Shown: piece after piece, positions 1 through 45,894 of the stretch
Layout of the letters: the number at the start of each line of letters is the position of its first letter
Numbering within the stretch: position 1 is the stretch's first letter
From: Candidatus Actinomarina sp.
GTDB taxonomy: Bacteria > Actinomycetota > Acidimicrobiia > Actinomarinales > Actinomarinaceae
Direction of reading: 5' to 3'
Length of the DNA: 45,894 nucleotides
Assembly (NCBI GenBank): GCA_016777845.1
Contig: JADHQS010000003.1
Location: 1-45,894, forward strand
Translations under genes and position numbers: made by a program
The notes under the pieces: model-generated
The model's input: the letters and a program-made list of their open reading frames with translations, nothing else
What the model was told of the DNA's origin: nothing
Database searches by the model: none

Positions 1-1103
1 GTATTAATGATCCACGTCAAGGAATCGTACATGTTATAGGACCAGAACAAGGAATAACACAACCAGGAATGACAATTGTTTGTGGTGATAGTCATACAGC
101 AACTCATGGAGCATTTGGAGCATTGGCTTTTGGTATAGGAACTTCAGAAGTTGAACATGTTTTAGCTACACAAACATTGGCAATGGAAAAACCCAAAACA
201 ATGAAAGTTGAAGTAATTGGAGATGTATCTGAAGGTGTAGGGCCAAAAGATATAATTTTAGGAATAATCAGAAAAATTGGAACTGGTGGAGGTGCTGGCC
301 ATGTCATTGAATATGCAGGTGATGTTATACAAAATATGAGTATGGAAAACAGAATGACTATTTGCAACATGTCGATTGAAGGTGGCGCACGTGCAGGAAT
401 GATTGCTCCAGATGAAATAACTTTCAATTACTTAAAAGAAAAAAATTATGCTCCGAAAGGTTCTGACTGGGATGATGCAGTTACTGAATGGGAAAATTTA
501 TACTCTGATGAAGATGCTGAATTTGATAAAGTTGTAACAATAAACGCAGACGAACTTGAACCATCTATATCATGGGGAACAAATCCTTCACAGGTAATTT
601 TTGTAAATGATAGCATTCCTCATCCAGATGATTTCAATGAAGAATCTGAAAAAGAAGCGGCATCAAGAGCTTTGGAATATATGGATTTAAAGCCTGGAGA
701 AAAAATTAGTGAAATCCAACTGGATAGAGTTTTTATTGGTAGCTGCACAAATGGAAGAATCGAAGATTTAAGAGAAGCTGCAGAAGTAGTGAAAGGAAAA
801 AAAGTTTCGGAAACAATTGGCGCAATGATTGTTCCAGGGTCAACGCTTGTAAAAAAACAAGCGGAAGAAGAAGGGTTAGACAAAATCTTTATTGAAGCTG
901 GTTTTGACTGGAGAGAAGCAGGTTGCTCAATGTGTTTAGGAATGAATCCAGATATTTTAAGTCCCGGTGAAAGATGTGCCTCTACATCAAATAGAAACTA
1001 TGAAGGTAGGCAGGGTGCGGGAGGTCGAACCCACTTAGTAAGTCCAAAAATGGCAGCTGCAGCAGCTCTATATGGAAAATTTGTTGATATTAGGAACTTG
1101 TAA
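1..1103 (+). CDS. leuC: 3-isopropylmalate dehydratase large subunit (5' truncated by window edge)
   Basis: Frame open from base 3 ([58 protein letters not shown]); GSCTNGR and [12 protein letters not shown] Fe-S motifs; followed by leuD. Confidence 0.96.
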
Positions 1104-1691
1104 ATGAAGAAATTAAGCACCATTGATTCAACGATGCTTCCACTTAATTTGTCTAATGTTGACACTGATCAAATAATGCCCAAACAATTTCTTAAGCGTG
1201 TTGAGCGCTCAGGATATGGTGAGTTCTTGTTTTATGATTGGAAGAAAGAGCCTGATTTTCCTCTAAACAATGAATCATATCAAGGGTCAAAAGTTTTAGT
1301 TGCTGGAGATAATTTTGGAACTGGTTCTTCTAGAGAGCATGCACCTTGGGGCCTACAAGATTGGGGATTCGATGCGATAATTTCAACTAAATTTGCTGAT
1401 ATTTTTAGATTAAATTCAATCAATATCGGTCTTGTACCTATAGAGACAAGTCAAAAAAATGTAGATGCGCTTTTTGCAAAAATTGAAACTTCTCCAAGTA
1501 CTAACATCAAAATTTCTATAGAAAATAAAACAGTTCAATGTGAGGAAATAACATTTTCATTTGATTTAGATGATTTTTCTCAAAAAAGAATCCTTGAAGG
1601 TTTAGACAAAATTGATATTACATTGGGCTACACAGATCAAATAGAGAGCTTTAGTAAATCTAGAAAAAAATGGATGCCTAGACTAACTTAG
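1104..1691 (+). CDS. leuD: 3-isopropylmalate dehydratase small subunit
   Basis: NVDTDQIMPKQFLKR, GDNFGTGSSREHAPWGLQDWGF motifs; starts directly after the leuC stop. Confidence 0.96.
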   Translation: MKKLSTIDSTMLPLNLSNVDTDQIMPKQFLKRVERSGYGEFLFYDWKKEPDFPLNNESYQGSKVLVAGDNFGTGSSREHAPWGLQDWGFDAIISTKFADIFRLNSINIGLVPIETSQKNVDALFAKIETSPSTNIKISIENKTVQCEEITFSFDLDDFSQKRILEGLDKIDITLGYTDQIESFSKSRKKWMPRLT

Positions 1692-2781
1692 ACAAAGTCA
1701 TACTTAAGCTTTCTGCGACCTCTTCTGACAATAAAAGTCCATTGTGTATTTGCAGTGATGGTCTTAAGCTTTCGTTATTTTTGTATTCATCGAACCAATT
1801 TTCAATTAAAAGATTATCAACATATTTTTGTAAATTTGTAGACAACTCAATAGAAGAGGTTCTAGGAACAGCGCCAGGTAAGTTTGCAATTGCAGAAACG
1901 ATTACACCACTTCTTATTTCAAAAGGTTCACTATGAGTATTAGGCTTAACGCCTTCAACACAACCACCTTGATCAATAGCAACATCTACTATGACTGAAC
2001 CCTTTTCCATCGAATTTATATCTTCTTCTGTAATTACAATTGGAGGCTTTCTTCCAGGTAATAAAACTGCCCCTATAACTAAATCAGCAGATCTAATTGC
2101 ATTTGTAGCTGACTCACTTCCACTGACTAGAGTGGTGATATTTTCTCCATACTGATTTTTCAACTCATTCAAAATATCTTCATTTATATCAATCGCAGTA
2201 ACTGATGCACCAATCTGAATAGACTTGTGAATTGAGCTTCTACCAACTTCACCACAACCAATAACAGTAACTTTTGAATTTTTTTCACCAGATATTGATG
2301 AAAGAAGTAGTCCTTTTCCTTTTGAAGAGTATTCTAAAAATTGCATACCTTTCTGAATTGCTAGATTTCCAGCAATTTTTGACATAGGAATTAGCAGTGG
2401 ATACTCTTTCCCGCTCATAATCATTTCAGTAGCAATTCCTGTTAATTTTTTTTCTAATAGTATTTTTGTAAGTGAAAGGTTTGACGCAAGATGTAGATAA
2501 CCAAATAATACATGGTCAGAATTTAATAGTTCAAACTCTTTAGGTTGAGGTTCTTTGACTTTACAAATAATATGTGCTGTTCCGTAAAGTTCTTCTGCGG
2601 AAGACACAATTTTTGCTCCAGCTTGTTTGTAGTCTTCATCTGTAAAACCAGAGCCAACTCCAGCTTGGGTTTCAACAAAAATATCTGCTAAACCAGTAAA
2701 TTGAGTTATATGTTCAGGAATTAAAGCAACTCTGCCTTCGTCCTGTTTAACTTCTTTTGGTATACCTAGCTTTTTAATCAT
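1678..2781 (-). CDS. ald: Alanine dehydrogenase
   Basis: IGIPKE-type N-terminus (LGIPKEVKQDEGRVALIP), GCGEVGRSSIHKSIQIGASVTAIDIN Rossmann motif. Start placed at internal Met (MIKKLGIPKE) rather than the ORF-track Met at 2814. Confidence 0.92.
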   Translation of the reverse strand: MIKKLGIPKEVKQDEGRVALIPEHITQFTGLADIFVETQAGVGSGFTDEDYKQAGAKIVSSAEELYGTAHIICKVKEPQPKEFELLNSDHVLFGYLHLASNLSLTKILLEKKLTGIATEMIMSGKEYPLLIPMSKIAGNLAIQKGMQFLEYSSKGKGLLLSSISGEKNSKVTVIGCGEVGRSSIHKSIQIGASVTAIDINEDILNELKNQYGENITTLVSGSESATNAIRSADLVIGAVLLPGRKPPIVITEEDINSMEKGSVIVDVAIDQGGCVEGVKPNTHSEPFEIRSGVIVSAIANLPGAVPRTSSIELSTNLQKYVDNLLIENWFDEYKNNESLRPSLQIHNGLLLSEEVAESLSMTLSKLV

Positions 2782-3889
2782 TAGATGGAACTGTTTCCTG
2801 TAGGTGTTTATCAAGATACTTCATAAAAGGTGTACCACCTGTTCCAACAATATTTGAGTTTGAATTATTTGTGAGTGACTGTTCAAAAATATAAACTCTT
2901 GCATACTCCAAATGCTTATCTCTAAAAGTGTGGACTTCCTTAATGATTTCATTTATTATCACCTTGGATTTTTCATCTATGCTTAAATTCTTTCTTCTAT
3001 TTCCTGACCATTCGTCTAGACCATTAAGTAATTCTCTATGCTCTTTAGGCATATACAATCTCATTTCATCCAAGTATTCTCTTAGTGGATCATTGGAGTG
3101 CGTGACACCAAGAAGAGCATCGAGTGTGGGAACAATTGAACTTTGTGCACCTGTTTCACCTCTGAACAGTTGAGGTTCTCCATTGTAATCTTCAACACCT
3201 TCATAGATTACACCCTCTGGTGTAGCAGGGTTATTTTTCCAACCAAAAATGTAAGGCCTCACCCGATTGTAATAAATAAATGGGTCACATTTTTCAGGCA
3301 TTCGATTCATAATTGAGTTAATTTTTTTAATACTCTCTAGAGATTTCTCCAATAATGATTCATCCAGGTTTTCATCAAGAAAATATGATTTTAAATTTGA
3401 GAGAATGACTTTTGCTTCATACTCAATAGCAACATGAATCATAATAAACCAATCTTCATCTACTCCTCCTAAGAAATTTTGCATGATTACAATATTTTCT
3501 AGATCAAAAGGCTTTGTATCATCAAGCATTTTCCAATTATTTAAGGCGTATGATGCGTAGGAAAGAATAGGTGGTCTTTCTAATTTTTCAGATATTGCAA
3601 ACCATGTTAAAGCAAGCTCCCTGGGGATTAAATTATCAACATGTTTTTTTCCCCACATATATGCGTGACCTAAGTAAGAGTACAATAGCATCGCTCTCTC
3701 CAGTTCACTGATATTTAGATTACTGATGTCTTTATCTTGCTCTAATTGTTTTACTCTTTCGACAATTTGTTCGTTCGCAAGTACTTTTGGAAGTTCGCTT
3801 GCAAGATTTTCAATATCATCAAAGCTTGATGGTAGCTTTTTGCAAATTTCATTTGGAATAAAACCACTGTCTAATATTTCTTGATGCAT
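2774..3889 (-). CDS. Indoleamine 2,3-dioxygenase family heme protein
   Basis: RPPILSYASYALNNW, RPYIFGWKNNPATPEGVIYEG, GETGAQSSIVPTLDALLG, MRLYMPKEHRELL, FRDKHLEYARVYI and GTGGTPFMKYL blocks align by eye with the IDO family. Confidence 0.9.
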   Translation of the reverse strand: MHQEILDSGFIPNEICKKLPSSFDDIENLASELPKVLANEQIVERVKQLEQDKDISNLNISELERAMLLYSYLGHAYMWGKKHVDNLIPRELALTWFAISEKLERPPILSYASYALNNWKMLDDTKPFDLENIVIMQNFLGGVDEDWFIMIHVAIEYEAKVILSNLKSYFLDENLDESLLEKSLESIKKINSIMNRMPEKCDPFIYYNRVRPYIFGWKNNPATPEGVIYEGVEDYNGEPQLFRGETGAQSSIVPTLDALLGVTHSNDPLREYLDEMRLYMPKEHRELLNGLDEWSGNRRKNLSIDEKSKVIINEIIKEVHTFRDKHLEYARVYIFEQSLTNNSNSNIVGTGGTPFMKYLDKHLQETVPSND

Positions 3890-3955
3890 TTTCCCCCTTC
3901 AAGATACACAGAATTATAGCTTCTACATTACAATGGTAAACTATTCTTTGTTAGG

Positions 3956-5449
3956 ATGGGAAGTAAATTTTTTGTAATACTTGGAAATCAACTATTTGAT
4001 CCAAAAATTCTAAAAAAAAATGGCTGTAGTGAAGTTTTTATGGCTGAGGACTTCGGTCTTTGTACTTATTTTAAACATCATAAACTAAAGCTTTATTTGT
4101 TTCTTGCTGGCATGCGTGAATACAAAGATGAACTGGAAAATGAATCTATATCTGTAAATTATTTTGAACTTTCAAATCGTAAAAAAGGAGAAAGTTATGT
4201 CGACTCTCTAATTAAGTTCCTAAAAAAGAAAAAGCTTTATGAAATCAATATTTTTGAAATAGAAGATAAAGGTTTTGAAGAAGAGTTTCTTAAGGTATTA
4301 AAAGCTGCCAATATAACAGTAAATATTTTCCAGTCACCAATGTTTATATTTGAAAGAAATGAATTTGTTTCTATGGCAAAAGGAAAGAAAGTTTATAGAA
4401 TGTCTTCCTTTTATCAAAAAGCTAGGAAAAATTTAGATATTTTAATGGATGAAAATGGAAAGCCGGTAGGTGGAAAATGGTCTTTTGACGAAGATAATAG
4501 AAAAAAAATTCCAAAAAATGTAGAACCACCTGAAATGATTGTTTTTAAAAAATCAAAATATGATGATGAAATTAAAAAACTTATTATTAAAAATTTTGAT
4601 GATCATCCAGGTAATATAGAAAATATTTGGTTTCCTGTAAATAGGGCTGGAGCCGAAAAACAGCTTGATACTTTTCTTAAAGTTCGTTTTGAAAACTTTG
4701 GAATTTACGAAGACGCAATGCTTGAAGAGAAAAATTTTCTTTTTCACAGTTGCATAAGCCCCTTTTTAAATATAGGTCTTTTAACACCTGATAAAGTCGT
4801 AAAGAAAACTTTACAGTATGCTGAAAAAAATAATGTTCCTATGAACTCAGTGGAAGGGTTTGTTAGACAAGTGATTGGTTGGAGAGAATTCATTAGGGGA
4901 ATCTATCATGAAGAAGGTGCTTTACAATCAAAAAGTAATTACTGGAAACATTCAAAAAAACTAACTTCATCATGGTACGACGGAACAACTGGCATTGATC
5001 CACTTGATGACTGTATAAAAAGTACTCTTAAAGATGGTTACATACACCACATTCCACGGTTAATGGTTATAAGCAATATTATGAATTTATGTGGAGTGGA
5101 TCCTAAAGAAATCTATAAATGGTTTATGGAAATGTATATAGACTCTTCAGATTGGGTAATGGTTCCGAATGTTTTTGGGATGGCTACATATGCAGATGGA
5201 GGAATGATGTCTACAAAACCGTATACGTGTGGTTCAAATTATATCCTGAAAATGAGTAACTACAAAAAAGGTGACTGGTGTGACACTCTTGATGGTTTGT
5301 ATTGGAAATTTACAGAAAAGAATAGGAAGTTTTATGAAAACAATCCAAGACTTGCATTACTTACAAGATCGCTTGATCGTCTTAATCCAGAAAGAAAAAA
5401 TCATATTTTTAAAAAAGCTGAAGATTTTATAAAGAAAAATACTATCTAA
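3956..5449 (+). CDS. Cryptochrome/photolyase family protein, FeS-BCP (deoxyribodipyrimidine photolyase-related) type
   Basis: N-terminal LGNQLFDP, central VEGFVRQVIGWREFIRG, HHIPRLMVISNIMNLCGVDPKEIYKWF, PNVFGMATYADGG, TKPYTCGSNYI. Confidence 0.9.
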   Translation: MGSKFFVILGNQLFDPKILKKNGCSEVFMAEDFGLCTYFKHHKLKLYLFLAGMREYKDELENESISVNYFELSNRKKGESYVDSLIKFLKKKKLYEINIFEIEDKGFEEEFLKVLKAANITVNIFQSPMFIFERNEFVSMAKGKKVYRMSSFYQKARKNLDILMDENGKPVGGKWSFDEDNRKKIPKNVEPPEMIVFKKSKYDDEIKKLIIKNFDDHPGNIENIWFPVNRAGAEKQLDTFLKVRFENFGIYEDAMLEEKNFLFHSCISPFLNIGLLTPDKVVKKTLQYAEKNNVPMNSVEGFVRQVIGWREFIRGIYHEEGALQSKSNYWKHSKKLTSSWYDGTTGIDPLDDCIKSTLKDGYIHHIPRLMVISNIMNLCGVDPKEIYKWFMEMYIDSSDWVMVPNVFGMATYADGGMMSTKPYTCGSNYILKMSNYKKGDWCDTLDGLYWKFTEKNRKFYENNPRLALLTRSLDRLNPERKNHIFKKAEDFIKKNTI

Positions 5450-5456
5450 ATATTTT

Positions 5457-6233
5457 TTATTTATTTAAATAATTACGAAATAAAATTGGTTCATCGGTAA
5501 TGACACCATCGCATCCAATTTCTAAACAAGTCTTAAAATTTTCTATAGAATTTACAGTCCATACATGTAGTTGAAGATTATTTAATTTACAAAAATCCAC
5601 AAGTTTTTTTGAATAAACTTGTATCCCCCTCCACTTAAATGGAGCTTGGAGTGCTTGAACCTTAAAATTTCTTTTTTGTAAAGGTAAAAATCGTGCAATA
5701 GCATTTTCTCGAAAAGTTCCGGAAGTTAGTATTTCTCCCTTACTTACATTGAAAAACTCTTCTAATCTTTTTGGGCTAAATGAAGAAACTAATACTCTTT
5801 CTTTTGCATTTAGAGAATTTATTATTTCTACAACCTTTTTTGCCATTCCCGTTTGCTTTAGATCAAGGTTAAATTTTAACTTTTCACTCATCTTTAAGGC
5901 ATCAACTAACCTAACAAAATTAGTTGTTTTATCTTTTTGTTGACTTTTTTCATAAAATTTATACCCTGCATTAATTTTTGCAATTTCACTCCAATTAAAG
6001 TCTTGTACTTTTCCAGATACATTTGTCGTTCTGTCAAAAGTTTCATCATGATGAAGGAATATTTCACCATCTTTAGACATACGTAAGTCAGTTTCAAAAT
6101 GAGAAAATCCTTCTTTAATTGCTAGTTCAAGGCCATGAAGTGTGTTCTCAGGTACTATATTTGACCCTCCACGATGAGGAATAATCAGTGGTTTATCACC
6201 ATCAAAATATGATTTATTATCCAGAAACTCCAC
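5457..6233 (-). CDS. Glycerophosphodiester phosphodiesterase
   Basis: PHRGGSNIVPENTLHGLELAIKEGFSHFETDLRMSKDGEIFLHHDETFDRTT and HVWTVNS...GCDGVITDEP motifs of GDPD family. Confidence 0.92.
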   Translation of the reverse strand: MEFLDNKSYFDGDKPLIIPHRGGSNIVPENTLHGLELAIKEGFSHFETDLRMSKDGEIFLHHDETFDRTTNVSGKVQDFNWSEIAKINAGYKFYEKSQQKDKTTNFVRLVDALKMSEKLKFNLDLKQTGMAKKVVEIINSLNAKERVLVSSFSPKRLEEFFNVSKGEILTSGTFRENAIARFLPLQKRNFKVQALQAPFKWRGIQVYSKKLVDFCKLNNLQLHVWTVNSIENFKTCLEIGCDGVITDEPILFRNYLNK

Positions 6234-7542
6234 CTGTAAAATTAAAGTTTTTTAAATGTATGATCGGTACTTTTAACATACCTTCTCCAAATTCTGAATC
6301 TGCATATCTCGACCTATCCCCAATAGATAAAACATTTCCAGGTGCAAGTGAAGCCATAAAGCTTTGTGTAAACCTTAATCTACCAATAGGTTTAACTATC
6401 TTTCCATTTTCAATCAAAAAAGATCCATTTCGATTTAACCCAGTTACAACTTGGGTGATTGGATCTAAAACCCTGCAGTACCAAAACTCATTTATGTAAA
6501 TACCCTTTTTAACACTTTTTATCATTTCTTCTTGTGAAACATTACCTTCTGAAAGTTTAATATTTGTACCTATTCCCCCAAAATTTTCTCCCCAACCAAA
6601 CAATTCATGAAAAGTATTTTCAGCACTTAATTCCTTAGCAGTTCGCCTAGTATGAAAGTAAGATTTTGAAACTCCATCTTTAACAACTTCTAAGTTTTTT
6701 TTCTTTGATCCGGACGCATCAATCTTAAACCCAATTGATTCATTATCTTCAGGAGTGTCAAAAATGTTTATTTGGCTATCAAACTGGTTTTCATCAATGT
6801 TTATTGGACTCATACCATCAATTTTGCTTTTTGCATTAAAACCATAAACTCCAAGAAAAACCAATATAGTACTAACTGCTTCGTGACCAAGAATTACTTC
6901 ATAGTTTCCTGGTTCTATGTCCTCTGGGTTCTCACTGTCTTTTGCTAGTTTTGCTGCTTCACTACCAGCACGTTCAGCTTCTATGTCTGACAATGTTATT
7001 CCTCCCCTATGAGAAGACCCGGCTGATGATTCTGTTCTAAAAATTCCATCAATAAACGCACTACTAGATGAATCGGAAGAATTTAACCCATTAGTATTCC
7101 ATACAAAATAATTATTTATATAACTAGAACAGTATCCTGCTGCGTTCATTTGCTTTCCCTCAGTAACAAATTCTCGAACCTTATTAGCCCTTTCATCGGG
7201 TGATGATTCAACCAGTTTGGAAAGTCCATTATAGGATTGGGAGGCATCAGGAAGGCCCGCCCAACCTTTGTCTATTGGGCTTTTACTTAAAGAGTCCATA
7301 GCTTTAGCAACAAATTCTTTTGGATTTTTTAATGCTGTTAAATTAGTTGACATAGTTACAGTTTTAGAATCATTGTGTAATGTCAAAAATACGTCGGCAG
7401 ATTCTTCATCCACATTTTGATGAATTTGAGAATTAGCAAACCTAGTTAGTGCACTTTTTGAGTGCATCATTTTTAACTCACATTCTGTATCAGAAGGAAT
7501 GTTTTTTTCAATATCTTGAAGTAGGTCTTCCCAAATTTTCAT
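6217..7542 (-). CDS. TldD/PmbA family protease subunit (PmbA/TldE-like)
   Basis: Paired with tldD; PmbA-like sequence (GNYEVILGHEAVSTIL...FHTRRTAKE). Confidence 0.85.
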   Translation of the reverse strand: MKIWEDLLQDIEKNIPSDTECELKMMHSKSALTRFANSQIHQNVDEESADVFLTLHNDSKTVTMSTNLTALKNPKEFVAKAMDSLSKSPIDKGWAGLPDASQSYNGLSKLVESSPDERANKVREFVTEGKQMNAAGYCSSYINNYFVWNTNGLNSSDSSSSAFIDGIFRTESSAGSSHRGGITLSDIEAERAGSEAAKLAKDSENPEDIEPGNYEVILGHEAVSTILVFLGVYGFNAKSKIDGMSPINIDENQFDSQINIFDTPEDNESIGFKIDASGSKKKNLEVVKDGVSKSYFHTRRTAKELSAENTFHELFGWGENFGGIGTNIKLSEGNVSQEEMIKSVKKGIYINEFWYCRVLDPITQVVTGLNRNGSFLIENGKIVKPIGRLRFTQSFMASLAPGNVLSIGDRSRYADSEFGEGMLKVPIIHLKNFNFTGGVSG

Positions 7543-8975
7543 CCACGAACTCCAATACGCGTATTTTTAAATCTTGCTGGAGAAGCTGGGTGTCCAGTAT
7601 GTCCAATTTGGCTTGGTTGTCCTTTGCCACAGTTTGGAGTTCCCCAAAATACCCATTCTTCCTCACCTGACAACATATCCATATTTCCCCAAAACTCAGG
7701 TGTAATTCCCGTATAGGTCGGGTTCTTTACCATATCAATTATTTTTCCATTTTTAACTAACCAACCAACTTCACATCCAAATTGAAAATTTAGTCTTAAG
7801 TCATCTATGGACCAAGAACGGTTAGTCTCCATGTATATTCCCTCATCTGTAGCTTCTATAATTTCATCTAAGGATGAGTCACCTGGAAGCAAGCCAACAT
7901 TTGTCATCCTTACCATGGGTAATCTTCCAAAACCATCTGCACGAACCATGCCACCTGGAGGTACTCCTGCAACAGCAGCACTATCTCTACCTGACAAAAC
8001 TCCGGTCCAAATTCCTTCTTTTACAATATCAACCCTTTGGGCAGGAGTTCCTTCGTCATCGTATTTAAATGTTGCAAGTGCTCCAGGAAGTGTGGCGTCA
8101 GCAACTATGTTCATTAATTCTGAACCATATTTGTGCTTATTTAATTTTTTTAGATCTAAATGAGAGGTTCCGGCATAAGCTGCTTCCCAACCTAAAATTC
8201 TGTCAAGTTCAATAGCATGCCCTACAGATTCATGAATTTGTAAAGCAAGCTGGCTACCCTCAAGGATTAAGTCCATCGTTCCTTGGGGGCATTGAGGAGC
8301 TACTAAAAGCCTTTGGGATTCCTCAGCTAATCTATCTAAATGACTTTCAAATTCAAAACTTTTTATTACTTCCCAGCCACCAGTTCTATATTCACCAAAA
8401 GATTGCGGGTATGACCTTATTTGGGTTTCGCCATCGCCTACTGATAATGAAGATATTCCTCCTCCGGATTCAATAATATTTTGATATATTTTGTGCCCCT
8501 GACTTGAAGCAAACCACTTTTCTGTATCCCAAAAATCTAATCTTCCAAAAGCTCGTGAGCTACCGAGTTTTTTCATCTTTTCAGTAGATGAAATTAAAAG
8601 ATCGATTTGTTCAGAACTGGAAACTGAAAAAGGGTTTTCTTCGTGTGGAGTTGTATAGGTATCTTCAACTACAGGCACATCGGCAAATGGTAATTCTTCT
8701 CCAGCAACCATTGCAGATGCTTTAGCTATTTCAAAAGATTTTTTTCCTGCTTGTTTTAAAGACTCGTTAGATAAATCATATGTGGAATAAAAACCCCAAG
8801 ACGAACCTACTAATGCTCTAATTCCAATGCCAATTTTTTCATTCTCATTAAAATTTTCAATTTCTCCATTTTTTGCTGCAATGCTTCTTGATTTAGAAAT
8901 TAAAACTCTTGCATCAGAATATTTTGCTCCGCTATCTATTGCTGAGTCAATTGCAATTTCGAGATGTTCGAACAT
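7539..8975 (-). CDS. tldD: TldD family metallopeptidase
   Basis: HESVGHAIELDRILG (HExxxH) zinc motif, GGMVRADGFGRLPMVRMTNVGLLPG; overlaps downstream tldE-like gene by 4 bp. Confidence 0.93.
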   Translation of the reverse strand: MFEHLEIAIDSAIDSGAKYSDARVLISKSRSIAAKNGEIENFNENEKIGIGIRALVGSSWGFYSTYDLSNESLKQAGKKSFEIAKASAMVAGEELPFADVPVVEDTYTTPHEENPFSVSSSEQIDLLISSTEKMKKLGSSRAFGRLDFWDTEKWFASSQGHKIYQNIIESGGGISSLSVGDGETQIRSYPQSFGEYRTGGWEVIKSFEFESHLDRLAEESQRLLVAPQCPQGTMDLILEGSQLALQIHESVGHAIELDRILGWEAAYAGTSHLDLKKLNKHKYGSELMNIVADATLPGALATFKYDDEGTPAQRVDIVKEGIWTGVLSGRDSAAVAGVPPGGMVRADGFGRLPMVRMTNVGLLPGDSSLDEIIEATDEGIYMETNRSWSIDDLRLNFQFGCEVGWLVKNGKIIDMVKNPTYTGITPEFWGNMDMLSGEEEWVFWGTPNCGKGQPSQIGHTGHPASPARFKNTRIGVRG

Positions 8976-9020
8976 GTAATATAGATTACCAATTTAAAGA
9001 GTAAAGATAAAATTAAAAAA

Positions 9021-10076
9021 TTAGACTAAGTCTTGTTCTCTAATCCCAAAAGATGGATGACGAAGTCTGCAGAGAGCTAGTTTTTCTAATTGTCTGATTC
9101 TTTCTCGGGTCAAGTCAAACTCTTCACCAATTTCTTCAAGTGTTCTTGGGACGCCGTCGTAAAAACCATATCTTAAAGCTAAGATTCTTCCTTCTCTTTC
9201 AGGAAGTCTACTAATACTATCTCTGAGGCTTTCCGCTACATCTAAATCTTGAACAATTAATGAAGGATCGCTTGCATCTTCATCTTGGATAAAATCGCCA
9301 AGTTGGGCACCATCTTCACCAACAGGTTGTTCTAGAGAAACTGTATCAGCTACGCTTAAGGCTAGTTCTACCTTATCAACCCCTACACCTGCCTCTTTAG
9401 CAATCTCTTGTGGTTTTGGATCTCTTCCTAGTTCAGCTTTAAGTTGAGCTTGTGCTGCACGGACTGCAGCCATTGTGTCATGTAGGTGTACAGGAATTCT
9501 TACTGTTCTTGACTTGTCAGCAATAGCTCTTGTAATAGCTTGTCTAATCCACCAAGTTGCATAAGTTGAAAATTTAAATCCTTTACGCCAATCGAACTTT
9601 TCAACGGCACGTATTAAACCAAGGTTTCCTTCCTGGATTAAATCTAGAAAATCTATACCTGAGGTGTTTGCATATCTTCTTGCATTAGCAACAACTAATC
9701 TTAGGTTTGCAGTAAGAAAAGCGTCTTTGGCCTCGGCGCCTTTTTTTCTATCTCTTTTTAAACGGATTTCACCTTTTTTATCTTTAAACTGTTTCTTTTG
9801 TAACTTAATTGCAGCTTTTTCACCAGATTCAATTTTTTGGGCTAATTCAACTTCTTGTTCTGCAGTTAACAGGTCGAAGTTTCCAATTGCAGTCAAATAC
9901 TGGCTAACTAGGTCTGTAGTAAGTTTTCCTTTATCATCAGCCAATTTTTTTGTTAAAGATTTTGCTTTTTCACGAGCAGCTTTCTCCTGTTCAGGAGTTA
10001 AGGTAGTATCTTCATTTGAAAAATCAGCTTCTTTGGCCTCTGGTTTTGGCTTTGAAGGTATTGTTTTAGTCACCAT
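9021..10076 (-). CDS. sigA: RNA polymerase primary-type sigma-70 factor
   Basis: [54 protein letters not shown] region 2 and region 4 [21 protein letters not shown]. Confidence 0.95.
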
Positions 10077-10139
10077 TAGTATTTTGACCTTTATGCTTGC
10101 TATTCAGTTACAGAGATGAATAATATACCGGCAATTAAT

Positions 10140-11030
10140 TTAAAGCGAATTGATAAATAAATTATTTTTTGAAAGATCAATGCTTACATATATATAAGAA
10201 ATCCACAAAAAATCGGCAATTGCCAGGTGCAATATGCTTAAAGGCAGAACTATATTGGATAAAACATTTATGACTCCCAGAAATACAGCAATAAGTATTA
10301 ATATTTGTAATGGTTTAACGCCTACATTATATTTTTTTCTAACCCCGGTTGCGTAAACGTATAAAACTATCGATAGTGTTGAGGAAATAATTGGGTGTAA
10401 AATTCTTAATCTAGTCAACACTTCGGATGTTCTGTCAAAATCTGCTAAAAATCCTTCAACAAATGAAGTACTTGGAAATAAGACGTCAGCCAAAGCAGTG
10501 ATTGAGCCAGTTGCTCCACTTAGAAGAAACAAAGAAGAAATTAACAAAAAGTTTTTGGTGAACATACTTTTTATGTTCTGAAGATCATCTTGGAGTATTT
10601 TATATAATATTGCATAACTCCCTAGCAAACCAAAAGTGTTTACTAAATGAATTGGAACTGCAATGATTCTTGGGAGTGAACTATTAAGACCTACCCATTC
10701 AAAAATGACAATTACTGCTCCAATTAGCGCCTCAAAAATTACGAAAAAAGTAAGGTAATTAGTTACTATTCTTACCAAAGAGTCTTTTTGATATTTCCTA
10801 GTCTTTGCAAAAATTATCAAAGTAACAACTAATAAAACTCCACTTACAGAACGATGGGAAAATTCAATTAATTCTGAAGAATCTGATAATGCAGGAATTA
10901 TCTTTCCTTTACATGTAGGCCATGTAGCTCCACATCCATCTCCAGACCCGGTAGCCCTAACAAATGCACCAGCCAAAATTGAAGCTATTGATAATAAAAG
11001 ACCTGCTTTTGCGTAAGACTCGACTTTCAC
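10140..11030 (-). CDS. ctaA: Heme A synthase (COX15/CtaA)
   Basis: VRATGSGDGCGATWPTCKGKIIP, EFSHRSVSGVLL; multi-TM protein. Confidence 0.9.
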   Translation of the reverse strand: MKVESYAKAGLLLSIASILAGAFVRATGSGDGCGATWPTCKGKIIPALSDSSELIEFSHRSVSGVLLVVTLIIFAKTRKYQKDSLVRIVTNYLTFFVIFEALIGAVIVIFEWVGLNSSLPRIIAVPIHLVNTFGLLGSYAILYKILQDDLQNIKSMFTKNFLLISSLFLLSGATGSITALADVLFPSTSFVEGFLADFDRTSEVLTRLRILHPIISSTLSIVLYVYATGVRKKYNVGVKPLQILILIAVFLGVINVLSNIVLPLSILHLAIADFLWISYIYVSIDLSKNNLFINSL

Positions 11031-11629
11031 AATAAATTATCTAAAAATGTTCTAAGTGAATCCCAAAATAAGGAGAATGAATTATAAATAACAATAAAAA
11101 GCACCAGGAGCAAAGCTGTTGTTTTGAGATTTCTAGTTAAATAAAAACCAATTTGTTTTTGATCATATATATATGGCTCTTCGTCGGAAAACTCAAGGAG
11201 GTTAGTAGTTTGAACTGGTTTTGTAAGATATTCTTCTAAAGTTTCTTCTTTTACCTCAGAAACCTCAATTGATTCATAATCAAAATCATAAAGTGTTGAT
11301 TCTTTTCTTTGGAAGGTATTTCGAAGTTTATCAATTCTAGTTTGCTTAATTTGCACATCATCATTTTTTATTGAGAAGAGACTTTCTTCAGTTAATAATG
11401 AACCTACTTCTTTTAATTGTTCCGTTGAGAACCCATCAAGCGTCTGTGTTATTTCGGTACCTAACAATCCTTCAAGAGCATTAATAATTTTTTTATTCGT
11501 AGGAAAACTCGTTCCAGCTTCCCATTGCTTAACATCTTTTACTTTTACCCCTGTAAAAGAAGCAATCTGTTTATTACTTAAGCCCCTATCAGCTTTAAGT
11601 CTTTTAAATTCTATTTGAAAATTATTCAT
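11027..11629 (-). CDS. XRE-type helix-turn-helix protein with C-terminal transmembrane segment
   Basis: FKRLKADRGLSNKQIASFTGVKVKDVKQWEAGTSFPTNKKIINALE HTH; C-terminal TTALLLVLFIVIYNSFSLF TM. Start set at MNNFQIEF; the upstream part of the ORF-track call is antisense to tRNA-Sec. Confidence 0.75.
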   Translation of the reverse strand: MNNFQIEFKRLKADRGLSNKQIASFTGVKVKDVKQWEAGTSFPTNKKIINALEGLLGTEITQTLDGFSTEQLKEVGSLLTEESLFSIKNDDVQIKQTRIDKLRNTFQRKESTLYDFDYESIEVSEVKEETLEEYLTKPVQTTNLLEFSDEEPYIYDQKQIGFYLTRNLKTTALLLVLFIVIYNSFSLFWDSLRTFLDNLL

Positions 11630-11680
11630 TACTTTAATTCTATTCAATATAATTTTTTTTATATAACTAGTCTTAAGTAC

Positions 11681-11772
11681 GGAGGTGAATGAGCGCCTGG
11701 TGGGCTCCACAGTCTTCAAAACTGTTGAAAGGTGTAAAAGTCTTTGGCAGGTTCGATTCCTGTCCACCTCCG
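11681..11772 (+). tRNA. selC: tRNA-Sec, anticodon UCA
   Basis: GGAGGTGA...CCACCTCC-G acceptor (7 pairs plus A/C at position 8), anticodon arm ACAGT-CTTCAAA-ACTGT with UCA anticodon, long variable arm GAAAGGTGTAAAAGTCTTT, T arm GCAGG-TTCGATT-CCTGT; no encoded CCA. Confidence 0.93.
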
Positions 11773-11807
11773 CTACTTTATAAGATATATATGTTTAATA
11801 TAGAAAA

Positions 11808-12137
11808 ATGGCAGAAGAAAAAAGCTTATTAGATGAGGTGCAAGAAGCACCTGCTGGTTTCAAAGTTTCTCCAGGTTGGAGAGTTGGTCACTTAAAAGAA
11901 GAGACAATTACTAAATCAGGGCTTTTTGTACCAGCTGGTAGTGAAAAAACTTCAGAAGCACTTCCTCTTATTGATGTTGATACAAGACAGCAGTTCTGGG
12001 CTGTAGCTAGTGGTGCATGGAAATTTATCTGGCCTCCAACTGGAAAAGTAGTTTTAGCTGTTAGAGAATCTCAAATTATTGCTGAAGAAGAGCTTTCAAA
12101 ATCTTCTCAAAATGGCCAATTACCTATAATGAAATAA
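11808..12137 (+). CDS. Small protein with weak GroES/Cpn10-like resemblance
   Basis: SPGWRVGHLKEETITKSGLFVPAGSEKTSEA and C-terminal GKVVLAVRESQIIAEEE resemble Cpn10 N- and C-terminal strands; the middle is divergent. Confidence 0.4.
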   Translation: MAEEKSLLDEVQEAPAGFKVSPGWRVGHLKEETITKSGLFVPAGSEKTSEALPLIDVDTRQQFWAVASGAWKFIWPPTGKVVLAVRESQIIAEEELSKSSQNGQLPIMK

Positions 12138-13457
12138 TTGAATCAAAGAAATAATCCAAACCAATCAGACAGAAGGCTTCTAACAGTATCTGATAGAGAT
12201 ATCTTTGTCACTACTCAAAAAGCATTATTAATTGGAATAGTCTTAAAAAACGAAATAAGAGCTGACAAGGAAGAGTCTCTTAAAGAGCTTGTAAATTTAG
12301 TAAAAACTGCTGGATCAAGTCCAACAATAATCCAGACTAAAAGGGTTGAAAAAATTGATCCTAAAACTTTTATTGGTAAAGGTTCTATAAAAGAATTGGT
12401 AGATATCTCAGATGCAAATGATATTGATGTGGTTTTATTTGATTGCGAATTAACTCCAAATCAACAGAAAGAATTGAGAGCTTTATTCAAGTGTGATGTA
12501 GTAGACAGGACTGGTCTTATCCTTGATATATTTGCACTTCATGCTCAGTCAAAGGAAGCCAGCTTACAAGTTGAATTAGCTTTATCAATTTACTTAAAAC
12601 CACGTTTAGCCGGCTTAGGTAAAACTTTGAATCAGCAGGGCGGTGGTATAGGAACAAGAGGACCTGGAGAAACAAAGCTTGAAACAGACAATAGATTGAT
12701 AGACAACAGAATTAATAAATTAAAAAGGGAAATTAAAAAAGTTAGTAAACAAAGAGAAGTGCAATCTAGCTTTAGAAAGAAAAATAATACACCCCTTGTT
12801 TCAATTGTTGGTTATACGAATGCAGGAAAATCTACCATGCTAGAAAAAATTACTTCTTCGAAAACATACGTAGCTAATGAGTTATTTGCAACTGTTGATT
12901 CTTTACAAAGAGAGTTAAAAATTGATGGAATAAATGAGCACATAATACTCTCAGATACAGTTGGGTTTATTCAAAATCTTCCAACAACATTGATCGAATC
13001 TTTTAAATCAACACTTACAGTTGTTAAAGAAGCAAATTTATTAATTCATGTTGTTGACGCAGCATCCGCAATACCCGAAATGCATATAAATACTGTGCAT
13101 GAAATACTAGACCAGATTGAAGCAGATGTGCCTGAAATATTGGTTTTTAATAAAATAGATAGAATTGACAAGGCGTCTTTAAATTATTTAACGGAAAAAT
13201 ATCCAGATGCAATATTTGTATCATCAACAAAAGGGACAAACATTGAAAAATTAATTTCTGAGATTACAACAAATGTCTTTGGTGATCTAAATGAAGTTTC
13301 ACTTATAATATCACCTAAGGACTTGGATCAACTGCACAAGTATTCTTCCATCGTAAGTGTTAAAAATATTGAAGAGGGGTTAGAAGTAATTGTAGAAATT
13401 AGAAATTATTACCTAGAAAATCTGCTTCAAAAAGATGTTGTTAAACTTTTATCATGA
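12138..13457 (+). CDS. hflX: GTPase HflX (TTG start)
   Basis: QQGGGIGTRGPGETKLETDNRLIDNRINKLKREI, VGYTNAGKSTML, DTVGFIQNLPTTLIESFKSTL, FNKID. Confidence 0.95.
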   Translation: MNQRNNPNQSDRRLLTVSDRDIFVTTQKALLIGIVLKNEIRADKEESLKELVNLVKTAGSSPTIIQTKRVEKIDPKTFIGKGSIKELVDISDANDIDVVLFDCELTPNQQKELRALFKCDVVDRTGLILDIFALHAQSKEASLQVELALSIYLKPRLAGLGKTLNQQGGGIGTRGPGETKLETDNRLIDNRINKLKREIKKVSKQREVQSSFRKKNNTPLVSIVGYTNAGKSTMLEKITSSKTYVANELFATVDSLQRELKIDGINEHIILSDTVGFIQNLPTTLIESFKSTLTVVKEANLLIHVVDAASAIPEMHINTVHEILDQIEADVPEILVFNKIDRIDKASLNYLTEKYPDAIFVSSTKGTNIEKLISEITTNVFGDLNEVSLIISPKDLDQLHKYSSIVSVKNIEEGLEVIVEIRNYYLENLLQKDVVKLLS

Positions 13458-14806
13458 CTAAATCTATTGGTTTAATTGGTATTGGGGTAATGGGTAGCAA
13501 TATTGCTCTTAATTTTTCTGAAAAGGGCACGTCTGTTCACGTATTTAATCAATCTGAAGATAAAATTAATTCTCTTATAGAGAAAGACTCCCATGGGAAC
13601 ATTTCTGGCTCTACTGAACTCGAAAAATTTATAGAATCTTTACCAAAACCGAGAAAAATTCTTATGCTAATTCCATCTGGTAAACCAACATTCGATATGG
13701 CAAAAAAGGTAATTAACTATCTCGAACCAAATGACATATTGATTGACGGGGGTAATGCATACTATCTTGACAGCAACAGATTAGGTGCTCTGTGTGCTGA
13801 GAAAGAGATAGATTTTATAGGAATGGGTGTTTCGGGAGGAGAAGAGGGTGCAAGAAATGGCCCGGCCTTAATGATTGGTTCAGAGAAATCAATTAATACT
13901 GAATTAAAAGATTCTTTATCTTCAATAGCTGCGAGTTATGAAAACTCACTAAGTATTGGGTTTTATAAAGGTTATGGAACTGGCCATTTTATTAAAATGC
14001 TTCATAACGGTATTGAGTATGCTGAAATGCAAATTATTACTGAGGCTTACCATATTTTAAAAAGAGCAAACTATACCAATATTGAGATAAGTGAGTTTTT
14101 CAAGGAACTTTCCACACAAAACAGATCTTCATACTTAATTGAAATAACTTCAAAAATTTTATTAAAGAAAAACGATTCAGGGTATTTACTTGATCAAATA
14201 CAATCTAATGCAAATCATAAAGGAACAGGCAAACTAACAGTTGAGACATCACTTAACTATGGTTTTCCATTACCTAGTGTCTTCGAAGCATTCAATGCAA
14301 GAGTAGAGAGTAACTATGATAACTTATGGTCAAAAAATATTGATGGACAGTTAATAGATATTTCTTCAGAATGTTTAAACAACGCAATATATTTTGCAAG
14401 ACTAGCAACAATGATTCAAGGTTTGCTTTTTATCCAGAATGTGAGTAACAAAGAGCAATTAGACATAGATTTGAAAGAGGTCTTGCAGAATTGGTCAGCT
14501 GGTTGCATTATTAGATCTGACCTTCTAAATGAATTGGGTAGCGCAAAGCTGCTAAACCCTATTACTACAACCTCTTCTATTCAAGATTTATTACAGAATA
14601 ATCTCAGTGATGCAAAAGAAGTAATTAAATCGTGTATTGATAGTGGTATCTCGATTCCTGTTATAGTTTCTTCATACAATTGGTTTGTGGGAACATCAAG
14701 TAAATTTAATCCCTCTGCTTTAATTCAATCTCAAAGAGATTATTTCGGTGCACATCAAGTGCAATTAAAAAATACTGACGAATTTATTCACTTGGACTGG
14801 GATTGA
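13454..14806 (+). CDS. gnd: 6-phosphogluconate dehydrogenase, decarboxylating
   Basis: GLIGIGVMGSNIALNF, IDGGNAYYLDS, GMGVSGGEEGARNGPALMIGS, GTGHFIKMLHNGIEYAEMQ. Confidence 0.94.
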   Translation: MTKSIGLIGIGVMGSNIALNFSEKGTSVHVFNQSEDKINSLIEKDSHGNISGSTELEKFIESLPKPRKILMLIPSGKPTFDMAKKVINYLEPNDILIDGGNAYYLDSNRLGALCAEKEIDFIGMGVSGGEEGARNGPALMIGSEKSINTELKDSLSSIAASYENSLSIGFYKGYGTGHFIKMLHNGIEYAEMQIITEAYHILKRANYTNIEISEFFKELSTQNRSSYLIEITSKILLKKNDSGYLLDQIQSNANHKGTGKLTVETSLNYGFPLPSVFEAFNARVESNYDNLWSKNIDGQLIDISSECLNNAIYFARLATMIQGLLFIQNVSNKEQLDIDLKEVLQNWSAGCIIRSDLLNELGSAKLLNPITTTSSIQDLLQNNLSDAKEVIKSCIDSGISIPVIVSSYNWFVGTSSKFNPSALIQSQRDYFGAHQVQLKNTDEFIHLDWD

Positions 14807-14831
14807 TTTAAATTCTTACTAATATTTTTAA

Positions 14832-17345
14832 ATGAATGAAAACATTAGGCTACCAAAAATAGCAATACCTCACAGATATGAAATCAATCTAGATATTCAC
14901 TTAGAAGAATTTAGCTACGGGGGCAAAGAAGTTGTTTTTTTGGAAATAGTTGATGAAACAAAAGAATTACAGCTTCACTCATTAGGAATTGATATAGAAA
15001 ATGCTTTTATAGAAAATGACACAGGTGAACATATTGAGGCTTCAATTAATTATTTACCCGAAGAAGAGAAAGTTTCACTAATTTTCGAAGATAAAATTAC
15101 TCAAGGAGATTGGCAACTTTATCTTGATTTCAATGCGACTATAGTTGATGAATTAAGAGGATTTTACAGGAGTAGCTTTAAAGATTCAGAAAATAAAGAT
15201 GTTTGGATTGCGACTACTCAATTCGAACCAACAGCAGCAAGAATGGCATTTCCTTGCTGGGATGAGCCAGAATTTAAAGCTATATTTTCCATAGCTTTAA
15301 CCACAGACAAGGATTTGATAAGAATTAGTAATGAAAAAGTGTTGAATGAATCAACTGAAAACAATAGAACTACAACTAAGTTTGTTGACTCTATGAGAAT
15401 GTCAACATACCTAGTAGCTTTTGTTGTTGGTAAATTAGAAGTTTCTAAGATAGGGTCTTCCAAAACAACTGACATAGGAATAGTGCATAGGCCAGGTTTT
15501 TCTGACCAAACTAATTTTGCTGGCTCAGCTGCAATAAAAATTCTGGATTTCTTTGAGGAGTACTACGGGATAAATTATCCAGGATCAAAATTAGATCTTA
15601 TAGCAATACCTGATTTTGCCATGGGTGCAATGGAAAATGTTGGGGCTGTAACTTTTCGAGAAACGCTACTGCTTATTGATGTAGAAAAAGCGACAAGAGC
15701 AGAATTATCAAGGTCCGTTGAAGTAATTGCTCACGAATTGGCTCATATGTGGTTCGGGGACTTGGTAACAATGAACTGGTGGGATGGTATTTGGCTTAAT
15801 GAAGCATTTGCAAGTTTAATGGAAGTTATAGCTTCTGAAGCTACTTACCCCGAATTTAAATTGTGGAATCAGATGAACCTAGACAGGTCAAGAGGGTTTG
15901 GAGTTGATTCATTGAGGTCTTCAAGGCCAGTTGAGTTTGAAGTAAAAACTCCAGAAGAAGCAGAAGAAATGTTTGATGTATTAACCTATCAAAAAGGTTC
16001 TACCGTACTCAGGATGTTTGAAACATTTATAGGTGAAGAAACTTTTAAGGATGGTGTTAGAAAATATCTTAAAAAATATGAGTATAAAAATACACACTCT
16101 TCTGACCTTTGGAACGAACTTACAAGTGCAAGTTCTTATAACCTTAGTGAAATTCTTCCTACATGGATACAACAAGAAGGGTATCCAATTGTAAATATCG
16201 AAAAAGAAGGTTCCCGTTTTAAAATATCTCAAAAGAAATATTTGATTGATGGAAGCACCGACAGCTCTCTTTGGAGTGTGCCCTTAAATATTAGATTCTT
16301 GGATAACGATAAAGTTAATAAATTAGTTATGGATTCTGATTCAATCACGATTGAAAATGATGGTGAAATTCCTTTTATAAATAATGGTGGTTGGTCATTT
16401 TTCCACTCATCATATAGTGAAGATATTTTTGAAGAAATATTATTAAATTTTGAAAAACTTGACTTAAACGAAAAATATAGAATTTTAGAAGATTCTTGGA
16501 TGGCATTACGAATAGGTGAGTTGAAGCTGTCACTTTTTATCAAACTTTTAAACTTATACACAGGAGAAAAAGATGTAAATATTTGGTCTTTAATTAGTGG
16601 CATCTTTTCTACCTTTGCAAAAATTGGAGAAAATGATAGTTTTAAAAATTATGTTAAAGATTTCAGCTATCCGTTAATAGAAACTCTAGGAAAAGAGTAT
16701 CAAGATAAATTTGATCAAGAAGAATCCCAGTTAAGATCCATACTATGTGGGACTTATGCAAAGATAACTGAAGATTCAAAATTTATTGAATTTTTTGCAA
16801 ATCAATTTATTTCAAACGAATATGAAGAATACGCTGATGGTAATTACTTTAATTTAGTTTTATCAATTGCTGGAATGAATAAAGAGTGTTCCTCAGAAAT
16901 ATATATTGAAAAGTTTAAAAATTCATCATCACCGCAAATTGAAGCAAGATACAGAGGGGTCATAGGTACATTGAGTGACCCTGGTACTTCAAAAAATGTC
17001 ATTGGAGCAATTTTGGATAAAACAATCAGAGGAGCAGATGCACCTTATATAATCGCTACTTTACTTTCAAATAGTAAGAATGCTTCTAATGGATTTATAG
17101 AAATAAAAAATAATTGGAGTGCCCTGCTCGAATTAATGCCAGGATGGACAGCATCACGAATACTTGATGCTTTGCCATTAATATATGACGAGTTATTAAG
17201 TGAAGAAATTAAATCTTTTGTTAGTGAAAATCCACTTCCATCAGCCGAAAAAATAACTAAACAAAATATTGAGCGAATAGATGCGAATATAAAATTTAAA
17301 AACACACTAAAGGATGAGTTTGTTAATACTAAATTTGAACTGTAA
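14832..17345 (+). CDS. pepN: M1 family aminopeptidase
   Basis: GAMENVGAVTFRE (GAMEN) and HELAHMWFGDLVTMNWWDGIWLNEAFAS (HExxH...E). Confidence 0.93.
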   Translation: MNENIRLPKIAIPHRYEINLDIHLEEFSYGGKEVVFLEIVDETKELQLHSLGIDIENAFIENDTGEHIEASINYLPEEEKVSLIFEDKITQGDWQLYLDFNATIVDELRGFYRSSFKDSENKDVWIATTQFEPTAARMAFPCWDEPEFKAIFSIALTTDKDLIRISNEKVLNESTENNRTTTKFVDSMRMSTYLVAFVVGKLEVSKIGSSKTTDIGIVHRPGFSDQTNFAGSAAIKILDFFEEYYGINYPGSKLDLIAIPDFAMGAMENVGAVTFRETLLLIDVEKATRAELSRSVEVIAHELAHMWFGDLVTMNWWDGIWLNEAFASLMEVIASEATYPEFKLWNQMNLDRSRGFGVDSLRSSRPVEFEVKTPEEAEEMFDVLTYQKGSTVLRMFETFIGEETFKDGVRKYLKKYEYKNTHSSDLWNELTSASSYNLSEILPTWIQQEGYPIVNIEKEGSRFKISQKKYLIDGSTDSSLWSVPLNIRFLDNDKVNKLVMDSDSITIENDGEIPFINNGGWSFFHSSYSEDIFEEILLNFEKLDLNEKYRILEDSWMALRIGELKLSLFIKLLNLYTGEKDVNIWSLISGIFSTFAKIGENDSFKNYVKDFSYPLIETLGKEYQDKFDQEESQLRSILCGTYAKITEDSKFIEFFANQFISNEYEEYADGNYFNLVLSIAGMNKECSSEIYIEKFKNSSSPQIEARYRGVIGTLSDPGTSKNVIGAILDKTIRGADAPYIIATLLSNSKNASNGFIEIKNNWSALLELMPGWTASRILDALPLIYDELLSEEIKSFVSENPLPSAEKITKQNIERIDANIKFKNTLKDEFVNTKFEL

Positions 17346-17356
17346 GGAGAATTAAA

Positions 17357-18172
17357 ATGAAACCAAGAATAGCTGTATTTTTACAACCACAACATGCTGA
17401 GTACGATCAAATAAGGGCTGCTGCAATCGAGTCTGAAAAAATAGGTGCAGATGTAATTTATAATTGGGATCATTTTTACCCTCTATACAAAGAAGATGGA
17501 ACCCAGTGGGCCGAAGGAGAAAGACGTGAAGGTAAACACTTTGAATGCTGGACTATGCTTTCAAGTTGGGCAGAGGTAACTAACTCTGTCGAGATAGGTC
17601 CTTTAGTAACATGTAACTCTTATAGAAATCCAGAACTACTTGCTGATATGGCTAGAACTGTTGACCATATATCTGATGGTAGATTAATTTTTGGAATAGG
17701 TTCAGGCTGGTTTGAACAAGACTATGAAGAGTATGGTTATGAATTTGGCACTGCAATATGGAGGTTAAAAGAATTAGAAAAATCACTCGAAAGAATTGTA
17801 AACAGAATGGGAAAACTCGATCCTCAACCTAAACGAAAAATTCCTATTCTTATTGGTGGTGGTGGAGAAAAAGTTACTTTAAGATTAGTGGCTCAGTATG
17901 CAGATATATGGCATGGATTTGCAACAAAAACTGAAGAAAAAAGTGGCATTGAAACAGTCGCACACAAAAATAATGTACTTAATGACTGGTGTGACAAAGT
18001 AGGAAGAGATCCAAATGAAATCAAAAGATCAATTGGAATTGATATAAAAAGAATAGATTTGGCAGATGATTTACTAGAGGCTGGTGCAACTGAAATTACG
18101 CTTGCTGTGAATGGGCCAGGATACGACCTCACACAAGTAAAAGAGTGGATTGCATGGAGAGATTCTAAATAG
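17357..18172 (+). CDS. LLM class (F420-type) oxidoreductase
   Basis: WDHFYPLY, EIGPLVTCNSYRNPELLADMARTVDHISDGRLIFGIGSGWFEQDYEEYG, IPILIGGGGEK; RBS AGGAG upstream. Confidence 0.88.
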   Translation: MKPRIAVFLQPQHAEYDQIRAAAIESEKIGADVIYNWDHFYPLYKEDGTQWAEGERREGKHFECWTMLSSWAEVTNSVEIGPLVTCNSYRNPELLADMARTVDHISDGRLIFGIGSGWFEQDYEEYGYEFGTAIWRLKELEKSLERIVNRMGKLDPQPKRKIPILIGGGGEKVTLRLVAQYADIWHGFATKTEEKSGIETVAHKNNVLNDWCDKVGRDPNEIKRSIGIDIKRIDLADDLLEAGATEITLAVNGPGYDLTQVKEWIAWRDSK

Positions 18173-18184
18173 AAAATTGAAACC

Positions 18185-19108
18185 ATGGACATAGTCATTC
18201 TTCTTGTTGGATTTTCGATTGGGTTAGTCTTACTGGTAAAAGGAGCTGATGAAATGGTTGGCTCTGCAGTCCAAATAGCTATAAAATTCAAACTTCCGAG
18301 TTCGATTGTTGGTGCAACGTTTATTGGGTTTGGCACTTCTGCTCCTGAACTTTTTGCAAGTACTGGGGCTGCGCTGAAAGGCGACCTAGATCTTGGTATT
18401 GGCAATATAGTAGGATCAAATATAGCTAATTCTTTACTTGTAGTAGCTGTGTTATATTTAGCATTGCCTAAAGATTTTTCGCAAAAAATAAAATTAAATC
18501 AAATTAGTCCAGTATGGATGGTAATACTCACTACAGTTTTTGTTTCTACTTATGTGCTTACCAATGAGTTTCCTTTTTTACTTGGAGCAGTTTTACTAAT
18601 TCTTGTAACCTATGTCACTTATAAAATGATTAGTACTGAGAGTGTCGATGAAGGAGAGCTCCTTGGGGAAGTAAAAAATTACATATGGGTAAGAGGCGGA
18701 TTATCACTTCTCGCTACTCTCTATGGCAGCCAATTAGTTGTAGACAATGCTGTTGCAATTGCTGAACTATTTGGAGTGTCTTCACTAATTATTGGATCAA
18801 CAATTATTGCTATTGGCACTAGCCTGCCGGAGGTTGCTGGAACAATTTCAGCAGCAAAGATGCGTAAACCTGATATAGTTTTTGGAAATATTTTTGGTTC
18901 AAACTTATTTAATATTGGACTTGTCGGAGCAACTGCAATAATGATAAGTCCTGGTGAAATTAGCTCTTTAATTGATTATCAGCTTTTTATTATGTATTTT
19001 GTTTCGTTTATTGTGATTTTTCTTTCAAGAAATGTAATAAAAAGAAATTCCCTAGTCGGATATTTATTTATTATTGTTTATATTCTGTTTCTTATTAGTT
19101 TGTTTTAA
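18185..19108 (+). CDS. Calcium/sodium antiporter (CaCA/YrbG family)
   Basis: Two alpha repeats: FIGFGTSAPELFAS...GNIVGSNIANSLL and IAIGTSLPEVAGT...GNIFGSNLFNIGL. Confidence 0.92.
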   Translation: MDIVILLVGFSIGLVLLVKGADEMVGSAVQIAIKFKLPSSIVGATFIGFGTSAPELFASTGAALKGDLDLGIGNIVGSNIANSLLVVAVLYLALPKDFSQKIKLNQISPVWMVILTTVFVSTYVLTNEFPFLLGAVLLILVTYVTYKMISTESVDEGELLGEVKNYIWVRGGLSLLATLYGSQLVVDNAVAIAELFGVSSLIIGSTIIAIGTSLPEVAGTISAAKMRKPDIVFGNIFGSNLFNIGLVGATAIMISPGEISSLIDYQLFIMYFVSFIVIFLSRNVIKRNSLVGYLFIIVYILFLISLF

Positions 19109-19928
19109 AATCTTTATTTCTTAAAAATATAAGTAATCCAATTATTGCCAACATCGATCCGCCAATTTGATTCCAAGTAAAACTCCCGATTGTTGAATCA
19201 CCCATTCCAAATCTTAAAGTATCAAGAACAGCTCTTTGTGATCCATACCATACTGCCCAAAGCCCAATCCACGAACCTCTACCAAAAGTAAAACGAGTCT
19301 GAAGATTTCTAAAAATATAAAAGATCAACAATGCAAGAAGTAAATCGTACATGGCTACATGGTGATAAGTTCCACATGTTGTTAAAGGCTCAAAGCACTC
19401 TAGAGAATTATGTTGAGGAGCAACATCGTAACCTGGTTTAATTTCATAACCAAGGAAGAAATCTGTTGCTCTTCCCAAATGCTCCACAATTGCTAAATCG
19501 CCGATTCTTCCAATTACTGTTCCCAGTATTAATCCTGTGGCAGCATAGTCTCCATACTGTTTGAAATCTTGTCTGTTGAGAATTGAAATTTTCAAATAGG
19601 CAGCAATTATACCACCAGCCATTCCGCCCATAATTGAAAAGCTTCCGGCAAGAGTGAAGATGTCATCAAATCCATAATTTGGATTAGCGTACCATTGAGC
19701 TGGAATTGTAAAAAATCTAGCACCCAGTATCGCACCAAAAATAGCCCAAGTAAGTGCTTCGGAAAATAATTCACTGTCAGCACCATCCTCTTCTGACAAT
19801 TTTAAGGCATGATTTGCACCAAAATAGAAACCTATAGCAGCAAAAACTCCATGCAAAGAAAGTGAAATTGGACCAACTTGAGTAATTGGTATTGGCGGAT
19901 AAGTAATCGAAAATAAAAGTTCTTGCAT
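19095..19928 (-). CDS. lgt: Prolipoprotein diacylglyceryl transferase
   Basis: GARFFTIPAQW, GRIGDLAIVEHLGRATD, HHVAMYDLLLALLIF, TFGRGSWIGLWAVWYGSQR motifs. Confidence 0.9.
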   Translation of the reverse strand: MQELLFSITYPPIPITQVGPISLSLHGVFAAIGFYFGANHALKLSEEDGADSELFSEALTWAIFGAILGARFFTIPAQWYANPNYGFDDIFTLAGSFSIMGGMAGGIIAAYLKISILNRQDFKQYGDYAATGLILGTVIGRIGDLAIVEHLGRATDFFLGYEIKPGYDVAPQHNSLECFEPLTTCGTYHHVAMYDLLLALLIFYIFRNLQTRFTFGRGSWIGLWAVWYGSQRAVLDTLRFGMGDSTIGSFTWNQIGGSMLAIIGLLIFLRNKDFKTN

Positions 19929-19930
19929 AT

Positions 19931-20812
19931 TTAAATACTACTCAAAGTAAAAAAAATATCTGCCACCATAGATAGGAAAATTACAGCAAGATATGTATTT
20001 GAAAAAACAAAATAAGAAATTGCTTTTATTTGTTTTCTATAAAGCTGGTATGACTTATACATTAAATACAATCCAAAAATTATTGACAATAAAAGATATA
20101 CCATTCCTAATTGAAGAATTGGAGCGAGAAACAATGAAGTCAATACCGTTGCGCATGAATATATTCCAATAAATATTGATGTTCTTTTGTATGATTCTTG
20201 AGTTGGCAACATGGGAAAGTTTGCATCTTTATAATCATTTAACTTATCAATTGATAAAGCCCAAAAATGAGCTGGAGTCCAAAGAAAAACTAATAAAAAC
20301 AAAAGCCATGAACCAGTATCTAAATTTGTACCAGTAGCAGACCACCCTATTAGAACTGGGGCTGCCCCCGCAGCTCCTCCTATGACTATATTTTGATTTG
20401 TTCTTGGCTTTAAAACAAGAGTGTAAATAAATGAATAAAAAATATTTGCAAAAAGAGCAATGAATGCAGCAAGTTCTGTTGTCTGGGTGTACAAAACTAG
20501 AAATCCTACTAACCCAAGGGAAACCGAATAAACATAGGCACTTTTTTTATTAATCTCTCCAGTTACAAGAGGTCTGTTTGCTGTTCTCTCCATAAGTCTG
20601 TCAGTTTCAATTTCAAATATTTGGTTTAGAACATTTGCACTGACAGCTAGTAAGGTACCACCTAGTAGGGTGAATACTACTAGTTCGAGAGGCGGAAAAC
20701 CATATATTGATACAATCATTGATGGAACCGTTGTAATTAATAAAAGCTCGACAATTCTTAATTTTGAAAGTCTTATATATTTAGATAAATTTTTTTTGGC
20801 AACAGTTTCCAT
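19931..20812 (-). CDS. ctaB: Protoheme IX farnesyltransferase
   Basis: NVLNQIFEIETDRLMERTANRPL, RTNQNIVIGGAAGAAPVLIGW, WTPAHFWALSI, DYKDANFPMLP. Confidence 0.95.
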   Translation of the reverse strand: METVAKKNLSKYIRLSKLRIVELLLITTVPSMIVSIYGFPPLELVVFTLLGGTLLAVSANVLNQIFEIETDRLMERTANRPLVTGEINKKSAYVYSVSLGLVGFLVLYTQTTELAAFIALFANIFYSFIYTLVLKPRTNQNIVIGGAAGAAPVLIGWSATGTNLDTGSWLLFLLVFLWTPAHFWALSIDKLNDYKDANFPMLPTQESYKRTSIFIGIYSCATVLTSLFLAPILQLGMVYLLLSIIFGLYLMYKSYQLYRKQIKAISYFVFSNTYLAVIFLSMVADIFFTLSSI

Positions 20813-20884
20813 AACGACATAGTACTTATGATTACACTATATATTGTTTCAACGCTATTCTTAATAATTGTTGATAATATAAAT

Positions 20885-21898
20885 ATGCTTGTGAAAAACA
20901 TTTTTAAGTTAAAGAATTTAAAATTTTCGTCCTTGATACTCTTATCTGCTTGTATCGAAAATGCCCCTTTAGACTCTTTAAGTCCTGAGGGCCCTTATGC
21001 TAGATCAATAGATGAATTATTTTGGTTAACTTTTTGGATAGCTGTAGTAATTTTTGTAATTGTACAGGGTGCTTTACTTCTCTCTGTTTTTGTTTTTAAA
21101 GAAAAACCAGACAGTCCTGAACCGAAACAGATACATGGAAACACTAAATTAGAAATTTTATGGACAGTCATTCCAGTAATTATTTTGGCAGTTATTGCGG
21201 TACCCACAGTTAAAACAATTTTTGAACTAGCAAACGAACCTGAAGACGCTTTGAAAGTTGAAGTAATTGGCCACCAATGGTGGTTTGAATATAAATACCC
21301 AGATTATGACATAACAACTGCAAATGTATTAGTTATCCCAGCTGATAAGCCAATAAGGCTTGAAATGTGGTCTAACGATGTTCTTCACAATTACTGGGTT
21401 CCAAAATTAAATGGAAAAAGATACCTTGTACCCGGACAAACGACATATTTAAATTTACACGCTGATTCTCCAGATGAGTTTTGGGCACAGTGTGGTGAAT
21501 ATTGTGGATTAAGCCACTCTAAAATGCGTGGTCGTGTGCTATCACTTTCGGAATCCGATTTTGAAGCATGGGTAAAAAATCAGCAGCAAAATGCTAATAA
21601 ACTCGAGGGGAATTCCTTAGCAGCTGAGGGTCAACAAGTTTATCTGAATGCTGGATGTACACAATGTCATGTTATTGATGGTGTTTGGGATGTGCAGGGA
21701 GATAGAATAGCTCCGAATTTAACTCACTTTGCTAATAGAAATGTTTTTGCCGGGGCAGCGCTTTACAATACTGAAGAGAATCTAAGCAAATGGCTTGCAA
21801 ATCCTGCTGAAATAAAACCGGGTACATTTATGCCTAACCTAGAATTGACTGAAGCAGAAATAAATGCTTTAATTGCGTATTTAGGAACACTTAAATGA
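20885..21898 (+). CDS. ctaC: Cytochrome c oxidase subunit II with C-terminal cytochrome c domain; predicted lipoprotein
   Basis: CuA motif CGEYCGLSHSKM, heme c motif CTQCH, lipobox-like LLSAC. Start placed at MLVKNIFKLK. Confidence 0.93.
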   Translation: MLVKNIFKLKNLKFSSLILLSACIENAPLDSLSPEGPYARSIDELFWLTFWIAVVIFVIVQGALLLSVFVFKEKPDSPEPKQIHGNTKLEILWTVIPVIILAVIAVPTVKTIFELANEPEDALKVEVIGHQWWFEYKYPDYDITTANVLVIPADKPIRLEMWSNDVLHNYWVPKLNGKRYLVPGQTTYLNLHADSPDEFWAQCGEYCGLSHSKMRGRVLSLSESDFEAWVKNQQQNANKLEGNSLAAEGQQVYLNAGCTQCHVIDGVWDVQGDRIAPNLTHFANRNVFAGAALYNTEENLSKWLANPAEIKPGTFMPNLELTEAEINALIAYLGTLK

Positions 21899-23853
21899 CA
21901 AAAATAATAGAACCAAGTAAACAAAGCAGTATTTTCAGAAGGCCTTCTTCTGAGACAGGTATATGGAGTTGGATAACTACTGTAGATCATAAAAGAATTG
22001 GAATAATGTATGGTTATGCAGCGTTTTTCTTTCTTTTGATTGGTGGACTTGAAGCACTCATTCTTAGAATTCAGCTTTCACAACCAGACAATAATTTTTT
22101 AACAGCGGCAGAGTACAATGCAATGTTTACAATGCATGGGACCACAATGATTTTCTTGGCAATTATGCCAATTAGTGCTGCCTTCTTTAATTACCTTCTT
22201 CCGCTACAAATTGGTGCACGTGATGTTGCTTTCCCTAGGCTTAATGCTCTCTCATTCTGGATATTTATTTTCGGAGGAGCATTTTTATATTCCACATTTA
22301 TATTCGGTACTGCAGGAGCACCAGAAGGTGGGTACTTAGCTGAAGAAGTTGGTTGGCTAGGGTCAGCACCTAATGGTGGTTGGTTTGGTTATCAACCTAA
22401 TGCAGGTATGAAATACTCCCCAGGGACTGCCATGGATTACTGGGCTATAGGGTTACAGATACTTGGAATTGCCTCTTTAATTTCTGCATTTAATTTTATT
22501 ACAACCATTATCAACATGAGAACTGAAGGCATGCGATTCATGAGGATGCCAGTATTTACTTGGATGACTTTCGCTGTATCTTTTTTGCTTGCATTTTCTT
22601 TGCCAATAATTGCTATAGCTCTTTTCTATGTGACGTTTGATAGAAAATTTGGAACTACGTTTTTCTTAACGGAGGGTGGTGGTGATCCAATTTTATGGCA
22701 GCATCTTTTCTGGTTATTCGGCCATCCAGAAGTTTATATTCTAATTCTGCCTGCGTTCGGAATAGTCTCCGAAGTACTTCCAACTTTTTCAAGAAAACCA
22801 CTATTTGGTTATGCTGCAATAGTTTTTGCAGGATTTGGAATTGCGTTTATAGGCTTTGGCGTATGGGCTCACCACATGTTTGCTTCTGCGATTAGCCCAG
22901 TTGCTCAAGCTGGTTTTGGTTTATCAACGATGGTAATTGCTGTCCCAACAGGTGTAAAAATATTCAACTGGCTTGGAACAATATGGGGTGGGAAGCTAAA
23001 GCTGAATACTCCAATGCTGTTTTCGTTAGGTTTTATAGGTATGTTTGTAATTGGTGGCTTGAGTGGTGTAACTCACTCAATAGTTCCAGCTGATACGCAG
23101 CAAACAGATACCTACTATGTTGTAGCTCACTTTCACTATGTTTTGTTTGGTGGAGCTTTGTTTGGAATTTTTTCTGGACTTTATTATTGGTTTCCAAAAG
23201 TTTGGGGCAAAATGTACAACGAATCACTTGGCAAGATACATTTTTGGCTAATGATGATTGGTTTTAATCTTACTTTTGGTCCAATGCATTGGTTAGGATT
23301 ACAAGGTCAGGTAAGGCGTACCTGGGTATATGCGGAAGAAACAAACCTACAATTCTGGAATATAGTTGTAACAGTTGGAGCTTTTATCATTGCTTTGTCA
23401 ATTATTGTTTTCATGATTAACTGGATATTCTCAAAGAGAAATGGGGAAATAGCTCCATTTGATCCTTGGGATGCTAGAACGTTAGAGTGGACCATACCAT
23501 CGCCTACACCCGTTTGGAACTTTTCAACAGCACCTATTGTTAAATCCCTTGATGACTTCTGGCATACTAAATATTCTGAAGACGAAGATGGAAGAGCAGT
23601 AAAACGTAAAGAAGCTGATCAGATACTTCTTGAATTAGAAGAAGACGGCCTTAACCCTAGTGAACATATTGCTTTACCTAATCCTTCGTATTTTCCGATT
23701 GTCCTTGCATCTGGTCTTCCGTTTCTGGGATACGCAGTTATTTATAAATCAATTCCATTAGCTTTAATTGGTACCGTTTTGTTACTCATAGGAGCATTTG
23801 GTTGGGGAACAGAACCTCTTGAAGAAGAAATTCACTTAGACTCAGATGAGTAG
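21895..23853 (+). CDS. ctaD: Cytochrome c oxidase subunit I
   Basis: HPEVYILILPAFG, VWAHHMF, TYYVVAHFHYVLFGG motifs. Confidence 0.97.
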   Translation: MTKIIEPSKQSSIFRRPSSETGIWSWITTVDHKRIGIMYGYAAFFFLLIGGLEALILRIQLSQPDNNFLTAAEYNAMFTMHGTTMIFLAIMPISAAFFNYLLPLQIGARDVAFPRLNALSFWIFIFGGAFLYSTFIFGTAGAPEGGYLAEEVGWLGSAPNGGWFGYQPNAGMKYSPGTAMDYWAIGLQILGIASLISAFNFITTIINMRTEGMRFMRMPVFTWMTFAVSFLLAFSLPIIAIALFYVTFDRKFGTTFFLTEGGGDPILWQHLFWLFGHPEVYILILPAFGIVSEVLPTFSRKPLFGYAAIVFAGFGIAFIGFGVWAHHMFASAISPVAQAGFGLSTMVIAVPTGVKIFNWLGTIWGGKLKLNTPMLFSLGFIGMFVIGGLSGVTHSIVPADTQQTDTYYVVAHFHYVLFGGALFGIFSGLYYWFPKVWGKMYNESLGKIHFWLMMIGFNLTFGPMHWLGLQGQVRRTWVYAEETNLQFWNIVVTVGAFIIALSIIVFMINWIFSKRNGEIAPFDPWDARTLEWTIPSPTPVWNFSTAPIVKSLDDFWHTKYSEDEDGRAVKRKEADQILLELEEDGLNPSEHIALPNPSYFPIVLASGLPFLGYAVIYKSIPLALIGTVLLLIGAFGWGTEPLEEEIHLDSDE

Positions 23854-24430
23854 CTCTCACTCCTATCCCCATGAACCCACAGGTGTAGAAACCAGAAAAC
23901 TTGGTATGTGGGTATTTTTATCCACTGAAATATTGTTTTTTGGCACATTAATTACCACTTTTATGATATTTAAAGGAAGTGACTTTCCTGGAATGAAATT
24001 AACAGATGTATATGATATTCCATTTACATCCATTAGCTCTTTTATCTTGTTAATGAGTTCATTGACTATGGTTTTGGCTCACAATGCATTAGAAGCAAAT
24101 GATCAAGAAAAAACAAGAGTATGGCTTCTAGCAACAGCAATGTTAGGTGCAGTATTTTTAGCTGGTCAAATATATGAATTTACAGAGTTTTATCATAAAG
24201 GTTTTGAGCTTACAACAAATATCTTTAGTTCATCTTTTTATGTATTAACTGGCTTTCATGGATTGCATGTTTTTATTGGTGTAGTCTTACTTTTAGCATT
24301 GTGGGGAATCGGTCAAAGACAAAAAGGGTTAACACTTGAAGGTGGAATGAATCTTGAGTTTGTTGCTCTTTATTGGCACTTTGTTGACATTGTTTGGATA
24401 GTATTGTTTACAATAGTTTACTTAATTTGA
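23846..24430 (+). CDS. ctaE: Cytochrome c oxidase subunit III
   Basis: KLGMWVFLSTEILFFG, TGFHGLHVFIGV, ALYWHFVDIVWIVLF. Confidence 0.96.
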   Translation: MSSSHSYPHEPTGVETRKLGMWVFLSTEILFFGTLITTFMIFKGSDFPGMKLTDVYDIPFTSISSFILLMSSLTMVLAHNALEANDQEKTRVWLLATAMLGAVFLAGQIYEFTEFYHKGFELTTNIFSSSFYVLTGFHGLHVFIGVVLLLALWGIGQRQKGLTLEGGMNLEFVALYWHFVDIVWIVLFTIVYLI

Positions 24431-24431
24431 T

Positions 24432-24731
24432 ATGTCCGATAATCACATAGAACACCCAACTCCAAAAAAATATGTTCAAATTGCAATTGTACTTGGTATC
24501 TTAACTGCAATTGAGATAGCTCTTTATTATACAGAAGATATTGTTGGTGTTTTCACTGACCCACTTTTGATATTTTTAGCTGTAGGAAAGTTCATAATTG
24601 TAGTTGGTTGGTTTATGCATCTGCGTTATGAAAATAAGACAATTAATAGGTTCTTTGTTGGCGGTATGATTTTAGCTTTGATACTTTTTACAATCGTCAT
24701 GGTCGAAAGAGCTTCGGCTAATTATTTTTAG
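24432..24731 (+). CDS. ctaF: Cytochrome c oxidase subunit IV family protein
   Basis: Small TM protein, EIALYY, GKFIIVVGWFMHLRYE; position in cox operon. Confidence 0.85.
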   Translation: MSDNHIEHPTPKKYVQIAIVLGILTAIEIALYYTEDIVGVFTDPLLIFLAVGKFIIVVGWFMHLRYENKTINRFFVGGMILALILFTIVMVERASANYF

Positions 24732-24737
24732 GTTTTA

Positions 24738-25517
24738 ATGCAGAACTTACCTTGGCATCCTCACTATGACGTATGGGCTTTAATTGTGACTCTTGTAGTA
24801 TTTTTTGAATTTACTACTAACAAAGAGCATCTAAAAAAACCTAAAAGAAAAACATGGTACTCGGGGCTGATAGCACTCTGGATATTTACTGATTACCCAA
24901 TACATGATATTGGTGAAAAATACTTGTTTTGGGTTCATTCTATAGAACACCTCGTTTTGGCTTTAGTTTCCCCTCCTCTTTTATTAATGGGTATGCATAG
25001 GGATATGAAAGAACTTATTTCAGTTAAACCATTTATCAAAACTTTAAAATTAACGTCTAAACCTGTAGTTGCTTTTTTTATGTTTAATTTTGTAATGGTG
25101 GGTATGCATTGGTCCTCTGTTGTGAATCTAATGGTAACAAACACTATTGCACATTTTTTTATACACTCGATAATGCTTTTGGTCTCATTAAACATGTGGG
25201 TACCGGTAATAGGGTTTAATGATGAAATTAAGCCAATAAACTCTGCTGCAAAAATAGGATACTTATTTTTACAATCATTACTGCCAACAATACCAGCAAG
25301 TTTTCTAGCTTTTGGTACTGAGCCACTTTATTCAGCATATGTTATGAGTGATAACATATTCAGCATTTCAGTAATTAATGATCAGACATTGGCAGGTTTG
25401 ATATTAAAACTTGGTGGTGGAATTATTTTGTGGATTTCAATCCTAGTTATTTGGATGAGATGGTACCAAGATGAAAAAACGTTTGATGATGTAGTTAGAA
25501 ACAACTCAAATGACTAG
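24738..25517 (+). CDS. ctaG: Cytochrome c oxidase assembly factor CtaG (caa3-type)
   Basis: IHDIGEKYLFWVHSIEHLVLALVSPPLLLMGM, FNFVMVGMHW; operon position. Confidence 0.85.
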   Translation: MQNLPWHPHYDVWALIVTLVVFFEFTTNKEHLKKPKRKTWYSGLIALWIFTDYPIHDIGEKYLFWVHSIEHLVLALVSPPLLLMGMHRDMKELISVKPFIKTLKLTSKPVVAFFMFNFVMVGMHWSSVVNLMVTNTIAHFFIHSIMLLVSLNMWVPVIGFNDEIKPINSAAKIGYLFLQSLLPTIPASFLAFGTEPLYSAYVMSDNIFSISVINDQTLAGLILKLGGGIILWISILVIWMRWYQDEKTFDDVVRNNSND

Positions 25518-25535
25518 AATTATATAGATTTTATT

Positions 25536-26651
25536 ATGGATGAAAAACTAGTAGAACAAGTTAGCTCAAGCAGTGGTATTCCTCAAATGTTGGTATCACG
25601 ATCTGCACAAGCAAGGGCTGAGGCATCTGGTATTTCTGTAAATGATGTTCTCAACAGTTGGTCTGGTGGTGAGGCTATCCAAGCAGCGCCAGCTAATGAA
25701 ACAGTATCAGAATCTCAAGTAGTAGTCGAAGACACTCCTACTCCAGTAGAAGAGCAAGTAGATAAACCAGTTGAAGTAGCAGATCCTGAAAATCTTGTAG
25801 AACCAATTCAAACAGCAGTTTTAATAAGAGAAGACTTGCCCCCTCCTGTAAGTATTAGTCAAAAATTATTAAGGTCTTTAAAATTTGGAATGGGTTTTGG
25901 AGTTATAGCTGGATTTGTCCAGGGACTTCTTTCAAGTTCTTATCTCTATGATGGCCTCATATTGGAAGCTGAAACACAGAAGTTAATAGCTGAATACGAT
26001 GCTGTTTCTTTTGTCATAATTATTTCTCTATCTTCAAGTTTTCTTGGAATAATTAACTCATTAAACGTTAAAAAGTTTTTAGATTCAAATTTTGATGGTT
26101 TTGGAATACTTACTTCTGATAGAGAATCTGTATTTACTGGTGGTGGTCTAGGTTTAGTTTTAGGTTCCTCAACAGCATTTTTTATAATTAATAGCGTTGG
26201 GCAGACAATAGAACCAGTGCTTCCTGATGATCCGGTAATAAATTTAATTACAGTTGGTGGCGCTTTTTGGAGAGTTGTAGTTTTATCAACTTTTGTACAA
26301 GCTGCGATATCTACCTTGACAATGCTACTTGGTGTTCCTAAAGGGCTTGAAGATTTTGAGGATTCTGAAGCACAGAAAATACGCCAAAGAATTGTTGGCT
26401 CAATCGTGATTCCACTGGGATCAATAATTGTTGGTGGTCTAATAGCGGTTGCTATTGCGCAAGTATTTTTAAACTTTCATGAATATGCACCACTATTTGC
26501 ATTAATTATTTCAGCGGCAATTTTACTTTTTGCAAGTGTAATGAGCGCAGCTCCAAAGATAAAAATTACAAGAAGTGAGGTTCTAATTGCGTCCGCTGGA
26601 GTGTTGACTCTTATTGTTATAATTGCTAGTGTGGCTGCAAGCCAACACTAA
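25536..26651 (+). CDS. Uncharacterised multi-pass membrane protein with cytosolic N-terminal motif and acidic/Pro/Val linker
   Basis: N-terminal IPQMLVSRSAQARAEASGISVNDVLNSWSGGEAI, linker VVVEDTPTPVEEQVDKPVEV, then several hydrophobic segments. Confidence 0.7.
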   Translation: MDEKLVEQVSSSSGIPQMLVSRSAQARAEASGISVNDVLNSWSGGEAIQAAPANETVSESQVVVEDTPTPVEEQVDKPVEVADPENLVEPIQTAVLIREDLPPPVSISQKLLRSLKFGMGFGVIAGFVQGLLSSSYLYDGLILEAETQKLIAEYDAVSFVIIISLSSSFLGIINSLNVKKFLDSNFDGFGILTSDRESVFTGGGLGLVLGSSTAFFIINSVGQTIEPVLPDDPVINLITVGGAFWRVVVLSTFVQAAISTLTMLLGVPKGLEDFEDSEAQKIRQRIVGSIVIPLGSIIVGGLIAVAIAQVFLNFHEYAPLFALIISAAILLFASVMSAAPKIKITRSEVLIASAGVLTLIVIIASVAASQH

Positions 26652-26655
26652 ATTA

Positions 26656-27915
26656 ATGAATCAAACTTTTAACAAAATTGAAACCGTAGAAGAATACTTA
26701 TCATCTGAAAGATGGTCTGGCATAAAAAGAGATTACTCTGTTAACGATGTCTGTTCTTTGAGACCTTCATATAAAGTAGAACACACATTATCTGAGATTG
26801 GGTCTGAACTACTTTTGGATCTTCTTTATAGAAAAGATTCATGGGTATCTGGACTAGGAGCGGCAACAGCTCAACAAGCACTCCAAATGTACCATCTTGA
26901 TTATGAAATAATTTATGTTAGTGGTTGGCAAGTAGCAGCAGAGAGCAACATTGGAGCTAATACATACCCAGACTTATCACTTTATCCATCAAACAGTACT
27001 CCAAATTTTGTGAAAAAAATTAATAATACTTTACTGAGAAGGATGGCAGAACTAGATAAGAAAAAGTTACCTCCAATTATTGCCGATGGAGAGTCTGGTT
27101 TTGGTGGAATTTATAATGTATACGAACTTACAAATCAATTTATAGATTCTGGAGTATCCGGAATTCATTTTGAAGACCAACTTGCTTCTGAAAAAAAATG
27201 TGGACATGTTGGTGGGAAGGTTGTAATTCCTACACATGAATATATTAAAAAACTTAATGCTGCAAGATTGTCGTCTGATGTTTTAGGAGTTCCAGTGGTT
27301 ATTATTGCTAGAACAGATGCAATGAACGCAAAACTGATGACATCAGATTTTGATGATAGGGACAGTAAATATCTTAGTAAAAATAGAACTTCTGATGGTT
27401 ACTACTTAATTGAAAACAACCATGAAATGGCAATAACAAAATCACTCAACTACGCGGAGTATGCAGATGTAGTATGGTGCGAAACTAACACTCCAGATTT
27501 AGGCTTTGCAAAAGAATTTGCTGATGAAATTAAGAAATCTCATCCAAATAAAATTCTTGCATATAATTGCTCTCCATCATTTAATTGGTTAGATAAATTT
27601 ACTAAAAAAGAAATTGAAAACTTCCAAAGTGAACTCAGTTCTTATGGTTATAAATTACAATTTGTCTCTCTAGCCGGTTTTCATTCATTAGCAAGTTCAA
27701 TGTATGACTTGGCATCAAAATACAAAGGTGGAAATATGAGTGCAATCTTAGAACTTCAACAGTTTGAAAAAAAATTATCAAAAGATGGTTATACAGGAAT
27801 CAAGCATCAACAAGAAGTTGGTGGGAATTACTATGAAAAAATTGGTGAAGCCTTACTTGGAGATGAATCTGAATTACTTTCAGAAAAAGACTCTACAGAG
27901 AATACACAATTTTAA
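26656..27915 (+). CDS. aceA: Isocitrate lyase
   Basis: KKCGHVGGKVVIPTHEYIKKLNAARL signature, IIARTDA, LAYNCSPSFNW. Start placed after the preceding stop. Confidence 0.93.
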   Translation: MNQTFNKIETVEEYLSSERWSGIKRDYSVNDVCSLRPSYKVEHTLSEIGSELLLDLLYRKDSWVSGLGAATAQQALQMYHLDYEIIYVSGWQVAAESNIGANTYPDLSLYPSNSTPNFVKKINNTLLRRMAELDKKKLPPIIADGESGFGGIYNVYELTNQFIDSGVSGIHFEDQLASEKKCGHVGGKVVIPTHEYIKKLNAARLSSDVLGVPVVIIARTDAMNAKLMTSDFDDRDSKYLSKNRTSDGYYLIENNHEMAITKSLNYAEYADVVWCETNTPDLGFAKEFADEIKKSHPNKILAYNCSPSFNWLDKFTKKEIENFQSELSSYGYKLQFVSLAGFHSLASSMYDLASKYKGGNMSAILELQQFEKKLSKDGYTGIKHQQEVGGNYYEKIGEALLGDESELLSEKDSTENTQF

Positions 27916-27927
27916 TAGAATATAAAA

Positions 27928-28776
27928 ATGACATATTTTAAAAACAAAACAGTAATTATGAGTGGAGGATCTCGTGGGGTGGGTCTAGAAATCGCAAAGG
28001 CACTTGGAAAAGATGGGGCAAATATTGCAATTTTAGCAAAAACAACAGAGCCTCATCCAGCTCTTCCAGGAACAATTTTCACTGCTGCAGAAGAGATTGA
28101 AGAAGTTGGTGGAACTGCACTTCCGATAGTTTGTGATATTAGATATGAAGAGCAAGTAGAGGCTGCTGTTGAAGAAGCAGCAAGCAAGTTTGGGGGCATC
28201 GATATTTGTATCAATAATGCAAGTGCTATACACCTAACTGATACTGTTAACACCCCAATGAAAAGATACGACTTAATGCACAACATAAATGTTCGCGGTA
28301 CATTTATGTTAAGTCAAAAATGCATTCCTCACTTAATTAAGGGGGATAATTCACATATCTTGACGCTTTCACCACCTTTAGATATAGCGCGAAAGTGGTT
28401 TGGTATGACTCTTGCTTACACAACTGCAAAGTATGGAATGTCACTTGTTGCACATGGTCTGGCTGAAGAACTTGGAAAGCACAATGTTGCATCTAATTGT
28501 TTGTGGCCAAGAACCTCTCTTGATACCGCAGCTGTAAGAAATGTAATCGGAGAAGAGCTAATAAAAGGTTCCAGGAAGCCCTCAATATATGCTGATGCCG
28601 CATATGCCGTATTAAAAAGAGACTCTTCATCATGCACGGGTAATTTCTTTTTAGACCAAGATGTACTTGAGGAAGAAGGCGTTACAGATTTCGATCAGTA
28701 CGCAATAGATCCAGAGGCAAAGCTTGTATCAGACTTTTTTGTCGATGACAATCCTGATGATTGGATTCAGGCTTAG
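27928..28776 (+). CDS. SDR family oxidoreductase (HSDL2-like)
   Basis: MSGGSRGVGLEIAKAL cofactor motif, AKTTEPHPALPGTIFTAAEEIEEVGG, Tyr-Lys YTTAKYG. Confidence 0.88.
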   Translation: MTYFKNKTVIMSGGSRGVGLEIAKALGKDGANIAILAKTTEPHPALPGTIFTAAEEIEEVGGTALPIVCDIRYEEQVEAAVEEAASKFGGIDICINNASAIHLTDTVNTPMKRYDLMHNINVRGTFMLSQKCIPHLIKGDNSHILTLSPPLDIARKWFGMTLAYTTAKYGMSLVAHGLAEELGKHNVASNCLWPRTSLDTAAVRNVIGEELIKGSRKPSIYADAAYAVLKRDSSSCTGNFFLDQDVLEEEGVTDFDQYAIDPEAKLVSDFFVDDNPDDWIQA

Positions 28777-28799
28777 TTACCTAAAAAGTCTATTACGCT

Positions 28800-29000
28800 T
28801 TACCAACCTTTAGAAACATCTTTATAGAACTCTGTATATTGACAATTTGAACAGGTAATTGCAAGAAATTTACGATTTTGAAAATTCATAAAACGTGACC
28901 AACCCATTCCAGTCATAGTGACTGTGTCTTCAGAATATTCAGTTGATTAACATTTAGGACATGTCCAAATTTTTTGTTGTGTTGGATATCTTTCTTCCAT
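28800..29000 (-). pseudogene. Small Zn-ribbon protein interrupted by a single in-frame TAA (codon 18)
   Basis: Reverse strand reads MEERYPTQQKIWTCPKC-[TAA]-STEYSEDTVTMTGMGWSRFMNFQNRKFLAITCSNCQYTEFYKDVSKGW-stop; two CxxC knuckles and conserved frame after the stop. Confidence 0.7.
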
Positions 29001-29060
29001 ATTTATATACTAATTACTTTTTTAGATGGAATCTGTAATTTAAGAAAGGTAAAATTTAGT

Positions 29061-31028
29061 ATGCATAAAATTCTGCGCATACTTTTTTTATCTTTTCTTA
29101 TAATGCTTTTTGCGTGTGGAGGTGAAGAATCTGCCAATTTGGATCCACAAGTTATTAGAGTCGTCGATGATGAGTTTTCTCCGAAAGTGATAAGAGTTGA
29201 GCCTGGTACTACCGTAATTTGGGAATCTGGTGGAGCAAATGATCATAATGTAATTGCGAGTGACGGTTCATGGCAAGCAATTTCATCAGACTATTTTGAA
29301 TATGGAATTATTACAAAAGGTGATCAATACGAACACACATTTAATGAACCTGGAGTTTACGATTATTACTGTCCTTATCATGGAACCAATAACAAAGGTA
29401 TGGTTGGGACAGTAATTGTAGGTGATGTTGATTATGCAGTTGAGCCTGAAAAAGTGATCGTCAGTTTAAGTGAAAATGTTTTGAGTGTAGGGCAAGGTGA
29501 AGACTTTACAAAAATTCAAGATGCTGTTGATGTTGCACAAGAAGGAGATTTGATTCTAATTAACCCAGGAGTTTATAACGAAAGCATAACTGTGACTACT
29601 TCACATTTAACACTGAGAGGCACTGATAGAAACAAAGTGATAATAGATGGTCAGTTTATGAGTGAAAACGGAATACAGATTTATGATACAGACGGAGTGA
29701 CAGTTGAGAATTTATCTGTAAGAAACTTTACACTAAATGGCGTATATTGGAATACAGCAAAAGGGTTTAGAGGTTCTTATTTAACTGTATACAACAATGG
29801 AGATTATGGTGTTTATGCATTTAACTCAACTGATGGTGTGTTTGATAATATATACGCATCTGGACACCCGGATAGTGGAATTTATATTGGACAGTGCTAT
29901 CCGTGTAATTCTTTAATCTACGATAATGTCATTGAGGGTAATGCATTAGGTTATTCGGGAACCAATGCAGGAGGTCACCTATATTTATATAACAATATAT
30001 GGCGAGATAATATGTCAGGTATTGTTCCAAATACTCTTGACTCTGAACTCAACCCTCCTGGCAGAGAAACAACAATTATAGGAAATCTTGTGATTAATAA
30101 TAATAACTACGAAGCTCCTACAAACCGATTTGGCGTTGTAGCTAAAGGAATGGGGATAGTAGTGCCTGGAAGAGTGGGTGACATAATAGAAAAAAATTTG
30201 GTTGTTAACCATGACAGGTATGGCATTGTTGCAAGTCCAATGTTGGATGCAAATTTATATTTCTCACAACACGTGAGTGTAAAAAACAACGTTGTTTTAG
30301 ATTCTGGATACACCGACTTAGCACTTGCAGGACCATGGGGTCCCGGAAATTGTTTTGAGGACAATGTTTACCAAACAAGTACCCCTCCACTTTTAGAGCA
30401 GCTTCATAACTGTTCATCAATAGACTCATCAAGCTTGATTGCAAGGTTTCCTTTACAGGGAGATCCTTCGGGTTTAATGATGCTTGCTGGGTTTTTTGCA
30501 GATGCTCAAACAACAGAACTTGATAAAAACAGATATAAAGAGTATCCATGGCCAAAAGAACAAGAAAATATGCAGTTTGCAGATATAAATAAACCTTCAC
30601 CTGCAATAAATTTGTTTTATGTACCTGATTTAGACTCTATTCAAGTACCAACAAACTTACTAAATGAAGACTTAGAAAATTACTACAATTCTGAAAAGGA
30701 GATAATTATGAGCGGAGTGCCTATTTCTAGCCCTACAATATGGCAGTTATTGTTTCAACTTTACGGTTACTTGATGCCGTTTGTGTTGTATGCTGCTTGG
30801 GCTGCTTTAGCAATAAAAGATATTGACTCTAACGAAAGGGTTAACGGGAGTATGAAATATGTTTGGTTAGGAGTTGTTTACCTAGTTCCATTCTTTGGAG
30901 TTTTGGTTTATCACCTTGCCGGACCTAGTGCAATTTCTCGAAGTATGAAACTTGCTGCCATAGTCGGTGGTTTGTTTAGCTACATTGCGATCCTGGTTGC
31001 AGGAGCAGTAATTAGCGGACTTGTATAA
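29061..31028 (+). CDS. Predicted lipoprotein: cupredoxin domain + NosD-like right-handed beta-helix + C-terminal PLDc_N-like membrane domain
   Basis: Lipobox LLSF..MLFAC; cupredoxin DEFSPKVIRVEPGTTVIWESGGANDHNV...YYCPYHGTNNKGMVGTV; KIQDAVDVAQEGDLILINPGVYNESITV plus PbH1-like repeats; C-terminal hydrophobic LYAAWAALAIKDI...YVWLGVVYLVPFFGVLVYHLAGP. Confidence 0.85.
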   Translation: MHKILRILFLSFLIMLFACGGEESANLDPQVIRVVDDEFSPKVIRVEPGTTVIWESGGANDHNVIASDGSWQAISSDYFEYGIITKGDQYEHTFNEPGVYDYYCPYHGTNNKGMVGTVIVGDVDYAVEPEKVIVSLSENVLSVGQGEDFTKIQDAVDVAQEGDLILINPGVYNESITVTTSHLTLRGTDRNKVIIDGQFMSENGIQIYDTDGVTVENLSVRNFTLNGVYWNTAKGFRGSYLTVYNNGDYGVYAFNSTDGVFDNIYASGHPDSGIYIGQCYPCNSLIYDNVIEGNALGYSGTNAGGHLYLYNNIWRDNMSGIVPNTLDSELNPPGRETTIIGNLVINNNNYEAPTNRFGVVAKGMGIVVPGRVGDIIEKNLVVNHDRYGIVASPMLDANLYFSQHVSVKNNVVLDSGYTDLALAGPWGPGNCFEDNVYQTSTPPLLEQLHNCSSIDSSSLIARFPLQGDPSGLMMLAGFFADAQTTELDKNRYKEYPWPKEQENMQFADINKPSPAINLFYVPDLDSIQVPTNLLNEDLENYYNSEKEIIMSGVPISSPTIWQLLFQLYGYLMPFVLYAAWAALAIKDIDSNERVNGSMKYVWLGVVYLVPFFGVLVYHLAGPSAISRSMKLAAIVGGLFSYIAILVAGAVISGLV

Positions 31029-31045
31029 TTAAATATTCTTAATTC

Positions 31046-31897
31046 ATGTCGTTTAAGAATATTCTTTGTTTTGGAACTTTAAATCCTGATTTAATTTACT
31101 TTGTTGATGAGTTGCCAAGTAAAGGTGGTGACATTCGTAGTTTAAAGTCTTCTATAAGGCCAGGGGGGACTGCTATAAATTGCTCGGAATTAATTTCTCT
31201 TTGGAAGAAATCAGTTCAAGTTAGAGGAAATAGTATTGGTATTGACCCTTTGGGTAAATACTTAGTTGACTATTTAAAAGAAAATAACATAAATTTTGAT
31301 GGTTTAATAATCAATCAGTCGTTGACTCCAACATGTTCTATTTTTGTAGACTCTTCCGGTGAGAGAACAATAGTCTCTTCAGGATACGAAGGTCTTGAAT
31401 GGAGTAATTTCGAAAATTTAAACAACTTTGATTCGCTAATTATAGATAGGTACTCTATTAGGTTCATTAAAGATAACCTAAAAGATCTCAAAAAACAAAA
31501 TAATTTGTTTGTTTGCCAAGCAGGTTATGAATATGAAATTGATTACAAATTAGACTTTCTTATAGTCAGCAAAGATGAGATTAGTGTTGATGAAGCTAAT
31601 AGTCTTATAGATTCAAAAACTGTAGAGTATATACTCTTAACATCCTCAAACTTGCCAGCAAGACTGCTGAGTGCAGAAGGGGCTATAGAAATAGTTCCTC
31701 CAGATTTTAAAACTATAAATTCAAATGGTGCTGGCGATGCAACTGCAGCATATATTGCAGCTTTTGGTGTAAACGACTTAATTCCAAATATAAAAAAAGC
31801 CTGTGCAGCAGGTGCTATCGTAGCTGGAACAAATGAAAAACCTACAGTTGAAAAAATCGAAGAAATATCACAACTTGTAGAAGTAAACCCTCGATAG
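31046..31897 (+). CDS. PfkB family carbohydrate/nucleoside kinase
   Basis: N-terminal GTLNPDLIYFVDELPSKGGDIR...RPGGTAINCSE and C-terminal INSNGAGDATAAYIAAF. Confidence 0.88.
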   Translation: MSFKNILCFGTLNPDLIYFVDELPSKGGDIRSLKSSIRPGGTAINCSELISLWKKSVQVRGNSIGIDPLGKYLVDYLKENNINFDGLIINQSLTPTCSIFVDSSGERTIVSSGYEGLEWSNFENLNNFDSLIIDRYSIRFIKDNLKDLKKQNNLFVCQAGYEYEIDYKLDFLIVSKDEISVDEANSLIDSKTVEYILLTSSNLPARLLSAEGAIEIVPPDFKTINSNGAGDATAAYIAAFGVNDLIPNIKKACAAGAIVAGTNEKPTVEKIEEISQLVEVNPR

Positions 31898-31938
31898 CAA
31901 TTTATACTTTTCAGAAATATCTACTAATATAGATACAT

Positions 31939-33729
31939 ATGGCGGTTCCCTTTAAAGCTCCAGTCAAAGACATAGTTTTTGGTTATGAAGTTATTGATTC
32001 TTATAATGTTCTCAATAAAATATCAGCATTTAGTGATTTTTCAGAAGATATTGTTATTCCAACAATGGAAGAATGTGCTAAATTCTCTGAAGAAGTCCTT
32101 GCACCAATAAATGCTATAGGCGATCAACAAGGAGCAACAATCAAGGATGGTGTTGTAACGATGCCTGAAGAGTTTATTGATGCCTATAAAAAGTTTGCCG
32201 AAGCAGGGTGGGCATCAATATCTTTGCCATCTGAAATTGGTGGTGGAGGAATGCCTATAACGTTGTCTGGTGGAACCCTAGAAATTCTTAGTACAGCCAA
32301 TTTAGCTTTTGGTCTAGCACCAGGCTTAAGTGCTGGTGCAATTTCTGCGATAAATTTTCATGGTAACCAAGAACAAAAAGATAAATTTTTACCAAAACTT
32401 GTTTCAGGTGAGTGGACAGGAACAATGAATCTGAGCGAGCCTCAATCAGGGTCAGATCTCGGAACAATTACTACAAAAGCTGAACCTCAAGAAGATGGTT
32501 CTTATAAAATAACAGGCACAAAAGTTTGGATTACGTTCGGTGAACATAATATGACAGAAAATATAATTCACCTCGTTTTAGCTAAAGTTCCTGGTTCTCC
32601 TGAGGGTACTAAAGGCATTTCTATGTTTATAGTGCCTAAATATATTATTAATGATGATGGCTCTATCGGAGACTCAAATAATGTAAGCTGCATATCTATT
32701 GAAGAAAAACTAGGAATTCATGCAAGTCCGACTTGTGTTATGGAATATGATGGTTCTGTTGGTTATTTAGTTGGAGAAGAGAACCGAGGTCTTAACTATA
32801 TGTTTACAATGATGAACGAAGCTCGTGTTTGGGTAGGTGGACAAGGATTAGCATGTGCTTCAGGTGCATTACAGGGTGCTGCTCAATATGCTAGAGACCG
32901 AGTACAGGGAAGACCTGTAGGAATGTCAAAGGAAGACGCTAAAAATTCAACAATTATTGATCATGCAGATGTTAGAAGAATGCTTATGACAATTAAAGCA
33001 TACGTTGATGCTATGAGATACCTCATGTATGACAACCAATTAATGCTTGATGTTGAGTACTTTGGTGAAGATGAGGAAATGAAAGCGTTTGGTGAGGAAA
33101 GATGCGGCATATTGACACCTATTACCAAAGCCTGGATTTCTGATTTAGGGGTGGAGCTGTCTTCTATTGCAATTCAAGTTTACGGTGGTATGGGATATGT
33201 TGAGGAAACAGGTGTAGCTCAATATCTACGAGATTCAAGAATAGCGCCTATTTACGAAGGTACTAACGGAATTCAAGCATTAGATTTAATGTTTAGAAAA
33301 TTACCTCTTGATAATGGTCAAGCCATGCAAAGACTGTTATCAGACGTAAATAAAGTCATTGATGAAATGAAACAGGATGATGAAAAACTTGTATCAATGG
33401 CCGAAAAGCTTGAAAAAGAGGTAAATACATTATCTGAAATAACTTTATGGCTTGGATCTAAAATGCTTGAGGGAGAGTTAGTTGATGCAAGCGCTGGTGC
33501 CACACCGTATTTAAAAATGTTTGGTCAAGTTTTAGGTGGATACTACATGGGTAAAGCTGCAATTCTTGCAAATAAAAAGTTTAAAGAAACTGGTGATGAA
33601 TTTTACAAAGACAAAATAACATTATCAAAATTTTACATAGAACAACTACTGCCTTTAGCTTCAGGATACGCATCATCTATAACAGCAGGTAAAGATGATT
33701 TGTACGCAATGAAGGCTGAAAACTTCTAA
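31939..33729 (+). CDS. Acyl-CoA dehydrogenase (about 600 aa DmdC/FadE-like subgroup)
   Basis: GTMNLSEPQSGSDLGTITTKA, KVWITFGEH, YGGMGYVEETGVAQYLRDSRIAPIYEGTNGIQALDL. Confidence 0.92.
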   Translation: MAVPFKAPVKDIVFGYEVIDSYNVLNKISAFSDFSEDIVIPTMEECAKFSEEVLAPINAIGDQQGATIKDGVVTMPEEFIDAYKKFAEAGWASISLPSEIGGGGMPITLSGGTLEILSTANLAFGLAPGLSAGAISAINFHGNQEQKDKFLPKLVSGEWTGTMNLSEPQSGSDLGTITTKAEPQEDGSYKITGTKVWITFGEHNMTENIIHLVLAKVPGSPEGTKGISMFIVPKYIINDDGSIGDSNNVSCISIEEKLGIHASPTCVMEYDGSVGYLVGEENRGLNYMFTMMNEARVWVGGQGLACASGALQGAAQYARDRVQGRPVGMSKEDAKNSTIIDHADVRRMLMTIKAYVDAMRYLMYDNQLMLDVEYFGEDEEMKAFGEERCGILTPITKAWISDLGVELSSIAIQVYGGMGYVEETGVAQYLRDSRIAPIYEGTNGIQALDLMFRKLPLDNGQAMQRLLSDVNKVIDEMKQDDEKLVSMAEKLEKEVNTLSEITLWLGSKMLEGELVDASAGATPYLKMFGQVLGGYYMGKAAILANKKFKETGDEFYKDKITLSKFYIEQLLPLASGYASSITAGKDDLYAMKAENF

Positions 33730-34122
33730 TTGATTGATTCATTAAAAAACAAACATAATTTAATTGCTCTCATTGGGGCAAGTAATGATAAAAATAAATA
33801 TGGAAATAAGATTTTACTAGACTTAGTTTCAAAAGGTCATAATGTGGTTCCAATAAATCCCAAAGAAGACACCGTTGCTGGTTTAAAGTCCTACAAAAAT
33901 GTTTCTGAACTTAGTGAAAAGCCATCAATAATTAATTTTGTAGTGCCACCCAATGTTGGATTTGAATTAACAAAGGAGTTAGTTGAATCAGGTTATGATA
34001 ACTTCTGGTATCAGCCTGGTGCAGAGAGTTCAGAAATTTCTTCGTATTTAGAATCTAATAGTAAAAATTATATAGATGACAAATGCATTATGGTTGTCTC
34101 AAGACTAGCCGATAATTACTAG
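33730..34122 (+). CDS. CoA-binding domain protein (YccU-like), TTG start
   Basis: IALIGASNDKNKYGNKILLDLVSKGHNVVPINPKED, FVVPPNVGFEL, FWYQPGAES. Confidence 0.85.
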   Translation: MIDSLKNKHNLIALIGASNDKNKYGNKILLDLVSKGHNVVPINPKEDTVAGLKSYKNVSELSEKPSIINFVVPPNVGFELTKELVESGYDNFWYQPGAESSEISSYLESNSKNYIDDKCIMVVSRLADNY

Positions 34123-35144
34123 TCCTCTAATTCTTTATTTACACTATCTAATTCTTCGAATGATTTCTCAAGTTTATTTACTCTAGTATTTTTTAATGCC
34201 TCAAAAGATTTTACAGTTTGGTCTAGCCTTTTAGTTACATCGTCAAAAGATTCGATAAACTTTCTAATTTCCACTTTAATTTTTTCATGAGTTGCCAAAA
34301 TATTTTTTGTATCAGTTTGTAAACTGAATAATTTCATTGAGTGCCTTATGGTCTCAAGATAAGCCATTAATGTTTGGGGACTTACTAATATAACCTTTTT
34401 AGAAAACGCATACTGAATAACAGGTGTTCTGTTCGCACCGATTTCTGAAGTTAATAAAAAGTGATATAAGTTTTCAAGTGGTATGTACATTAAAACAAAA
34501 TCAACAGTACCTTCTTCAGCTGATATGTACCCTTCCCTGGAAGATGTATCATCAATTTTGGTTTTGATTGCTTTATCTAAAAACTCTTTATGTTTATTTC
34601 TAATAGATTCAGTTATTTCTTTTCTTGCTAACTCGTCAAGAGTTTCATCCTCAAGATCTCTGTTTAGTTTGGCTATCTCCATATAGTTCGTTAAGGGAAA
34701 TTTTGAATCCATGTTTATTGTTTTATTTTCAGGAAGATAAAATGTGAAATCAGGAATTGTACCACTCGACATTCTTTTTTGGGTTTGGTAATGTATTCCC
34801 TCTTTATACTCCATAATTTCAAGCAAGTCTTCGACCTGAAACTCTGCCCACTGCCCTCTGCTTTGGTTATTATTTAATACAGATATTAAATTTCTAGTTT
34901 GCTGATCTACTCCAGTTATAGAGGACTTAATTTCACCAGTCTTCTCTAGAAAATCTTTTACTGTCTGATCAGATCTATTGAGTAATTTGTATATTTGAGA
35001 TTCTTCATTTTCAATTATTTCACTTACAATTCCTTTAATTAAATACTCGTCATCTTTATTGTCTTCTTCAGTTTCTTTTCTTGTTACAAAATAAAGATTG
35101 GCAAGTAAGAGGGTGACTATTAAACCATAAATTATATTTTCCAT
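34119..35144 (-). CDS. rmuC: RmuC family DNA recombination protein
   Basis: N-terminal TM, SRGQWAEFQVEDLLE, IPDFTFYLPENKTINMDSKFPLTNY, YLETIRHSMKLF. Confidence 0.88.
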   Translation of the reverse strand: MENIIYGLIVTLLLANLYFVTRKETEEDNKDDEYLIKGIVSEIIENEESQIYKLLNRSDQTVKDFLEKTGEIKSSITGVDQQTRNLISVLNNNQSRGQWAEFQVEDLLEIMEYKEGIHYQTQKRMSSGTIPDFTFYLPENKTINMDSKFPLTNYMEIAKLNRDLEDETLDELARKEITESIRNKHKEFLDKAIKTKIDDTSSREGYISAEEGTVDFVLMYIPLENLYHFLLTSEIGANRTPVIQYAFSKKVILVSPQTLMAYLETIRHSMKLFSLQTDTKNILATHEKIKVEIRKFIESFDDVTKRLDQTVKSFEALKNTRVNKLEKSFEELDSVNKELED

Positions 35145-35196
35145 AATTTAAGAATAGCAATATAGCAAGACAGTTTATGTTCTAAGTACTATTTAG

Positions 35197-36330
35197 TTAA
35201 ACAGTGTCGAATATTTTTTGAAAACTAAATTTAAAATTATCTGAGGAATAATTAGATAAAATGAATTCTTTTGCATTTATCCCAACAGAAGTTGCTTCAT
35301 TATAATTTTGAATCACATGATTTATTTTTTTTATCATGGAATCTAAATTATTACTCTCAAATACATAACCTGTTTGTCCGTCTATGACTATGTCTTGCAT
35401 TCCCGGGGCGTCTGTAACAAGCACAGGGCATGCTGTTACTTGTGACTCAAATATTACTCTTGCTAGGCCCTCTGATACCGAAGGAAGAATCATTAAGTTA
35501 TTTTCAGAGTAAAACTTTTTCACTTCATCTCTATTTTTATTTCCATGAATAAAAACTCTATCCTCAACATTTTTCGATTTTATTTTTTCTTTGAGACTTT
35601 CAAGATAGTTTTGATTGGGTGTTGGTCCTACTATATTCAGTTCAACCTGGTCACTAATTAATGCAGGCAAGGCATCGATAATCATATGAGGTTTTTTTCT
35701 ATCAGTCACACTTCCAATAAAAAGTATTTTAAATTTTCCACTTCCATCTCTCAAAGGGTCGATATTGCTAAATATTTCAAAATCTATCCATGCCGGAAAC
35801 CTAACAACACGCTTCGATGGATTAAAAGACAATGCTTGCTCCTCTGTAGAAGAAGAAACTGCTCTCAACATATCAGCACAATTTATTGTGTAAGATGCCA
35901 TCTTGGAAAATAAATTTTTATATAAATTTGGAAATGTTAAATTTTTTTCTAACTCCAAAGTATTTATAAAATCTCCATGTGATTCGATGACTATTTTTAC
36001 ATCTTTATACTTTTTTTTGATTTTATAAACACCCAGAAAACTTGTTACCGGATCTTGAAATGTAACTATTTCAATTTCATATTGGGATATTAATTTTGGT
36101 ATTTGAAAATAAGATACAAAAAATATTTTCAAATAGTTAAAAATTCTTGATTTGTTTTTTTTATTTAAATAAAAAGTTGTCTCTGATTCAGTGTGTATTT
36201 TTTTTTGGCTCGAGAATGCAAGAACTGTAACATTTGCGACTTCACTTAAATTATCGTACTTTTTTTTTATATTTTCATTTAAAGGTAAATCATAAAAAGT
36301 TGGTGAGAAAAATAGTACATTTTTTTTCAT
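35197..36330 (-). CDS. Glycosyltransferase family 4 (GT-B fold)
   Basis: FKILFIGSVTDRKKPHMIIDALPAL, NLMILPSVSEGLARVIFESQVTACPVLVTDAPGMQDIVIDGQTGYVF. Confidence 0.9.
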   Translation of the reverse strand: MKKNVLFFSPTFYDLPLNENIKKKYDNLSEVANVTVLAFSSQKKIHTESETTFYLNKKNKSRIFNYLKIFFVSYFQIPKLISQYEIEIVTFQDPVTSFLGVYKIKKKYKDVKIVIESHGDFINTLELEKNLTFPNLYKNLFSKMASYTINCADMLRAVSSSTEEQALSFNPSKRVVRFPAWIDFEIFSNIDPLRDGSGKFKILFIGSVTDRKKPHMIIDALPALISDQVELNIVGPTPNQNYLESLKEKIKSKNVEDRVFIHGNKNRDEVKKFYSENNLMILPSVSEGLARVIFESQVTACPVLVTDAPGMQDIVIDGQTGYVFESNNLDSMIKKINHVIQNYNEATSVGINAKEFILSNYSSDNFKFSFQKIFDTV

Positions 36331-37250
36331 AAACTAAAAAATTCTCTAAGTTCTGTTAATAAATCTTCTTCATGTGTCCATGGCACTGAGTGGCCAGCAT
36401 CAGGAAAAGTTTTCACTTTTACTTCTTTTAACCTCTTAACAACATCATTTGAAGTTTCTTCTGGTACAAGTTTATCTCTACCCCCAGTAATTACAAGGGT
36501 CTCAGCTTCAATTTCTTGTATCCAAGATCTTGCATCATAAGGAACAACAAATCTTCCCCCATCTGCGTAAATGAAGTCATCTTTTGATTTATGCAGATTA
36601 TTCCATGCCCACTCTGTATATTCATCGTTAATAGAGTTTGATTTTTTTAAAAATGAAAACTTAGATTTTGGATTGAAATTAGGGAATAATCTTTCTCTTA
36701 TTCTTACAAAACTAACAAATATTTTAAATGCTACCTTATCGCTATACACAGCACCACCAAGCCAGCTAAAAGGTGTAATTAAAACTAATTTATTTACTAA
36801 TGGCTTATTTTTTTTAGCAATTGACATTGCAACTGCACTTCCCATTGACCAACCTACAATATTGCAACTTGAAATGCCAAGCTCTTTTAGAATGCTAATA
36901 ACAACATCGGCATTTTCATCTACGTCCCACCTGTCCCAACTAGCATCAGACTTTCCGTGATTTCGCATGTCTATAGCAACAAAGGAGGTTTCATTTTTAA
37001 TTTTAGGTAATATTTTAAACCAGCTTCCTAGGGAGTCTGACCCCCAGCTATGGAGAAATATTATAGGAGTTGTGCCGTCTATAATATTTTCTCTAATAAA
37101 GTATTCTTTTTCTCTTATGAATACAGTCCTGCCTGGAATTTTACTTGGGTGAATTTGTGTAGTTCCTGCAGATTGGCTCTTTTTCGTCTCAAGTAGGCTT
37201 TTTGTTACTGCAGTCAAAGCAAAAATTTTAGTTAGTGTTTTAATCATCAA
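36327..37250 (-). CDS. Alpha/beta hydrolase
   Basis: IFLHSWGSDSLGSW, DMRNHGKSD, NIVGWSMGSAVAM (GxSxG), FPDAGHSVPW. Confidence 0.88.
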   Translation of the reverse strand: MMIKTLTKIFALTAVTKSLLETKKSQSAGTTQIHPSKIPGRTVFIREKEYFIRENIIDGTTPIIFLHSWGSDSLGSWFKILPKIKNETSFVAIDMRNHGKSDASWDRWDVDENADVVISILKELGISSCNIVGWSMGSAVAMSIAKKNKPLVNKLVLITPFSWLGGAVYSDKVAFKIFVSFVRIRERLFPNFNPKSKFSFLKKSNSINDEYTEWAWNNLHKSKDDFIYADGGRFVVPYDARSWIQEIEAETLVITGGRDKLVPEETSNDVVKRLKEVKVKTFPDAGHSVPWTHEEDLLTELREFFSL

Positions 37251-38275
37251 CTACTAATAATATTTATTTTTTGATTATATCTATCGGTTATATTTCCAAT
37301 TTCTTTTACAAGAACACCATATTTTTTTTCAATTTCTACCAAATCTATATCTGTTTCAGCAGGTGCAGAAATTAATAATCCTCCACTGGTTTGAGCATCT
37401 GCTAATAAAAGTGCCTCATCTTGATTCTCGAATGATATAAAGTCTTTTACTGAGTCAAAATTTCTTTGGCTTCCTGATGGATAAATGCCACTATGAAAAT
37501 AATTTTTTGCAAACTCAATGATTGGAACTTTATCGAATATCAAATTTGCTGATAATTTTTCATCAATCAACATCTCACTGAGATGGCCAAGAAGTCCAAA
37601 ACCAGTAACGTCTGTAATTGCATTTGCATTGAGATACTTTGCGACTTCAAGGCCTACATCATTTAAGGTTGTCATTACATTTGTTACCTGATTTATTGCT
37701 TCTTCATCAGCGACACCTTTTTTTATTGCAGTTGCAATAATTCCAGAACCGAGAGGCTTGGTTAGAAAAAGTTTATCTCCATTTTTGATATTCGTTTTTG
37801 TATAGATTTTTTCATTAACGATACCTGTTACAGCAAAACCATATTTTGGTTCTTTGTCGTCAATACTGTGCCCTCCAACAATATTACAATTGGCAGATTT
37901 CATTACGTCTGCACCGCCCTTAATAACATCTGATAAAACGTCAAAACCTATATCTTCTCTTGGCCAACTAACTAACTGTAAAGATGAAATAGGTGCACCT
38001 CCCATGGCATAAATATCAGATAATGCATTTGCTGCGGCAACTCTACCCCAGTCATAAGGGTTATCTAAAATAGGAGTAAAAAAATCAACTGTTTGTACAA
38101 TTTTGATACTGTTTCCTAGATCAATAACTGCACCGTCATCTGGATTTTCTAACCCAACTAAGACTTCAGAATTGTTTGAATTATTTTGTTTTGATTGCTT
38201 CAGAACCTGAGCAAGCTCTCTTTGGGAGAGTTTACATGCTCAACCTGAGCCATGAGAATACTCTGTGAGTCTCAC
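37247..38275 (-). CDS. selD: Selenide, water dikinase, a selenoprotein with in-frame UGA (Sec) at 38240-38242; the ORF track shows only the part after an internal Met
   Basis: Reverse strand from GTG 38275: (V/M)RLTEYSHGSG-U-ACKLSQRELAQVL...VGLENPDDGAVIDLG..IVQTVDFFTPILDNPYDWGRVAAANALSDIYAMGGAPISS, continuous with ORF 37247-38005. GGGG-rich RBS directly upstream. UGA sits at the known SelD catalytic Cys/Sec position. Confidence 0.95.
38208..38242 (-). promoter_or_regulatory. Candidate bacterial SECIS-like hairpin at the selD UGA
   Basis: RNA UGAGCA-UGUAAA-CUCUC-CCAAA-GAGAG-CU-UGCUCA: 6-bp outer stem containing the UGA plus 5-bp inner stem with CCAAA loop. Confidence 0.6.
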
Positions 38276-38286
38276 TTTACCCCCCT

Positions 38287-39111
38287 TTAACTTTCTTGCT
38301 TTTCCTTAAGTACTTCTTTCGCAAATAAATCTTGTATAGTGTTTAACAAAGGTGCCTGCTCAAACAACTGATTATCAATCTTTGAGACAAATACTCCGTG
38401 TTTAGCTGTAGACATTACAAAAACTGTATCAACTTTATAAAGTTCGTCTATTGTCACTCTAGAAACAGATACTTGAATCTTGTCTTCCTCACCAAACTTC
38501 AATAAATACTGTCGAGTTATTGAGTCTAAAATTCCCAAATCGAGATCTGGTACATAAACAACTTCATCCTTAATCCAGCCAACACAAAAAGTTGGACCTT
38601 CTAAAACTATGCCTTTATTATTGATGAGCAAGGCATCTGTAAAACCATCTCTAATTGCTTCCCTGGTTTGCTTTATGTTATAAGCATACGAAGTAGATTT
38701 TGAACCAACTATATTTTTACTATCAACTTCATAATCTCCACCAGCATGCCATGGTGCAGGTTGGGATTGCAATGTAAATTCTTCTGGTAAGTTTAATAAT
38801 GGTTGATAAAAAGAATAAATTGTAAAATCGTCATCTGACTCATTTCTCAAGATTAAAACTCTCACATAACCATTTTTATGGTTTGATGCTATTTTTAAAA
38901 TATTGTCTTTGACCAAACTAAAATCTACATTGTCAAATAATTGTTTTTTGCAAGACTGTTTTAACCTGTCTATATGCTTCTGTAAACCAAAAGGATAGTG
39001 GTCGTGAATCTTTAAAGCTTCAAAGACCCCATCTCCTCTCCATACGGCTAAATTTTCAACAGGCAAAGTAAACTCATCTTTTGTAACTTCCAAATCATTT
39101 ATCAAATACAA
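38287..39111 (-). CDS. PLP-dependent aminotransferase class IV (BCAT/PabC-like)
   Basis: WRGDGVFEALKIHDHYPFGLQKHIDRLKQSC, KSTSYAYNIKQTREAIRDGFTDALLINNKGIVLEGPTFCVGWI, GILDSITRQYLL. Confidence 0.88.
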   Translation of the reverse strand: MYLINDLEVTKDEFTLPVENLAVWRGDGVFEALKIHDHYPFGLQKHIDRLKQSCKKQLFDNVDFSLVKDNILKIASNHKNGYVRVLILRNESDDDFTIYSFYQPLLNLPEEFTLQSQPAPWHAGGDYEVDSKNIVGSKSTSYAYNIKQTREAIRDGFTDALLINNKGIVLEGPTFCVGWIKDEVVYVPDLDLGILDSITRQYLLKFGEEDKIQVSVSRVTIDELYKVDTVFVMSTAKHGVFVSKIDNQLFEQAPLLNTIQDLFAKEVLKEKQES

Positions 39112-39116
39112 AACGA

Positions 39117-40823
39117 TTATCCTCTTTCTCGAACATAGGTATTTGTAATTGGCATTCTTCTGTCTTTGCCAAATGCCTTTTCAGTTAATTTTACTCCTGG
39201 TGCAACTTGTTTTCTCTTATACTCGTTTCTATCAACTTTAGACAAGACATCAAATACAACATTCTCATCAATGCCCTTAGAAATAATTTTTTCAGAGGAA
39301 CTATCTTCTTCAATATACATTCTTAAAATTTCATCAAGAAGATCATATTCTGGCAATGAATCCTTATCAAACTGATCTGGTCTTAATTCTGCACTTGGCT
39401 CTTTATCAATTGTATTTTGAGGAATTACGCTTGAAATTGAATTTCTGAAATTTGCCAAGTTATAAACTTCAGTCTTATATAGGTCTTTTAATAGTGCAAA
39501 ACCTCCTGCTAAATCACCATAAAGAGTTGAATAACCTACAGCCATTTCAGACTTATTACCTGTTGAAACAACCATAGCTCCAGTTTGATTGGATAAAGCC
39601 ATTAAAATATTACCCCTTACGCGTGATTGGATATTTTCATCTGTTGTTTGTCCAAGTTCTTCACCAACACTTTCCTTTAAAGTATTTCTAAAAATATTTA
39701 CTATTTCTTCAATTTCTATGACTTTAAATTCTATATCAAGATTTTCTGCAAGCAACTTTGCATCTATAAGAGACTCTTCGGTGTTATATTTGGATGGCAA
39801 CGCTACACCTATTACATTGTCTGAACCAAGAGCATCAACGGCAATAGTTGCCGTCAAAGCAGAGTCTATTCCTCCAGAAAGTCCTATAAGTACTTTTTCA
39901 AAATTATTTTTACTAACGTAATCAAACAACCCTAATTTCAATGCTGAATATAGAGATTCATTTTTTGATAGAAGTAGAGCAGACTGTAAAGGATCTAGCT
40001 CAGATCGTTTTTGTCTAATCTCCAGTAATGACCCTCTTGGTTGTTCTTTTACTTCCAAATCTAGATCAATATAAAATAACTCCTCTTCAAACTGTTGTGC
40101 TTGGTAAAGTATTTCACCTTTTCCATCTACAACAAATGAACCTCCATCAAAAACTAACTCGTCTTGACCGCCAACCATGTTTAAGTAAATAATTGGTACG
40201 CCTAATTTTCTAGCTTGGTTGACAACAAGCTCTTTTCTTAAGTCTGATTTATTTTGATCATAAGGAGAAGCGTTTATGTTAATTATTAAAGACGCACCAT
40301 TCTCTACTTGTTGTAATGACGGACCTTCTTCAATCCATATATCTTCGCAAATGCTTATTCCAATCCCAATGTCTTCATACCAAAATACATTTCCTGGATT
40401 ATTGCCTTTGGCAAAATACCTAGCTTCATCGAATACAGAATAGTTTGGAAGAAAACACTTGTGATAGATTCCTTTTACATCACCGTTTTGGATTATTGCT
40501 GCTGCATTAGCAATGTCTCTTTTTCGTTTGTCTGTATGGTTATCATCCAAGTTTCTGTCAACAAAACCAACAACACCACTTGTTGAGCTAGAAAATTCAG
40601 CTAATTCTTCCAAAACAGCGAAGTTTTTTCCAACAAAACTTTCTCTTAAGAGTAAATCTTCAGGTGGATATCCTGTAAGTGCTAATTCAGGGAAAATCAG
40701 GATATCTACTTCTTTTTCTTCAGCTGCCTCAAAACAATCTAAAATAGTTTGCTTATTTTTTTGTATGGCCCCTACTGGAAATGATTTTTGAGCACCAGCT
40801 ATTCGAATTATTTTTTTATCCAC
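39117..40823 (-). CDS. nadE: Glutamine-dependent NAD+ synthetase (nitrilase + NAD synthase domains)
   Basis: FPELALTGYPPEDLLL, SICEDIWIEEGP, IGLSGGIDSALTATIAVDALG, STGNKSEMAVGYSTLYGDLAGGFALLKDLYKTEVY. Confidence 0.96.
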   Translation of the reverse strand: MDKKIIRIAGAQKSFPVGAIQKNKQTILDCFEAAEEKEVDILIFPELALTGYPPEDLLLRESFVGKNFAVLEELAEFSSSTSGVVGFVDRNLDDNHTDKRKRDIANAAAIIQNGDVKGIYHKCFLPNYSVFDEARYFAKGNNPGNVFWYEDIGIGISICEDIWIEEGPSLQQVENGASLIININASPYDQNKSDLRKELVVNQARKLGVPIIYLNMVGGQDELVFDGGSFVVDGKGEILYQAQQFEEELFYIDLDLEVKEQPRGSLLEIRQKRSELDPLQSALLLSKNESLYSALKLGLFDYVSKNNFEKVLIGLSGGIDSALTATIAVDALGSDNVIGVALPSKYNTEESLIDAKLLAENLDIEFKVIEIEEIVNIFRNTLKESVGEELGQTTDENIQSRVRGNILMALSNQTGAMVVSTGNKSEMAVGYSTLYGDLAGGFALLKDLYKTEVYNLANFRNSISSVIPQNTIDKEPSAELRPDQFDKDSLPEYDLLDEILRMYIEEDSSSEKIISKGIDENVVFDVLSKVDRNEYKRKQVAPGVKLTEKAFGKDRRMPITNTYVRERG

Positions 40824-40849
40824 AATTTAATGATAGATGGGAAACTTGG

Positions 40850-41254
40850 TTATGAAGAAACCTTAATTTCTATATCTTTAGAGTCTTCGATCCAATTTGT
40901 AACCCTCTTTAGAGAGGGCAGTCTGTCTACTATATTTCTTTTTGAATTAATTTTTGCCATTACTTCATGAAGCGATTCCGGGTTTCTTCTTTTTAATTCA
41001 GACACACTTTCAACTCCAGCAGCTTCAAGTAAGTCTGCATAGTCTCTTCCTAAATTTTTAATTTTCATTAGTTCAGCACGTCTAGCCCAGTGCAATAATT
41101 TAGGTGAACTAATACCTGTTTCTTTTGTTAAGAGAGCCCTCCCTGACCTTGAAGAGGCGATTTGTAAAAAAGTTGTTGTTGTTCTGACTCTAGCTCTTCT
41201 TAGCTTTGTTGCTTCGGTATGTGTCATACCATTTATAGAGTCAATTGAATTCAT
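40850..41254 (-). CDS. DUF4332-like helix-hairpin-helix protein
   Basis: ARRAELMKIKNLGRDYADLLEAAGVESVSELKRRNPESLHEVM (HhH-like DUF4332 pattern). Confidence 0.75.
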   Translation of the reverse strand: MNSIDSINGMTHTEATKLRRARVRTTTTFLQIASSRSGRALLTKETGISSPKLLHWARRAELMKIKNLGRDYADLLEAAGVESVSELKRRNPESLHEVMAKINSKRNIVDRLPSLKRVTNWIEDSKDIEIKVSS

Positions 41255-41317
41255 GTTTTAAATTTTACAAAACAAATTACATAAAGAAACGATTTTTTTT
41301 AAGAGTTTTTCCCACTC

Positions 41318-41914
41318 TCAAAAATCTTTTTCTTCGTCATAATCAATAGGTTCTAAAAAATTGAAATTAAGTTTTTTAATTTCAATTTCTGATGAGATAA
41401 GAAAATCAACTAAATCAAAATCTTGGAATACTGATTTTTCTTCATCAATTTCATCGTCTTCAGTTATCAGTTCTAATTTCGTCCAAAACATTCTCGGAAT
41501 TAAAATTGGAAATCCTAGTTTGTATCTGTATTGAGGAACCAAAACCTTATTACCGTCATGGTCATCGTTGTTAAGACCGTCTATAACTTCAACCTCAACC
41601 TCTGGTTGATCCCCAAGGAAAAAAATTATATTATTAATCTCTTTTTGATTTTGATAGAAGAATAAAGCTGTCCTAATTGAAGATGTGATGCCCTCTGACC
41701 AATTTTCATTAATTAAGATATTTGAATTTTTAAAATCTATTTTTTCTGAAATTATTTCATTCTCAGACCCCAGCACAACAGAAGAGTTATCAAAATTAAT
41801 GTTGACTTTATCAATTATTGCTTGCAGTAATGGTTTGTCCCTAACTTCAGCTAACTGTTTAGGAAACCCCATTCTACTTGAGCTACCTGCGGCTAATATT
41901 ACTGCTGCGTTCAA
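41318..41914 (-). CDS. MocA/MobA-like nucleotidyltransferase (molybdenum cofactor cytidylyl/guanylyltransferase family)
   Basis: AAVILAAGSSSRMGFPKQLAEVRDKPLL, NENWSEGITSSIRTAL, FFLGDQPEV, YRYKLGFPILIPRMFW. Confidence 0.82.
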   Translation of the reverse strand: MNAAVILAAGSSSRMGFPKQLAEVRDKPLLQAIIDKVNINFDNSSVVLGSENEIISEKIDFKNSNILINENWSEGITSSIRTALFFYQNQKEINNIIFFLGDQPEVEVEVIDGLNNDDHDGNKVLVPQYRYKLGFPILIPRMFWTKLELITEDDEIDEEKSVFQDFDLVDFLISSEIEIKKLNFNFLEPIDYDEEKDF

Positions 41915-41916
41915 AA

Positions 41917-42534
41917 CTATACTGATCCTAATATTGAACTACCAAAAGTTAGCGCAATGACAACAAGGAAAACTTCAATATTTCTTAATAAGTAAACCTG
42001 CTTTATACCTGAACCAAATGTAATTAGTGCGTAGATTAAAGTTATAAAAACTAATAATGCTTGTACAAGTGGGTTTTGTATAAACAATACAGGAAATACA
42101 AGTAATCCTGGAACGCTTGAAAAGAATGAAATTATGAGTAGATCAACTGGTTTTGGATCTTTTCTAAATAAAAATTTAAGAATCAAAAAACATATTACAA
42201 GGCCAACTACTGTTGTAGCACTGTTTGATACAATTGATGAAATCAATACAGATGTATTCGAGCCTTGCTGAGCAAAAATAACAGATAATTCATCGATCAA
42301 AGACCTAAACATCTGAAACTCTTCTTCCGACATTTCACCCTGAACAAGAACGAGGTTGCTCTCAAGAAATTCAATCATTCCATTAAAAAATCTAAATGCG
42401 CTTAAGGTAGTTAAGGTAACTACTGCTAAATAAATTGCAATTCCTTTTTGCAGTGCACCATTTAGATTAAGAAGCTCATTGTATATATATTTATCAAGAC
42501 GTAAAATTTTTGAGAATATTTGTCTTTCACTCAT
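41917..42534 (-). CDS. Uncharacterised multi-pass membrane protein
   Basis: Full ORF with several hydrophobic segments; ends 2 bp before the mocA-like start. Confidence 0.65.
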   Translation of the reverse strand: MSERQIFSKILRLDKYIYNELLNLNGALQKGIAIYLAVVTLTTLSAFRFFNGMIEFLESNLVLVQGEMSEEEFQMFRSLIDELSVIFAQQGSNTSVLISSIVSNSATTVVGLVICFLILKFLFRKDPKPVDLLIISFFSSVPGLLVFPVLFIQNPLVQALLVFITLIYALITFGSGIKQVYLLRNIEVFLVVIALTFGSSILGSV

Positions 42535-42565
42535 TTTTAATTTTTCCTTATTTAAAATATACCTT

Positions 42566-42883
42566 ATGACTATAACAAAAATTATTTCCTACTTTATAAC
42601 TCTTTCTATGGCTGTAGTAATCTTTTGGGCTCAAGGAGAGGTTGCAATTTTTGACTCACCAATTCTTGATTTACCTTGGGGTGTTGTTTCATTAGTTGAT
42701 CTTTATTCTGGATTTGTTTTATTTAGTCTTTGGATTTTTTACAAAGAGAATATTTTACCAGCTGTTATTTGGACATTTTTTGTCATGACTTTAGGAAGCT
42801 TCACAATTGCTTTATATGTTATTTACAGCATTAATAAGTCTGATGGAAATATTCAGAAATTTTTTATGGGAGACAACTCTTAA
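42566..42883 (+). CDS. Small uncharacterised 3-TM membrane protein (possibly DUF1475-like)
   Basis: MTITKIISYFITLSMAVVIFWAQGEV...LVDLYSGFVLFSLWIFYKE...MTLGSFTIALYVIYSI; start placed at internal Met to avoid overlap with 41917-42534. Confidence 0.6.
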   Translation: MTITKIISYFITLSMAVVIFWAQGEVAIFDSPILDLPWGVVSLVDLYSGFVLFSLWIFYKENILPAVIWTFFVMTLGSFTIALYVIYSINKSDGNIQKFFMGDNS

Positions 42884-45039
42884 TCTTTTTTCAGATTATC
42901 TAACAATATAAGGGACACATCTCGTACTTTAACATTGTCTCCATAACCCAACTCTTTTACACCATCATCCATCATTATGTAACAAAAAGGACACGCAACA
43001 GCAACTTCGTCAGCCCCAGTATCAATAGCTTCTTGTGAACGCTCAATATTTATTTTTTTTCCTGTAGACTCCTCCATCCACATTCTTCCACCACCAGCAC
43101 CACAGCAAAAGCTCTCTGTTCCTTGTCTTTTCATTTCTCTAATCTCAATACCGCCTATAGATCCTACAATCTCACGTGGTGCGGTATAGATATCATTATG
43201 TCTACCAAGATAACATGAGTCATGATAGGTGATTTTATAAGGCTTATCACTAGAGCCAACTTCAATTCTTCCTGACTGAACTAACTCCGTCAAAAGTTGA
43301 CTGTGATGAATTACTTGATAGTTTCCTCCAAGCTGTGGATACTCATTTGCTATTGTGTTAAAGCAGTGTGGGCACTGAGTAATAATTTTTTCTACTTTTA
43401 GATTGTTCATATTCTCAATATTTTGAACAGCTAGTTGTTGAAAAACAAATTCATTACCTGTTCTTCTTGCAGAGTCTCCTGTACAAACTTCTTTTGGTCC
43501 TAGAACAGCAAAAGTAACTCCAGCTCTTTTTAATAACGTTGCTACAGCTTTCGTAACAGGTACATTTCTATCATCAAAAGCCCCCGCACAACCGACCCAA
43601 TACAGATAGTCATATTCTTCATGGTTACTTTCATCTATTACAGGAACATCAAACTCTAGATCTTCAGTCCATTTCAGTCTGTCGTTTTGAGAAGCTCCCC
43701 ATGGATTAGACGAGTTCTCCATCGCAACATATGCCTTACCTAACTCTGCAGGAAAATCTGATTCCATCAATGCAAGATGTCTTCTCATATCAAGTATTTT
43801 GTCTAAAATTTCAATATTCACTGGGCAAATCTCATCACAAGCTTTACAAGAAGTACAAGCCCAGAGTTCTTCAGAAGTAATTCTTTCAAAAACATTGTCA
43901 GAATTTACACGTAAAGGACCCGGCGTTGACACCGTCGCAGGTACTGCAGGTTGACCAGATTCAGACATTACTTGTCCTACTTTTAATATAATTTCTCTAG
44001 GGTCTAAAGACTTACCAGTTTGATTTGCGGGACACACAGATGTACACCTGCCACAAACAGTACATGCATCAAGGTCCATTAACTGCTTCCAGGTAAAGTG
44101 ATCAATAATTTCTGTACCTACATTGTCAATATCATCAGCTTCTAAAAGATTTCCAATAAATTTCATCGCACCTTTAGGTCTTTCCTTTGGTGACATGAAC
44201 ATATTTATTGGTGAAGTAAATATGTGCCTAAGTTTGGACAATGGAATTGCTATTAGAAATACAAAAAAAGAAACAACATGAAGTACCCACGAAATCCTAT
44301 GAAAAAGTTCAGGATTTGTGAGGTTTAAAAATTGACCAGCAGCATAGCCAATAAAGGACCATTTTTCATAATCTGGAAAATTTTCTAATGCGATTCTTCC
44401 AGCTTCCGTAGTTATGCCTGATATTCCAATAAAAATTAATAAAGAAAGAGTTAGATAATCATCGATTGTAGTTTTTGTCTTTATTCTGTATTCAGTTCCA
44501 ATTAAGCGCCTAGCTAAAGCCCAAAAAAGACCTGTTAGATAAGCTATCGTTGCCAGTTCTAATGTGAAAGAGTAAACGATATATGTTGTGCCTTGTAAAA
44601 ATTTTAGCGAAGGAGGCATGAGATGATGGATTTCTAAAGTTACAGTGCCTGCAAACAAACCTAGAAAGCCAATATAAATTAGAGAGTGCATAAGACCAGC
44701 AGCTTTAAACCTAAGAACAGTTCGCATAGTCAAACCATCAAAAAGTTTAAATATCCTTTGAGACAGTTTCACATCTCTTTTTTCTTCTTTGCCTCTAGTC
44801 CAGTTCTTTACTCGAAGAGAAAATAAGTAACCAGAAATATAGATCGTTGTTGCACTTAAAACATAAAATATATATTGGAGGACCTTAGGAATATTCTCAA
44901 ATACTCTTCTTCCTCCAACTATTTCTCCTTCGGGAAATATATAGCTTGCTGCCCATAAAAATAGTGTACCTACTGCTGCACCGGCAGAGAATAGTAATAC
45001 ATAATCATTAGCTTTGTATTTATTTAAAAACTTATTCAT
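42880..45039 (-). CDS. Membrane (Fe-S) oxidoreductase: NarI-like cytochrome b domain + 2x[4Fe-4S] + two CCG domains (HdrD/EtfD-like)
   Basis: CTVCGRCTSVCPANQTGK and CTSCKACDEICPVN ferredoxin motifs; CCG blocks (YWVGCAGAFDDRNVP...CPHCFNTIANEYP; YHDSCYLGRHNDIY...FCCGAGGGRMWMEE...CPFCYIMMDDG); N-terminal TM region. Confidence 0.9.
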   Translation of the reverse strand: MNKFLNKYKANDYVLLFSAGAAVGTLFLWAASYIFPEGEIVGGRRVFENIPKVLQYIFYVLSATTIYISGYLFSLRVKNWTRGKEEKRDVKLSQRIFKLFDGLTMRTVLRFKAAGLMHSLIYIGFLGLFAGTVTLEIHHLMPPSLKFLQGTTYIVYSFTLELATIAYLTGLFWALARRLIGTEYRIKTKTTIDDYLTLSLLIFIGISGITTEAGRIALENFPDYEKWSFIGYAAGQFLNLTNPELFHRISWVLHVVSFFVFLIAIPLSKLRHIFTSPINMFMSPKERPKGAMKFIGNLLEADDIDNVGTEIIDHFTWKQLMDLDACTVCGRCTSVCPANQTGKSLDPREIILKVGQVMSESGQPAVPATVSTPGPLRVNSDNVFERITSEELWACTSCKACDEICPVNIEILDKILDMRRHLALMESDFPAELGKAYVAMENSSNPWGASQNDRLKWTEDLEFDVPVIDESNHEEYDYLYWVGCAGAFDDRNVPVTKAVATLLKRAGVTFAVLGPKEVCTGDSARRTGNEFVFQQLAVQNIENMNNLKVEKIITQCPHCFNTIANEYPQLGGNYQVIHHSQLLTELVQSGRIEVGSSDKPYKITYHDSCYLGRHNDIYTAPREIVGSIGGIEIREMKRQGTESFCCGAGGGRMWMEESTGKKINIERSQEAIDTGADEVAVACPFCYIMMDDGVKELGYGDNVKVRDVSLILLDNLKKD

Positions 45040-45823
45040 TTGTTAATTCTTTTGATATCTCAGTAGACCTTTGAGTTGCTTTGCGAATTGCATTGAGAAT
45101 AATTGTATCAAATGAATCATCATTAAGCGAATTGAGACCTGCTTCGGTAGTTCCACCAGGTGACTTTACTTTATTTACCAAATCTTTAAATGTTTCATCT
45201 TTGTCTACAAGTGCAGGAAGTGCTTTTACAAGTTCTTTAATAATTAACTCAGAATCCTCTAAGCTTAATCCCAGCTCAGTCCCAGAGTTGACAAGCTGAT
45301 TTGAAAGCTCATAAAACCAAGCCGGACCACTGCCTGACAATGCAGTGACAATAGGGAACATAGATTCGTCAACTTCTTTAACAGTTCCTAAATTCTTTAA
45401 AACATTATGGATAAAGTTGAGATAATCTCCTTGGTAATTTGAAGTGAATGGAATAAAACCAGTTTTATCATGAATGAGTAAATTAGGCATAATTCTTAAA
45501 ATATTATTGCCAAAATATTTTTGAATTGTTTTAATTTCAAGACCTGCAACTGGAGTGCAAATTAAAACATCTTTCCCAATTTTATCTTTATTAGTAATAA
45601 AAAATTGATTTATATTTTGAGGTTTAATGCATAAAAGTAAAACTCCATCATTAATAGCAGTTAAATATTCTTCAGGGGTTATTGAATAACTCTTTTGCAT
45701 TGACTGCCTTACTACATTTGAGTCCTCATATAAGTAAATATTTGTATCTAAATCATTTAAACCATTCAGAAAAGCTGATCCTAGATTTCCTAATCCAACT
45801 ATGTGAATATCTATTTTTTTCAT
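45032..45823 (-). CDS. proC: Pyrroline-5-carboxylate reductase
   Basis: IHIVGLGNLGSAFLNGL, LRIMPNLLIHDKTGF, TALSGSGPAWFYEL, VKSPGGTTEAGLNSL. Confidence 0.93.
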   Translation of the reverse strand: MKKIDIHIVGLGNLGSAFLNGLNDLDTNIYLYEDSNVVRQSMQKSYSITPEEYLTAINDGVLLLCIKPQNINQFFITNKDKIGKDVLICTPVAGLEIKTIQKYFGNNILRIMPNLLIHDKTGFIPFTSNYQGDYLNFIHNVLKNLGTVKEVDESMFPIVTALSGSGPAWFYELSNQLVNSGTELGLSLEDSELIIKELVKALPALVDKDETFKDLVNKVKSPGGTTEAGLNSLNDDSFDTIILNAIRKATQRSTEISKELTNE

Positions 45824-45894
45824 TCTTCAATAATATCAGGTATATCAGAAGAATTTAAATAATGGCATTTATTAAATAATTTAAAAATATTTTT

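Follow-up and report, generated by a model that had tools for sequence, protein, structure and literature searches.

The window analyzed here, that is, the whole stretch of 45,894 nucleotides from Candidatus Actinomarina sp., contains one tRNA gene, selC, located on the forward strand at 11681..11772 and reported by ARAGORN as tRNA-SeC(tca) (11681-11773) with the anticodon at position 36 of the gene, corresponding to the UCA triplet at 11716..11718 (+), complementary to UGA. The covariance model of bacterial tRNA-Sec (Rfam RF01852) aligns with this gene over its complete length (model 1-91) at 75.4 bits with an E value of 8.3e-14, the gathering threshold being 47, and nothing else in the 751-kb genome reaches this threshold, the next best match scoring 40 bits. 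A preliminary description of this DNA had recognized a tRNA-Sec with UCA in a CTTCAAA loop, a long variable arm, and no encoded CCA. Reporting only the top-scoring member of the tRNA clan, cmscan returned tRNA-Sec, well above the cut-off, in preference to a tRNA-Ser, a suppressor, or a pseudo-tRNA, and so supports that identification. Read directly, the anticodon loop is CTTCAAA with TCA, the variable arm is long, the discriminator G73 is the G at 11772, the 3' end reads CTA, not CCA, and the D-stem, GAGC(g)CC UGGU GGGCUC, has six pairs with one bulged G and a 4-nt D-loop. Folded by itself, the gene exceeds 198 of 200 shuffled sequences in stability. It is a real, functional-looking, and ordinary tRNA-Sec, a known kind of tRNA for known selenoprotein families. 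A scan for promoters and terminators around selC found none, and a search of viral contigs with the 5' part of the tRNA gave no match. Just 5' of the gene lies a motif, TATAyAAyTAGTCTTA (11660-11676), which is near-invariant in the genus while the remaining intergenic region is variable, and which is possibly the selC promoter.

The genes surrounding selC do not belong to the selenocysteine (Sec) system. On the minus strand, a helix-turn-helix (HTH) gene (11027..11629) flanks selC in the genus, as found by family search and comparison of the genus loci, and hflX (12138..13457, +; TIGR03156, 409 bits) is the conserved 3' neighbor, present in 27 of 28 genus loci; wherever the contig allows, selC sits between these same two genes across the genus. 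As had been noticed earlier, a minus-strand open reading frame (11027-11767) runs across the tRNA gene. Of the 27 genus relatives that carry this HTH gene upstream, 21 have its frame closed ahead of the tRNA, and only six, all close relatives, keep it open; the true start of the HTH gene is therefore probably the ATG at 11629, and the extension to 11767 over selC is judged to be spurious. The gene at 11808-12137, between selC and hflX, had been called GroES-like, a label for which family searches give no support, Pfam yielding nothing up to a limit of E ≤ 10 and NCBIfam nothing at all; of 28 genus loci, 12 have this gene and the others lack it. The distance of about 25 kb previously given between selC and selD was measured as 25.5 kb. 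Such scattering of the Sec genes is also seen in another genome of the genus (G037), in which selA-selB, selC, and selD are each on a separate contig.

The selD gene, encoding selenophosphate synthetase, occupies 37247..38275 on the minus strand and starts with GTG at 38275; with its in-frame UGA read through, the product matches TIGR00476 at 377 bits (E 7e-113). The UGA codon (38240..38242, -) stands in the context KVRLTEYSHGSG-U-ACKLSQ, at the catalytic Cys position, and all related SelD genes that were parsed, ranging from Actinomarina to Marinimicrobia, have a TGA there too. The listed open reading frame 37247-38005 is the remainder of selD, which, by starting at 38005, lacks 90 codons, among them those of the catalytic loop. 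At and directly after the UGA, a candidate bacterial SECIS hairpin (38208..38242, -) is predicted with a folding energy of -15.6 kcal/mol (z -1.6); the consensus hairpin persists across 13 variants and shows little covariation, and we regard it as a candidate of moderate strength. SelD is the second most widespread selenoprotein family in prokaryotes (PMC13188914), and the protein encoded in the window, with Sec at the catalytic position in a single domain, shows no substantive difference from other Sec-containing SelD, its own motif being GSGUACK. Single-cell and metagenome records of Candidatus Actinomarina match this protein with up to 97% identity.

Further genes with an in-frame UGA were sought by comparing G037 with the genome to which the window belongs (G000), UGAs lying under another long open reading frame being dropped, and by a screen for C/U redox motifs; this search was not exhaustive, and simpler screens of the same two genomes, which are very similar, were swamped by antisense frames. 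Three thiol-redox proteins emerged: an AhpD-like peroxidase-related protein of the CxxU type (TIGR01926, 137 bits; NECEY-U-IRAH), a ResA/TlpA-like thioredoxin-like protein of the UxxC type (WADY-U-GVC), and a membrane-anchored thioredoxin-like protein, likewise UxxC (SDY-U-LGC), whose genes in the own genome are located at G000:C23:6422-6979 (-), G000:C35:13117-13596 (+), and G000:C17:54608-55078 (+), respectively. Homologues were found in 31 (AhpD-like), 34 (ResA/TlpA-like), and 32 (membrane-anchored) genomes of the genus; exactly one in-frame TGA is present in every one of them, with protein identities down to about 45%, and in all 90 loci checked it falls at the same column together with the C/U redox motifs. 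A SECIS hairpin of the AhpD-like gene is a weak candidate. Another high-scoring UGA (G037:C1:42665) was rejected, being judged by eye to separate two adjacent genes, the end of a DeoC-like one and the start of an aldehyde-dehydrogenase-like one. Accordingly, at least four genes of the own genome, including selD, carry a conserved in-frame UGA that is predicted to be read by tRNA-Sec. Ocean surveys count AhpD-like (CxxU) and thioredoxin-like (UxxC) proteins among the commonest selenoproteins (PMC2398784). The Actinomarina proteins belong to the same general families as those of the GOS marine survey, as judged by Pfam/NCBIfam signatures and redox motifs, whereas here they are tied to a named host genus, Actinobacteria being unmentioned in the GOS text (PMC2398784).

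Within the genus, tRNA-Sec is found at 71 bits or more in 40 of 42 genomes, and the selC sequence of the window recurs unchanged in 11 other genomes. The companion genes are distributed as follows: selD lies in the window itself, and SelA scores above its curated cut-off in 34 of the 42 genomes, being absent from eight, the own genome included. In the genus genomes compared, selA is followed 11-26 nt further 3' by a gene giving a full-length SelB-like match. These matches score below the curated NCBIfam cut-off of 242 bits, and the protein is taken as a divergent SelB by its position and length. The own genome, which is 77% complete, yielded no SelA, and no SelB beyond EF-Tu-like GTPases. A SelB match in it (on contig C17; 210 bits, 407 aa) is probably EF-Tu, as it has the right size, lies near a 696-aa translational-GTPase-like frame, and has a similar protein in nearly all relatives. 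Since selA-selB forms one adjacent pair elsewhere, a single gap could explain both absences, which are therefore probably due to incompleteness of the genome.

The acceptor branch of the tRNA deserves separate consideration. In the RF01852 alignment all 13 positions of the branch are present, and pair 8 of the 8+5 layout is A.C, as had been noted before; this mismatch is real, although it is a lineage-wide property and not a local oddity. We compared 40 actinobacterial tRNA-Sec having C66 (7 from the genus, 15 from elsewhere in the class, and 18 from elsewhere in the phylum, distinct within each group), and in all 40 nucleotide 8 is A or U, for which pairing with C66 is impossible, while G48, just 5' of the T-stem, is invariant and able to pair with C66. 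Folding of the window tRNA predicts 7 pairs in the acceptor and 6 in the T-stem, 13 bp in total. Because nucleotide 8 never pairs with C66, G48 always can, and the fold is 7+6, this layout describes the branch no less well than a mismatched 8+5 does. A8.C66 is thus not a defect, and the comparison suggests 7+6 in preference to 8+5; the very invariance of G48 means that covariation cannot prove the 7+6 form. We tentatively propose that most actinobacterial tRNA-Sec, that of the window included, may pair 7 bp in the acceptor and 6 bp in the T-stem, the latter closed by G48-C66, in place of the textbook 8+5, with 13 stacked pairs, the junction shifted by one, and nucleotide 8 free. Outside this phylum, too, pair 8 is mismatched in some tRNA-Sec, while others there keep it. 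The window tRNA otherwise shares with bacterial tRNA-Sec of RF01852 the UCA anticodon, the long variable arm, G73, the 6-bp D-stem with a 4-nt loop, and 13 nucleotides in the 3' strand of the acceptor/T branch, differing in pair 8, which cannot form, and in the one bulged G of the D-stem, which is conserved in the genus and recurs in many tRNA-Sec elsewhere in the class. Branches of 12 bp and bulged variants, including one at D-stem position 13a in Clostridiales, have already been described (PMC5330540). One group of the same class (L139, L141, and L148-L151) has a 7+5 tRNA-Sec, one nucleotide shorter, a form likewise described previously (PMC5330540).

The tRNA, the UGA-containing genes with their conservation, and the presence of SelA and SelB in relatives are read from the sequences; a function as tRNA-Sec is supported by the conservation of selC across the genus, by SelA and SelB in relatives, and by the four UGA-containing genes. 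It is most likely, with a probability that we put at about 96%, that selC encodes a functional bacterial tRNA-Sec serving SelD and the three thiol-redox proteins through the SerRS/SelA/SelB pathway. In the predicted pathway, SerRS would charge tRNA-Sec with serine, SelA would convert the Ser-tRNA into Sec-tRNA using selenophosphate supplied by SelD, and SelB would bring the Sec-tRNA to UGA codons followed on the 3' side by a SECIS hairpin, the products in the genus including SelD itself, the AhpD-like protein, and the two thioredoxin-like proteins; selA-selB would reside in the missing part of the own genome.

That selC might instead be a relic or pseudo-tRNA deprived of its system is a thought prompted by the lack, in the own genome, of a SelA match and of any SelB beyond EF-Tu-like GTPases, and by the A8.C mismatch in the acceptor. 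Yet one missing locus suffices to account for the absent pair in a genome that is 77% complete, the mismatch is common to all actinobacterial C66 tRNA-Sec compared, the sequence is kept identical in 11 other genomes of the genus, and UGA is kept in four genes of the own genome, so that we consider a relic very improbable. Equally little weight can be given to the idea that selC is a UGA suppressor or an allo-tRNA/selC*-type tRNA inserting serine or cysteine in place of Sec; although Sec-like tRNAs other than tRNA-Sec do exist (PMC7609411), the G73, the UCA anticodon, and the six-pair D-stem fit tRNA-Sec, SelA, SelB, and Sec-type SelD co-occur in the genus, and UGA is placed at redox-active positions beside a Cys motif partner, as expected for Sec.

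Candidatus Actinomarina lives in the surface ocean and has a genome of about 1 Mb. Its tRNA-Sec, Sec-type SelD, AhpD-like CxxU protein, and thioredoxin-like UxxC proteins are all of described kinds, and the interest of the finding is modest, consisting in the conservation of a Sec trait throughout a marine genus with highly reduced genomes, whose selenoprotein genes standard annotation hides. A literature search, mostly confined to papers accessible without subscription and hence not proving that the trait is unreported, found no paper containing both Actinomarina and selenocysteine, and the Actinomarinales genome paper contains no word beginning with 'selen'. In practical terms, annotation restricted to coding sequences cuts the selenoprotein genes of Actinomarina at UGA, and the selD of the window would start 90 codons late. 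With these results, selenoprotein families encountered in marine surveys also gain a host. The pairing of the acceptor branch in actinobacterial tRNA-Sec is a testable question; if the 7+6 form holds true, SelB and SelA would gauge the total length of the branch, not that of the acceptor. Finally, that Candidatus Actinomarina has kept an entire Sec pathway through such genome reduction, for SelD and three thiol-redox proteins, implies that selenium is of importance to it.
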